From the NCBI GenBank assembly GCA_902555695.1, contig CACDTV010000006.1:1-50795 (forward strand): a stretch of DNA of 50,795 nucleotides. Direction: 5' to 3'. This DNA is from an uncultured Alphaproteobacteria bacterium (GTDB lineage: Bacteria; Pseudomonadota; Alphaproteobacteria; HIMB59). The notes beneath the pieces were generated by a model that saw only the letters and a program-made list of their open reading frames with translations, was not told where the DNA came from and made no database searches. A program made the position numbers and the translations under genes. Positions 1-50,795 of the stretch are shown one piece after another; positions within the stretch are counted from its first letter, which is position 1, and each line of letters starts with the position of its first letter.

Positions 1-1807
1 TTTCACCTTCCATAAGCTTTGCGTGATCATAAAGAATTTCACAGAATTTGTCTTTTTGATTTTTATCTAAAGATTTTAATTTATTAACTAATTCATGATT
101 AATATTTATTTCTAAAATTCTTTTTTCATCAGAAATATTTTGATTATTAGCGGCCATCAGTTTTTTTAAATGCATATCCATATCATTCTCATCAGCTACT
201 AAACATGAAGCACTTGTAGTAAGTCTTTTAGAAATTTTTACATCTTTAACTTTGTCTTTCAGATTGTCTTTTAAAAATCCAACAAAATCTTTGTCTTCCT
301 TTGGCTCTTCTTTGTCTTTTTTTGACTCTTTTTTATCCTCAATATCTACCTCTCCTTTGGTAATAGATGTAAATTCATAATCTTTAAATTTCATTTTCAT
401 TGGCATCCAGAATTCGTCAACTGGATCCGTAATTAACAAAACATTTATTTTTTTATTTTTAAATAGTTCCATTTGAGGGCTATTAATGAGGTTTTCCTTG
501 TTTTCGCCTGAAATATAATAGATTTTCTTTTTATCATTTGAAAAATCAGTTACGTATTGATCTAAAGTTATCATCTCCTCTTTCTCAGAGCAGTTAAAAG
601 TTGAAAACTCAAATATTTGATCATGAAAGTCATTAAATTCATAGAGTCCCTCTTTTACAACAGGCCCAAAATTCTTCCAAAAATCTTTAAATTCATCTGG
701 CTTCTTTTTTTTTAATTCTAGAATTTCTTTTAAAATTCTTTTTGTAATAGCATTAGATATTTTATTAATTACGGCATTATTTTGTAAAATTTCTCTTGAA
801 ATATTTAAACTAAGATCTTCTGTGTCTACCACACCTGGCACAAATCTAAGCCAAGCTGGAATTAAAGCATCTAACTTATCAGAAATAAATACTTTATTTA
901 CATAAAGCTTTAACTTGTTTTTCCGATCTGGATGGTAAAGATCTTGAGGCTGCGATTTTGGTAAATATAAAAGGGCAGTGTAATTTACAACTCCCTCAGC
1001 TTTAAAGTGAATAGTTGTTAAAGGCTCATCATAATAGTTTGAAACTTGATTATAAAAAGATTTGTAGTCATCTTTTTTAATTTTTGATTTATCTTTTAGC
1101 CAAATGGCTTCAGCAGAGTTTACTTGTTCTTCAGATTTATCATCTTTTTTCTTATCATTTTTATCTTCTTCGGATGTTACAAAAATAGGGAAAGGAACAA
1201 AATCAGAATACTTTTTTATTATTTCCTCTATTTTATATTTACTTAAAAACTCTTTCTCATCCTTCTTAATTGATAACGTAATTTCAGTTCCAATTTCATT
1301 GTATTCTGTTTCCTCAATTGAAAATGTACCTTTACCATCTGAAGTCCAAAGGTAACCAATGGATGAGTTATATTTCTTTGATCTAACTACTACTTGATCT
1401 GAAACCATAAATGATGAATAGAATCCAACTCCAAATTTACCTATTTGATTGATATCTCCCTTTTTATCACCCATCTTTTTAATAAACTCTTCCGTGCCAG
1501 ATTTAGCTATTGTGCCTAAATTTGATTGCATATCTTTATCATCCATGCCAATCCCATTATCTTTAATTGAGATAGTTTTATTTTTTTCATTAAGATGAAT
1601 TCGAATTTGGAATTTATTTGTTTTAGGAGCTTTGGAGTCAGTCTGACTAACATATCTAAGCTTTTCGCAAGCATCTGATGAATTTGATATTAATTCACGT
1701 AAAAATATTTCCTTTTCGGTATAGAGTGAATTAGCAACTATATCTAGGAGCTTTGATACTTCAGTTTCAAATTTTACAGTTTTCTTTTCCGCTTGTTGTT
1801 TAGTCAT
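1..1807 (-). CDS. htpG: Molecular chaperone HtpG (Hsp90), 3' end cut by window edge
   Basis: Bacterial Hsp90, a cytosolic homodimeric ATP-dependent chaperone. Reading leftward from the ATG at 1807 gives 602 codons with no stop before the window edge, so roughly the last 20-30 residues of a normal ~620-630 aa protein are missing. The GHKL ATPase domain is plain: ELISNSSDA near residues 38-46, DNGIGM at 83-88 and GQFGVGFYS at 123-131. The middle domain follows (PAWLRFVPGVVDTEDLSLNIS), then a charged Lys/Glu/Asp stretch before the C-terminal dimerisation part. Only 27 nt separate this start from the divergent M17 peptidase start, so the two share one promoter region. Identification is secure; only the C-terminus is unseen. 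Confidence 0.95.
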   Translation of the reverse strand, partial: MTKQQAEKKTVKFETEVSKLLDIVANSLYTEKEIFLRELISNSSDACEKLRYVSQTDSKAPKTNKFQIRIHLNEKNKTISIKDNGIGMDDKDMQSNLGTIAKSGTEEFIKKMGDKKGDINQIGKFGVGFYSSFMVSDQVVVRSKKYNSSIGYLWTSDGKGTFSIEETEYNEIGTEITLSIKKDEKEFLSKYKIEEIIKKYSDFVPFPIFVTSEEDKNDKKKDDKSEEQVNSAEAIWLKDKSKIKKDDYKSFYNQVSNYYDEPLTTIHFKAEGVVNYTALLYLPKSQPQDLYHPDRKNKLKLYVNKVFISDKLDALIPAWLRFVPGVVDTEDLSLNISREILQNNAVINKISNAITKRILKEILELKKKKPDEFKDFWKNFGPVVKEGLYEFNDFHDQIFEFSTFNCSEKEEMITLDQYVTDFSNDKKKIYYISGENKENLINSPQMELFKNKKINVLLITDPVDEFWMPMKMKFKDYEFTSITKGEVDIEDKKESKKDKEEPKEDKDFVGFLKDNLKDKVKDVKISKRLTTSASCLVADENDMDMHLKKLMAANNQNISDEKRILEININHELVNKLKSLDKNQKDKFCEILYDHAKLMEGE

Positions 1808-1834
1808 TTTTTTTTAATATCCTTATTATAAGTA

Positions 1835-3175
1835 ATGTTTACCAATGATAATACTGAGTGTTCTACAAAAATTTCTGTCATTTCACAAAGTAAATTTGAT
1901 AAATGGCTGTTAACACAATCATCTTTTACTAAAAATTGGGCTTTATCTAATAATTTCAAGGCAGAATCAGGAAAAATTCTCAAAATTCCCTATGAGGACG
2001 GAAGATTGAAAGAGGTCATATTAGGAGAGGGCGCAGATAAAAACTTAGAGGCAATTAGTGCTTTTTCTGCATCTAACATTGGTAACTATTATATCTCTTG
2101 TAAATTTGCCAAATCAAAGGAGTCTGAAATATACAAAGCATGGGCTTGGGGCAACTATAATTATCAGTCTAAATCTAAAAAAAATTTATTATACGTAAAG
2201 GAACAAAAGGAATTAGAGTTTTTAACTTTTTACTCAGATTGTATTAATCTTTCAAGAGACTTGATAAATAGCCCTGCAAATAAATTAAACCCATCTACTT
2301 ATTACTCAAAAATTAAAAATAATAATTTGTTTAAAAGTTTTAATTTTATTGATTACACTGAAAAAGAAATAAATTCGAATTTTCCTTTGACATGTGCTGT
2401 TGGTAAATCTTCCTCTTCAAAACCAAAAGTGATTGAAATAACAAATCGAAAACTTTCAAAAAAAGATAAACCATTAGTTATTATTGGAAAAGGCGTTACA
2501 TTTGACACAGGTGGTGTAAACATAAAACCAGGTAGCTCAATGAGAAATATGAAAAAAGATATGGGAGGATCTGCTATCGCTATATCATTATTTTTGTTAG
2601 CAAATTATTTTTTAAAAAAAACTAAAATTGTTTTAATTGCCCCAATCGCTGAAAATGCAATATCATCAAAATCAATGAGACCTGGTGATGTATATTCATC
2701 TGTATCAGGAAAGTCTGTGGAAATTGCCCATACAGATGCTGAGGGAAGACTTTTGTTAGCAGATGCAATAGAAAAAGCTTCTTCTTATAACCCATGTATG
2801 ATTATTGATTTTGCAACGCTTACTGGAGCGGCAAGAGTAGCTCTGGGTGAAGACCTTCCTGCTTATTTTTGTAATAATGAAACATTTGCAAAAAAAATCG
2901 AAAATTTAAATAAAGAAAAATTGAGATGTTGGAGATTACCCTTGTACTCTTCTTACTTGTCTAAAATTAAATCTCCAGTTGCAGATCTTAGTAATACATC
3001 TTTAGATGGTATGGCTGGTTCTATTACGGCAGCACTTTTTCTTCAAGAATTTTTAAAATCTTCGAATATACCTTGGTTTCACTTTGACACCTTTGCTTGG
3101 TCTCAAGACTCAAAAGGAGCTGCATTACAGGGATTAGATATAATGAGTGATTTTTTAAGGAAAAATTTTAATTAG
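1835..3175 (+). CDS. M17 leucyl aminopeptidase family protein
   Basis: Cytosolic metallo-aminopeptidase that removes N-terminal residues from peptides. The C-terminal catalytic domain has the M17 metal and catalytic signatures: GKGVTFDTGG (K219, D224), KKDMGGSA (D242) and HTDAEGRLLLADA (D301, E303, R305). The usual NTDAEGR signature reads HTDAEGR here. The N-terminal domain (about residues 1-135) is poorly conserved, as in the ~450 aa alphaproteobacterial branch rather than the ~500 aa PepA proper, so no gene symbol is given. The ATG start leaves a 27-nt gap to htpG. The TAG stop shares one base with the GTG start of the following lipoprotein gene, which suggests co-translation. Confidence 0.92.
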   Translation: MFTNDNTECSTKISVISQSKFDKWLLTQSSFTKNWALSNNFKAESGKILKIPYEDGRLKEVILGEGADKNLEAISAFSASNIGNYYISCKFAKSKESEIYKAWAWGNYNYQSKSKKNLLYVKEQKELEFLTFYSDCINLSRDLINSPANKLNPSTYYSKIKNNNLFKSFNFIDYTEKEINSNFPLTCAVGKSSSSKPKVIEITNRKLSKKDKPLVIIGKGVTFDTGGVNIKPGSSMRNMKKDMGGSAIAISLFLLANYFLKKTKIVLIAPIAENAISSKSMRPGDVYSSVSGKSVEIAHTDAEGRLLLADAIEKASSYNPCMIIDFATLTGAARVALGEDLPAYFCNNETFAKKIENLNKEKLRCWRLPLYSSYLSKIKSPVADLSNTSLDGMAGSITAALFLQEFLKSSNIPWFHFDTFAWSQDSKGAALQGLDIMSDFLRKNFN

Positions 3176-3759
3176 TGAAGTACTTACTGATATTTTTTCT
3201 ATTATTATCAGGTTGTATTACAACCGATAGGTCTTTTAACACAGCAAATATTTGCGATATTTTCAAAACAAATCCTAAATGGAAATCATATGCAGAAAAA
3301 ACAAAAGAAAAATGGGGAGTTCCAGTTAGTTTGCAATTAAGCTTTATTAAACAAGAGTCCTCTTTTGAAAGAACTGCAAGGCCTCCGAGGAAAAAGGTAT
3401 TGGGTTTTATACCTGGTTTAAGGCCGTCAAGTGCTTATGGTTACAGTCAGGCCTTAGATGGAACATGGGAGGAGTATAAAGTTTCAACAAAAAACTATAA
3501 TGCCGATAGAAAAAATTTTAGAGATGCTAGTGATTTTATAGGTTGGTATGTTGATGGAAGTTATCGTCTGTTGAAAATTGATAAAAGTGATGTTTACAAT
3601 CATTACCTTGCTTACCATGAGGGCAAGGGTGGGTATCAAAAAAAATCTTATAACAAAAAAAAATGGCTTTTAGAGGTGGCAAAAAAAGTAGAACGTCAAG
3701 CTAAAGATTATTCTAATCAAATAACAAAATGTAATTTTCATAAAAATAGTGTGTTTTAA
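3175..3759 (+). CDS. Lytic transglycosylase-like lipoprotein (SLT domain)
   Basis: Predicted envelope lipoprotein with a lysozyme-like transglycosylase fold, probably acting on peptidoglycan. The start is GTG, overlapping the previous stop by 1 nt. A short lipoprotein signal ends at LSGC, so the lipidated Cys is C14. The SLT-type motif is KQESSFERTARPP with the putative catalytic Glu at E61. SAYGYSQALDGTWEEY corresponds to the AxGxxQ(x)T segment of the family, and YHEGKGGY matches its later aromatic/Gly-rich segment. At 194 aa it is about one SLT domain plus an anchor. Strict activity is not proven, but the pattern matches the small SLT lipoproteins of alphaproteobacteria. It lies in one transcription unit with the M17 peptidase and gshA-gshB. 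Confidence 0.82.
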   Translation: MKYLLIFFLLLSGCITTDRSFNTANICDIFKTNPKWKSYAEKTKEKWGVPVSLQLSFIKQESSFERTARPPRKKVLGFIPGLRPSSAYGYSQALDGTWEEYKVSTKNYNADRKNFRDASDFIGWYVDGSYRLLKIDKSDVYNHYLAYHEGKGGYQKKSYNKKKWLLEVAKKVERQAKDYSNQITKCNFHKNSVF

Positions 3760-5094
3760 TTGTTACAAAAATCAGATCTTATAAATTATTTCTACTCAAA
3801 TTTTACTGATCCTGAGTATAAAGGCATTGGAACTGAACATGAAAAATTTATCTTTTATAAAGATAATAAAAGATTCCAATTTGATGGAGAGGTAAGTATA
3901 CAAAATTTATTTCAATTTTTCTTATCAAAGGGTTGGCAAAAAAAAGAATACAATAGTTTCAATCAATTAATATCTTTGTCTAAAAATGGTGCAAGCATTA
4001 CTTTAGAGCCAGGGTGTCAACTAGAATTATCTGGTAAAATTTTAAAGAATGTTCATCAAACATGTACGGAGTCTTATGAACATTTAAGAGAATTAAAAGA
4101 ATATGCCGAATTGAATAAATTATGCATTTTAGGACTGGGATTTGATCCAATAAGTAAATTAGAGGATTTAACTTTTATTCCAAAAGAGCGTTATAAAATT
4201 ATGAGTGAATATATGCCCAAAGTTGGCTCAAGAGGATTAGATATGATGACCCGAACATGTACTGTTCAAGCAAATTTAGATTATTTTAATGAAACAGATC
4301 TAATTAAAAAATTTGTTGTTTCTAATAGAATTCAACCAATAGTTATGGGTATATTTTGTAATTCGCCCTTTCGTGAGTCGAAATATAATAATTTAGTGAG
4401 TAATCGAATTTATACATGGCAAGACACTGATGATCAAAGATGTGGAATAAAAAGATCATTTCTGAATAAGAATTTTTCTATTGAGGAATATGTTGACTTT
4501 GTTTTGGAAGTAAAAAACTATTTTTTAAAGATAAATGGAAAACAATATGACACAACAGATTATACTTTTAACGAATTGTTAACTAAAAACACTGCAAATA
4601 AAGACCTTTCAAATTACAACATATCAATACAAGATTGGATAAATCATCTCTCCACAATTTTTACAGAGGTAAGATTAAAGTCATATATAGAACTTAGAGG
4701 TGCAGACGCTGGGAAATGGGAAATGATTTGCGCTCTTCCAGCATTTTGGGTTGGCATACTTTATGATGATGAAAATCTTGAACATCTTTGGAAAGAAACT
4801 AGTTCGTGGCAAGAGAATGATATTTTAAATTTGTATCTAGAGGTTCCTTATAAAGGACTTAACAGTAACTTTATTAATTCGCCCTTATATGAGCATGGTA
4901 AAAACCTTCTTAACCTCGCTAACAAGGGATTAGAAAAAAGAGGTTATTTAAATTCTGAAGGAAGAGATGAAAGTATTCATCTTGAAAAATTATATAATAT
5001 TGTTGAAAAACAAAAAAATCCTGCAGATTTGTTAATTGAAGAGTTTAAGGATAAAAAAGATATACTATCATTATTAAATAATACCTATTATTGA
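3760..5094 (+). CDS. gshA: Glutamate--cysteine ligase, plant/alphaproteobacterial type
   Basis: First enzyme of glutathione synthesis: ATP-dependent ligation of L-glutamate to L-cysteine. It belongs to the GCS2 family. The N-terminal GTEHEKFIF (residues 24-32) provides carboxylate metal ligands, LELSGKILKN is the glutamate-site segment, RTCTVQANLDY follows, and YIELRGADAGKWEMICALPAFW is the conserved C-terminal block. Its 444 aa fits the class (about 450 aa). The start is TTG immediately after the previous TAA; no later Met gives the conserved N-terminus. It is followed after 7 nt by gshB, so both glutathione enzymes are made together. Confidence 0.94.
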   Translation: MLQKSDLINYFYSNFTDPEYKGIGTEHEKFIFYKDNKRFQFDGEVSIQNLFQFFLSKGWQKKEYNSFNQLISLSKNGASITLEPGCQLELSGKILKNVHQTCTESYEHLRELKEYAELNKLCILGLGFDPISKLEDLTFIPKERYKIMSEYMPKVGSRGLDMMTRTCTVQANLDYFNETDLIKKFVVSNRIQPIVMGIFCNSPFRESKYNNLVSNRIYTWQDTDDQRCGIKRSFLNKNFSIEEYVDFVLEVKNYFLKINGKQYDTTDYTFNELLTKNTANKDLSNYNISIQDWINHLSTIFTEVRLKSYIELRGADAGKWEMICALPAFWVGILYDDENLEHLWKETSSWQENDILNLYLEVPYKGLNSNFINSPLYEHGKNLLNLANKGLEKRGYLNSEGRDESIHLEKLYNIVEKQKNPADLLIEEFKDKKDILSLLNNTYY

Positions 5095-5101
5095 ATTTGC
5101 T

Positions 5102-6046
5102 ATGAAATTTCTTTTTCAAATGGATGATCCCAAAAAAATAAATATTAACGAGGACTCTACTTATATGTTAATCAAGGAGTCTTTAAATAGAGGTATAGAT
5201 TGTTATTACAATGATCCAAGATGGGTATTTAGTGAGATTAATAAAGTTAATAAAATTAAATCTAACGTTTCTAGATTAAGTTTGAAAAAAAATAATCAGC
5301 TTTCTTATCAAAGAAAGATCCTAAAAGAAATTGATTTAGAACATATGAATGCCATTTTTATTCGACAAGATCCACCCTTCGATTTAAATTATATTTCTAA
5401 TACCTATTTATTAGATCAATTAAAAAAACCTTTAATTTTAAATAATTCAAACGAGATTAGGAACTTCCCAGAAAAACATATTATGATGAACTTCCCAGAA
5501 TTAACTCCCCCGACGTTAATATCATCAAATATAGAAGCCATCATAAAGTTTATAAAGAAGAATAAAGAGGTTATTATAAAACCAGCTTATGGAAATGGAG
5601 GATTAGGAATTCAAAAAATTAGCCATAATAAGACTAATCTCAGTACGTTCTTAAAAAATTACATAAAAAAATTTTCGAATTGCCCAGTAATTATTCAAAG
5701 ATTCCTTAAAAATTTCAAAAAAGGAGACAAAAGAATTATTCTCATAAACGGGGACATTGCTGGGGCTGTATTAAGAGTGCCTAGAACTAATAGCATAAAG
5801 GCAAATTTTCATGCAGGTGGAAGGGCAGTAGAAACCAATATCACTGACAAAGATAAGTACATTTGTAAAAAAATAAAATCATTTTTGGTGAAAAAAAAAT
5901 TATTTTTTGTTGGTATTGATGTGATAGATGGCTATTTAACAGAAATAAATATTACATCTCCTACTGGAATTCAAGAAATCAACAGATTAAATAAAAGTAA
6001 GATTGAAAAAGATATTATTGATTTTGTTTTAAGATCACTGAAATAA
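5102..6046 (+). CDS. gshB: Glutathione synthase
   Basis: Second enzyme of glutathione synthesis, joining gamma-glutamylcysteine to glycine with ATP. It is an ATP-grasp protein of 314 aa, the normal GshB length. The N-terminal FQMDDPKKI matches the usual start of the family. FIRQDPPFD, then PAYGNGGLGI (glycine-rich ATP loop), and TEINITSPTGIQEINR (metal ligand E-x-N and the GshB C-terminal signature) identify it. Its 3' end overlaps the convergent AsmA-like gene by 12 nt, so transcription from both sides meets here. The pairing with gshA makes the assignment firm. Confidence 0.94.
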   Translation: MKFLFQMDDPKKININEDSTYMLIKESLNRGIDCYYNDPRWVFSEINKVNKIKSNVSRLSLKKNNQLSYQRKILKEIDLEHMNAIFIRQDPPFDLNYISNTYLLDQLKKPLILNNSNEIRNFPEKHIMMNFPELTPPTLISSNIEAIIKFIKKNKEVIIKPAYGNGGLGIQKISHNKTNLSTFLKNYIKKFSNCPVIIQRFLKNFKKGDKRIILINGDIAGAVLRVPRTNSIKANFHAGGRAVETNITDKDKYICKKIKSFLVKKKLFFVGIDVIDGYLTEINITSPTGIQEINRLNKSKIEKDIIDFVLRSLK

Positions 6047-8227
6047 ATTTTCAAAAAGCTTATTTATATTTTTTTGAATTAAATCTTCTATAGGTTTTTT
6101 TACAGTCCCATCAGGTATGACTCTTTCATAGGAATAATTTCCATTTTGATATTTTATAACAAAATCCTCATTGTCAATAATATCAAAAATTGTAATTTTA
6201 AAATTATTCAAAGCTAATTCTAATTCTGCCTCTAAAGTCTCTCCGTCTGGTGATGTTAAAATTATGTTTTTTATTTTAAATTCGTTCAAATTATTATTTG
6301 AAATTTGTCCAGAAATAGAACTACTTTGATTAATGAAAGAATTTGCTAATTTGTTTAATAATTCATTAATTTGTTCAAAATCCTCAATGTCTTGAGATAG
6401 AGATTGAATAAATAAAACTAGTGCAAATTCCTCTTCAGTAATATTAACATTAATATCACCATCTATGTCTCCAGATATATTTTTTATATTTTTAAGATTA
6501 ACAGGTTCAGAAATATCTAAAGTAAGATTAATTTTTCCTTTAATACGAGATGTATTTAATAATAAACGATCAAAATTTGATAAATTTAAATCATTTAATT
6601 TGACTGTACCAGTAAACATCTGATTTTTTATTGATCCAGAAATATTTGAAATTTTATCTTTATTTATTAGATCTAAATTTTCTATCAAAAATAGATCACT
6701 GACTGGATCAACGTATAAGTTTGACTCTAAATAATCAAAGTCAACAAGATCCACAATATTCGTAAAATCTTCTCCAGTTAATTCAGAGATGATATTTAAT
6801 AGTTCAGTTTTATTTAAATTTTCAATTCCAATATTTAAAGAGGCATTATTAAAATTATTAAGATCTAAATTACCGTCAATCAATAAATTCGAACCTTCCA
6901 AATTAATAAATTGAAGATCTTCAATAGCTAAATTTGAGCCATTTATAAGGCCTCTCGCGTTGATAAGTTCAGTATTTAATGTTTTTAATAATCTAATTAA
7001 TGAGTTAGATGGAATTAACTCAAATTGTCTAAACCGGTTTAATTTAATATCTAATTGTAGACTATTAATATCATCAAGCCCATAAGTGCCGCTAATTTGA
7101 ATAATATTTTCATCCTTGTTAGTTATATTTATTTGATTAATTGTAAAAATATTATTTGCAAAATTGCTGGATAATTCAATTTCATCAAATTCAAATTGCT
7201 TTACTAATTCCGAATAAGGTAAAAATTTTAATAATACTGATAAGTCATCTTTGGAACTAGAGCTAAGACTAGCATTAAAGTTAGCATTATAAAAATCAAG
7301 ATTTTCAATAGTTGCGTTTAAATCTAAGTTTGTTCCTTGATCAGAGACATAAAAGATTTTATTTATAGTTAAATTATTTGAATTGTAGTTTAAATCAAAA
7401 GTTTCAATTATTCCTTGAGGAATGTCTATAATTTCATTGAAAATATTTATATTACTAATCATTTGAAATAAATTATCTGAGGAGAGATTTTGACCTCTAA
7501 TTGATAAATCAGAACTAATGAAATTGCTTAAATTGATATTCCCCGCAATATTAATTTGTGATTTGTCAGCTAAAGTAATAACTAGGTCTTCAATATTTAA
7601 ATTTTCTTTTACATATTCACCTTTTATATCAAGACTTTGAAAATTTATTTTTTTTAAAACCTCCTGGTAATTTTCCCCTAAAAGTAATACTAGCTCATCT
7701 ATTTCCAGATTTTCTATGGAAAAATCAATTTTATTTATTTCTGAGTCAGTTGTATAAATATCAAAATATAAATCAGAGCCTTTATAATTGAATTTATTTG
7801 ATATTATTCTTGTATTATTGCCCTCGTTAGAGATCTTTAATTTTAAATTATCGATATCTCCCTCTAGTAAAATCGCATTATTAACAAAATTTGAATTTAT
7901 ATTTTCTATTCTTGCTTGGTTGAGTGTAATTGAAATATCATCTGCGTTAAAAATAGATCTAGATATTTCAATATCAGAAGCTGCAAAATCAGTTTGGATT
8001 AAATAATGATTAATTTTGAAATTTGAATTATCTATAGAGAGAATTGGTTTGGGCATAATTTTTAAAGTTTGATTTGATAAACTGTTCAAGGTAACAAAAC
8101 CTTTGGTTTCTCTTTCGACCATTTCTTGAGATAAAATATTAATAGGCAATCTTAGAAAACTAAGTCCAAATAAAATCACCAAAATTAAAAGTATTGCTAT
8201 AGGTATTAGGACTTTTAATTTTTTCAT
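6035..8227 (-). CDS. AsmA family protein
   Basis: Large protein anchored in the inner membrane by one N-terminal helix (MKKLKVLIPIAILLILVILF) and otherwise periplasmic. It belongs to the AsmA / bridge-like group implicated in lipid transport and outer-membrane homeostasis. The body is made of many beta strands rich in Asn, Ile, Leu and Ser with repeated SL.I..NL and NL.I.DL patterns, typical of AsmA repeats. The C-terminal part (GDIDGDINVNI, then SSSISGQISNNNLNEFKIKNI) resembles the AsmA-like C-terminal domain. It is 730 aa, within family range. Asn and Ile use reflects the AT-rich genome. The exact substrate cannot be told. The downstream end overlaps gshB. Confidence 0.8.
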   Translation of the reverse strand: MKKLKVLIPIAILLILVILFGLSFLRLPINILSQEMVERETKGFVTLNSLSNQTLKIMPKPILSIDNSNFKINHYLIQTDFAASDIEISRSIFNADDISITLNQARIENINSNFVNNAILLEGDIDNLKLKISNEGNNTRIISNKFNYKGSDLYFDIYTTDSEINKIDFSIENLEIDELVLLLGENYQEVLKKINFQSLDIKGEYVKENLNIEDLVITLADKSQINIAGNINLSNFISSDLSIRGQNLSSDNLFQMISNINIFNEIIDIPQGIIETFDLNYNSNNLTINKIFYVSDQGTNLDLNATIENLDFYNANFNASLSSSSKDDLSVLLKFLPYSELVKQFEFDEIELSSNFANNIFTINQINITNKDENIIQISGTYGLDDINSLQLDIKLNRFRQFELIPSNSLIRLLKTLNTELINARGLINGSNLAIEDLQFINLEGSNLLIDGNLDLNNFNNASLNIGIENLNKTELLNIISELTGEDFTNIVDLVDFDYLESNLYVDPVSDLFLIENLDLINKDKISNISGSIKNQMFTGTVKLNDLNLSNFDRLLLNTSRIKGKINLTLDISEPVNLKNIKNISGDIDGDINVNITEEEFALVLFIQSLSQDIEDFEQINELLNKLANSFINQSSSISGQISNNNLNEFKIKNIILTSPDGETLEAELELALNNFKITIFDIIDNEDFVIKYQNGNYSYERVIPDGTVKKPIEDLIQKNINKLFENLFQ

Positions 8228-8236
8228 TTGTTCATT

Positions 8237-9163
8237 CTACAAATATAGGAACACAAAATAGATCATATAGGCTAATATAAAGCCAAGAGAAATTAATTTT
8301 CCAGCTAATTTTAAAGAAATAATTATAAAAAATAATAAAGAAGTCACTAAAAATAGCCATTTATCAATTTGACTAAGTAATTCATAAAAATTTATACTCC
8401 CATTGATTAGCACAGCAATAATCGTTATTCCAAATATGTTGGCTATATTTGATCCGAGAATATTTCCAATTGCCAAATTATTTTGTTTTTTCACAATTGA
8501 TAAAATTGTTGCAATTACCTCAGGCAAAGAAGTACCAAAAGCAACAATTGTTATTCCAATCGTAGTTTCTGCAACACCAAATATGCTAGTTAAATCTTTT
8601 GCATAAACAATAAAATACTTAGAACTAAAAAATAAAGCTATAAATGCTAATATTATTTTTAAAATAATAAAAAAAGATGAAGAATGTGTTATCTCGGATA
8701 TTGTGTTAGTTTCATCAATTGGTTTTTTTAATTCAAAATAAATAAAAAAACAAAGTAATCCAAAAAGTAAAGCACCGTAAATGTAGCCAATATTAAAATT
8801 AAATATTATGAAAATAAAAAAAACGATTGAAAAAATTAAAAAAAATAAAAAAGTACTTTCATCCCTTTTATCAGTTACTAACATAGTAATGGGATATAAC
8901 ATGATACCCCCTACCAATAAAATATTTGCAATATTACTTCCAACAAGATTACCTGCTACTATTCCCACAGAATTTAACTTTAATGCTTGAAATGTTGCTG
9001 CAAACTCAGGGAGGGAAGTGCCAATAGCTATAATAAATATTCCAACAAGGATTGGCCTAATTTTATAAACGTGTGAGACTAATATTGAATTTTTTATTGC
9101 AAAATCACATGACCATATCAATAGAGCAAGACTTATTAATACTCCTAATAAACTCTCAATCAA
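8237..9163 (-). CDS. Calcium/sodium antiporter-like exchanger (YrbG/CaxA family)
   Basis: Inner-membrane cation exchanger with about ten hydrophobic segments in 308 aa and two inverted alpha-repeats. The first repeat holds [12 protein letters not shown] and [14 protein letters not shown]; the second holds [11 protein letters not shown] and [14 protein letters not shown]. These G-T-S-L-P-E and G-N-x-x-G-S-N motifs form the ion-binding site of the CaCA superfamily, where the acidic residue in each PE pair binds Ca2+. Full family length, nothing missing. It overlaps the uvrB stop by 4 nt, and a 9-nt gap leads to the AsmA-like gene, so uvrB, this gene and the AsmA gene form one minus-strand unit. 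Confidence 0.9.
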
Positions 9164-11142
9164 TTCACACCCATTTGATCTTTTTTAAGTTTCCTTATCT
9201 CATCTCTGAACATTGCAGCTTTTTCAAAATCTAAATTTTCAGCTGCAGATAACATTTTTTTCTCTAATTTTTGAACATGTTTTTCAAATTTATTAGGACT
9301 CAATTTATCAATTTCAGATGTACCCACAGTATAGCTATCTTTTTCATAGATGCTCTCGATAATTTCACCAATATTTCTTTTCACTGATTGAGGGGTAATG
9401 TTATTTCTCTTATTAAATTCAATTTGTTTATTTTTTCTGTATTTTGTTTCCTCAAGAGCTGCTTTAATACTTTTAGTTAACACATCTGCATATAAAATCA
9501 CCTTTCCATCTATATTTCTAGCTGCACGACCTATAGTTTGGACCAAACTAGTTTTTGACCTTAAATAACCCTCTTTGTCAGCATCAAGAATGGCGACTAA
9601 ACCACACTCAGGTATATCTAGTCCTTCTCTGAGTAAATTAATACCAATTAAAATATCAATCTCCCCAATTCTTAATGAGCGAATAAGTTTTATTCTATCA
9701 ATAGTCTCAACATCAGAGTGCATATATTCAGCCTTTAAATTATGTTCTTTTAAGTAATTCGTTAAGTCCTCGGCATTTTTTTTTGTAAGAGTTGTAATCA
9801 ATACTCTATTTTTATTATTGAGTGTTATTTTAATTTCACCCATCAAATCTTCCACTTGATTGACAGTTGTTTTGATCACACACTCAGGATCAATTAGACC
9901 TGTGGGTCGTATGATTTGTTCAACATACTCATTTTCGACTTCATTCAATTCCCATGGGCCAGGAGTTGCAGATAAAAAAATAGTGGGGGGACGCATCATA
10001 TTCCATTCTTCAAAAGTTAAAGGTCGATTATCCAATGCAGATGGAAGTCTAAATCCATAATCTGATAAAGTTTTTTTTCTAGATCGGTCACCTTTATACA
10101 TTCCATTTATTTGAGGCACGGATACATGAGACTCATCAATTATAAGAAGTGAGTTTTCCGGAATAAACTCGTATAGAGTTGGTGGTGCTTCACCAGGTTG
10201 TCTTCCACTTAAATATCTCGAATAATTCTCAATTCCTGAACATGTTCCCGTTGCCTGTATCATTTCCAAATCAAAATTAGTTCTCTCTTTTAATCTTTGA
10301 AATTCAAGCAACTTTTTTTCCTTATCAAATTCTTCTAGTCTTATTTTTAAATCTTTCTTAATTTCTTTAATAGCGTTTTCTAATCGTGGTTTTGGAGTAA
10401 TGTAATGACTATTTGCAAAGATTTTTACTTCTTCGAAGCTTTGAATGAATTCACCTGTGAGAGGATCAAACTCTTTAATATCTTCCACCTCGTCTCCAAA
10501 AAAACTTATCCTCCAAGCTATATCCTCTAAATGCGCAGGAAAAACATCAACCCGATCTCCAGTTACTCGAAACATACCTCTTCTAAAATCAATATTATTT
10601 CTTTTATACTGTAACTCTACTAATTCTCTCAGGAACTCCATTAAATTAATGTTCTGTCCTTTTTTTATTTCTAAAGTCATTTTAGAGTAAGAGTCAACGG
10701 ACCCGATGCCGTATATACATGAAACACTTGCTACAATAATTACATCTTCTCTTTCTACTAATGATCTAGTTGCTGAGTGTCTAAAACGATCTATTTGCTC
10801 ATTTATAGAGGACTCTTTTTCTATGAATGTATCTGATCGAGGCACATAAGCTTCTGGTTGATAATAATCATAATAACTCACAAAATACTCAACTGCATTT
10901 TTAGGAAACAATACTTTCAACTCCTCATATAATTGAGCAGCCAAGGTCTTATTTGGAGCCATAATCAATGTTGGTCTGTTATATTTTTCAATAACATTTG
11001 CAATTGTAAATGTTTTTCCAGAGCCGGTTACACCTAATAATACTTGGCTTTGTTTCTTTTTTTCTAAACCATCAATCAATTTTTTAATTGCTTGCGGCTG
11101 ATCTCCTTTAGGTTTATTTTCACTTACTATTTTAAATGGCAT
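9160..11142 (-). CDS. uvrB: UvrABC system protein B
   Basis: DNA-damage recognition helicase of nucleotide excision repair, working with UvrA and UvrC. Walker A GVTGSGKT is at residues 37-44. The beta-hairpin [10 protein letters not shown] is at about 90-99, with LIIDESHV as the DEAD-like box and QTIGRAARN as the late helicase motif. A UVR domain ([24 protein letters not shown]) ends the protein. At 660 aa it matches the family. It is divergent from the aminotransferase gene with 47 nt between starts. Confidence 0.97.
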
Positions 11143-11189
11143 ACTTGTAGAAATTTATAAATAAGTTTATAGATAACTAAATAAAAAAA

Positions 11190-12386
11190 ATGATTTCAAA
11201 TAGAGTAAATAACATAAAACCATCATTAACAATAGCTACCAATATGAAGGCCCAGGAACTGAAAAGAGCTGGTAAGGATGTGATTGTTTTAGCAGCTGGA
11301 GAACCAGATTTTGATACACCTGAACACATTAAAAGCGCAGCTATTGAAGCTATAAATAAGGGTTTTACTAAGTATGTACCAGGTAAAGGAACACCAGACC
11401 TGCAAGTCGCAATACAAAAAAAATTTCAAAGAGATAATAACTTAAATTATGAACTTGGTAATATTACAGTTGGAGTTGGTGGAAAGCATATAATTTATAA
11501 TGCTTTCTCAGCAACTATTAATCAAGGCGATGAAGTTATAATCCCTGCTCCATATTGGGTGAGTTACCCTGATATTGTAATTTTAAATGATGGAAAACCC
11601 ATCATTGTTGAGTGTGGTGAGCAAAATGGTTTTAAAATCACACCTGAGGATTTGGAGAAAAATATATCTTCAAAAACAAAATGGCTGATGCTAAATAGCC
11701 CAAGTAATCCGACTGGATCTATGTATACCAAAGAGGAATTGGTAGCTATAGGAGATGTTCTTAAAAGTTATGAAAATATTTATATTTTATCAGATGATAT
11801 TTATGAAAAGATTGTTTACGACACCAATGATTTCAAAACAATAGCTGAAGTTTGCCCATTTTTAAAAGAAAGAACGTTAACGATGAATGGATTATCCAAG
11901 TCTTATTGTATGACAGGCTGGAGAGTAGGCTACGCAGCAGGTCCAGTCAGTCTCATCAATGCAATGAACAAAGTTCAATCACAAAACGTATCTTCAACAG
12001 CTTCAATATCAATGGCGGCTTCTGTTGAGGCATTAAATGGAGATCAAAGTTTTATCATATCAAACAATGAATCTTTTCTTAGAAGGCGTAATTTAGTTGT
12101 AAAACATTTAAATGAAACACCTGGATTGTCTTGCAGAACTCCAGAGGGTGCTTTTTACGTTTTTGCTTCATGTAAAGGAGTTTTAGGTAAGACAACGGAG
12201 TCTGGTAAAAAACTCTTTACTGATGGTGACTTTATGGATTATCTGCTTGAAGAGGTGGGTGTTGCAGGTGTACAAGGTTCTGCATTTGGGCTAGAGGGTT
12301 TCTTTAGAATATCTTATGCAACCTCTGACTCAATATTAGAGGATGCCTGCCAAAGAATTAAAACTGCTTGTTCTAAATTAAGTTAA
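11190..12386 (+). CDS. aatA: Pyridoxal-phosphate aspartate aminotransferase (class I, Ib subgroup)
   Basis: Cytosolic PLP enzyme transferring the amino group between aspartate (often also aromatic or prephenate substrates) and 2-oxoglutarate. AGEPDFDTP lies near residues 36-44, SPSNPTGSMY at 170-179 (N173), SDDIYEKIVY with D202 and Y205 contacting PLP, and NGLSKSYCMTGWRVGYA with Schiff-base Lys K237 and R245. It is 398 aa, the normal size. Its last 9 nt overlap the convergent pyruvate kinase gene. Substrate preference inside the group cannot be settled by sequence reading alone. Confidence 0.92.
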   Translation: MISNRVNNIKPSLTIATNMKAQELKRAGKDVIVLAAGEPDFDTPEHIKSAAIEAINKGFTKYVPGKGTPDLQVAIQKKFQRDNNLNYELGNITVGVGGKHIIYNAFSATINQGDEVIIPAPYWVSYPDIVILNDGKPIIVECGEQNGFKITPEDLEKNISSKTKWLMLNSPSNPTGSMYTKEELVAIGDVLKSYENIYILSDDIYEKIVYDTNDFKTIAEVCPFLKERTLTMNGLSKSYCMTGWRVGYAAGPVSLINAMNKVQSQNVSSTASISMAASVEALNGDQSFIISNNESFLRRRNLVVKHLNETPGLSCRTPEGAFYVFASCKGVLGKTTESGKKLFTDGDFMDYLLEEVGVAGVQGSAFGLEGFFRISYATSDSILEDACQRIKTACSKLS

Positions 12387-13814
12387 TTTGCTATTAGAAA
12401 TAATTTTAGCTATTCGAAGAATATTTGTATTTCCAACTTTTCCAAAAGGTACTCCAGCTGTGATTATTATTTTTTCACCATGTTTTAGAATTTTTCTTAC
12501 CTTTGCTATTTTACAGGCACGGTCAACCATCTCAGTTGATGATGAAATTTCATCTACAACATCCATAAAAGTACCCCAAGTTAAAGCATTTTGACGAGCA
12601 ACTTTTTTATTAGTTGTTAATCCTATTAAGGTCACATCAGGCCTCATCCTTGCGACTCTTAAAACAGATCTTCCTGATTGAGAAAATGTTGCAATACAAT
12701 TACATTCAGCAATGGTGGCTACTTCAAGTGCCGCAGTAGCTATAGCCTCTGTTGATGTTTTTACCATATTCAAATTATAATTTTGAATATTTGCTAAATA
12801 TTTAGGATCACTTTCAACGCGTTTAATAATTTTATTCATCATTTCTACAGACTCTTTTGGATAATTACCAGCAGCTGACTCTGCAGATAACATTACAGCG
12901 TCTACTCCTTGAAATACTGCTGTAGCGACATCAGAGGCCTCAGCCCTTGTCGGAGTAGGTGAGTCAATCATACTCTCAAGCATTTGGGTTGCAACAATAC
13001 ATGGCTTTCCAAATTTTCTACATGCAGCGACCATTGTTCTTTGGTGAATTGGCACATCTTCTGGGTTGGTTTCAACACCCAGATCTCCTCTAGCAACCAT
13101 TATTCCATCAGAATTTTCAGTTATCGACTCAATTTCTTTCATAGCAGAGGGTTTTTCTACTTTAACCATTACTTTAAATTTTGTAGGAATAAGTTTTTTT
13201 GCTGTTAATAAATCTTTTGTAGTTTGAATAAATGAAAGAGCTATCCAATCAACATCAAGTTTAATAGCTAGCTCTAAATCTTTTTTATCTTTTGGAGTAA
13301 TTATTTTTAAATCAAGTTTTGTATCTGGAATATTCAATCCTTTGTTATTAGAAATTTCTCCACCATCTGTAACGACACATTTAATTGCAGAAGCAGATTT
13401 TGATTTTACTTTTAACCTTACCTTGCCATCATTCACTAACAGCCTTTGTCCGATTGCTATAGATTTGAAAATTTCTTTGTGAGGCAAGTAGACACGAGAA
13501 CTGTCACCGTCTTTTTTATTTTGATCAAAAGTAAATATTTGGTTTTTTTTTAGTTGTTCTTTGACGTTTAGAAATCTACCAACTCTGAATTTGGGACCCT
13601 GTAAGTCACCTAAAATACAAATATAACGATCATGTTTTTTTTCTAAATTTCTAATAATTTTAACTTTTTTTTTGTGATCCTCATGGTCACCATGACTAAA
13701 ATTAAGACGAAATATGTCAGCACCAGATAAAAATAATTTCTCAATAGCTTTTTCAGTCTCACAGGCTGGTCCTAAAGTTGCAACAATTTTGGCTTTACGG
13801 TTTCTAAGTTTCAT
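12378..13814 (-). CDS. pyk: Pyruvate kinase
   Basis: Final step of glycolysis: phosphoenolpyruvate + ADP to pyruvate + ATP. The N-terminal KIVATLGPACET and FRLNFSHGDHEDH are the standard barrel entry. GDLQGPKFRVG follows. MVKVEKPSAM carries the catalytic Lys region, MVARGDLGVE binds metal, and ATQMLESMIDSPTPTRAEASDVATAV is the signature before the C-terminal regulatory domain. At 478 aa it is full length. The ATG start is 47 nt from the divergent DUF1244 start. Its presence implies a complete lower glycolytic or Entner-Doudoroff end. Confidence 0.96.
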   Translation of the reverse strand: MKLRNRKAKIVATLGPACETEKAIEKLFLSGADIFRLNFSHGDHEDHKKKVKIIRNLEKKHDRYICILGDLQGPKFRVGRFLNVKEQLKKNQIFTFDQNKKDGDSSRVYLPHKEIFKSIAIGQRLLVNDGKVRLKVKSKSASAIKCVVTDGGEISNNKGLNIPDTKLDLKIITPKDKKDLELAIKLDVDWIALSFIQTTKDLLTAKKLIPTKFKVMVKVEKPSAMKEIESITENSDGIMVARGDLGVETNPEDVPIHQRTMVAACRKFGKPCIVATQMLESMIDSPTPTRAEASDVATAVFQGVDAVMLSAESAAGNYPKESVEMMNKIIKRVESDPKYLANIQNYNLNMVKTSTEAIATAALEVATIAECNCIATFSQSGRSVLRVARMRPDVTLIGLTTNKKVARQNALTWGTFMDVVDEISSSTEMVDRACKIAKVRKILKHGEKIIITAGVPFGKVGNTNILRIAKIISNSKLT

Positions 13815-13861
13815 TTGATTTGTTTAGAAATTAATAAATAACATGATATTAGTAAATTACC

Positions 13862-14155
13862 ATGAGTAAAATATCAAAAGAACAAGAGTACAAAATTAAA
13901 GCTAACGTACTTGATCATTTAATTAATCATTTAAGAGATAGGTCTGATGTACAAAATATTGACCTGATGAATCTGAGTGGATTTTGCAGAAATTGTTTAT
14001 CAAAATGGTATGTAAAATATGCAAAAGAGGAAAACTATGATCTAGACTATGAGGAATCAAGAATGATTATTTATGGAATGGCTTACTCTGAATGGAAAAG
14101 TAAATATCAATCAGAGGCAACAAAAGAACAAGTAGAACAATTTAAAAAAAAATAG
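13862..14155 (+). CDS. DUF1244 domain protein
   Basis: Small 97-aa protein of the DUF1244 family, function unknown. The conserved core is LMNLSGFCRNCLSKWY (residues about 38-53), with two cysteines spaced C-x2-C that could bind metal, then MAYSEWKSKYQ. It is mostly helical and charged with no membrane segment. It precedes the M3 peptidase gene by 5 nt and so is probably co-transcribed with it. Family membership is seen in sequence; nothing more specific can be claimed. Confidence 0.88.
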   Translation: MSKISKEQEYKIKANVLDHLINHLRDRSDVQNIDLMNLSGFCRNCLSKWYVKYAKEENYDLDYEESRMIIYGMAYSEWKSKYQSEATKEQVEQFKKK

Positions 14156-14160
14156 TTTAG

Positions 14161-15912
14161 ATGACCGAGAAATTGCCGAATTGGAACTTAGGAGATTTTT
14201 ACTCTTCTATCAAAGATGAAGGAATAGATCTTGATCTCGAAAAATATAGAAATTTCTCTAAATCTTTTAACAAAAAATACAAAGGTCAATTAGTTAATCA
14301 AGCTCAAAACCTCGAAAGCATCATAAAAGAGTATGAAGACGGTAATGAACTTGGTGACAAGCTTGGCAATTTTGCTTTTTTGATATACGCAACAAATATG
14401 AACGACCAAGAGACGGTTCAATTTTATCAAGGTATAAATGAAAAACTTACAGAGATATCATCAAACTTGATTTTTTTTACAAACGAAATAAATGCTACAA
14501 ATGACTCAGAATTTGAAAATTTTTTATCAAATGCTGGCAAATATAAAAATTGGTTAACTAACATCCGTCGATATAAACAACATCAACTTGATGAAAAGAG
14601 TGAGATGATTTTCCTTGATAAGAATTTAACCTCTAACTCTTCATGGGTGAGATTCTTTGAAGAACAAATAAATGATTTAAAATTTAAAATTGATGATAAA
14701 GATTTAAATAGTTCAGAAGCTTTAAATTTATTATCTGATCATAAATCAACAACAAGAAAAAAAGCAGCAAAAAGTATTGAAGATGTCTTTAAATCGAATG
14801 TAAAAACTTTTTCTTTTATTACAAACACTCTCGCAAAAGATAAAATTACTAATGATAAGTGGAGAAAATACAGATCTCCAATAGACTCAAGAAATTTAGC
14901 GAATAATGTTGAAAATGAAGTTGTCGAGGCACTAACTGAAAGTGTTACTTCCAATTACAAGAATATTTCACATAGATACTATAAAATTAAGGCCAAACTT
15001 TTTAATCAAGAAAAACTTAATTATTGGGATAGAAATGCACCTTATCCTGACTCACCTAATAAAAAGATAAATTGGTCTGAGGCAAAAGATATTGTAATAC
15101 GCTCATATGCTAACTTTGATAAAAGTTTTGAAGATATTGTATTATTATTTTTTAATAACAATTGGATTGATGCAGAACTAAAATCAGGTAAATCTCCAGG
15201 AGCATTTGCAGCTTCTACAATTCCCTCAATACACCCTTACATTTTGACAAACTTCCACGGTAAAACCAGAGATGTAATGACATTAGCTCATGAACTTGGA
15301 CATGGATGTCACCAATATTTGTCTGCTAAACAAGGTTTGCTGTTATCCAGCACTCCACTTACTCTAGCAGAGACTGCAAGTGTCTTTGGAGAGATGATGA
15401 CTTTTCGAACATTACTTGAAGATAGTGATATGAGTGCCAGAAAATATCTTTTAGCATCAAAAATTGAAGACATGATTAACACTGTTGTCAGGCAAATATC
15501 ATTTTTTGAATTTGAAAAGTTAGTACACACTGAGAGGAAAAAAGGAGAGTTATCATCTGATCAACTTTGTGATTTTTGGATGAAAACACAATCTGAAAGT
15601 CTTGGGCCTAATATTGAATTAACAGATGGCTATAGATATTTTTGGACATACATACCACATTTTATTCATACTCCCTTTTATGTATATGCTTATGCTTTTG
15701 GAGATTGTTTAGTAAACATTTTGATTCAACTTTATGATGAGGGCCTTCCAAATTTTAAGGAAAGTTACATTAGTCTTTTAAAAAGTGGTGGTTCGAAACA
15801 CTATAGTGATGTTTTGAAACCTTTTAATGTCGACCTCAAACAAAAAAATAGTTGGGAAAAAGGACTCTCAATGATTTCAGGTCTAATAGATGAGTTTGAA
15901 AAAAGTATTTAG
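14161..15912 (+). CDS. pepF: M3 family oligoendopeptidase (PepF-like)
   Basis: Cytosolic zinc metallopeptidase that degrades oligopeptides. The active-site HELGH is at residues 377-381 (H377, E378, H381) within MTLAHELGHGCHQ. The third zinc ligand is E404 in TLAETASVFGEMM. The C-terminal TDGYRYFWTYIPHFIHTPFYVYAYAFGD block with its aromatic and Tyr residues is typical of the M3B/PepF group. At 583 aa it is normal length for the clade. It sits 6 nt ahead of the ABC1-kinase gene, in the unit DUF1244-pepF-ABC1 kinase. Confidence 0.93.
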   Translation: MTEKLPNWNLGDFYSSIKDEGIDLDLEKYRNFSKSFNKKYKGQLVNQAQNLESIIKEYEDGNELGDKLGNFAFLIYATNMNDQETVQFYQGINEKLTEISSNLIFFTNEINATNDSEFENFLSNAGKYKNWLTNIRRYKQHQLDEKSEMIFLDKNLTSNSSWVRFFEEQINDLKFKIDDKDLNSSEALNLLSDHKSTTRKKAAKSIEDVFKSNVKTFSFITNTLAKDKITNDKWRKYRSPIDSRNLANNVENEVVEALTESVTSNYKNISHRYYKIKAKLFNQEKLNYWDRNAPYPDSPNKKINWSEAKDIVIRSYANFDKSFEDIVLLFFNNNWIDAELKSGKSPGAFAASTIPSIHPYILTNFHGKTRDVMTLAHELGHGCHQYLSAKQGLLLSSTPLTLAETASVFGEMMTFRTLLEDSDMSARKYLLASKIEDMINTVVRQISFFEFEKLVHTERKKGELSSDQLCDFWMKTQSESLGPNIELTDGYRYFWTYIPHFIHTPFYVYAYAFGDCLVNILIQLYDEGLPNFKESYISLLKSGGSKHYSDVLKPFNVDLKQKNSWEKGLSMISGLIDEFEKSI

Positions 15913-15918
15913 TTTAAA

Positions 15919-17247
15919 ATGAAAGAAGAAAATAATTTAGTTTCAAGAGTAAAAAGGTACTCAAAAGTCACAACTTCTATGACTTCTTTGGCCACGAAAT
16001 TTGCAGGAAAAAAATATTTAAATTTTGATTTAAGTGATCAAAAGTATGCGGCTCAAATCACTGAGATCTTAGGCAATTTAAAAGGACCTTTGATGAAGGT
16101 CGCACAACTAAGCGCTACTATTCCTGATTTACTGCCTGAAGAGTATGCTAGAAAATTAGCTGAATTACAGTCAAATGCACCTCCAATGTCTTGGGTGTTT
16201 GTAAAAAGAAGAATGAAAGCTGAATTAGGTGAAAATTGGCAAAATAACTTCAAAGAATTCAATCAAGAGGCAAGTTTTGCTGCATCTTTAGGTCAGGTTC
16301 ACAAGGCCAAATTGAAAACCAATGATTACGTTGCGTGTAAACTTCAATATCCTGATATGTCTTCAGCAGTAGAGGCTGACTTAAACCAATTAAAAATAAT
16401 ATTTAAAATTTACTCTAGTTATAATAAATCAATTCAAATTAGAGAGATCTATAAAGAAATAGAAGCAAGACTAAAAGAAGAATTAAATTATAGTTTAGAA
16501 AACAAACATTTAAAAATTTTTAAATTTATTCATAAAAATAACTCATATATCAAAATTCCAAATGTTTACGAAAAAATATCTACAAACAGACTTTTAGTCA
16601 TGGAATTTCTTAATGGTAAAAAATTAATTGAGTACAAAAACGCACCACAAAAAACTAGAAATGAATTAGCAAAAAAATTATTTATGGCATGGTACTTACC
16701 CTTTTATAAATACGGTATAATTCATGGAGATCCACACTTAGGTAATTACTCAGTAGATAATAAAAATAATATTAATCTATTTGATTATGGCTGTGTAAGA
16801 ATATTTCCACCTAAGTTTGTAAAGGGCGTAATTGACCTTTATTTTGCTCTAAAAGAAAAAGATAACAAAAAGATAAAAACTGCTTATCAAGTATGGGGGT
16901 TTAAAGACATTGATGACAAATTAATGAATGTTTTAAATAAATGGGCTTTATTCTTGTATGATCCAATCTTAAAAAATGAGGTTCGAAAAATACAAGACTC
17001 AGATAGTGGTATTTATGGAGCTAAAATAGCTAGCGAAGTCCATAAAGAGCTCAAAAAATATGGAGGAGTTAAACCTCCAAGAGAGTTTGTATTTATGGAT
17101 CGAGCAGCGGTTGGTTTGGGGTCAATCTTTATTCATTTGAAAGCTGAAATAAATTGGTACAAGCTTTTTCATGACTTAATTAAAGATTTTTCAGTTAAAA
17201 GTGTTGAATCCAATCAAAAAAAAGCATTCAAATTTGCCGGTTTATGA
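15919..17247 (+). CDS. ABC1/AarF family atypical kinase
   Basis: Protein of the UbiB/ADCK atypical kinase family, usually linked to ubiquinone metabolism. The family Lys-Gln motif reads KVAQ (residues 60-63) in GPLMKVAQLSATIPDLLPEEY, with Ala where KxGQ has Gly. This variant, as far as I recall, is common in alphaproteobacterial paralogues. The catalytic loop is HGDPHLGNYSVD, and the magnesium motif is DYGCVR in place of DFG. There are no convincing C-terminal membrane helices, unlike UbiB proper, so the symbol ubiB is not applied. A UbiB-like role remains possible because a COQ9 homologue is nearby. Confidence 0.85.
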   Translation: MKEENNLVSRVKRYSKVTTSMTSLATKFAGKKYLNFDLSDQKYAAQITEILGNLKGPLMKVAQLSATIPDLLPEEYARKLAELQSNAPPMSWVFVKRRMKAELGENWQNNFKEFNQEASFAASLGQVHKAKLKTNDYVACKLQYPDMSSAVEADLNQLKIIFKIYSSYNKSIQIREIYKEIEARLKEELNYSLENKHLKIFKFIHKNNSYIKIPNVYEKISTNRLLVMEFLNGKKLIEYKNAPQKTRNELAKKLFMAWYLPFYKYGIIHGDPHLGNYSVDNKNNINLFDYGCVRIFPPKFVKGVIDLYFALKEKDNKKIKTAYQVWGFKDIDDKLMNVLNKWALFLYDPILKNEVRKIQDSDSGIYGAKIASEVHKELKKYGGVKPPREFVFMDRAAVGLGSIFIHLKAEINWYKLFHDLIKDFSVKSVESNQKKAFKFAGL

Positions 17248-17289
17248 TGACTTTCAACAAATGTTTAATAAATTTTATAAATCTTAGAC

Positions 17290-17317
17290 TTAACAAATTA
17301 GATTTATCTGATATACA
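17290..17317 (+). promoter_or_regulatory. Predicted sigma70-type promoter of the pnt operon
   Basis: TTAACA (17290-17295) and TATACA (17312-17317) are separated by 16 nt in the 96-nt gap after the ABC1-kinase gene. A clear Shine-Dalgarno AAGGA lies at 17331-17335, 8 nt before the pntA ATG. The boxes are near consensus, but the surroundings are very AT-rich, so chance matches are possible. Confidence 0.45.
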
Positions 17318-17343
17318 ACATATCTTCTAAAAGGAACAAGTTA

Positions 17344-18459
17344 ATGATAATAGGCGCAGTTAAAGAAAAAAAAAAGTTTGAGAATAGAGTTTCTATTTCT
17401 CCTGATGATGTAAAAAACTATGTAAAAGCTGGTCACCAAGTATTTATTGAAAAGGGGGCAGGCTCACCTTCAGGTTTTAATGATAAATCTTATAAAGAGT
17501 CTGGGGCGACTCTATCTACGTCAAAAGAAGTTTTTAAGAATTCTGATATTATTTTAAAAATAAATTGCCCAACCCCAGATGAAGCTAAATTAATAAAAAA
17601 TAATTCTATGGTTATTTCTCAAATCAGTATACAGAACAACCAAGACAGTATTAAAATTTTAAATTCTAAAAAAATATCAGCGTTTGCTTTAGAACTAGTC
17701 CCAAGAATTACTCGAGCTCAAGATATGGATATTTTGTCCTCTCAAGCAAATTTAGCAGGATATCATGCGGTTATAGATGCTGCTCAAGAATTTAACAGAG
17801 TATTACCATTATTTATGACTGCTGCTGGTAAAGTTACTCCGGCAAATGTTTTAGTCATAGGTGCAGGTGTTGCAGGTTTACAAGCTATAGCAACTGCTAA
17901 ACGATTAGGCGCTATTGTTTTTGCTACAGACGTAAGAATAGCCTCAAAAGAGCAAGTTGAGAGTCTTGGTGGTAAATTTGTTATGGTCGAGGATGAGGAG
18001 TCTAAGAATGCTGAAACGAAGGGTGGTTATGCAAAAGAAATGAGCGCAGAGTACCAAAAAAAACAGGAGGCTTTATTGGCAGAAACTTTAAAGACAATGG
18101 ATATTGTAATATGTACTGCTCAAATACCAGGAAGAAAAGCACCTTTAATTTTGAAAAAAGAAATGTTGGAGAACATGCAAAATGGTTCAGTTATTGTTGA
18201 TCTAGCTGTAGAGTCTGGAGGTAATTGCGAATTTAGCCAAGTTGGAAAAGTCGTTTCAAAAAATGGTCTTAAGATTGTAGGTCATGCCAACGTTCCTGGC
18301 AGAGTAGCAAATAATGCCTCAAGTCTTTTTTCAAAAAATATTTCTAACTTTTTAAAATTAATGAACTTTGAAGATAAGAAAAAATCTATGATTAATAAAA
18401 GTGATGAAATTATTAAAGCTACAATGATTTGCTCAGCTGGAAAGATTTTAATAAAATAA
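17344..18459 (+). CDS. pntA: NAD(P) transhydrogenase subunit alpha part 1 (NAD-binding domain I)
   Basis: Soluble NAD(H)-binding dI component of the proton-translocating transhydrogenase, which uses the proton gradient to make NADPH from NADH. The alanine-dehydrogenase-like fold is visible: an N-terminal KKKFENRVSISPDDVKNY, the RITRAQDMDILSSQAN loop (dI signature), the nucleotide fold VLVIGAGVAGLQAI, then the mobile-loop region and GHANVPGRVANNAS. At 371 aa it corresponds to dI alone; the membrane part is encoded by the next gene, as in the three-gene arrangement of many alphaproteobacteria. It is preceded by a good Shine-Dalgarno site. Confidence 0.95.
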   Translation: MIIGAVKEKKKFENRVSISPDDVKNYVKAGHQVFIEKGAGSPSGFNDKSYKESGATLSTSKEVFKNSDIILKINCPTPDEAKLIKNNSMVISQISIQNNQDSIKILNSKKISAFALELVPRITRAQDMDILSSQANLAGYHAVIDAAQEFNRVLPLFMTAAGKVTPANVLVIGAGVAGLQAIATAKRLGAIVFATDVRIASKEQVESLGGKFVMVEDEESKNAETKGGYAKEMSAEYQKKQEALLAETLKTMDIVICTAQIPGRKAPLILKKEMLENMQNGSVIVDLAVESGGNCEFSQVGKVVSKNGLKIVGHANVPGRVANNASSLFSKNISNFLKLMNFEDKKKSMINKSDEIIKATMICSAGKILIK

Positions 18460-18471
18460 AAAGGAGTTACT

Positions 18472-18861
18472 ATGTCAGAAATTTCAAATCAATTAGAAAG
18501 TTTATCATACAAAGCACAACAAATTGCAAATGAAGCAAGCCAGTTAGCATCTAGTGTGGCCGAAACATCTGGAGGCCATAGTGACTTTATTATTTTTGGT
18601 ATAACTGTTTTGGTATTGGCTTGTTTTGTAGGTTATTATGTAGTTTGGTCGGTTACCCCAGCTTTACACAGTCCTTTAATGGGTGTCACAAACGCTATTT
18701 CGTCCGTAATTATTGTTGGAGCTTTATTGGCCGCAGGTCCTGTTGATAGTAACATTTCTAAATATTTTGGTTTAGTTGCTGTAACTCTTGCTGCCGTTAA
18801 CATATTTGGGGGGTTCGTTGTAACAAATCGAATGCTCTCCATGTTTAAAAAGAAACAATAG
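18472..18861 (+). CDS. pntAb: NAD(P) transhydrogenase subunit alpha part 2 (membrane domain)
   Basis: Membrane half of the split alpha subunit. It is 129 aa with a soluble helical N-terminus of about 35 residues and then three to four hydrophobic helices ([59 protein letters not shown]). The segment [16 protein letters not shown] is the hallmark of this subunit. It has an AAGGAG Shine-Dalgarno about 6 nt before the ATG. It lies 12 nt after pntA and 7 nt before pntB, so all three subunits are co-translated from one message. Confidence 0.95.
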
Positions 18862-18868
18862 GTAAAAA

Positions 18869-20260
18869 ATGTCAACTTTAACAACTGCAGCATATTTAGT
18901 TTCATCGGTTTTATTTATACTTTCTCTTAGAGGGTTATCACATCCTTCAACTGCAAGGAGAGGAAATTTTTTAGGAATTTTAGGGATGACTATAGCCATA
19001 GTCACAACACTGTCCAATCCTGGTGTACTTAGCTATAAAGAAATTGGAATAGCTTTTTTAATAGGTGGTTTGATTGGAACATCAATCGCAGTTAAAATCC
19101 AAATGACTGCATTACCACAATTAGTTGCTGCTTTCCATAGCTTGGTAGGATTAGCTGCTGTATTTGTTGCTGCCTCTGCATATTACAATCCTAGTGCCTT
19201 TAATATAGGTACTGTTGGATCTATTCCGATGGGAAGTTTAATAGAGATGTCAATTGGAACAGCAATAGGTGCTGTGACTTTTACAGGATCCATTATAGCT
19301 TTTGGAAAACTCCAAGGTTTTGTCTCAGGAAATCCTTTAGTTTTCAAAGGTCAACATTTTATTAATTTACTTTTGGGTTTAGGAATTATTGCTTTAATTG
19401 TTAAGTTTTGCATCGATCAAAACCAAGAATTATTTTGGCTTATCGTTTTTGCCTCATTTGTTATTGGGGTACTTTTAATTGTTCCAATTGGAGGAGCAGA
19501 TATGCCAGTTATTGTCTCAATGTTAAACTCATATTCGGGATGGGCCGCTGCTGGAATTGGTTTCACTCTATCTAATAACTTATTGATTATTACTGGCGCA
19601 CTGGTTGGTTCGTCAGGAGCTATATTGAGTTACATAATGTGCAAGGGAATGAATAGATCTTTCTTAAACGTTTTACTTGGAGGATTTGGTGGTGAACAAG
19701 CAGCTAGTGCTGGTGGAGTAAAAGATGATCGTCAAGCAAAACAAGGTAACGCTGCTGATGCTGCTTTTATGATGAAAAATAGCAAAACAATAATCATTGT
19801 TCCTGGTTACGGAATGGCTGTGGCTCAAGCACAACACGCACTGAGAGAGATGGGTGATTTACTTAAAGCTGCAGGTGCAGAAGTAAGATACGCAATCCAT
19901 CCTGTAGCTGGCAGAATGCCGGGACACATGAATGTGTTACTTGCAGAAGCAAATGTTCCTTATGATGAAGTCCTAGAACTTGATGAAATTAACAGAGATT
20001 TCTCTGAGACTGATGTTGCATTTGTGATTGGTGCTAATGATGTAACAAACCCAGCTGCAAAAACTGATAAGACTAGTGCCATTTATGGTATGCCTATTTT
20101 AGATGTGGAAAATGCTGGTCAAGTATTTTTCGTTAAAAGAGGTATGGCTAGTGGATATGCAGGGGTTCAAAATGAACTATTTTTCAGAGACAATACCCTA
20201 ATGCTATTTGGAGATGCTAAGAAAGTTTGTGAAGATATAATTAAAGGGCTAGAGAATTAG
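18869..20260 (+). CDS. pntB: NAD(P) transhydrogenase subunit beta
   Basis: Beta subunit with the remaining transmembrane helices and the C-terminal NADP(H)-binding domain III. The membrane part includes [20 protein letters not shown] with conserved Asp and Asn residues of the proton pathway. Domain III begins around residue 290: [18 protein letters not shown] (nucleotide fold), [29 protein letters not shown], and [18 protein letters not shown]. At 463 aa it is the normal length. It overlaps the convergent rpsU stop by 4 nt. Confidence 0.96.
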
Positions 20261-20457
20261 TCGAATTTCTTCTTACGCATTAGTTTTTTAAATCTTTTAA
20301 TTGATTCGGCTTTTTCACGAAGCTTTCTTTCTGATGGTTTTTCATAATTTTTTCTTAACTTTAGTTCTTTGAAAATACCTTCTCTTAAAAGCTTTTTTTT
20401 GAGCACGCGTATTGCAGCCTCAACATTATTATCTCTGACTTGAACTTCTATTGCCAA
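20257..20457 (-). CDS. rpsU: 30S ribosomal protein S21
   Basis: Small-subunit ribosomal protein bS21, 66 aa. The sequence [20 protein letters not shown] followed by [18 protein letters not shown] is unmistakable. The start chosen is TTG at 20457, because the conserved family N-terminus begins there and GAGG lies 8 nt upstream. The same frame stays open further upstream and could give a 133-aa product, but that extension has no S21 similarity and runs through the divergent COQ9 gene. The C-terminus is basic ([12 protein letters not shown]). It is convergent with pntB and divergent from the COQ9 homologue, an arrangement common in alphaproteobacteria. Confidence 0.93.
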
Positions 20458-20494
20458 TCTAGTAACCTCATAAAGGCGTAATTTATATATAAAT

Positions 20495-21124
20495 ATGAAG
20501 TCAAAGCAAGAAAAATTAGCTAACTTATTTATCAACGAAGTACCCAAATTTGGTTGGTCTAGAGAAACTCTCTTACAATGTGCAAAAAAGCAAAGAATTT
20601 CAACATCTGTTCTAGCAAAATTATTTCCATCTTTTGAATATGATGTCTTAAAATTCATAATTGCTCAAAATAACATTCAAGTTGAGAAGAATTACAACTC
20701 CTTCAACAACTCACGATTGAAAACTAGAGATAAAATTAAAACAATCATGGAGTTGAAATTTGAAAATAACAGTCATCTAAAAAAAGCATTGCCTGAAATG
20801 CTAAAATTTCTTTTAAGACCTGGTAACATATTAATGTCCATTAAAATGCTACATGAAAATAGTGACTTTATATGGAGTTTATCAGGTGATAAATCAAATG
20901 ATTTTAGTTACTACTCAAAGCGAGGTTTGCTTTCAATGATTTATCTTGCCACATTAATTTATTGGCTTAACGATAAGTCAGAAAAAGACATTGCTACCAA
21001 AAACTTCATCAGCAAATCAGTTGATGGAATAGTTGATGGGGTTTCAAGACTCAAACAATTAAGCATATTAAAGAATTTAGCTGAAAACTTTATGTCAAGA
21101 TACGCATCAAAAAGAACGTCTTAA
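20495..21124 (+). CDS. COQ9 family protein
   Basis: Homologue of COQ9, the lipid-binding accessory protein of ubiquinone biosynthesis (a TetR-like fold that presents intermediates to COQ7-type hydroxylases). The N-terminal half (residues about 1-60) looks like a TetR-type helix-turn-helix: [33 protein letters not shown]. The middle part includes [60 protein letters not shown], matching the COQ9 pattern of a Trp-x-x-x-G-D-x-S-x-D-x-x-x-Y-x-x-R segment. At 209 aa it is typical. The divergent rpsU neighbour supports the call, since these two genes are often adjacent in alphaproteobacteria. Confidence 0.88.
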
Positions 21125-21189
21125 ACTAATAAATTCTCTTCATCTAATATCTTAATTCATTATAATGGATTTATAACTTAGGAGGATTG

Positions 21190-22578
21190 ATGAATTTTCA
21201 GAAAACTATAACGCCTATTGATAATTCTATTTACTTAGAGAGAGAATTAGCCTCAGATAGTAAAATTAATTCAGTCATAGATACAGCTTCAACAAGTTTT
21301 GAAATTTGGAAAAACACATCTCTTGATGACAGAATTAATATTGTTAATAAATTTATTGATAACTTAATCGATCTCAAAGATGAAATATCAAAGGAAATTT
21401 GTTGGCAAATTGGAAGGCCCATATCTCAATGTGCAGGAGAATTAAGAGGTTTTGAAGAGCGCTCAAGACACATGGTAGATATTGCGAAAGACTCATTACA
21501 AAATCTTCCAGCCACTCAAAACGAAGAATTTGACAACTATATATACAAAACACCTCTTGGGGTGATTTTTGTAATGGCCCCATGGAATTATCCAATTATT
21601 ACTGCAACTAACACAATTGTTCCTGCTATAATTTCAGGTAATAGTTTAATTTTAAAACATTCATCTCAAACACCAAGATGTGCAGAACTAATTTTTCAAG
21701 CTTTTGAAAATACTGGGATACCTGAAGGTGTTTTCCAATTTATTCATACTGATCACAAAGCTTGTGAAAAAATAATCTCTGACTCAAGAATAGCTCACGT
21801 TGTTTTTACTGGCTCTGTAAGAGGAGGCCAGGAGGTAAAAAAATATATAGGAACACGATTTATTAATGCTGGTTTAGAATTAGGAGGGAAAGATCCTGCC
21901 TACGTTAGAGCAGATGCTGATTTAAAACACGCAATTGAAAACCTTGCAGACGGTGCACTATTTAATTCTGGTCAATCTTGTTGTGGTATAGAAAGAATTT
22001 ATGTAGATAAAAAAATTTATAAAGAATTTATAGATGGCTTCAAAAGCATTACTGAAAATTATAATTTAAACGACCCCTCAAAACCTGATACAAATTTAGG
22101 TCCTGTAGTAAGACAATCAGCAGCTAATTTTATTAGAGCTCAAATAAATGAAGCGGAGAGCAGCGGAGCAAAACGTCTTATTGATGAGAGTAAATTTACA
22201 ATATCCAGAGAAGATAATTGTTATGTTAGCCCTCAAGTTATGGTTGATGTCAATCATGATATGAGATTCATGATGGAGGAAACTTTTGGTCCTGCTGTTG
22301 GAATTATGCCCGTAGATGATGATAAAGAAGCAAAAAATTTGATGAATGATAGCCCTTATGGACTAACTGCATCCATTTGGACAAAAGATTTGGAGTTTGC
22401 TAAAGAATTTGGAAAAAATGTTCAAACAGGAACTTTCTTCATGAATAGATGTGATTACTTAGATCCGGCACTTGCATGGACTGGCGTAAAAGACACTGGT
22501 ATCGGTTGCTCACTTTCAGTATTAGCATTTGATCAATTTACAAGACCACAGAGTTTTCATATGCGCAAAGTAGTTTAG
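21190..22578 (+). CDS. Aldehyde dehydrogenase (NAD(P)+), first gene of a gamma-glutamylation-type trio
   Basis: ALDH-superfamily enzyme oxidising an aldehyde to the acid. Catalytic residues are present: PWNYP with N133, LELGGKDP with E230, and GQSCCGIER with nucleophile C264. EETFGPAVGIMPV and the C-terminal block are normal. The ATG at 21190 is preferred over the TTG one codon upstream because a strong AGGAGG ends at 21185. This is the strongest ribosome-binding site in the trio. It is followed by a glutamine-synthetase-like ligase and an iron alcohol dehydrogenase, so it probably oxidises a gamma-glutamyl-amino-aldehyde or a related aminoaldehyde. Exact substrate unknown. Confidence 0.92.
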   Translation: MNFQKTITPIDNSIYLERELASDSKINSVIDTASTSFEIWKNTSLDDRINIVNKFIDNLIDLKDEISKEICWQIGRPISQCAGELRGFEERSRHMVDIAKDSLQNLPATQNEEFDNYIYKTPLGVIFVMAPWNYPIITATNTIVPAIISGNSLILKHSSQTPRCAELIFQAFENTGIPEGVFQFIHTDHKACEKIISDSRIAHVVFTGSVRGGQEVKKYIGTRFINAGLELGGKDPAYVRADADLKHAIENLADGALFNSGQSCCGIERIYVDKKIYKEFIDGFKSITENYNLNDPSKPDTNLGPVVRQSAANFIRAQINEAESSGAKRLIDESKFTISREDNCYVSPQVMVDVNHDMRFMMEETFGPAVGIMPVDDDKEAKNLMNDSPYGLTASIWTKDLEFAKEFGKNVQTGTFFMNRCDYLDPALAWTGVKDTGIGCSLSVLAFDQFTRPQSFHMRKVV

Positions 22579-22635
22579 AGCATTGGTCTACATAGTTATT
22601 AAATGTTAAAATATTTCATTATTTAGTTTTCGATT

Positions 22636-23997
22636 ATGAGCATTACTTTTAAAGAATTAGAAAAAAAAATAAAATCAAAAGAGATTGATACTGTTTTAGT
22701 ATCTCTATCCGATATGCAAGGTCGACTAGTGGGAAAAAGAGTAACAGGTAAGGCTTTTTTAGACTACGTTCACAAAGAAACTCATTTTTGTGATTATCTT
22801 TATACGGTTGATATGGATATGTATACAGTTCCCGGATTTAAATCATCCTCTTGGGAGACTGGGTACGGAGATATGACTGTTAAGCCTGACCAAAGAACCA
22901 TCAAAGTTTTACCATGGTTAGAGAAAACAGCTTTAGTTCTCGGCGATGCTTTTCAACATGATGGAAAGACACCTGTTTCGCATTCCACAAGACAAGTTTT
23001 AAGAGAGGCAATTATAAAAGCAAATAAAATGGGATTTGAGCCGATGTTAGGTTCAGAATTAGAATTCTTTCTTTTCAAACAAACTTATGAAGATATACAT
23101 TCTAGTAATTATAAAAATTTAAAAGAAACATCATGGTACATAGAAGATTATATGATATTTCAAACTTCAAAAGAGGAACCCTTTAATCAAGAGTTAAGAA
23201 ATAGTTTATTAGACTCTGGTATATATGTTGAGTGCACTAAAGGGGAAGCCTCACCTGGCCAACAAGAAATTAATGTAGTTTTTACTGATGCCCTTAGTAT
23301 GGCAGATAATCATATATTAATTAAAAATGCTGCAAAAGAGATTGCTTTTAAACATAATCGTGCTGTTAGTTTTATGGCAAAATACAAACAAGATTTCTGT
23401 GGAAGCTCCTGCCATATTCATAATTCTTTATTCGATAAAAAAACAAAAAAAAATATTTTCTCTGATACCAAAGATAAATATGGAATGTCTGAAATTTTTA
23501 AAAGCTATGTAGCTGGACAAATTTTATTTTTGAGGGATCTATCAATTTTTTTAGCTCCAAACGTAAATTCTTATAAAAGATTTCAAGAGTCCTCTTTTGC
23601 TCCTACTTCTGCCGCCTGGGGAATTGATAATAGGACTGCTGGATTTAGATTAGCAGGACATGGAAGTTCAATAAGAATTGAATGCAGAGTTCCTGGGGCA
23701 GATGTTAATCCCTACCTTGCTTTTGCTGGATTGATTCAAGCAGGTCTGTATGGAATTGAGAATAAATTAGAACTTGAAGAGCCATTATCTGGAAATATAT
23801 ATCAAAATAGAAAGGCAAAAAATGTTCCTGGTACACTTTATGAAGCAATTGAACTCGCTAAGAAATCAAAATTATTACCAAAGATTTTCCATTCAGATGT
23901 TTTAGACCACTATATTCATGCTGCAAAATGGGAGCAGAGTGAATATGATAAGTCTGTAAATGACTGGGAGCACCGTCGTTATTTTGAGAGAGGATAA
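22636..23997 (+). CDS. Glutamine synthetase family ligase (PuuA/IpuC/GlnA4-like)
   Basis: Class of glutamine-synthetase-fold ligases that couple glutamate to an amine instead of ammonia. GS motifs are present: GSELEFFLF (E141, E143), GEASPGQQEIN (E204, E211), GSSCHIHNS (H260, H262), NSYKR at 311-315 and RIECRVPGADVNPYLAFA near 347-364. The N-terminal beta-grasp domain VLVSLSDMQGRLVGKRV is the shortened form seen in PuuA-like proteins. The adenylylation Tyr segment of GlnA is not recognisable. At 453 aa it matches gamma-glutamyl-polyamine or -alkylamide synthetases. The flanking ALDH and ADH genes argue for catabolism of an amine or amino alcohol rather than ammonia assimilation. No good Shine-Dalgarno is visible. 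Confidence 0.88.
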   Translation: MSITFKELEKKIKSKEIDTVLVSLSDMQGRLVGKRVTGKAFLDYVHKETHFCDYLYTVDMDMYTVPGFKSSSWETGYGDMTVKPDQRTIKVLPWLEKTALVLGDAFQHDGKTPVSHSTRQVLREAIIKANKMGFEPMLGSELEFFLFKQTYEDIHSSNYKNLKETSWYIEDYMIFQTSKEEPFNQELRNSLLDSGIYVECTKGEASPGQQEINVVFTDALSMADNHILIKNAAKEIAFKHNRAVSFMAKYKQDFCGSSCHIHNSLFDKKTKKNIFSDTKDKYGMSEIFKSYVAGQILFLRDLSIFLAPNVNSYKRFQESSFAPTSAAWGIDNRTAGFRLAGHGSSIRIECRVPGADVNPYLAFAGLIQAGLYGIENKLELEEPLSGNIYQNRKAKNVPGTLYEAIELAKKSKLLPKIFHSDVLDHYIHAAKWEQSEYDKSVNDWEHRRYFERG

Positions 23998-24009
23998 ATA
24001 GGGTTATAA

Positions 24010-25155
24010 ATGCAAAATATGAATTGGAACTATCCAACAAATGTTTGGTTTGGAGTTGATAGATCAAAAGAAATACAAAAAGCTTGTGATACTTTAGGTA
24101 TTAAAAATCCTTTAATTGTTACAGACCCTGGATTATTACAAACATCAATTATTGATGAAATCAATAGTGGTCTCTCATCAAATACTCAAATTTACAGTGA
24201 TGTTCAAGGAAACCCAACTGGTTCAAATGTAACTAATGGTGTAAAAGTTTTTTTAGAGGGAAATCACGATGGTGTCATAGCCATAGGTGGTGGATCTGGA
24301 ATGGATGCTGGCAAAGGGATAGCATTCTTAGCTCATCAATCTAAACCACTTTGGGATTTTGAAGATATTGGAGATTGGTGGACAAGAGCAGACTCAAGTG
24401 TAATCAAACCTATAATAGCAATACCTACGACTGCAGGAACAGGTTCCGAAGTGGGAAGAGCAGCTGTTTTTTTAAATGAAGAAAATCATAAAAAGAAAAT
24501 AATTTTTCACCCAAAAATGTTACCACAGATTGCGATACTAGATCCATCTTTGACATTAAATCTACCAAAAAGCATTACTGCTGGAACAGGAATGGATGCA
24601 TTGGCACATTGTATTGAAGCCTATTCATCTCCTTTTTATCATCCAATGGCAGAGGGCACAGCTTTAGAGGGTTTAAGACTAGTAAAAGAAAATATTCAAG
24701 AGGTTTATCATAATGGAAATAATGTTGAGGCAAGATCGCATATGTTAGTTGCTTCTATGATGGGTGCAGCTGCATTTCAAAAGGGTCTAGGCGCTATTCA
24801 CTCGATTACACATCCAGTCAATTCCTTATACAAGACTCATCATGGAACAACAAATGGAACAGTTATGCCATTTGTTTTGAATTATAACCGTAGCACTATT
24901 GAAGAAAAATTTACTAGATTGGCAAACTTTCTAGATATTAAAAATGGTTTCGAGGGTATCGTTGATTGGATTATTGAATTAAAAAAAGAAATGGAGATAC
25001 CTGAAACACTTAAAGATATGGGTGTTAATGAGGGAGATGAGATTAAATTGGCGCCATTAGCGCAAGAGGATCCAAGCACTGGTGCAAACCCACTAGAAAT
25101 GACAGTAGAAAGATTTCAAGAATTAATATTAAATTGTATTGCCGGAAAATATTAA
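24010..25155 (+). CDS. Iron-containing alcohol dehydrogenase
   Basis: Group III (Fe-dependent) alcohol dehydrogenase, cytosolic, NAD(P)-linked. The nucleotide-binding segment is GVIAIGGGSGMDAGKGIA. Metal-site residues lie in GTGMDALAHCIEAYSS (Asp, His) and in GLGAIHSITHPVNSLYKTHHGTTNG (two His segments). PTTAGTGSEVGRAAVF is the family signature. At 381 aa it is standard. It is 12 nt after the ligase gene with AGGG before the ATG. In this trio it would oxidise an alcohol group to the aldehyde used by the ALDH. Its stop overlaps the convergent hisN stop by 4 nt (TTAA). Confidence 0.92.
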   Translation: MQNMNWNYPTNVWFGVDRSKEIQKACDTLGIKNPLIVTDPGLLQTSIIDEINSGLSSNTQIYSDVQGNPTGSNVTNGVKVFLEGNHDGVIAIGGGSGMDAGKGIAFLAHQSKPLWDFEDIGDWWTRADSSVIKPIIAIPTTAGTGSEVGRAAVFLNEENHKKKIIFHPKMLPQIAILDPSLTLNLPKSITAGTGMDALAHCIEAYSSPFYHPMAEGTALEGLRLVKENIQEVYHNGNNVEARSHMLVASMMGAAAFQKGLGAIHSITHPVNSLYKTHHGTTNGTVMPFVLNYNRSTIEEKFTRLANFLDIKNGFEGIVDWIIELKKEMEIPETLKDMGVNEGDEIKLAPLAQEDPSTGANPLEMTVERFQELILNCIAGKY

Positions 25156-25934
25156 ATTTTTAGAAATTGTTGGTGCGCTTTTTTTGAAATTGATGCAACA
25201 ACATCACCATTTGATTGAAAATTTAGAGAATTTCCTTTCCAATCACTAATTATACCACCGCTCTCTTCTACAATATTAATTAAAGGGATATAATCATAGG
25301 GTTTTAAGAAAGACTCTACTACTAAGGGTATTCTTTTTTCAGCCAAAAGACCGTATTGTACACAATCACCACCAAAGGTTGCATATTTAGTTTTTTTAAT
25401 TAGAGCATTATATTTTTTATTCTTATTATTCGATTTGAAAGCTGTCATTCCAGAGGTACTAAAATATAATTTAGATAAGTTTAAATTATTTTGAGATTTC
25501 TTAATTTTTTTTCCATTACAATAAGCACCATTGTCTCTAATTCCAATCCATGTTTTGTTTATATCAGGACAGTTAATAATTCCAATTACGGGTATTTTAT
25601 CAATACACAAAGAAATTAATGTGCCAAAATTACCATTTCCATTAATAAAATTTTTTGTTCCATCTATTGGATCGATTACCCATATAAATGGAGAGTTATT
25701 TGATTTATTTTGGTATTCCTCTCCGTATATATCGTGACCAGGATATTTTTTAATGATCATTGATCGCAATTCTTTTTCAATTTTCATGTCTATTTTAGTT
25801 ACTGGTGATTTATCTGATTTGAAATCTATTTTTAGTTGATTAGATGGTGTTTTCTTTATTATTCTTTCTGACGCATTAACAAGTTTTTTAGCAAAGTTTA
25901 AATATTGAGATAAATCTCTTAGTTTTAAAGGCAT
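25152..25934 (-). CDS. hisN: Histidinol-phosphatase of the inositol-monophosphatase family (HisN)
   Basis: Mg2+-dependent phosphatase with the IMPase fold. Metal-binding GEE (E72, E73) and WVIDPIDGT (D88, D91, T93) are present. GGDCVQYGLLAEKRIPLVVESFLKPYDYIPLINIVEESGGIISDWKG contains the third metal Asp in LKPYD, and this LKPYD...IVEESGG...DW version is characteristic of the HisN subgroup rather than SuhB or CysQ. At 260 aa it is a normal size. The likely role is dephosphorylating histidinol phosphate in histidine synthesis. Other small sugar or polyol phosphates cannot be excluded. Confidence 0.82.
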   Translation of the reverse strand: MPLKLRDLSQYLNFAKKLVNASERIIKKTPSNQLKIDFKSDKSPVTKIDMKIEKELRSMIIKKYPGHDIYGEEYQNKSNNSPFIWVIDPIDGTKNFINGNGNFGTLISLCIDKIPVIGIINCPDINKTWIGIRDNGAYCNGKKIKKSQNNLNLSKLYFSTSGMTAFKSNNKNKKYNALIKKTKYATFGGDCVQYGLLAEKRIPLVVESFLKPYDYIPLINIVEESGGIISDWKGNSLNFQSNGDVVASISKKAHQQFLKI

Positions 25935-25975
25935 TTACAAAATATATAGAAAAAAAGCATTACTACTAATAATTT

Positions 25976-26611
25976 TTAATTTAAGCTATTTTTTAGCTTC
26001 TGAAAAATAATCTCAAAATTTTCTGATGTCTGAGCGCCATTTATAACAATTTGTTTATTTATAATAAATGTAGGAACGCTATTTATACCCATCTTTCTAG
26101 CTTGAATTTCTTCATTAGCGAGTGGCTCAATATTTTCTTGATCTGACAAATAACTTTTAAAATCTTCAGCGTCAATTTTATGTTTTATAGCTATATCCAG
26201 CAATACATTGGGGTCACCTATGTCTTCACCATTTAAGAAATAAGACTCAAATAAACTATCTAAAACATTTTCCTGTACACCCTGTTTATATGCTAAAGCT
26301 AAAAGTCTATGTGAATTAAAGGAATTTGGAGTTGTAATAATAGAGTCAAAGTTAAAATTAATTCCTTCTACAAGTCCTTCATCATAGATATTGTCATAAA
26401 TCGTCTTTGCTGCATCAGCACTTCCAAATTTAGAAATTAAATATTCTTGCCTATCCATACCATCAGGTGGCATTCCCGGATTTAATTGAAAAGGTCTCCA
26501 AGTTTGTTTGAATTTTGTTTCTTTGTGATTACTAATAGCTTTTTCTAATCTTTTTTTTCCAATATAGCACCACGGGCAAACAGTATCTGAAAATATATCT
26601 AGTTCGATCAT
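25976..26611 (-). CDS. DsbA family oxidoreductase, FrnE-like
   Basis: Thioredoxin-fold protein of the FrnE subgroup, cytosolic since no signal peptide is present. The redox motif CPWC is at residues 12-15 (SDTVCPWCYIGKKRLEKA). The cis-Pro segment reads INSVPTFIINKQ, and WRPFQLNPGMPPDGMDRQEY is a diagnostic FrnE block. At 211 aa it is full length. FrnE-type proteins act as disulfide isomerases or in stress tolerance in some bacteria; the role here is not defined by its neighbours. Confidence 0.9.
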   Translation of the reverse strand: MIELDIFSDTVCPWCYIGKKRLEKAISNHKETKFKQTWRPFQLNPGMPPDGMDRQEYLISKFGSADAAKTIYDNIYDEGLVEGINFNFDSIITTPNSFNSHRLLALAYKQGVQENVLDSLFESYFLNGEDIGDPNVLLDIAIKHKIDAEDFKSYLSDQENIEPLANEEIQARKMGINSVPTFIINKQIVINGAQTSENFEIIFQKLKNSLN

Positions 26612-26701
26612 AAATTTATTTCAATATTCATGACATAAAAAAATAATAATTCATAGTCATTAAAGTTAAAAATCTGATAAAATAGAATATGGGAGATTCA
26701 T

Positions 26702-27109
26702 ATGATAGGAAATTTTAACGGAATATTTTATTTAGTAATTTTTTTAATTATTTTAGTAATGAATGCTTTTTACGGTTATAACTGTTTGTTTAATACCAAA
26801 AACTTCATAAGCAAATATGGAATTGATGTAACAGCCGCTTTTTTTGCAAGGTTTGCTGGAGCAGTAATTGTAGGTGCTGTTTTAATGCAGTTATATATTT
26901 TATTTAGAGGTACAGAGGCTACATGGGCATTCTTTAATTTTATGTTTATAATCATGACCATAATAGCAATATCAGCTTTTTACACTGGTGAGATAGATAA
27001 ATTAGGAAGAACTGACCAATATTCAAGAGAGGGATGGCTATCAACAGGTGGTCTTGCACTAGGTTGGGCTATTCTTTGTTTTGGATTAGCAGATAAGATT
27101 TATATTTAG
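26702..27109 (+). CDS. Hypothetical four-helix membrane protein
   Basis: I do not recognise this gene beyond its membrane character. It is 135 aa with four hydrophobic segments: about residues 6-24, 44-66, 74-94 and 113-132. The loop between helices 3 and 4 carries FYTGEIDKLGRTDQYSREGW. A good Shine-Dalgarno GGGAG lies 6 nt before the ATG, so it is surely translated. Its stop overlaps the convergent symporter stop by 4 nt. No catalytic residues are evident. Confidence 0.75.
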   Translation: MIGNFNGIFYLVIFLIILVMNAFYGYNCLFNTKNFISKYGIDVTAAFFARFAGAVIVGAVLMQLYILFRGTEATWAFFNFMFIIMTIIAISAFYTGEIDKLGRTDQYSREGWLSTGGLALGWAILCFGLADKIYI

Positions 27110-27951
27110 CGATTTCTTATAAAATAAATAAATATTAAAGACGTTAAGTACATTATGACGCTATAAGTAGCAGCTGGTATTATATATAGACCGCCACCAA
27201 AAACACTTGTGCCTACAAAAATAGCTAAAGTTCCGTTTTGAAGACCACACTCTATTGAAATAGCTTTTTGTTGTGAGGTTCCTGTCCCAAAAAACTTTGC
27301 CCAATAAAAAGCAATTATCATCATTAATAAATTGAGAGAAAAGACTACCAATCCAGTTTGAGCAAAATACTCAATTAAATTTTCCCTCTCAGCTAAAATA
27401 GCTCCAATCAATACTAAAACAAATAAAGCAGTTGAAAGTATTCTAGCAAACTTCTCAATTCTCTTCGTAAAAAAGGACAAGCTAGCTCTGAAAATCATTC
27501 CAATTAAAACAGGCAATGTCACTATCAAAAACATACTTATGGCTATTCCTGTAAGTGAGATTGAGCCTAAAGAATTGTCAGAAATTAATCCCATTGATAT
27601 ACCCAAAACTATTGGCACAGAAATTACACTTAAAAGGCTCATTACGGCAGTTAAAGATATTGATAGAGCAACATCTCCTTTGGCAAAAGATGTAAGAATA
27701 TTTGAAGTGACTCCACCCGGAGCAGCAGCAATTAATATTAAACCTATTGCTAATTCAGGTTGAAGCGGCCAAACCAAAACAATTACTAAAGCAACTATTG
27801 GAAGAAAAATTAATTGGCTAATTAATCCTATAATAAAATTTTTAGGTGCTTTTATTACTCTTGCGAAATCTGAAAATGTCAAACCTAAGCCTAGAGTGAA
27901 CATAATAAAAGCTAAGGCTAAAGGTAGAATTACATCAGTTATGAAATTCAT
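27106..27951 (-). CDS. Bile acid:sodium symporter family transporter
   Basis: Inner-membrane secondary transporter of the BASS family, nine to ten hydrophobic segments in 281 aa. The N-terminal FIMFTLGLGLTFSDF is the family entry. AAAPGGVTSNILTSFAKGDVALSISLTAVMSLLSV is the Na+/substrate-site signature, with the crossover region and Glu/Asn residues. GLQNGTLAIFVG is the second crossover, including the conserved E-C-G-L-Q-N sequence. Bacterial members carry organic anions such as pantoate, pyruvate-like acids or sulfonates; the substrate here is not deducible. It is transcribed in the same direction as the dehydrogenase upstream, with a 29-nt gap. Confidence 0.88.
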   Translation of the reverse strand: MNFITDVILPLALAFIMFTLGLGLTFSDFARVIKAPKNFIIGLISQLIFLPIVALVIVLVWPLQPELAIGLILIAAAPGGVTSNILTSFAKGDVALSISLTAVMSLLSVISVPIVLGISMGLISDNSLGSISLTGIAISMFLIVTLPVLIGMIFRASLSFFTKRIEKFARILSTALFVLVLIGAILAERENLIEYFAQTGLVVFSLNLLMMIIAFYWAKFFGTGTSQQKAISIECGLQNGTLAIFVGTSVFGGGLYIIPAATYSVIMYLTSLIFIYFIRNR

Positions 27952-27980
27952 AGATAAATACTAACAAAAACTCAAAATAA

Positions 27981-28922
27981 TCATATCTCATAACCAAGAC
28001 TTTTTTCCTCTAAATCAATCAATTCCTCAGGATACCCCTCAGCTCTAAATGCAGTATTGTATTTATTTTCAAGCCTTTTTACGACCATTGAGGACCATGC
28101 ACGATCACCAAAAGTCTTTCTTGCATCTTTAATAATATCAAGAACTAAAGGTGATATTTCTAGTTCAATTCCAAGTTTTGAGGCGAGATCTTGAAAAAGT
28201 CCTACATCTTTCTCAACTAAGTCCATTGTAAAATTTATATTGTACGACCCATTTAATATAACCTGACTCTCAGTTTCATGGACAAATGAGTTACCTGAAG
28301 AAGCTGCAATTCCCTTATATGTTTTGTTCAAATCAATATTTGATTTACTAGCAATAGTCCAAGCTTCTCCTAATGCAACTAAGTGAACAGTAGCCAAATA
28401 ATTAGTAATAACTTTAAGAATGGATGCACTTCCAAAGTCTCCCGTATATAAGATTTTTCTACCAAGACATTTTAATACTGGCATAGCTTTATCAAACCCC
28501 TCTCTACTTCCTCCAACAAAAATAGAAATATTACCAGTTGCAGCTCTATGACAACCTCCACTTACAGGGGCTTCTAAAGCTATTGCATTTTTTTGCTCAA
28601 TTAATGAAGCATGTTTTTTTAGTTGCTCATCTTCAGTTGTGCTCATCTCAATCCAAATTTGATCTTTTTGTATAGTATCAATAATTCCATCTTTGGACTC
28701 TAAAACTTCTGCACATATCTTGGGAGAGGGAAGACAAGTTATTAAAATATCAGAATTTATCACAAGATCTTTTATTGATTTAGCTGTCTTAGCACCATTT
28801 AATTTAAACTCATCCATTAATATGTGATTTTTATCTAAAACTGATATTTGAAAATTATTATCAAGAAGATTATTTGCAAGTTTTCCACCCACATTACCCA
28901 GTCCAACAAAACCTATTTTCAT
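27981..28922 (-). CDS. Beta-hydroxyacid dehydrogenase (3-hydroxyisobutyrate dehydrogenase family)
   Basis: NAD(P)-dependent dehydrogenase of the 3-hydroxyisobutyrate / tartronate semialdehyde reductase / GLYR family. The Rossmann motif is GFVGLGNVGGKLA (glycines at 7-13). EAPVSGGCHRAATGNISIFVGG is the substrate-binding signature. LKVITNYLATVHLVALGEAW holds the catalytic Lys and the downstream Asn. The ATG at 28922 is preferred over the overlapping GTG one codon earlier because AGGAGG lies 5 nt before it. The following symporter gene might import its substrate. Divergent from the thioesterase gene. Confidence 0.88.
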   Translation of the reverse strand: MKIGFVGLGNVGGKLANNLLDNNFQISVLDKNHILMDEFKLNGAKTAKSIKDLVINSDILITCLPSPKICAEVLESKDGIIDTIQKDQIWIEMSTTEDEQLKKHASLIEQKNAIALEAPVSGGCHRAATGNISIFVGGSREGFDKAMPVLKCLGRKILYTGDFGSASILKVITNYLATVHLVALGEAWTIASKSNIDLNKTYKGIAASSGNSFVHETESQVILNGSYNINFTMDLVEKDVGLFQDLASKLGIELEISPLVLDIIKDARKTFGDRAWSSMVVKRLENKYNTAFRAEGYPEELIDLEEKSLGYEI

Positions 28923-29003
28923 CACTGCCTCCTATGTTTTAATAAAAATACTATTATTTTATTTTTCAATGTTAATATTAAATAATTCTTATAAAATTAG
29001 ATA

Positions 29004-29471
29004 ATGTCAATTTACCTTAGAACAGAAAAAATTATTGCAGATTGGACAGACTATAATGGCCATATGAATTTAGCCTTTTATATCCACTTATTCGATCAAG
29101 GATGGGATGTGCTGCTTGATAGATTTCAAATGGGAGGGGAGTCAGCTAAAAATGAGAAAAGATCAACATTTGCTGTGGAATCCCACACCAAATATATTCA
29201 AGAGGTTAAAGAGGGAGATGAAGTTGATATAAACTTACTATTCTTAGACCGTGATAAAAAAAGATTTGTATATCAATTGGAAATTGTAAGTAAAAGTGGG
29301 AATTTTAGAGCAGCTACATCTGAAGTTTGCTCTCTTTATGTTGACTTAAGTATCCGCAAAGTTATTGAAATGGAAGACCATAAATTAAAGTTAGTAGATG
29401 ATTTCATCGCTGAAAATAAAAATCAATTTTCACCAATAGAATTTTACCTTTTAGATAAATTAAAAAAGTAA
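29004..29471 (+). CDS. Hotdog-fold thioesterase
   Basis: Small 4HBT-type acyl-CoA thioesterase, 155 aa. The active-site segment is WTDYNGHMNLAFY (D16, N18, H20, N22), followed by FAVESHTKYIQEVKEGDEVDI and CSLYVDL. This DYNGHMN form resembles the thioesterase domains found next to or fused to L-carnitine dehydrogenase and betainyl-CoA thioesterases (from memory of that family). No carnitine genes are visible here, so the substrate is open. It abuts lhgO with no gap, so the two are translationally coupled. Confidence 0.82.
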   Translation: MSIYLRTEKIIADWTDYNGHMNLAFYIHLFDQGWDVLLDRFQMGGESAKNEKRSTFAVESHTKYIQEVKEGDEVDINLLFLDRDKKRFVYQLEIVSKSGNFRAATSEVCSLYVDLSIRKVIEMEDHKLKLVDDFIAENKNQFSPIEFYLLDKLKK

Positions 29472-30668
29472 ATGAAAGTTGCTATCATTGGGTCGGGCAT
29501 TGTGGGTCTCACAATTGCATATACCTTAAGTAAAGAAAATATCGACATAACTATTTTTGAGAAAGAGAGAGACTCACTATCACATGGAACTGGAAGAAAT
29601 AGCGGAGTTATTCACTCTGGAATCTACTATCAACCTAAAACTTTAAGGTCAACTCTCTGCATCAGAGGTTCAAAGTTAATGAAAAAATTTATTAGTGAGA
29701 ACAATCTTTATATCAATAATTGTGGAAAGTTATTACTTCCAAAAACAAAAAAAGATATCGAAACACTTAATTTATTGTATGAGAGATCAAATGAGGTAGG
29801 AGTCGAAACAATCAAGTTAAATAGTTTCGATGAGATTTTAAAAATAGAGCCAAACTGCAATCCCTTATTTAATGAAGCTCTCTTTGTTAAAGAAACAGCC
29901 ATAGCTGATCCAAAAGAGGTATCAAACAAATTGATTGAAATTTTAAAAAAAAGAGGCGTGATAATTAAATACGATACAAAAGTGGACTCAATTTCATCTA
30001 ATAATACAACTATTATATCAAATAATAAAATTCATAATTTCGATCTTATTATTAACTCTGCAGGTTTACATGCAGACTATTTGGCAAATAAATCAAATTT
30101 AAAAACTAGATACACATCTCTACCTTTTAAAGGTAAATATTGGAAAATTAGTTTTGGAGATAAAAATGAAGTTCCAAATAGATTAATTTACCCAGTGCCA
30201 AATTTAGACCAACCTTTTTTAGGAGTCCACACTGTATACGATAAAGATGGAAACTTTTATCTAGGACCTAGTAGCACCCCTGTATTTGGAAGAGAAGCCT
30301 ATAGGCCTTTTAGAAAATTTAATTTTTTAGAGTTTTGTGCCTTAAGTTATAAATTCATTTTGAAAATAATTTTTAATGAGAATAACCTTAGAAATTTAGC
30401 TATTAGTGAGTTTAAAAATCTATTTTTATCTAGTGTCATGAAATCTTCTAATGTTTACTTTAAGCATAATCCAGTAAAAATTGAATTAAGTAGTAAAGTG
30501 GGGATTAGATCTCAAATGTTTGATAAAAATAGTAAAAAACTATTTAATGATTTTGTAGTTATTAAGCAAAATAACATTATACATATTCTTAATGCTATAT
30601 CTCCAGCATGGACATCTTCTTTTGCTATGGCCGAATTTATATGTGAAAAATATACTATAAAAAAATAG
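29472..30668 (+). CDS. lhgO: L-2-hydroxyglutarate oxidase
   Basis: FAD-dependent oxidase/dehydrogenase that oxidises L-2-hydroxyglutarate to 2-oxoglutarate, often feeding electrons to the quinone pool. The dinucleotide motif is AIIGSGIVGLTIAYTLS at the N-terminus, and GTGRNSGVIHSGIYY is the LhgO/DAO signature. NSAGLHADYLA, PFKGKYWKI, LIYPVP and GVHTVYDKDGNFYLGPSS follow in family order, and the C-terminal NAISPAWTSSFAMAEFI closes the FAD domain. At 398 aa it is full length. It starts right after the thioesterase stop and is followed after 8 nt by a peroxiredoxin, which may help deal with peroxide if the enzyme reacts with oxygen (inference). Confidence 0.9.
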   Translation: MKVAIIGSGIVGLTIAYTLSKENIDITIFEKERDSLSHGTGRNSGVIHSGIYYQPKTLRSTLCIRGSKLMKKFISENNLYINNCGKLLLPKTKKDIETLNLLYERSNEVGVETIKLNSFDEILKIEPNCNPLFNEALFVKETAIADPKEVSNKLIEILKKRGVIIKYDTKVDSISSNNTTIISNNKIHNFDLIINSAGLHADYLANKSNLKTRYTSLPFKGKYWKISFGDKNEVPNRLIYPVPNLDQPFLGVHTVYDKDGNFYLGPSSTPVFGREAYRPFRKFNFLEFCALSYKFILKIIFNENNLRNLAISEFKNLFLSSVMKSSNVYFKHNPVKIELSSKVGIRSQMFDKNSKKLFNDFVVIKQNNIIHILNAISPAWTSSFAMAEFICEKYTIKK

Positions 30669-30676
30669 AAATAATA

Positions 30677-31120
30677 ATGAAAGCGCCTAATTTTAAGTTG
30701 CCAAGCACATCTGGAATATTTCAACTAAGTGATTATTTAGGGAAAAACATAATTTTGTATTTTTACCCAAGAGACAATACAAAAGGATGTTCTTTAGAGG
30801 CAATTGATTTCAATAATTCTCTCAAAGCTATATATAAATATAATTGCATTGTAGTTGGTGTTTCAAAAGACTCAATTGAAAGCCATCAAAAATTTAAAAA
30901 AAAAAATAAATTAAAATTTGATTTGTTATTTGATGAAAAAATAAAGGTCTTAAAAAAATACAAAGCTTGGGGACTTAAGAAATTTTTAGGAAAAGAATAT
31001 TATGGTATAATTAGAACTACAGTATTAATTAATGAAAAAGGCAAAATTGTAAAAACTTGGAGTAATGTCAGAGTAAAAGATCATGTAAAAAATGTAATTA
31101 ACGAACTATCTAATATTTAA
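30677..31120 (+). CDS. bcp: Peroxiredoxin of the BCP/PrxQ type, probably 1-Cys
   Basis: Thiol peroxidase reducing hydrogen peroxide or organic peroxides. The peroxiredoxin motif is P-R-D-N-T-K-G-C with P31, T35 and peroxidatic C38; the conserved Arg is near the C-terminus (IIRTTVLINEKGKIV). In E. coli BCP the resolving Cys is five residues after the peroxidatic Cys. Here that place is I43, and the only other Cys is C57, so it is either a 1-Cys enzyme or uses an unusual partner. At 147 aa it is slightly short but complete. Third gene of the thioesterase-lhgO-peroxiredoxin unit. Confidence 0.87.
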   Translation: MKAPNFKLPSTSGIFQLSDYLGKNIILYFYPRDNTKGCSLEAIDFNNSLKAIYKYNCIVVGVSKDSIESHQKFKKKNKLKFDLLFDEKIKVLKKYKAWGLKKFLGKEYYGIIRTTVLINEKGKIVKTWSNVRVKDHVKNVINELSNI

Positions 31121-31183
31121 TTTAATCCAAAATACTTATTCACAAATTATAAACAGAAAAATTTATTTTTTTATTTTTTGTTA

Positions 31184-31212
31184 TTGTCAAAAAAAATAAT
31201 TTATTTTAATGT
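31184..31212 (+). promoter_or_regulatory. Predicted promoter of the 31.2-kb RNA / leader
   Basis: TTGTCA (31184-31189) and TAATGT (31207-31212) are separated by exactly 17 nt, which places a start site near 31219, just before the structured segment. The boxes are decent sigma70-type matches but lie in very AT-rich DNA. Confidence 0.4.
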
Positions 31213-31218
31213 GTAACA

Positions 31219-31326
31219 TGTAGAGGGTAGGAAACTTCCCAAAACAAAGAAAAGAGCCAAAGTAGTAGAGGCCTAGAGAAGGGAAACCGGAACTAAGTCG
31301 AGACAACCGAGGCTCTTTTCTGTTTT
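31219..31326 (+). ncRNA. Candidate structured RNA (small RNA or 5' leader)
   Basis: A stretch of unusually GC- and purine-rich DNA between AT-rich flanks that encodes no plausible protein. The first element is a hairpin at 31225-31240, GGGUAG-GAAA-CUUCCC, with a GNRA tetraloop and one U-U mismatch. The second is a perfect 11-bp pairing of AGAAAAGAGCC (31248-31258) with GGCTCTTTTCT (31311-31321). It closes a 52-nt internal part holding GG-GAAA-CC and further short pairings. A U-rich tract follows (TGTTTTAT), so the long stem may act as a terminator. It matches no RNA family I can recall. It could be an independent small RNA or an attenuating leader of the secreted-protein gene just downstream. 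The opposite strand would also give a stem followed by T-rich sequence. Confidence 0.45.
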
Positions 31327-31378
31327 ATCCCCAAATTTAATGATTGAATTTCTTACATTAAATAGTTTATCATTACAT

Positions 31379-31822
31379 GTGAAAAAAATTTTCAAATACA
31401 CTTTTATTTTTATTTTTGGTTTAAATTTAAACCTATTTTCTGGACCGTTCACAGATGAGTTTGCTAAGTGCATTGTAATGAAAACAACAACTCAAGAAAA
31501 AACTGATTTAGTAAGATGGATATATGTGACAATGTCATTTCACCCTCAACTGATGGATTTGTCTAATCTAACAGCTGATGATGTTGAAATGGTGAATATA
31601 AGAGTAGCTGACTACATGACCAATGTCTTTGCTTATAAGTGCAATGAAGAGTTAAATATGGCAATAGATTATGAGGGTGAAGAAAGTGTTTATTATGCAT
31701 TTGAACTCTTGGGTGAAATAGCAATGACAGAGTTAATGGAAGACCAAGGAGTTAGCGCAGCAAGTGAGTTATTTATTGACTATATAGATGTGTCAATTTT
31801 CGAACAAATACTAAACTATTAA
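31379..31822 (+). CDS. Hypothetical secreted protein
   Basis: I do not recognise the family. From the in-frame GTG at 31379 the product begins MKKIFKYTFIFIFGLNLNLFS, a textbook signal peptide, and is 147 aa. An ATG at 31340 would add 13 residues but spoil the signal's short basic start, so the GTG is preferred; neither has a clear Shine-Dalgarno. The mature part is acidic and helical with two cysteines (EFAKCIVMK and AYKCNEEL) that could form a disulfide. It lies directly behind the candidate RNA and just outside the tRNA-bounded islet. Confidence 0.6.
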   Translation: MKKIFKYTFIFIFGLNLNLFSGPFTDEFAKCIVMKTTTQEKTDLVRWIYVTMSFHPQLMDLSNLTADDVEMVNIRVADYMTNVFAYKCNEELNMAIDYEGEESVYYAFELLGEIAMTELMEDQGVSAASELFIDYIDVSIFEQILNY

Positions 31823-31856
31823 CAAATACAATCGTTTTCAGAAAAATTAATCTAAA

Positions 31857-31908
31857 TGGTGCCGCCGAGAAGAATTGAACTTCCAACCCCACCATTACCA
31901 AGACTGTG
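31857..31908 (-). repeat. tRNA-Thr 3' remnant (far-end attachment repeat)
   Basis: A 52-bp copy of the 3' part of the tRNA-Thr gene (anticodon arm, variable loop, T arm, acceptor strand and CCA), in the same orientation as the intact gene at 33545-33619. Extended by three flanking bases, 51 of 55 positions agree, and the first 31 are identical. The 5' half of a tRNA is absent, so it is not a working gene. This is the typical scar left when an element integrates into a tRNA 3' end. Confidence 0.85.
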
Positions 31909-32022
31909 AAACCCTTGAATTTTAATATTATTCTTTAGTTTTTGTCATTTTTATTAACAAAAGGTTTCGCAATTTCTTATTATTTCACAATGATTTTTTA
32001 AAGCGTTACATTATGTGTAAAA

Positions 32023-32044
32023 AAAATTGACACAAAATTGACAC
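32023..32044 (+). repeat. Tandem 11-bp repeat, cluster 1 (candidate arm-type sites)
   Basis: Two perfect tandem copies of AAAATTGACAC, followed by ACAC, about 115 bp inside the left end of the islet. The same unit recurs at 32563-32584 and 33490-33500 and was not noticed elsewhere in the window. Short direct repeats near both ends of a tRNA-targeted element are what tyrosine-integrase arm-binding sites look like. Confidence 0.6.
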
Positions 32045-32086
32045 ACACAAACTTCATAAACATTTTAAAAAGTGTATATTTGTTCT

Positions 32087-32563
32087 ATGAGGTGGTTGCT
32101 TTTTATACTGTCTACATTTTATTTTAATATTTCTTTTGCACTTGTATGGGAAACTGAAAAAATAACGGACGATTGGGAGGAAACTACCAGAACTCTAATT
32201 TTTAGCGATACAGTTTCTCCTAATAAACCTCTAGATTTTCCATATTCTAATCCAACTGTATACATGTATTGGGATTGTGATGTAGGAGGATTTACTATGA
32301 GAAATACTGCAAATAATATTTTAGATACTGATACTGAAGACGGTTATAACTTAATAAAACATGATATTAAAATTGATGGTGAAAAAAAATCAATTGTTAG
32401 CTACCAAAGTTGGAATTCCGAATTTATTTCTTTAGATTGGAACAATAAATTTAAATTACAATCAGCGAATGAATTAATTATACGTCTTAATCATTACAGT
32501 GATGGTTATAGGCAATACAAATTCGACTTGACTAATTTTGACTCAATAAGTGGCTGTAAATAA
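32087..32563 (+). CDS. Secreted islet protein, possibly VasI/TagO-like beta domain
   Basis: 158-aa protein from the ATG at 32087. An in-frame GTG 15 nt earlier is less likely because MRWLLFILSTFYFNISFA already forms a good signal peptide. The mature part is beta-rich with two Cys (YWDCDVGG and SISGC at the end). The order of features - an initial W-E, a central VYMYWDC strand, R/K-x-D-I-K-I-D-G, SYQSWNS, then LIIRLNHYSDGYRQYKFDLTNF - recalls the VasI/TagO-type domain known from type VI secretion and phage proteins. This is a weak fold-level resemblance only. First gene inside the islet, 43 nt after repeat cluster 1. Confidence 0.55.
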   Translation: MRWLLFILSTFYFNISFALVWETEKITDDWEETTRTLIFSDTVSPNKPLDFPYSNPTVYMYWDCDVGGFTMRNTANNILDTDTEDGYNLIKHDIKIDGEKKSIVSYQSWNSEFISLDWNNKFKLQSANELIIRLNHYSDGYRQYKFDLTNFDSISGCK

Positions 32564-32584
32564 AAACTGACACAAAATTGACAC
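32563..32584 (+). repeat. Tandem 11-bp repeat, cluster 2
   Basis: AAAACTGACAC then AAAATTGACAC, followed by ACA, between the first and second islet genes. It has the same unit and the same 11-bp period as cluster 1, with one base changed. It starts at the stop codon region of the first gene and ends 6 nt before the ATG of the next, so it might mark an internal junction of two stacked insertions. Confidence 0.55.
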
Positions 32585-32590
32585 ACAAAA

Positions 32591-32818
32591 ATGGATAAAT
32601 ATACCCAAGCATTTAACTCAATGGGAGAGTCGGGAGTAGGCTGGGTAGATGCTATTTTCAAAATTTGTGTTTATATTTTAGTAGATCTCGCTGAAATTAT
32701 TGGCATATCCTATGAGGCAATTAATATTTGGATTTTTGTAATAATTCAACCTTTATTAATTATTTTATTCTTTGTTTTATGGAGAAGAGAGAAAAAGAAA
32801 AATAATATCAAATACTAA
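32591..32818 (+). CDS. Small islet membrane protein
   Basis: Unrecognised 75-aa protein with two hydrophobic stretches (about residues 20-38 and 45-66) and a basic tail RREKKKNNIKY that should stay in the cytosol. The N-terminal part MDKYTQAFNSMGESGVGW is amphipathic. The size and topology would suit a phage-type holin-like or small accessory protein, but nothing proves that. The start follows directly after repeat cluster 2, with no Shine-Dalgarno. Confidence 0.5.
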   Translation: MDKYTQAFNSMGESGVGWVDAIFKICVYILVDLAEIIGISYEAINIWIFVIIQPLLIILFFVLWRREKKKNNIKY

Positions 32819-32859
32819 TTTTATTTTTAGATAAACCCTAATAAGATGGTATTTAAAGT

Positions 32860-33156
32860 ATGATAAAAAAAACTTTTATTATAATCGTTTCAGTAACTTA
32901 TTTTGGTGCGTGCTCATCAACCCCAGAAGATTACATGCATAAGTCTGAATATGATTTATGTGTAGATTATTTATCTATGGCAGGAAATATTCACCAATCC
33001 AATAGATTAGAGGCAATAAAAAGGCTTGGATACGAATGTGATCAATATTACGAACAAGCTATGGCAAAAAAGAAAAGAGATGATGAATTTTATGAAAGTC
33101 TTAAAAATGTAATGGACTCAACTATAGATTGTGCGGTTATAGAGTGCTACGACTAA
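32860..33156 (+). CDS. Small islet lipoprotein
   Basis: 98-aa predicted lipoprotein: a signal MIKKTFIIIVSVTYFGAC with lipobox FGAC, lipidated C18, followed by SSTPEDY. The mature part is helical and charged (RLEAIKRLGYECDQYYEQAMAKKKRDDEFYESL) with four further Cys, two of them near the C-terminus (DCAVIEC). The segment from DLCVDYL to YECDQYY, with its Leu/Ile pattern, resembles small lipoproteins seen in phages and islands of other bacteria, but no family can be named. Confidence 0.6.
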   Translation: MIKKTFIIIVSVTYFGACSSTPEDYMHKSEYDLCVDYLSMAGNIHQSNRLEAIKRLGYECDQYYEQAMAKKKRDDEFYESLKNVMDSTIDCAVIECYD

Positions 33157-33163
33157 CAAATTT

Positions 33164-33457
33164 ATGATGAATTTTATGAAATGGCTGTATATTCTATTTT
33201 TTTTAATCCCTAGCTTATCCTTTAGTTTTTGCTATGAACCCTCTCCTCCCTGGAGCAAGCCATCAAAGCCCAGTGTTCCATGGTGTGTAAATGAATGGAA
33301 TAACACTCATACATGCAGTGATTGGGAAATTGAAAGCTATTATTCTGATATTAGAAATTACAATTATGAAATTGAAAGCTATATTAATGATTTACAAAAT
33401 TACCTTTATGATGCGGAAGATTACGTTCGTTGTGAGATTAATAGTTTAGATTATTAG
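33164..33457 (+). CDS. Small secreted Pro/Cys/Tyr-rich islet protein
   Basis: 97 aa with an N-terminal signal peptide (MKWLYILFFLIPSLSFSF). It is followed by a Pro-Ser-Lys-rich segment CYEPSPPWSKPSKPSVPWC flanked by cysteines, then CSDWEIESYYSDIRNYNYEI and a Tyr/Asn/Glu/Asp-rich helical tail with heptad-like ESY..DI..Y..EIESYI spacing, and a final Cys. Proteins of this look occur as hypothetical genes in marine phages and bacteria as far as I recall; no function is known. Last gene of the islet, 7 nt after the lipoprotein gene. Confidence 0.6.
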   Translation: MMNFMKWLYILFFLIPSLSFSFCYEPSPPWSKPSKPSVPWCVNEWNNTHTCSDWEIESYYSDIRNYNYEIESYINDLQNYLYDAEDYVRCEINSLDY

Positions 33458-33489
33458 ATAATGTTACTTACTGTAACCAGTTGTTACAA

Positions 33490-33500
33490 AAAATTGACAC
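33490..33500 (+). repeat. 11-bp repeat, cluster 3 (single copy)
   Basis: One AAAATTGACAC followed by ACA, 41 bp from the tRNA-side repeat of the islet. Together with cluster 1 it places the unit near both islet ends in the same orientation. Confidence 0.5.
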
Positions 33501-33544
33501 ACAAAAAATTTCTGAAGAAGTTAACTGTGAAAAAGTATTGAAAA

Positions 33545-33619
33545 TGGTGCCGCCGAGAAGAATTGAACTTCCGACCCCACCCTTACCAAGGGTGTGCTCT
33601 ACCACTGAGCTACGGCGGC
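33545..33619 (-). tRNA. tRNA-Thr (GGT)
   Basis: A complete 75-nt cloverleaf on the minus strand: acceptor GCCGCCG pairs with CGGCGGC, D arm GCTC...GAGC with AGTGGTA loop, anticodon stem CACCC/GGGTG with loop TTGGTAA giving anticodon GGT, T arm with GTTCAAT, and encoded CCA. A TATAAT-like -10 box lies at 33629-33634 on the minus strand, about 10 nt before the first base. Its 3' half is duplicated at 31857-31908 as the end of an integrated islet. Confidence 0.95.
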
Positions 33620-33639
33620 ATTTTTAAAATTATAGACTA

Positions 33640-33825
33640 TTAATACATATTAAAAAACATCAACAAAAGACACCCAGCTGTCAGGTATTTAGAGATTTCA
33701 TAAATAATTTTCCATTTATTATTATTTTGACTCACACGCCATGTAGCAAATGTAATTGCCAAAAAAACAAATGATACAAACCACATTAAATTAGGGTTTT
33801 TTGTTAATTCAATAATTACTGACAT
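33640..33825 (-). CDS. Small two-helix membrane protein
   Basis: Unrecognised 61-aa protein with hydrophobic helices at about residues 13-30 and 42-60 joined by a short polar loop WRVSQNNNKWKIIYE. It begins 2 nt after the stop of the preceding 62-aa gene, so it is probably translated by coupling. It sits between that gene and tRNA-Thr, on the same strand. No motif suggests a function. Confidence 0.45.
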   Translation of the reverse strand: MSVIIELTKNPNLMWFVSFVFLAITFATWRVSQNNNKWKIIYEISKYLTAGCLLLMFFNMY

Positions 33826-33827
33826 AA

Positions 33828-34016
33828 TTAATTCATAAGATAAAACTTATCTACCAGATAGTTTATTAACAAGACTAATCCAATCATAAATACCCAATAT
33901 AGTTTTTTGTTGTTTCTAATAAAGGGTATCCCGATAGCACTGTACCTAAATAATTTATGAAGTCCCCACACAAATAAGGGGATTAAAAACAACCAAAAAA
34001 TAATATCCCAAATCAT
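33828..34016 (-). CDS. Small two-helix membrane protein
   Basis: Unrecognised 62-aa protein: helix 1 (IIFWLFLIPLFVWGLHKLF) and helix 2 (LYWVFMIGLVLLINYLVDKF), with a basic loop FIRNNKK between them. It starts 13 nt after the methyltransferase stop and is followed after 2 nt by another small membrane protein. The three genes plus tRNA-Thr run in the same direction. Confidence 0.5.
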   Translation of the reverse strand: MIWDIIFWLFLIPLFVWGLHKLFRYSAIGIPFIRNNKKLYWVFMIGLVLLINYLVDKFYLMN

Positions 34017-34029
34017 TTTCTAACCTTAA

Positions 34030-34641
34030 TTATTTCTTTTTTAATAAGACTATCCTAATTTTAATATCTGAACCAAAATCTTTATTGTTTGGAAGATAAT
34101 TTAAAGGTCTTGATATATAGATTGAGTCAAAATCAGTTAATTTTTCTAAGACATTATCAAATTTTAATTCTTTCCATAAATCTACTCTATGTGTAAATAT
34201 AAAATAACCATTTTTTGCAAGATAATAAGAAACTAATTTAAAAAGTGATTGATGATTTTTACAATATGTCATTGCACCAATAAGACTTACCACAGTGTAC
34301 TTATTTACTATTTGAATTTTATTCTCAAAACTTTTTTTATATAGATATCTATATTTTCCATTTCTTTTAGATATATCTAATATTTTTTTAGAAATATCAG
34401 ATCCATCACAAATACAGTGAGGGTAAAATCGTAAAAATTCATCAACAAAAAGTCCTGTGCCACATGCTAAATCTAAAATAAATTTTGGTTTTGTTTTGAT
34501 ATATCTCTTTAAAATTTTAACTGATTGTAATGGCGCTTTGTAGTTCCATTTATACAATGTCTCATCATATGAACTAGACCAATTATCATAATATTTTTCT
34601 ATGTCTTTTTTGTTACCAATGCCTTTACGAAGAGATTTCAT
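34030..34641 (-). CDS. Class I SAM-dependent methyltransferase
   Basis: 203-aa methyltransferase. Motif I is ILDLACGTGLFVDEF near residues 55-69, and the acidic post-I strand is CDGSDISKKILDIS. VVSLIGAMTYC is the motif II region, and GYFIFTHRVDLW follows as the later strand. The N-terminal NKKDIEKYYDNWSSSYDETLYKWNY is typical of the Methyltransf_25/11 group acting on small molecules. The substrate is unknown. It lies in the accessory region next to the tRNA-bounded islet and heads a run of small minus-strand genes. Confidence 0.82.
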   Translation of the reverse strand: MKSLRKGIGNKKDIEKYYDNWSSSYDETLYKWNYKAPLQSVKILKRYIKTKPKFILDLACGTGLFVDEFLRFYPHCICDGSDISKKILDISKRNGKYRYLYKKSFENKIQIVNKYTVVSLIGAMTYCKNHQSLFKLVSYYLAKNGYFIFTHRVDLWKELKFDNVLEKLTDFDSIYISRPLNYLPNNKDFGSDIKIRIVLLKKK

Positions 34642-34695
34642 TTAAATTTAAAAACTAGCTAATTTATTATCATTTACCAATTAATCTTCATCATA

Positions 34696-34724
34696 TTGTA
34701 ATTTTTGTAAAATGATGATATTTA
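34696..34724 (+). promoter_or_regulatory. Predicted promoter of the Cys-rich peptide gene, possibly leaderless
   Basis: TTGTAA (34696-34701) and TATTTA (34719-34724) are separated by 17 nt. The expected start site, 7 nt later, falls on the A of the ATG at 34731, so a leaderless transcript is possible. The boxes are imperfect and the DNA is AT-rich. Confidence 0.35.
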
Positions 34725-34730
34725 AATTTT

Positions 34731-34811
34731 ATGGATAATAATAAGCCAAAACCTGATTGTGGTTGTTCTTGCTCATGCTGTTGCACATGTGGCGACGGTT
34801 GTTGTCAATAA
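34731..34811 (+). CDS. Cysteine-rich 26-aa micropeptide
   Basis: A short frame with nine Cys in 26 residues: MDNNKPKPD, then CGCSCSCCCTCGDGCCQ. The cysteines form C-x-C and C-C pairs as in metallothioneins or metal-handling peptides. It stands in the 325-nt gap between the methyltransferase and the Anbu-like gene. A promoter-like sequence is placed so that translation would be leaderless, and no Shine-Dalgarno is seen. In such AT-rich DNA the repeated TGT/TGC codons are unexpected, which supports coding. Its last 7 nt overlap the convergent 52-aa gene. It has no known family; a metal-binding role is inference. Confidence 0.45.
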   Translation: MDNNKPKPDCGCSCSCCCTCGDGCCQ

Positions 34812-34963
34812 ATAATTTTAACAAGAACAATTATTCCTAAAATAAAACCGAATATTACGTCTACGTATTTTCCCTTTTTTTTGGCCATTAGATAAAATGA
34901 GATTAAAGCTAGACTAATTACTACAATGCTCGATAAGTTTGTTACAAAAGATGAGGGCTCCAT
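34805..34963 (-). CDS. Small two-helix membrane protein
   Basis: A 52-aa frame starting at ATG 34963, three nt after the stop of the Anbu-like gene, so probably coupled to it. It has two hydrophobic helices (LSSIVVISLALISFYLM and VIFGFILGIIVLVKII) around a basic turn AKKKGKY. No family recognised. The spacing and regular topology support it as real despite its size. Confidence 0.45.
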   Translation of the reverse strand: MEPSSFVTNLSSIVVISLALISFYLMAKKKGKYVDVIFGFILGIIVLVKIIY

Positions 34964-34966
34964 TTA

Positions 34967-35656
34967 TTATTCTTCCCATTTAAAACGATCGAAAGATTTA
35001 AAAATTTCAAATATTCCTTTTTCCCATTGTTTAGATATGTATTGATAATCGTCATCATTAATTTCAAGAGATTGTTGGTAAACTATTTCTGATAAATTAT
35101 TTTTATATACAACTAAGTCGATTGGCGGACCAACAGATAAATCTGCTTTCATTGTACTGTCCATACTTATTAATGCACATCTTGCTGCATCTCCAAGATA
35201 AGTATCAGACTTGACAACTCTGTCTAATATTGGCTTACCATACTTTATTTCTCCAATGACAAGGTATGGTTTGAATTCACTTGATTTAATAAAGTTACCC
35301 TGTGGGTAAACCAAATATAATTCCGACTCTTGATCTTTTATATGTCCGCCAACTATAAAAGTTGAACCTAATTCAATAGTCTCTTGATTAATACCATCTG
35401 GTGAGGAATGTTTAACATTTAATCTCCCAATATATTTTGCTATTTCATTTAAATTAAATAAATTATTTAAATTATTCCCATTTTTATCGTCTTCTAAATC
35501 TTTAGTAATCGAATTAAAGACTGCTTGAGAAGTAGCTAAATTTCCTGAAGTTAAAATTATTATATTTCTATCAATGCCCTTATGGACATACATTTTAGAA
35601 TAAGAGTTAAAGTTATCTAGGCCTGCATTTGTCCTTCTATCAGATGCAAAAACCAT
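34967..35656 (-). CDS. Proteasome-type protease (Anbu), N-terminus with catalytic Thr missing
   Basis: Anbu (ancestral beta subunit) family, an Ntn-hydrolase forming helical assemblies. The body is clear: VFASDRRTNAGLDNFNSYSKMYV, LTSGNLATSQAVFN, TFIVGGHI, YPQGNFIKSS, IGEIKYGKPILDR and MDSTMKADLSVGPPIDLVVY. Family members begin like MTYCVGI with the nucleophile Thr directly after Met, 16 residues before the SD-R Asp. Here the frame opens only 5 residues before that Asp, with a TGA codon immediately upstream, and none of the three upstream frames encodes the missing part. The product would lack the nucleophile, so this is probably a 5'-truncated relic. It overlaps the preceding secreted-protein frame by 40 nt. 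The usual Anbu partner genes are absent here. Confidence 0.72.
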   Translation of the reverse strand: MVFASDRRTNAGLDNFNSYSKMYVHKGIDRNIIILTSGNLATSQAVFNSITKDLEDDKNGNNLNNLFNLNEIAKYIGRLNVKHSSPDGINQETIELGSTFIVGGHIKDQESELYLVYPQGNFIKSSEFKPYLVIGEIKYGKPILDRVVKSDTYLGDAARCALISMDSTMKADLSVGPPIDLVVYKNNLSEIVYQQSLEINDDDYQYISKQWEKGIFEIFKSFDRFKWEE

Positions 35657-36015
35657 TCATAGGACCAGTTTTTATCGAATTCTTTGTAAGATATTGAAAA
35701 ATCTAAATCCAAATTACTATTAATTGAAAGGATAGATATATAATCTTCAGTTTCATAATTAAAAATGAAATTGGGGTCATTTTCGATAAGCTCATATTTT
35801 TTTTCATCAAAACTACTATATATATAAATTTTATCTTTTAAGTTTACCTCTTTTAGTAAATCTAATTGCGTACCAGAAACTTTTTGCTTACAGTCAAAAT
35901 ACTTGAGTGCATTGATACTCTTATCGCAAATACAGGCGAGAGAAAATTTTTCTAATAAATCCGCATAACTTAAATTTGGCAGTAATATAAAGAAAATAAT
36001 GATAAGATTTTTCAT
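35617..36015 (-). CDS. Hypothetical secreted protein, possibly truncated
   Basis: 132 aa with a signal peptide MKNLIIIFFILLPNLSYA and a Cys-containing mature part (LACICDKSI, FDCKQ), then acidic beta-type sequence with repeated SILSINSN and DLDFSISY. Not recognised. The last 13 codons read through the start of the Anbu-like gene in another frame (EWFLHLIEGQMQA), so its C-terminus looks accidental. The simplest reading is that a deletion joined the front of this gene to an Anbu gene that lost its own front. Confidence 0.5.
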   Translation of the reverse strand: MKNLIIIFFILLPNLSYADLLEKFSLACICDKSINALKYFDCKQKVSGTQLDLLKEVNLKDKIYIYSSFDEKKYELIENDPNFIFNYETEDYISILSINSNLDLDFSISYKEFDKNWSYEWFLHLIEGQMQA

Positions 36016-36033
36016 ATTGGGTACTTATATATC

Positions 36034-36138
36034 ATGATGAATAAACAATTAATTACTATTATCATTTTTTGTGGGATAGGGTTTGCAATCATAAGAATTT
36101 TACTAGAGTCATTTTTTCCTGGTGGAATATCACTTTGA
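36034..36138 (+). CDS. 34-aa membrane peptide, TTGA-coupled to the next gene
   Basis: A small frame MMNKQLITIIIFCGIGFAII ending GGISL: one transmembrane helix with a short tail. Its TGA stop overlaps the TTG start of the next gene in the sequence TTGA, the same geometry as the common ATGA overlap. No family recognised. Divergent from the secreted-protein gene at 36015. Confidence 0.45.
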   Translation: MMNKQLITIIIFCGIGFAIIRILLESFFPGGISL

Positions 36139-36362
36139 ATGAAGATAAAAGAAAAAAAATTTGGAATAAAGTTCAGTTAATTGGGGACGAAATTCAATCA
36201 GTTTTGAAGCCCTCGCCTTTTCATCCAAGGGGTAGAAATGCATACGCACATATTGCACTCAGCATTAAAGAAAAATATGGATGCAGTTACAAAGATATTC
36301 CTGATGATCAATACGAAGAGGTCATTTTATTTTTAGAGCATTTGAGAAAAAATCCTAATTAA
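36135..36362 (+). CDS. Small protein with phage-antirepressor-like (ORF6C-type) segment
   Basis: 75 aa from the TTG at 36135. The frame is open upstream to another TTG, but the earlier part overlaps the 34-aa membrane peptide and has no conserved look. The segment LKPSPFHPRGRNAYAHIALSIKEKYGCSYKDIPDDQYEEVILFLEHLRKNP matches the pattern at the C-terminus of phage antirepressor proteins (H-P-x-G-R-x-x-Y-x-x-I-x-x-x-x-K-x-x-x-x-x-S-Y-x-D-I-P-x-x-x-Y), from memory of the ORF6C domain. It supports a mobile-element origin for this region. A weak GGTGG lies 9 nt upstream. Confidence 0.6.
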   Translation: MNEDKRKKIWNKVQLIGDEIQSVLKPSPFHPRGRNAYAHIALSIKEKYGCSYKDIPDDQYEEVILFLEHLRKNPN

Positions 36363-36409
36363 ATTGTCTTGATTTTTTTCTGATAAACTTTATTTGTAAA
36401 CTAAAAATT

Positions 36410-36808
36410 ATGCCTAGAACAAAAAGTTTAGCTACATTAATAGAACATTACGGGGAAGAAAGAATATATAATCCTAAATCAAATAAAGTGCCTGCTATTT
36501 ATAAAATATTAAATAGGCATATCTTCAATAATCGCCTCAAACAACCAAAGATTACAATACGAAGAATGCATGGAGCTCTAGGTCTATTTGAATTTAATCC
36601 TTACGCTACAAAATTTTGTTACAAAATAACCATTCATAATAAATTTAAAAATTTTAGAGAATTTGTTGAAATTCTTGGTCATGAGATGGTTCATTACTAC
36701 CAAAAACTAATTTTAAAACAAAATACTGCCAAACATAATAAGGAATTCTATAGTTTCAAAAATAAATTTAAAAAGTTAGGGCTTAATTTAAAAAGGGTTT
36801 ATAGATAA
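36410..36808 (+). CDS. SprT-like zinc metalloprotease domain protein
   Basis: 132-aa protein with the SprT-type zinc site: HEMVHYYQ (H91, E92, H95) and a third likely ligand H109 in KHNKEFYSF. Upstream IYKILNRHIFNNRLKQPKITIRR matches the SprT entry (a helix and the N-x-x-L segment). It lacks the C-terminal zinc ribbon of SprT/Spartan, so it is the short form often found in phages and bacterial islands. Its target is unknown. Its stop is 2 nt from the convergent stop of the aldolase-dehydrogenase gene. Confidence 0.8.
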   Translation: MPRTKSLATLIEHYGEERIYNPKSNKVPAIYKILNRHIFNNRLKQPKITIRRMHGALGLFEFNPYATKFCYKITIHNKFKNFREFVEILGHEMVHYYQKLILKQNTAKHNKEFYSFKNKFKKLGLNLKRVYR

Positions 36809-36810
36809 CT

Positions 36811-38841
36811 TTATCTAAAAGAAGACTCTAAATTTCCACCATCTACAGTTATTACACTTGCGGTCGACTTATAAGACAAAGCTAAATGATAAAAAGCATC
36901 GGCTACATCTATTGCTTTAACTTCCTGTTTTAATAAGTTACCAGACATGTATTGCTTAGTGGTTAGGCCTCTTGCTTTAGATCTCTTTGTAATCATATCA
37001 TCAGTCATTAAACCACTTCTTATTCTATCAGCATTCACTCCATTAAAACGAATTCCGTAATCGCTGTACTCTGTTACATATTGTTTCATTAAAAATAATA
37101 GGGCAGCTTTTGTAAGACCATAAGCAGCATAATTTTTTCCGGGATTTACAGCTTGTTTTGAAATATTAAACAAAACTACTCCTCTGGTTTTTTGCCTTTT
37201 CATTATTTCAACTCCGTGTTTAACGAAATAGTGATGCGCAAAAAGATTCAAATCAAAACTTTTATCAAATTGTTGCCTTGTGAGTTTTTCCAAAGACTCA
37301 ACAGTAGCAAACCCTGCATTAGAAATGAGGATGTCCACACCGCCATAAATAGAGGATATTTCTTTAAATACATCCCTAATTTTGTTTTCATTTGTAATAT
37401 CACATTTTATATAACTCATCCCCGTTATATCCTGTTTGATATCTTTGGTGCTGATAATATCTATAATTATTACATCTGCTCCTTCTGCTTTAAATTTTTG
37501 TGCTGTAACATAACCGATACCTCCAAGGCCGCCCGTAACAACAGCTACCTGTCCTTTAAGTTTTTGAGATGAATTTTTAATTTTTGCTAGCTCAAGGGGC
37601 CAATATTCCATTCTAAAAATTTCTTTTTCAGGTATTGACTTAAAATTTCCAAACTTTGCAGCTTGTAAAATCACTGAGAGAGAATTTAAACCTACATCCA
37701 TTGCTATTTTGGCATCTTTAAATGTCGGCCCTGTGGAAAAAATACCAATGCCTTTTACTAAAATTAATCTTGGATAGGGGTCTAACATTGAGGCGTTAGA
37801 GTTATATTTATGATTACGTTTAAAATATTTCTTATAAATTTCTTTAAAATTTTCAATGGATTGAATAATAATTTTTTCTAGATTATTAGATTTTTCTTTT
37901 GATAAATCGATTATTAATGGTTTTGATTTAATCCTTATAACATGATCAGGTGTCACAGGTCCTTCATTTGTAAATTTTTTTAAATTAGGATGTGAAAATA
38001 ATTCGTCAAAGAATTTCGGTTTATTAAAATGTACAACCTTTCTTTCAAAATCATCCCCACGTTTGTTGGCTATTTGTTGCCTTATCAGATTTGAAACTTC
38101 TGAAATGCTAATTTTTTTTTCAAAGTATTTGCTAACCCTAATACGCTTTGATTTTTTTGTGAGCTCTTTTTCAGCCTTTGTTATATATTTAATCATTCTT
38201 TCGTAACTTTCTTTTGCATTATTTGCAAAAGTGAAAATTCCATGATTTAAAAGAATTAATCCTTTTACATTTGGATTTTTATCAAATACCTCAGAAGCTT
38301 TTTTTGCTAATTCAAAACCAGGCATAATGTATGGAACGATACCCATTTCATCACCAAATACATGTTTACAAATTTTTTCTGGATTAGGTTGATCAATAAG
38401 TGAGAGAATTGCATTAGAGTGGGAGTGATCAACAAATTTGTGAGGGAGGAACGCGTGTAAAAGAGTTTCTACAGAAGCATTTGGGAAAGAAGTATCAAGC
38501 ATATATTTACGCTGATAATTAACCATTTGAAAATCATCTAGCTCAATGAGTTTTCTCATACTAAGAAGATTTTTCATTTCTAAAGCAGGGAAACCATCCT
38601 CCTCAATATTACCCATATCTTTACCACTACCTTTTACATAAATAATTTCCTCATTTTTACCTAGAAGGGTATCTAATGATGATTTCACAGATGTGTTTCC
38701 TCCTCCGTGAAGAACAACGGTTGGATCATTTCCCAAAAGTTGTGTTGTATAAATGCGAAGTGCTAAGTCTTTAGGAACACCTCTTTTTGCATATTTTTTG
38801 ATGTAAGATTTTGCTTCGTTTTCGTTATATTTACTTTTCAT
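36811..38841 (-). CDS. Bifunctional class II aldolase / short-chain dehydrogenase
   Basis: 676-aa fusion. Residues 1 to about 400 are a class II aldolase (RhaD/FucA-like, Zn2+): HGGGNTS at 45-51 (phosphate loop), catalytic E125 in NASVETLLHA, and zinc ligands H139, H141 (DHSHSNA) and H200 (LLNHGIF). Residues from about 430 are an SDR: VAVVTGGLGGIG (NAD fold), ISNAGF and YGLTK (catalytic Tyr and Lys). Related fusions in rhizobia cleave rhamnulose 1-phosphate and oxidise the lactaldehyde formed. Here the neighbours suggest another sugar or polyol phosphate. Last gene of the run that starts with the binding protein. Confidence 0.9.
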   Translation of the reverse strand: MKSKYNENEAKSYIKKYAKRGVPKDLALRIYTTQLLGNDPTVVLHGGGNTSVKSSLDTLLGKNEEIIYVKGSGKDMGNIEEDGFPALEMKNLLSMRKLIELDDFQMVNYQRKYMLDTSFPNASVETLLHAFLPHKFVDHSHSNAILSLIDQPNPEKICKHVFGDEMGIVPYIMPGFELAKKASEVFDKNPNVKGLILLNHGIFTFANNAKESYERMIKYITKAEKELTKKSKRIRVSKYFEKKISISEVSNLIRQQIANKRGDDFERKVVHFNKPKFFDELFSHPNLKKFTNEGPVTPDHVIRIKSKPLIIDLSKEKSNNLEKIIIQSIENFKEIYKKYFKRNHKYNSNASMLDPYPRLILVKGIGIFSTGPTFKDAKIAMDVGLNSLSVILQAAKFGNFKSIPEKEIFRMEYWPLELAKIKNSSQKLKGQVAVVTGGLGGIGYVTAQKFKAEGADVIIIDIISTKDIKQDITGMSYIKCDITNENKIRDVFKEISSIYGGVDILISNAGFATVESLEKLTRQQFDKSFDLNLFAHHYFVKHGVEIMKRQKTRGVVLFNISKQAVNPGKNYAAYGLTKAALLFLMKQYVTEYSDYGIRFNGVNADRIRSGLMTDDMITKRSKARGLTTKQYMSGNLLKQEVKAIDVADAFYHLALSYKSTASVITVDGGNLESSFR

Positions 38842-38858
38842 CTAACTAGTTAAATAAA

Positions 38859-39917
38859 TTAATCTATTCTTTTGGTTGATGCATGATCAAATAAATGTGC
38901 TTTTTCAATATTGATTGAAAGAGGAATGACATCACCATTTTTAATTGTGGTACGTCCACCATTTTGAACCACTCTAAATTCGTTATCATCTAACATTGCT
39001 ATTATATGAGTCTCTGAACCAGTTGTTTCAACTAAAACTACCTCTGCTTTTATATTTGAGCTTGGATCTATGCTCACGTCAGTAGGTCTTATGCCATAAA
39101 CTACATTTTGATTATTTGATACATTTTTTTTTGAGTGAGGTAGGTCCTGTGACTTTAATTTAATACTACTCTTATCTGTTACAACTCCCTCAAGAAGATT
39201 AATCGCAGGAGTGCCAATAAAATCGGCAACAAATAAATTATTTGGTTTTTCATAAATTTCATTTGGAGTTGCTATTTGTTCAATAATACCATTGTTCATA
39301 ATCACTATCTCGTCAGCCATAGTCATAGCCTCAATTTGATCATGAGTTACATAAATAGTGGTAGCATTTTGTTGATTATGTAATTTTCTAATTTCCAATC
39401 TCATATGAGCTCTTAATTTTGCATCAAGATTTGATAAAGGCTCATCGAACAAAAATACCTTTGGGTCTCTTACTAATGCTCTGCCCATAGCTACCCTTTG
39501 CCTTTGTCCACCTGACAGCTCTTTTGGTGTTCTGTTTAAAAAATCTGTTAAATTTAATACTGAAGCCGCCCACTCAACTTTTTCTTTTATCTCTTGGCTA
39601 GCCATTTTTCTGATCTGTAAACTGAATGCAATATTATCAAAGACATTCATTTGAGGGTATAAAGCGTAGTTTTGAAAAACCATTGCTATATCTCTATCTC
39701 TTGGGTGGATGTTATTAATAATGTCTCCACCTATTGAAATTTCCCCACTAGATATAGTTTCTAATCCAGCGGTCATTCTCAACAAAGTAGTCTTTCCACA
39801 CCCTGACGGGCCAAGTAAAACAACAAATCTTTGATTACCAATATTTAGATTTATATCTTTAAGTACCTCTACAGAACCAAAGTTTTTTTTAATATTTATA
39901 TATTCTACTTCAGACAT
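38859..39917 (-). CDS. ugpC: ABC transporter ATP-binding protein, UgpC/MalK type
   Basis: ATPase of a CUT1 carbohydrate importer. Walker A GPSGCGKTT is at residues 37-45, with Q-loop VFQNYALYPQ, signature LSGGQRQRVAMGRALVRDP, Walker B VFLFDEPLSNLD and H-loop YVTHDQIEAM. A C-terminal TOBE-like domain includes VVYGIRPTDVSI. At 352 aa it is normal length. It is the only ATPase in the locus, so it most likely serves as a homodimer for the permeases at 45.2-47.8 kb. It overlaps the upstream dehydrogenase gene by 8 nt. Confidence 0.93.
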   Translation of the reverse strand: MSEVEYINIKKNFGSVEVLKDINLNIGNQRFVVLLGPSGCGKTTLLRMTAGLETISSGEISIGGDIINNIHPRDRDIAMVFQNYALYPQMNVFDNIAFSLQIRKMASQEIKEKVEWAASVLNLTDFLNRTPKELSGGQRQRVAMGRALVRDPKVFLFDEPLSNLDAKLRAHMRLEIRKLHNQQNATTIYVTHDQIEAMTMADEIVIMNNGIIEQIATPNEIYEKPNNLFVADFIGTPAINLLEGVVTDKSSIKLKSQDLPHSKKNVSNNQNVVYGIRPTDVSIDPSSNIKAEVVLVETTGSETHIIAMLDDNEFRVVQNGGRTTIKNGDVIPLSINIEKAHLFDHASTKRID

Positions 39918-41211
39918 TTATTAATCCATCTAGTTGATTGCTATCCCCGGCTAAATCAAGAATAGTGTATCGATCTCTTATGAACCTAGCATATCTTAGA
40001 GCATCTTTATAAAAATTACTATCAAGTTTAGCGTCTTCGGGAGTTCTTAATGCACCGCACTCTCCCATAGAATTCCAAATAATATCGTAGTCTAACATTT
40101 TCTCTCTTAGGGGTTGAACAAATTCGAGCCAGTTCTTGTGAAAAAAATTATTTATCATCTCTGCTCTCTTTTCATCAAATATTTTTGTCTTCATTGCATC
40201 ATGAATTGTGTCTAACATTTGATGACCAAGTTTTTGAATGATTTCTTGCTCAGGTATTTGAGTTGGTTTTATTAATGGTGGAGTATCATTATTTAAAATA
40301 GAATTTTGGATTTTTGAAATACTAATAGTTGCAATTCCCACTTGTTCTCCATGAGACGTTCCGGGATGGTTGTCTTTTGCAAACATATCTATGTAATGAG
40401 AAATGCCATGCTCACCCATACTTCCCACATGAGTTGTCTGTGTAAATGACGTACCTAATCCCATTATTGCGGAGATACGTGTAAGTAAAGCAAGAGCTTC
40501 TATATCTCCTTTTGCAATTAATGAAGCGCTTTCAATCATATCTTTCTCATATAAAGCTAAAAGAGAATACGGTGCTGTTTGATAATCGGTCTTTAAAATT
40601 TTATGAGACATCAACCAATCAACCTGTGCAGTTGTTCGACAAATTACATCTGCAAAAGCAGCAGCAGTAAGTCTTTTGGGACACATACTGAGAACTTCCA
40701 AATCAAAGAAAACACCTTGTGCATAGTGCGCAACCAGTGATTTTTTGATCCCATCAAAAGATATTGAGGCTGTGCCTGTTGTGTAAGCATTCATGGGAGT
40801 GGTTGCAAAGACAGAGTATGATTTTTTTTCAAGAAAAGTTGCATACTTTATACTATCGCTTACTGTTCCTGACCCTACAGCAATAACTCCATCGTAATTT
40901 TTTATTTTTTTTCTTAAGAATTCTACACCTTCAATACTTGAAGATGGGCTTTCCCATATATACTCATCTGCTTTTACTTTACCTTGAAGGTTTTTATAAA
41001 TTCTTGAACCAAGGGCTATGTGTGTAAATTGATCACTTACAATCAGAAGATTTTGGTTTGGATGTAATTGAGAAATCAATAATGACTCTTTACCGTCTAA
41101 GCTTTTATCTATTTCAATTTTTTTAATTGGGATGCCGTATTTCTTTTTATCTTCAGGGTTAACCCATTTGCCTGCAATTAGATCTTTTATTACGCCATTA
41201 TAATCATTCAT
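39910..41211 (-). CDS. sn-glycerol-1-phosphate dehydrogenase-like polyol phosphate dehydrogenase
   Basis: Member of the glycerol dehydrogenase / G1PDH (AraM/EgsA) branch of the iron alcohol dehydrogenase and DHQ-synthase-like superfamily. NAD-fold segments are GVIAVGSGTVSDSIKYA and SVFATTPMNAYTTGTASIS. Metal ligands are expected in FADVICRTTAQVDW (Asp), SMGEHGISHYIDMF (His) and TSHGEQVG (His). At 433 aa it is longer than typical EgsA (~390-400). In bacteria AraM makes glycerol 1-phosphate, but here a kinase, aldolase and sugar transporter surround it, so a catabolic polyol-phosphate oxidation is more likely (inference). It overlaps the kinase stop by 4 nt (ATGA). Confidence 0.82.
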   Translation of the reverse strand: MNDYNGVIKDLIAGKWVNPEDKKKYGIPIKKIEIDKSLDGKESLLISQLHPNQNLLIVSDQFTHIALGSRIYKNLQGKVKADEYIWESPSSSIEGVEFLRKKIKNYDGVIAVGSGTVSDSIKYATFLEKKSYSVFATTPMNAYTTGTASISFDGIKKSLVAHYAQGVFFDLEVLSMCPKRLTAAAFADVICRTTAQVDWLMSHKILKTDYQTAPYSLLALYEKDMIESASLIAKGDIEALALLTRISAIMGLGTSFTQTTHVGSMGEHGISHYIDMFAKDNHPGTSHGEQVGIATISISKIQNSILNNDTPPLIKPTQIPEQEIIQKLGHQMLDTIHDAMKTKIFDEKRAEMINNFFHKNWLEFVQPLREKMLDYDIIWNSMGECGALRTPEDAKLDSNFYKDALRYARFIRDRYTILDLAGDSNQLDGLINV

Positions 41212-42728
41212 GATTTATATTTTTCAGTAAATTGAACAAGAGATTTATTAATTGATTTATTTGAGTCATAAACATTTTGGTAAATATTAATTAAATCTTG
41301 ATATTTTGATTTGTTATCTAAGTTAGGTTCAATAAGTCGAGTTTTTCCTGACATATTTTCTGCGGACTCTTTTATGGTGCTATACCAACCTGCGCCATAA
41401 GCAGCTATCATACCAGCGCCCAATGAAGATGCTTCTACAGTGTCAGCAATAAGTACATTCTTTCCAGAAGCATCAGCCAACATTTGCACCCAAGCAGGAC
41501 TATTCGCACCTCCTCCTATTGCAAGATATTCTTTTACATTTATGCCTGTTTCTTTTTCGATATTTTGAGTTCTAAAAACGGAGTCTAGGGTCAATCCTTC
41601 TAATATCGATCTATAAACATGGTAGGGGGTATGGCTTATACTTAAACCAACTATAATTCCTCTTGCATAAGAGTCCCAATAAGGATCCATTACTCCACCA
41701 GTGTATGGCTGTAAAATCAATCCATCACTTCCAATTGGTATTTTATTAATTTGTTCCTCTAAGTTTTTAAAAAAATTTGGATCTTTCCTATCACCATGTA
41801 TAAATTGGTCGACATACCAGTTGACTAGTAAAGCTCCTGACAATAGAACATTTTCCATTATAAAACCTTCTCCGTGTGCAGCAATTTCTGTTCTCCAATT
41901 TTTTGAAATTTTATAGTCCTTTGACCAAACTCCAGAAACGACGGCTGTTCCAAGATTAATATATGCTCTATCTGATTTTGTACAATTTGTACCAAGACCA
42001 GCAAGTTGCCCATCGCCCCCTGCAGCAAAAATACTTAAACCCTCTTTTAAACCAGTTTGGTTAGATGCATCCTTTGAGACTTTGCCTATGCAGGTTCCTG
42101 GTTTGAAAGATTTAGGAAGTCTTGATTCATCAATATTCAAATGTTCCAATATATCTTTAGACCAACATTTATTAACAACATCAAACATTCCATGAGGATC
42201 CGAACTAATCCAACCGGTGTTAAATTCCCCTGATAATCTATGAACTAAGAAAGCTTGAACATCTGCAAAACAAGCAACTTCATCAAATATTTTTTTTTCA
42301 TTTTTCTTAAGCCAATAAACTCTATAAAGACATGGACATGGATCTTTTGGACGTCCTGTGATTTTGTGAATTTGGCCTTCACCCATTATAGAATTCAACT
42401 CTTCTACTTCCTCTACAGATCTTTTGTCCATCCAGACTGTAGCTGGGTAGACTGCTTTCCCTGACTTATCTAATTTTGCTAAAGTTTCACGTTGATTAGA
42501 TATGGCTAGCCCTTCAACTTCAGTCATATCTATTTTTTTAGCTAATTCACTGCATGATACGCAAAAAGCTTTCCACCAATCCTCGACATCCTGTTCGAAT
42601 TTTTCAAGACTTGGATTGTTTAAAGGAATATCACATCTGCCCTCGGCGATCGCATTACCTTTATCATCCCATGCAATTGCTTTTGTTGATTGTGTAGAAC
42701 TGTCGACGCCAATAACTAGACGTGTCAT
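41208..42728 (-). CDS. FGGY-family carbohydrate/polyol kinase
   Basis: Sugar or polyol kinase, 506 aa. The N-terminal ATPase motif is VIGVDSSTQSTKAIAWD, with substrate segment GLAISNQRETLAKLDKSG and VWMDKRS. The catalytic Asp region is AAGGDGQLAGLGTNC, the phosphate-2 loop is NLGTAVVSGVW, and the adenosine region is AIGGGANSPAWVQMLAD. It is nearer xylulokinase-like kinases than glycerol kinase, whose YGTGxFxLxNTG loop is absent. It would phosphorylate the incoming polyol or ketose. It is placed between an SDR (start of this gene adjoins its stop) and the phosphate dehydrogenase. Confidence 0.92.
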   Translation of the reverse strand: MTRLVIGVDSSTQSTKAIAWDDKGNAIAEGRCDIPLNNPSLEKFEQDVEDWWKAFCVSCSELAKKIDMTEVEGLAISNQRETLAKLDKSGKAVYPATVWMDKRSVEEVEELNSIMGEGQIHKITGRPKDPCPCLYRVYWLKKNEKKIFDEVACFADVQAFLVHRLSGEFNTGWISSDPHGMFDVVNKCWSKDILEHLNIDESRLPKSFKPGTCIGKVSKDASNQTGLKEGLSIFAAGGDGQLAGLGTNCTKSDRAYINLGTAVVSGVWSKDYKISKNWRTEIAAHGEGFIMENVLLSGALLVNWYVDQFIHGDRKDPNFFKNLEEQINKIPIGSDGLILQPYTGGVMDPYWDSYARGIIVGLSISHTPYHVYRSILEGLTLDSVFRTQNIEKETGINVKEYLAIGGGANSPAWVQMLADASGKNVLIADTVEASSLGAGMIAAYGAGWYSTIKESAENMSGKTRLIEPNLDNKSKYQDLINIYQNVYDSNKSINKSLVQFTEKYKS

Positions 42729-43451
42729 TTAGTAATCTTGTTTTGTAGGAGTCACTACCACTTCTTGCATGATAACATTTTGTGGCATTTCATATGCAAA
42801 AAGTATCATTTTTGCAACATAGTCTGGGGATATTCTTCCTCCAATTCTTTCGATATTTTTTTTATAAGCTTCTAAAGTGTTAGGGTCGGTAATTCCATTT
42901 AAAACTTCTGCTTCAATATTTCCAGGTGACATTACTATCACTCTAACATTATGCGGTGACAGATAACCTCTAATACTCTCTGATATTGCATGGACAAAAA
43001 ATTTTGTCCCACAATAGACTGTATGATCTTCATAAATTTTTCTTCCTGCTATTGAACTCATATTAACTATAGTGCCACCCTTTCGGGCTTTCATATTGCT
43101 CATCACAGCATAAATTCCATTCATTACGCCTTTCGTGTTAACGTCAATCATTTCATCCCATTCAGATGGATCTTGAGTTCCAATTTCTGCAAGTCTGGCC
43201 ACACCAGCATTGTTAAAAATCATGTCAGTTGGTCCATACTCTTTTTCAGCCTCACGTATAGCAGCTATAAGTTCTTCTCTATCTCGAACATCTACTTTTC
43301 TACACATTGAGTTTTCTAATTTAAACGACTCCATTATATCCAATCTTCTTGCTATCAATAAAGTAGGGTACCCTGCCTTTGAAAACGCTTTTGCAGTAGC
43401 GGCACCTATACCGCTGCTTGCACCAGTTATAACTGCTAAAGGTTTTTTCAT
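42729..43451 (-). CDS. SDR family oxidoreductase
   Basis: Classical short-chain dehydrogenase, 240 aa. NAD(P) motif TGASSGIG is near residues 10-17, then NNAGVA, the Ser of NMSSIAG, and YCGTK with catalytic Tyr and Lys. The ATG at 43451 is preferred over the upstream in-frame TTG, because it gives the usual MKKPLAVITG start and AGGT lies 7 nt before it. Likely role: oxidation or reduction of the polyol or ketose taken up by the transporter. First gene after the binding protein, separated from it by a strong palindrome. Confidence 0.88.
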   Translation of the reverse strand: MKKPLAVITGASSGIGAATAKAFSKAGYPTLLIARRLDIMESFKLENSMCRKVDVRDREELIAAIREAEKEYGPTDMIFNNAGVARLAEIGTQDPSEWDEMIDVNTKGVMNGIYAVMSNMKARKGGTIVNMSSIAGRKIYEDHTVYCGTKFFVHAISESIRGYLSPHNVRVIVMSPGNIEAEVLNGITDPNTLEAYKKNIERIGGRISPDYVAKMILFAYEMPQNVIMQEVVVTPTKQDY

Positions 43452-43470
43452 ATTTTTACCTAACAAATTA

Positions 43471-43499
43471 TAACTAGGGTGGTTAAACCACCCTAGTTA
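43471..43499 (-). terminator. Strong palindrome behind the binding-protein gene (3' hairpin / attenuator)
   Basis: A perfect inverted repeat with 14-bp arms (AACTAGGGTGGTT is the core of one arm) around a single base. It stands between the binding-protein stop (43510) and the SDR start (43451). It is much more GC-rich than its surroundings. On the minus strand an A tract precedes it and TAATTTGTT follows; on the plus strand seven T follow, so it may work in both directions. It probably limits read-through into the enzyme genes or protects the 3' end of the binding-protein message, as in other sugar ABC operons (inference). Confidence 0.75.
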
Positions 43500-43509
43500 A
43501 TTTTTTTAA

Positions 43510-45027
43510 TTAAACCCCAACAGTTTTGTTGAAGTTTTTAGCAATAGTGTCTAAACACTCTTTCGCTGAACCATACTCACCGGCCCAGTATCTTCCTAAT
43601 TCTATAGGTATCATGTTACTAGACATATCTGCCCACTCAGGTAGGTCTGGTTCTGATCCCATGTCATTGAAGATTGCATCTCTAACAACATCAAGGTGAC
43701 GGGTTGTACCGTTACCACTTCTGTTATTAGCTTTGATACGCTCATCATCATAGACAGCTGATCTAGTTGGACCAGTACCACCACCAAGTGCAGTGATGTA
43801 GACTTGTGTTTCATAGCTAGTTGCCCATTGAGCAAATAACCAAGCTGCATCTTTATTTTTTGAATATTTAGAGACAGCTAGTGAAGATCCACCTTGGTGT
43901 GCAACACCTGGAATTTCACCATAACCACAATCATTTGTTGATCTTAAAGGACTTGCTGGAGCTGGGCAGGCTGCTGCCATCATTTTTCCTTGAACAGCAG
44001 ACTCATCTGAGTCCCACCATGGGAAGAATTCACCCCATGAGATTGTTTGAGCAGAACCACCTTGAAGGATATCCTGTCCTTGACCATCCCATGTCCAACT
44101 TGTAACGCCCGAAGGCATGTACTCTTTAAGTTTAGTCCAGTAATCCATACCAGCAAGGCCATTTGCATCATTACCAGCAAAGCTTCCATCAGGATTGGTA
44201 ATTGAACCACCAAATGCCCATGCGAACATTGTCCAGTCACACTCTAAACTGTAGTGTCCTGATTTCATCTGACCGTTGGTACCATATATTGGTCTTCCGT
44301 CAGGATTTAAATGACCGAGTTTTGCTGCCTGAATTACTTGTGCATTGCTCATGTACTGATCAAATGTTGTTGGAACACTTAGTCCAAGCTCTTTATAAAC
44401 ATCATCTCTGTACATCATAATAAAGACAGGAATGTCATAAGGAACACCAACCATAGTGCCGTCGTACATGGAAATACCATCCACGAGAGGTCCTAAGAAG
44501 TCGTCAAAGTTATAATTAGGCATTGCCAAGTCAGGCTTTGCTGCATAAAGTTCTCGAGGGTCTTCTGCATCACCCCTGAAAGCTGCCATCCAACTCTGAT
44601 CTAGATAATAAGTATCATAGGTTCCTAAACCTGAGGCAACGTCTAAAGTTAGTTTCTGTAAAACTTGCTCTAGAGGTAGAACCTCGATGTTAACCTTAAT
44701 CCCTGTAACTTCCTCGAAGAAAGGTTTTAAAGTTGAGTTAATTGCATTGGATGGAGGAGTTGACTCAGTAGCCAAAGAAACTGTTTGGCCTCTGAAAGGA
44801 GATGATACATCTCTTAACCAATCCATCATGTCCCCTCTCCATTCAATGTGAGAACCTGCATGAGCTTGAGGTATAAACTTCCTACTCATAGTTCCCATTG
44901 TGCCCAAGCAACCAGCGCCTAGTCCAAGCATTCCGGCGTTTTTAAGAAAATCTCTTCTCTTCATATTACCGTTAACATACTTGCCTACGACATTTGCAAG
45001 GTGCATTTTTCTATACATATCGCGCAT
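43510..45027 (-). CDS. Carbohydrate ABC transporter substrate-binding protein, Tat-exported
   Basis: Periplasmic solute-binding protein of the CUT1 type, 505 aa from the ATG at 45027. That start has GGAGG 9 nt upstream; reading further upstream gives no signal-like sequence. The signal is a Tat type: about 22 residues, then MKRRDFLKNAGMLGLGAGCL and a cut near QAHA. The mature part has the family blocks (STPPSNAINSTLKPFFEEVTGIKVNIE; DTYYLDQSWMAAF; GVPYDIPVFIMMYRDD; KSGHYSLECDWTMFAWAFGG; GSSLAVSKYSKNKDAAWLFAQWATS). Its codons look richer in G and C than those of the neighbours, as expected for a highly expressed gene. Divergent from the permeases; an unusually large binding protein for a sugar or polyol. 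Confidence 0.92.
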   Translation of the reverse strand: MRDMYRKMHLANVVGKYVNGNMKRRDFLKNAGMLGLGAGCLGTMGTMSRKFIPQAHAGSHIEWRGDMMDWLRDVSSPFRGQTVSLATESTPPSNAINSTLKPFFEEVTGIKVNIEVLPLEQVLQKLTLDVASGLGTYDTYYLDQSWMAAFRGDAEDPRELYAAKPDLAMPNYNFDDFLGPLVDGISMYDGTMVGVPYDIPVFIMMYRDDVYKELGLSVPTTFDQYMSNAQVIQAAKLGHLNPDGRPIYGTNGQMKSGHYSLECDWTMFAWAFGGSITNPDGSFAGNDANGLAGMDYWTKLKEYMPSGVTSWTWDGQGQDILQGGSAQTISWGEFFPWWDSDESAVQGKMMAAACPAPASPLRSTNDCGYGEIPGVAHQGGSSLAVSKYSKNKDAAWLFAQWATSYETQVYITALGGGTGPTRSAVYDDERIKANNRSGNGTTRHLDVVRDAIFNDMGSEPDLPEWADMSSNMIPIELGRYWAGEYGSAKECLDTIAKNFNKTVGV

Positions 45028-45220
45028 ATGAATATCCCTCCGATATAAAATTTTTGCATAATCATCCCTGCTAAGCAAGAAGCTTGGTATAGTTATGCAC
45101 ACATTAATAAATTATTATATTGACTTCCTCTTATTATCTTTTGGTTCATTTAGAATTTTTAATAAGAAAATAAAGGTATTTTAAAATAAACTCTTTGAAA
45201 TTTAAGTGTATAGTCTCACT

Positions 45221-46114
45221 ATGGCCGCGCAAAAGTCTTATTCTTTGCCAAGTTTTATGAATTCTGACAGTTCTCTGCCTTGGCTTTTGCCATTGATCAC
45301 TATGCTGATTGTATTTGCAATTATTCCTTTCTTTTACAATATTTACCTAAGCTTTCATGAGTTTGTCCCAGCTAAAAGGGCTCTTCTTTTTGTAGGATGG
45401 GATAACTGGATAAGACTATTCACTGATGGAGTATTCTGGGGATCCTTAAAAGTGTCTTTATATTACACATTTATGTGTTTATTAATTCAACTAGTTTTGG
45501 GCATGGGAATTGCTCTACTTATTGACTCCGATGATCCCGGATTTGGGATTATAAGATCAATTTTAACTCTCACTTTAGTCATACCTCCAGCAATTGCTGG
45601 TATGATTTTCTTAATAATGGAGGATGCTAATTATGGTTTAATCCCATGGCTCTTAAAATCAGTTGGGCTTATAGGTCCTGAAGATACAATTTTAGCAGAT
45701 CCAACACTAGCCCTGTGGGGTGTAATGATAGTAGATATTTGGCAATGGACTCCCTTTATGGTTTTAATCTTAGTTGCTGGTTTAAGATCTTTACCAAGTG
45801 AACCTTTTGAGTCAGCTGTTATAGATGGTGCAAGACCTTTTCAAGTTTTTAGAAGATTAACACTACCAATGCTTCACAAAGTTATTGCTGTAGCAATTTT
45901 GATAAGAGGAATAGATCTATGGAGGATGGTAGATTATGTATTTGTTTTAACATCAGGTGGGCCAGGCACAGCCACTTACACTTTAAGTTTATATTCGTGG
46001 CAAAGGTTTACTTTTGTTCAATGGGGTTATGGAGCAACGATTAGTTTATTTTCTTTAATTGTAATTTTAATAGTTGGAAATGCATTTATTCATTTCGCAA
46101 AAGTAAAATGGTGA
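45221..46114 (+). CDS. Carbohydrate ABC transporter permease, MalF-like
   Basis: Inner-membrane permease of a CUT1 importer, six hydrophobic helices, 297 aa from the ATG at 45221 (a GTG 15 nt earlier is in frame but less likely). The cytoplasmic coupling helix is ESAVIDGARPFQVFRRLTLPML, the EAA motif that docks on the ATPase. The N-terminal LPLITMLIVFAIIPFFYNIYLSFHEF is the typical first helix of this family. The 193-nt space to the divergent binding-protein start holds the control region of both units. Followed after 4 nt by a second permease. Confidence 0.92.
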   Translation: MAAQKSYSLPSFMNSDSSLPWLLPLITMLIVFAIIPFFYNIYLSFHEFVPAKRALLFVGWDNWIRLFTDGVFWGSLKVSLYYTFMCLLIQLVLGMGIALLIDSDDPGFGIIRSILTLTLVIPPAIAGMIFLIMEDANYGLIPWLLKSVGLIGPEDTILADPTLALWGVMIVDIWQWTPFMVLILVAGLRSLPSEPFESAVIDGARPFQVFRRLTLPMLHKVIAVAILIRGIDLWRMVDYVFVLTSGGPGTATYTLSLYSWQRFTFVQWGYGATISLFSLIVILIVGNAFIHFAKVKW

Positions 46115-46118
46115 GGAA

Positions 46119-46985
46119 TTGAATAAAGTATTAAAACAAGTATTAGGTTGGTTTATTGCTGCGATATTTTTCTTTCCAATATATTTCTGGATTACTGTAT
46201 CTATTAAAAAGGATAAAGATATTTTTGCTTTACCTCCGAAATTATTTGATTTTGAAGTATCATTCGCTGCTTATGAAGAGGTGTTTGGTATTTCTCGCTT
46301 TCTCTATGTAGAAGATATGGGCGCTGTTCGACCTGGCGGTGGAGATTTTTATATGATGCCAAATCTTGTGGATAGTATCATTATTGCTTTAGGCTCTACA
46401 GGTATAGCAATGCTTATATCTATACTAGCTGCATATTCACTCTCAAGATTACCTATCAGGGGTCAACAGCATTTTATGGGATGGATTTTATCAACAAGAA
46501 TGATGCCACCAGTTGCAGTAGCAATACCAATGTTTTTTATTTACAAAAACATAGGCTTAATGGATACGCATCTAGGTATCATTATTATTCACGCGTTGAT
46601 GAATCTCCCACTTGCTGTTTTACTCATGAAAAGCTTTTTTGATGACATTCCAAAGGACATAGATGAAGCTGCTTTACTAGATGGGGCTACGAGATTTTTT
46701 GTATTTTGGAGATTAGTAGTGCCTCTTGCCATAGGTGGAATAGCGGCAACTGCTGTGCTTTGTTTTATATTTAGTTGGACAGAATTTATCTTTGTTCTGA
46801 TGCTTACACAAACGGGACTAAAAACAATTCCTGTGGTTTCCACATCTTTTGTTACTTCTACTGGAACTGCGTGGGATAACATGGCAGCATTAGGCACAGC
46901 CGCTATTATACCAGCCTTCATTTTTATACTTTTAGTTCAAAGACATTTAGTAAGAGGATTGACTTTAGGTTCAGTAAAACAATAA
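46119..46985 (+). CDS. Carbohydrate ABC transporter permease, MalG-like (copy 1)
   Basis: Second permease type of the CUT1 importer, six helices, 288 aa. The EAA loop is canonical: DIDEAALLDGATRFFVFWRLVVPLA. The start is TTG right after GAGGAA; no other start keeps the N-terminal helix. The first periplasmic loop (FLYVEDMGAVRPGGGDFYMMPN) contains a Gly-rich insert. It ends HLVRGLTLGSVKQ, the normal CUT1 C-terminus. A close paralogue follows 6 nt later. Confidence 0.92.
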   Translation: MNKVLKQVLGWFIAAIFFFPIYFWITVSIKKDKDIFALPPKLFDFEVSFAAYEEVFGISRFLYVEDMGAVRPGGGDFYMMPNLVDSIIIALGSTGIAMLISILAAYSLSRLPIRGQQHFMGWILSTRMMPPVAVAIPMFFIYKNIGLMDTHLGIIIIHALMNLPLAVLLMKSFFDDIPKDIDEAALLDGATRFFVFWRLVVPLAIGGIAATAVLCFIFSWTEFIFVLMLTQTGLKTIPVVSTSFVTSTGTAWDNMAALGTAAIIPAFIFILLVQRHLVRGLTLGSVKQ

Positions 46986-46991
46986 GGTAGT

Positions 46992-47825
46992 TTGATTAGA
47001 AAAATTCTAGCATTCTCTGTTGCTTTAATTTTTATATTTCCAATATTTTTTCTTATTACATCCTCTTTTAAAAATAATATTGATCTTTTTTCATTACCCC
47101 CAAAATTATTTCTATTTGATATTGACTTTTCAGCGTATGAGAGAGTTTTTGGTTTTTCAAAATTACTAAAATTTGACCCCTCTTACGGTGAGCTATATTT
47201 AACATCAAGGATATTAGATAGTTTAATTGTAGGAATTGGTTCATCATCTCTAACATTGATAATTGGAATTTATGCTGGTTACTATATTTCTAGAGCTAAT
47301 TTCAAATATAAAAATTTTTTAATCATGTCAATTCTTAGTGCGAGGATGATGCCGTTAATATCAATTGCCATTCCACTATATTTTGTTTACGAAAAAATTA
47401 ATCTTCTTGATACATATGTTGGTTTAATATTAATTCATACATTCATAAATCTACCATTGGCAGTTCTTTTATTAAAAAGTTTTTTTGACGAAGTACCAAA
47501 ACAAATCGATGAAAATGCTTTTATAGATGGTGCGAGTAAAATTAAAATTCTTCATAAATTAATTATACCGTGTGCAAAAGGTGGGATAGCTGTCACATTT
47601 ATTTTATCTATAATATTCAGTTGGACAGAATTTATTTGTGCATTAATGATTGGACAAATGAAAATTAAGACAATCCCGATTCAAGCCTCTATAATGAAAA
47701 CTATACCCAGTTGGGATATGATGGCTGCATTTACAACAATTTCAATAATTCCAGTATTTATTATGATTTTAGCAGTTAGAAAACACTTTGTCAGAGGGTT
47801 GACTCTAGGAACTGTTAAAGAATAG
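46992..47825 (+). CDS. Carbohydrate ABC transporter permease, MalG-like (copy 2)
   Basis: A tandem paralogue of the preceding gene, alignable along its whole length (FPIFFLITSSFKNNIDLFSLPPKLFLFDIDFSAYERVFG; RMMPLISIAIPLYFVYEKINLLDT; GLTLGTVKE), 277 aa with six helices. Its EAA loop is altered to DENAFIDGASKIKILHKLIIPCA, with Asn for the second residue of EAA. The periplasmic loop lacks the Gly-rich insert of copy 1. Its codons look more AT-rich than those of copy 1, which suggests faster change. It may replace copy 1 in an alternative transporter with a different substrate, or be drifting. TTG start, no Shine-Dalgarno. Confidence 0.9.
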   Translation: MIRKILAFSVALIFIFPIFFLITSSFKNNIDLFSLPPKLFLFDIDFSAYERVFGFSKLLKFDPSYGELYLTSRILDSLIVGIGSSSLTLIIGIYAGYYISRANFKYKNFLIMSILSARMMPLISIAIPLYFVYEKINLLDTYVGLILIHTFINLPLAVLLLKSFFDEVPKQIDENAFIDGASKIKILHKLIIPCAKGGIAVTFILSIIFSWTEFICALMIGQMKIKTIPIQASIMKTIPSWDMMAAFTTISIIPVFIMILAVRKHFVRGLTLGTVKE

Positions 47826-47942
47826 ATGCTTACTACTTTATGAATTTTAGGGAAATGAAAAAAGATTCATTCTTTATCCTTAACTTGAATAGATTTTAAA
47901 TTTTATTAAAAAAAATTTTTTATGTAATTATAAATCTTAAAA

Positions 47943-48386
47943 CTAGCTATCTAACTGATTAATTTTATCAACTTTTTTTCCAGATCTCTCAGATTGAAAA
48001 TTATTTTTCAACCAAATATCTGTATACATAATTGCATTCGGAGTACCTGTAATTAAAGCACCAAAAGTAATGATTTGAGCATTGTTGCTCGCAATAGATC
48101 TCTCTGCTGTGTAAGCATCGTTCACACAAACCGCCCTCACACCTGAAAATTTATTAGCGACAATAGCCATTCCAGCACCAGTTCCGCAAACTAGAATTCC
48201 CCTTTCAAATTCACTATCTTGTACCTTTTTAGCCAATGTTTTACCAACGTCTGGATAATCTACTTGTGATTCATCTGTGACTCCTACATCCATGACTTCA
48301 ATACCTTTAGACTCCAAATGTTCTTTGATTTTGTCTTTAAGGTTTCTCCCTAGATGGTCTGCACCAATAACAATTTTTTTGAGCAT
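47943..48386 (-). CDS. rpiB: RpiB/LacAB-family sugar-phosphate isomerase, ring-opening His replaced
   Basis: Aldose-ketose phosphate isomerase of the RpiB/LacA/LacB fold, 147 aa. GADHLGRNLK (D10, H11) is the phosphate/substrate start. CGTGAGMAIVANK holds the catalytic Cys C67, and GVRAVCVNDAYTAERS follows. In E. coli RpiB the next segment is HND-A-N with ring-opening H99; here it reads SNNAQ with S99. Loss of that His suits a substrate that cannot form a ring, such as a tetrulose phosphate, as handled by EryI/DerI-like relatives in tetritol pathways. It overlaps no gene and lies 6 nt after the GpsA-like gene. Confidence 0.86.
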   Translation of the reverse strand: MLKKIVIGADHLGRNLKDKIKEHLESKGIEVMDVGVTDESQVDYPDVGKTLAKKVQDSEFERGILVCGTGAGMAIVANKFSGVRAVCVNDAYTAERSIASNNAQIITFGALITGTPNAIMYTDIWLKNNFQSERSGKKVDKINQLDS

Positions 48387-48392
48387 AGTTAA

Positions 48393-49400
48393 TTATATAT
48401 TTAAATCATTCCAAGGTATATGCAGTTTTTCATTTTGACAGATACATCTCACTAAACTATCCAAAATTGGAAGTTTGTTTTTTTTTACCAGTTTGTTTAA
48501 TAAATGATTTAATTCTCTAATGGTTTGTGCTCCTTCGACAGTTTCATCTTTTAATTCCTTAGACATAATATCCTCATATGATCTGTTCTTTGCTAATAAA
48601 TTACCTAAAAGACCGTTTCTTCCAGTTCCTGAGGTAACATGTAAGTCTCCAATCCCAGATAGCCCAAATACTGTTTCTTGAAGACCGCCTATTAATTTTA
48701 CAAAATGGCTCATCTCATTAACACAGTGTGAAAATAATGCGGACTCAGGATTAAAGATTTTTTCATCATCGGAGAAATACGTTTGAGAGTAGCCAACAGC
48801 AATTGCGTACATGTTCTTAAGAGCTGCACAAAGCTCTGAGCCTAATAAGTCAGTCTGTAAATTTACTACATAGTATTCATTTTTGAATATATTGGATAAA
48901 TTCTTAGCAACCTCTATATCAGGATTTACAAAACATATATTTGTTAAATTTTTCTTTGCGAGCTCAACTGCTTTACAAGGACCAGTAACCGCGGTTAAGG
49001 TGAAATCTTGATTAATTTGTTTTTTAATTTTATTTGGGAAAATATCTAACTCTTCTTTTTCGTTAATATACAGACCCTTAGTAACTATAAGGAGGTGTTT
49101 ATTCGTAATATTAAAGTTTTTAATGAAGTTAATGAACCAATCGACACCTGATGAACTAATTCCAATAACAATGACATCAGATGTATTAATGTCCTCTTGA
49201 GACATTTCATTAAATCTTATTGCTGACGTATTTGTTAATTTAATACCTAGTTTTGGGTGAGAAGAATTTTTATTAACTGAGTTAATAATATCCTCGTCAA
49301 AACTAGTACCAACGAGTTTTGCTTCGTGACCATTTGAAACTGCTGGAACAGTAATTGCTGTTCCCATAACGCCTGCACCTATAGATAATATCTTTGACAT
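48393..49400 (-). CDS. gpsA: NAD(P)H-dependent glycerol-3-phosphate dehydrogenase-like protein
   Basis: GpsA-fold dehydrogenase, 335 aa. The Rossmann start is ILSIGAGVMGTAITV. VVIGISSSGVDW and GPCKAVELAKKN (normally GPSFAxEVA) follow. The catalytic Lys is in ALKNMYAIAVGYS, and GLSGIGDLHVTSGTGRNGLLG corresponds to the GLAGLGDLxLT...RN segment. Several usually fixed residues differ, so it may be a catabolic paralogue acting on a polyol phosphate rather than the lipid-synthesis enzyme. Overlaps the upstream SDR stop by 1 nt. Part of the HAD-SDR-GpsA-RpiB unit. Confidence 0.82.
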   Translation of the reverse strand: MSKILSIGAGVMGTAITVPAVSNGHEAKLVGTSFDEDIINSVNKNSSHPKLGIKLTNTSAIRFNEMSQEDINTSDVIVIGISSSGVDWFINFIKNFNITNKHLLIVTKGLYINEKEELDIFPNKIKKQINQDFTLTAVTGPCKAVELAKKNLTNICFVNPDIEVAKNLSNIFKNEYYVVNLQTDLLGSELCAALKNMYAIAVGYSQTYFSDDEKIFNPESALFSHCVNEMSHFVKLIGGLQETVFGLSGIGDLHVTSGTGRNGLLGNLLAKNRSYEDIMSKELKDETVEGAQTIRELNHLLNKLVKKNKLPILDSLVRCICQNEKLHIPWNDLNI

Positions 49401-50170
49401 TACGAAATAAATTGGCCTCCATTTACCTCTAATATTTGTCCTGTTATATAGCCACTCATTGTCTGTGAGGATAAAAAAATTATAGGCCCTACGCAGTCCT
49501 CTGCTGAGCCAAGTCTTTTCATAGGTATTTTTAATCTTGTTGCTTCTAATTTTTCTGGTGAAGAATATTGTTCATGAAACTTTGTGGTAATTGTGCCAGG
49601 TGAAATAGCGTTTATTCTTATGTTGTAGGGTGATAATTCTGAAACAAGCGATCTAGTAATTCCTGAAACAAAAGCTTTAGACGCAGCATATACACTTGAA
49701 CCCGCACTACCTCCTGTTCTCGCACTGATAGTTGATACATTAATAATATTTCCATAATTTTGTTTTTTGAAAATTGTACACGCACTTTTTGTTGCAAAAT
49801 ATGCAGATTTGGCATTGAGATCAAATATTTTTAAAAAATCTTTTTCACTTATTGTTTCTAATTGATATCTTCCTACCATTGTTCCAGCATTATTAACTAA
49901 TATATCTAGACCATTTAAATAATTTATAGCATTGTTCATAAAGTTATCTACTTGAGATAAATCTGTAAAATCAGATTTGAATATTTTAAATTTTTGGCTT
50001 TGAGATTTAGCTTTTATTCTAGTTTCAAGATCATTAATTGATTGGTTACCGTGAAAAATTACATTAGCTCCCAAGTTTAAAAACTCAACACCTGTCTCAA
50101 AACCTATGCCTGTACTTGAACCCGTAACAATAATCTTTTTGTTTTTGAATTCACTAAAATCAAATGTCAT
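49400..50170 (-). CDS. SDR family oxidoreductase
   Basis: Classical SDR, 256 aa. NAD(P) motif TGSSTGIG, NNAGTMVG, the Ser of NVSTISA and YAASKAFV (Tyr and Lys) are present, and GYITGQILEVNGGQ ends the protein as in FabG-like members. Substrate unknown; by position it acts on the same polyol or ketose as the neighbouring enzymes. Its ATG overlaps the stop of the HAD gene (ATGA) and its stop overlaps the start of the GpsA-like gene, so the three are tightly coupled. Confidence 0.88.
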   Translation of the reverse strand: MTFDFSEFKNKKIIVTGSSTGIGFETGVEFLNLGANVIFHGNQSINDLETRIKAKSQSQKFKIFKSDFTDLSQVDNFMNNAINYLNGLDILVNNAGTMVGRYQLETISEKDFLKIFDLNAKSAYFATKSACTIFKKQNYGNIINVSTISARTGGSAGSSVYAASKAFVSGITRSLVSELSPYNIRINAISPGTITTKFHEQYSSPEKLEATRLKIPMKRLGSAEDCVGPIIFLSSQTMSGYITGQILEVNGGQFIS

Positions 50171-50795
50171 TTAAGTCTATCCATTATATAGTCTGGCTTT
50201 CCAGTGATTTGAAAATCCGATTTTATATTATCAATTATATCGTTCGTTGGTATGTTTTGCATAAATTCTTCTTTATGAATTCCAGAGGTGATCAGTAATG
50301 AGTCTATACCAAAGCTATTGGCGCCTGCAATATCATTAAATAAAGAGTCTCCTATCATCAAAGTTTTTAATTTATTACTATTGGATAACTCTTGAACATA
50401 ATGAAAGATTTCAATATTTGGTTTACCAATTATAAATGCCTGTCCTCCCATTTTTTTGTACTTAACTGCAAGATCTCCTGTTGAAGGATGAATATTATCT
50501 CCAGAAACACCCAAAATATCAGGATTTGAGCACACTAGGGGTAACTTCATTTCTATAGCTCTCATATAAATTTTGTCAATTAAATCAGTTTTTTTCAGAC
50601 CAGTAGTAGAGGTTAATAAAAGAAAATTAGCGTTTTCTATAGAACTCGTCTTTTCAAATGTTGTGTTTTGCAATAAAGGATAATCTGTTGCAACCACAAA
50701 ATATTTATTTCCAATATTTTCAAAGGGGCTCTTTTTAGATTTTAGATATTCTAAGCATACATCTCCTGATGTAATTAAATGAGATTTCAAAATAT
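50167..50795 (-). CDS. HAD-superfamily IIA hydrolase, N-terminus cut by window edge
   Basis: Sugar-phosphate or polyol-phosphate phosphatase of the HAD-IIA (NagD/PGP-like, TIGR01459-type) group. The visible 209 codons include LITSGDVCLEYL (cap-proximal motif), NPDILG, GDLAVKYKKMGGQAFIIGKPNIEIF (catalytic Lys in GKP) and MIGDSLFNDIAGANSFGIDSLLITSGIH (GDSxxxD motif with metal Asp). The nucleophile DxD motif should lie before the first visible residue, so the true start is outside the window; the in-frame TTG at 50790 is internal. Probably opens the HAD-SDR-GpsA-RpiB unit. Confidence 0.85.
   Translation of the reverse strand, partial: ILKSHLITSGDVCLEYLKSKKSPFENIGNKYFVVATDYPLLQNTTFEKTSSIENANFLLLTSTTGLKKTDLIDKIYMRAIEMKLPLVCSNPDILGVSGDNIHPSTGDLAVKYKKMGGQAFIIGKPNIEIFHYVQELSNSNKLKTLMIGDSLFNDIAGANSFGIDSLLITSGIHKEEFMQNIPTNDIIDNIKSDFQITGKPDYIMDRLK

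Follow-up and report, generated by a model that had tools for sequence, protein, structure and literature searches.

In Oenococcus prophages 10-bp direct repeats are described as arm-type (P) sites within the attP of tyrosine integrases (PMC8074189), and five arm motifs are found in the 283-bp attP of ICEMlSymR7A (PMC11963761). Elements that have kept attL and attR and have lost their integration genes are denominated cis-mobilisable elements (CIMEs) and form accretions at one site (PMC5704250). For 'Ca. Methylopumilus' an additive flexible genomic island is known with repeated tRNA ends that comprise the last 20 bp of tRNA-Lys (PMC10872708). These publications already cover arm repeats, CIMEs and arrays of tRNA ends. 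The phosphate islands of HIMB59 bacteria are reported, in the accessible part of the source, to have no tRNA at their borders (PMC10734472), and a limited search, restricted to open-licence literature, revealed no publication on integrase-free cassettes bounded by arm sites for the HIMB59 group.

Here, we analyse a stretch of 50,795 nucleotides (the window; contig CACDTV010000006.1) from an uncultured alphaproteobacterium of this group. It contains an islet of 1.7 kb (approximately 31857-33544) that is inserted in the gene of tRNA-Thr(GGT) at the anticodon loop and carries three clusters of the 11-bp repeat AAAATTGACAC (Table 1). Judged from the comparison of sequences these clusters are quite probably arm-type sites of a tyrosine integrase on a small tRNA-Thr element, with cluster 1 in the left arm, cluster 3 in the right arm and cluster 2 as an internal fusion copy, and the islet would then be an integrase-less, CIME-like cassette. 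Such arm-type sites had been suggested in an earlier note on this DNA, and the suggestion is well supported, indirectly, by the enrichment of tandem repeats and by a 55-bp spacing that is found in two repeat families.

Table 1. Features of the islet and its borders, with positions in the window.
Feature	Position	Strand	Description
Left att copy	31857..31908	+	Displaced 3' part of tRNA-Thr, tRNA positions 1-52 in + strand reading; found by blastn and as direct repeat D1
Non-coding left end of element	31909..32022	.	78-84% alike in G051 and G041, where the cargo differs
Putative arm-site cluster 1	32023..32044	+	Two exact tandem AAAATTGACAC units, 32023-32033 and 32034-32044; from sequence and TRF
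Cargo ORF, 163 aa	32072..32563	+	GTG start, or ATG at 32087; looks exported; no Pfam or PHROG match
Putative arm-site cluster 2	32563..32584	+	Near-exact unit AAAACTGACAC (32563-32573, one mismatch) and exact unit (32574-32584)
Cargo ORF, 75 aa	32591..32818	+	Small membrane protein
Cargo ORF, 98 aa	32860..33156	+	Looks like a lipoprotein
Cargo ORF, 97 aa	33164..33457	+	Looks exported
Putative arm-site cluster 3	33490..33500	+	Single exact AAAATTGACAC unit; start 55 bp left of the tRNA
Intact tRNA-Thr(GGT)	33545..33619	-	3' part and 3' flank derived from the element

The window was compared with the 52 genomes of its genus, and 40 stretches around tRNA-Thr or the 160-aa gene left of the islet were taken from 40 relatives and their tRNA pieces mapped by blastn. 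Four genomes of the genus (G019, G048, G007 and G024) show the empty site, in which the 160-aa gene is directly followed by a single tRNA. The 7-nt anticodon loop TTACCAA, with the anticodon stem on either side, is located at 33583-33589 of the intact tRNA and again at 31895-31901 of the left att copy, and we infer that it is the crossover point. As the left att copy has diverged from tRNA-Thr (92% identity), this particular copy of the islet may be dead or immobile. The relative G051 possesses a version of 234 bp, measured from the start of the partial to the start of the full tRNA, and between these tRNA copies only the conserved left end, an 11-bp pair and the right end are found, without any ORF of at least 60 aa. 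Its left tRNA copy keeps the chromosomal 3' flank of the empty sites and its right copy has an element-derived flank. The left end of G051 is 84% alike to that of G041 and 78% alike to that of the window (BLAST), and the cargo behind this common end amounts to nothing in G051, one ORF of 449 aa in G041 and four small ORFs in the window. A BLAST search with the G051 end in 389 genomes gave convincing copies only in G051, G041 and the window, the other matches being short and AT-rich. Left of the 160-aa gene there is, in addition, an intergenic element (31211-31330) that is 80-100% identical in 27 other loci and has a predicted fold of -33.7 kcal/mol with one consensus structure; it has no significant match in Rfam and is a candidate structured RNA.

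The repeats themselves are real. All five units claimed in the earlier note are present in one orientation on the + strand, and its statement that they are confined to the islet is correct for these five; one exact copy on the minus strand (31790-31800) lies outside, within the 160-aa gene. The latter is also kept in genomes with the empty site and is therefore a coincidence within coding sequence. In the whole assembly of this organism (1.08 Mb in 37 contigs, 71% complete) AAAATTGACAC occurs exactly six times, namely four times in the islet, once in the adjoining coding gene and once on another contig, compared with one occurrence of the reversed pattern; the 11-mer is not common across the chromosome, and only a common repeat would, according to the earlier note, have spoken against its suggestion in this respect. 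The expected number in the 1.7-kb islet is about 0.003 against four found, a post hoc figure because the motif was picked for repeating. That the clusters arose by chance in AT-rich DNA would fit the weak counts with one mismatch allowed (7 in the window against a shuffle mean of 3.15, with 5 of 100 shuffles reaching 7, which is unremarkable) and the fact that TRF lists 41 rows for the AT-rich window, of which the two tandem pairs represent 2. Against chance stand the whole-genome count and the clustering, the conservation in G051 and G041 and the fixed geometry, and in view of the comparison with relatives such an origin appears very unlikely. The case for the clusters is based on clustering, exact 11-bp phasing and the comparison of relatives, not on the raw count.

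The tRNA-Thr locus is a hotspot. As in an additive island, tRNA ends separate 25 modules in 15 loci, 13 of them (the window's included) to the left and 12 to the right of the intact tRNA. This census was picked by hand from the blastn mapping and leaves out L092 (a tRNA fragment of 26 bp), L090 (a second copy with 85% identity), L083 and L098-L100 (tRNA in other orientation or incomplete) as well as loci with an intact tRNA only. A second tandem repeat, GTGTACCCA, in which the units are spaced by 11-12 bp, is present in the elements of G001, G040, G050 and G031 and at the right end in G027; G001, G040 and G031 have it as pairs at both ends in the same orientation. In the islet, too, short direct repeats are located near the att core in both end regions in the same orientation (clusters 1 and 3). 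In six loci that belong to two families the tRNA-proximal repeat starts at a distance of exactly 55 bp from the tRNA, i.e. in the window and G051 with AAAATTGACAC and in L069, L071, L075 and L088 with GTGTACCCA. On the left side the distance is 166 bp from the start of the att copy to cluster 1 in the window and 166-168 bp in three loci. That the 55-bp geometry is shared by repeats of unrelated sequence argues most strongly for integrase arm sites. Some points do not favour this reading: cluster 3 consists of one unit, in contrast to the paired repeats at either end in the GTGTACCCA family, cluster 2 is without known counterpart in the typical anatomy of attP, and the sites consist of short, AT-rich DNA. 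Modules located on the opposite side of tRNA-Thr (L068, L073, L074, L077, L078, L086 and L089) supply the tRNA with a new 5' half in place of a 3' half, and their end repeats tend to a period of 10 bp, not 11-12 bp.

Tandem periods were scored in the 190-bp ends of the 25 modules. With a period of 10-12 bp a score of at least 9 is reached in 13 of 49 module ends compared with 1 of 494 interior windows, and for the control periods the corresponding numbers of ends are 0/49 (7-9 and 13-15 bp) and 1/49 (16-18 bp). At a score of 7.2 the period of 10-12 bp is found in 23/49 ends versus 24/494 interior windows, and in 5 of the 25 modules neither end reaches 6.6. Exact tandems of period 11 in 54 loci are located within 200 bp of a tRNA in 11 cases and elsewhere in 6, which corresponds to densities of 0.395 and 0.012 per kb, respectively, a statistic in which kin are counted separately (L114-L117 represent one integrase family, and L069, L071, L075 and L088 share one repeat). 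In the same 54 loci the other tandem periods, with the exception of 12, are flat near tRNAs. Fourteen other integrase loci (L104-L117) were inspected; in eight an exact period-11 tandem lies beside a tRNA (Gly, Ala, Met or Arg), comprising about four independent integrase types, and in the remaining six no such tandem was found within 200 bp of a tRNA. The enrichment test proposed in the earlier note is thus positive for 11-bp tandems beside tRNA-bounded and integrase-containing elements.

The clusters might also be regarded as a recombination repeat, homologous or illegitimate, that was spread by duplication and allowed the swapping of cargo without any role in site-specific integration. Clusters 1 and 2 have 33 bp in common that are 91% alike, cluster 2 coincides with a boundary of homology, and G051 resembles a product in which cluster 1 was joined to cluster 3 with deletion of the cargo. 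This explanation leaves the exact 55-bp spacing and the location at module ends unaccounted for, as well as the unrelated tandems of 10-12 bp period in other modules and at other tRNAs, and as the sole function it appears unlikely; a role in recombination may exist in addition to that as arm sites. Under the arm-site reading cluster 2 could be the joint of two cargo units that were brought together by recombination between arm repeats. Homology with the 75-aa gene as present in G010 begins 4 bp past cluster 2, at position 32588, as expected of two cargo units fused at a repeat. G051 could represent the reverse event, a deletion between clusters 1 and 3. Stacked insertions, at which the middle cluster hinted according to the earlier note, are only half supported, namely by the homology boundary and in the form of such a fusion. 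A second tRNA insertion at cluster 2 is ruled out, because neither blastn with the tRNA nor the search for direct repeats revealed a tRNA or att copy beside it.

HMM scans of the cargo genes against Pfam and PHROG yielded only sub-threshold matches. The 75-aa protein has relatives at this tRNA locus in G010 and in G050, and also on four viral contigs of IMG/VR, which is at most a hint at traffic with phages; among annotated phages no match was found. The 97-aa protein has relatives with 68-80% identity in G002, G005, G034 and G040 near the same locus and matched no contig of IMG/VR. In L073, L077, L079 and L083 a near-constant signal-peptide start, MKTLLALLLLIPSL..., adjoins the arm repeats at module ends; sometimes it is present as a stub that ends at a stop codon, which would fit an exchange of the mature parts downstream of it. 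As clusters 1 and 2 are located upstream of ORFs and TTGACA is the consensus of the -35 box, they could be considered as promoters or, with the 11-bp pair as regulator site before the cargo genes, as operators. Between 31800 and 33700 there are 11 promoter-like sites, a count that equals the shuffle mean of 11.0, and none of them uses the TTGACA hexamers of AAAATTGACAC, which have no -10 hexamer 16-18 bp downstream. The possibility raised in the earlier note that the repeats are found only as -35 boxes is thereby removed. Moreover, the conserved spacing is that to the tRNA, cluster 3 lies behind the last ORF and faces no gene, and the pair in G051 is kept without any ORF of at least 60 aa. A regulatory site is quite unlikely and was rejected, since no gene follows cluster 3 or the pair in G051.

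The ORFs of the islet contain no integrase or other integration gene according to Pfam and PHROG, as seen in a genome that is 71% complete. Matches to PF00589 occur in 52/52 genomes of the genus and are, as read here, mostly Xer-like; this applies also to the two matches in the window's genome, both on other contigs. Only 1 of the 25 tRNA-Thr modules, that of G001, contains an integrase. In G040 and G027 short N-terminal integrase stubs are located just inside the right repeat (E values of 0.005 and 0.004), and this may be the way in which such elements lose their integrase gene; in the islet no stub was detected. Among nine integrases of the genus that were scanned four match Arm-DNA-bind_3 (three of them above the cut-off) and the others match no arm-domain model. 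An integrase with AAAATTGACAC arms was not found in the PF00589 search of the 52 genomes. Scanning IMG/VR for the tandem repeat gave one contig, with no tRNA in the DNA fetched, and scanning it with the 3' half of tRNA-Thr, i.e. the att sequence, gave no match. A scan of contigs for the tandem revealed 15 stretches where about 7 are expected by chance (an estimate for even composition), thus a number near chance; one of them is G051 itself (L130), and among the other 14 only a stretch from Saccharibacter has a tRNA in the DNA fetched. There (L129, 6928-7134) the pair AATTGACACGAAATTGACAC is found 113 bp downstream of tRNA-Val next to a holin-like ORF, possibly as the end of a prophage with similar arms, and none of the four integrase genes of this genome is tied to the pair.

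With att cores and putative arms kept and the integrase gene absent the islet can be classified as a non-autonomous cassette, which was probably moved in trans or is decaying. In the mechanism that we propose the integrase of a phage or of some other element would bind the arms and the core and would excise or insert the cassette at the anticodon loop, whereby the element would restore the tRNA with its own 3' part. Excision and re-insertion could proceed only with an integrase supplied in trans; otherwise the islet would be a relic.

A sister family is found at tRNA-Gln, where elements of the same anatomy share the repeat TTGnCACTCTCTTGnCAC in seven loci. Its distance is 33-34 bp from one of the tRNA copies in five loci and 77-78 bp from the other copy, likewise in five loci, and these spacings hold wherever the repeat of the respective end was found. 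The cargos are unrelated and include, with names given from reading of the sequence, a helicase-like protein of 1323 aa, a small lipoprotein, small ORFs and a sulfotransferase-like protein. All three tRNA-Gln genomes tested (G055, G061 and G076) have matches to PF00589 on other contigs. In G055 a second tRNA-Gln element (L161, 10014-11748) with the repeat GGTCACACTAT is stacked beside the TTGACACTCTC element. As a tentative and rather speculative generalisation, tRNA-Thr and tRNA-Gln might serve in the HIMB59 order as docks for integrase-free cassettes, each family being defined only by its own 10-12 bp arm-repeat pair and its att ends. Cargo would be swapped freely, also by fusion at internal repeats, and the cassettes would be mobilised in trans by integrases that passing phages or elements bring along, as a tRNA-anchored counterpart of integron cassettes without integrase. 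In streamlined ocean bacteria recognisable mobile elements are few, but there is nevertheless turnover of accessory genes. If tiny islets retain only att cores and arm sites and depend on a borrowed integrase, searches for integrase genes would miss much of this turnover, and a 10-12 bp tandem beside a tRNA could be used as a sequence tag to find both the cassettes and matching helpers.

Among known systems, tycheposons and PICMI-type islands are also marine and represent small or tRNA-bounded integrative elements (PMC10872708, PMC11389934, PMC10803314), but tycheposons, as characterised in the accessible parts of these sources, comprise 4-200 kb with a tyrosine recombinase and the islet has 1.7 kb and none. 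The island of 'Ca. Methylopumilus' (PMC10872708) resembles the tRNA-Thr locus in its small cargo units that are separated by tRNA-end repeats in a streamlined aquatic bacterium; it differs in that the shared tRNA piece reaches the anticodon loop here, and the accessible part of that publication describes no arm-site repeats. With the arm-type attP sites mentioned at the beginning (PMC8074189, PMC11963761) the islet shares short direct repeats, each roughly a helical turn in length, in putative arms on both sides of a tRNA-derived core, and the use of an own repeat for each integrase type. In contrast with those systems, as far as their published descriptions were accessible, it lacks an integrase gene and has a third, internal cluster. 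Like a CIME, the islet keeps attL and attR in the form of the partial and full tRNA copies, lacks integration genes and belongs to an accretion at one site. Compared with the CIMEs outlined in the accessible part of PMC5704250, the modules are very small (0.2-6 kb) and show no conjugation genes in the ORFs read, the arm sites of their ends are traceable, and there are several end families with interchangeable cargo.
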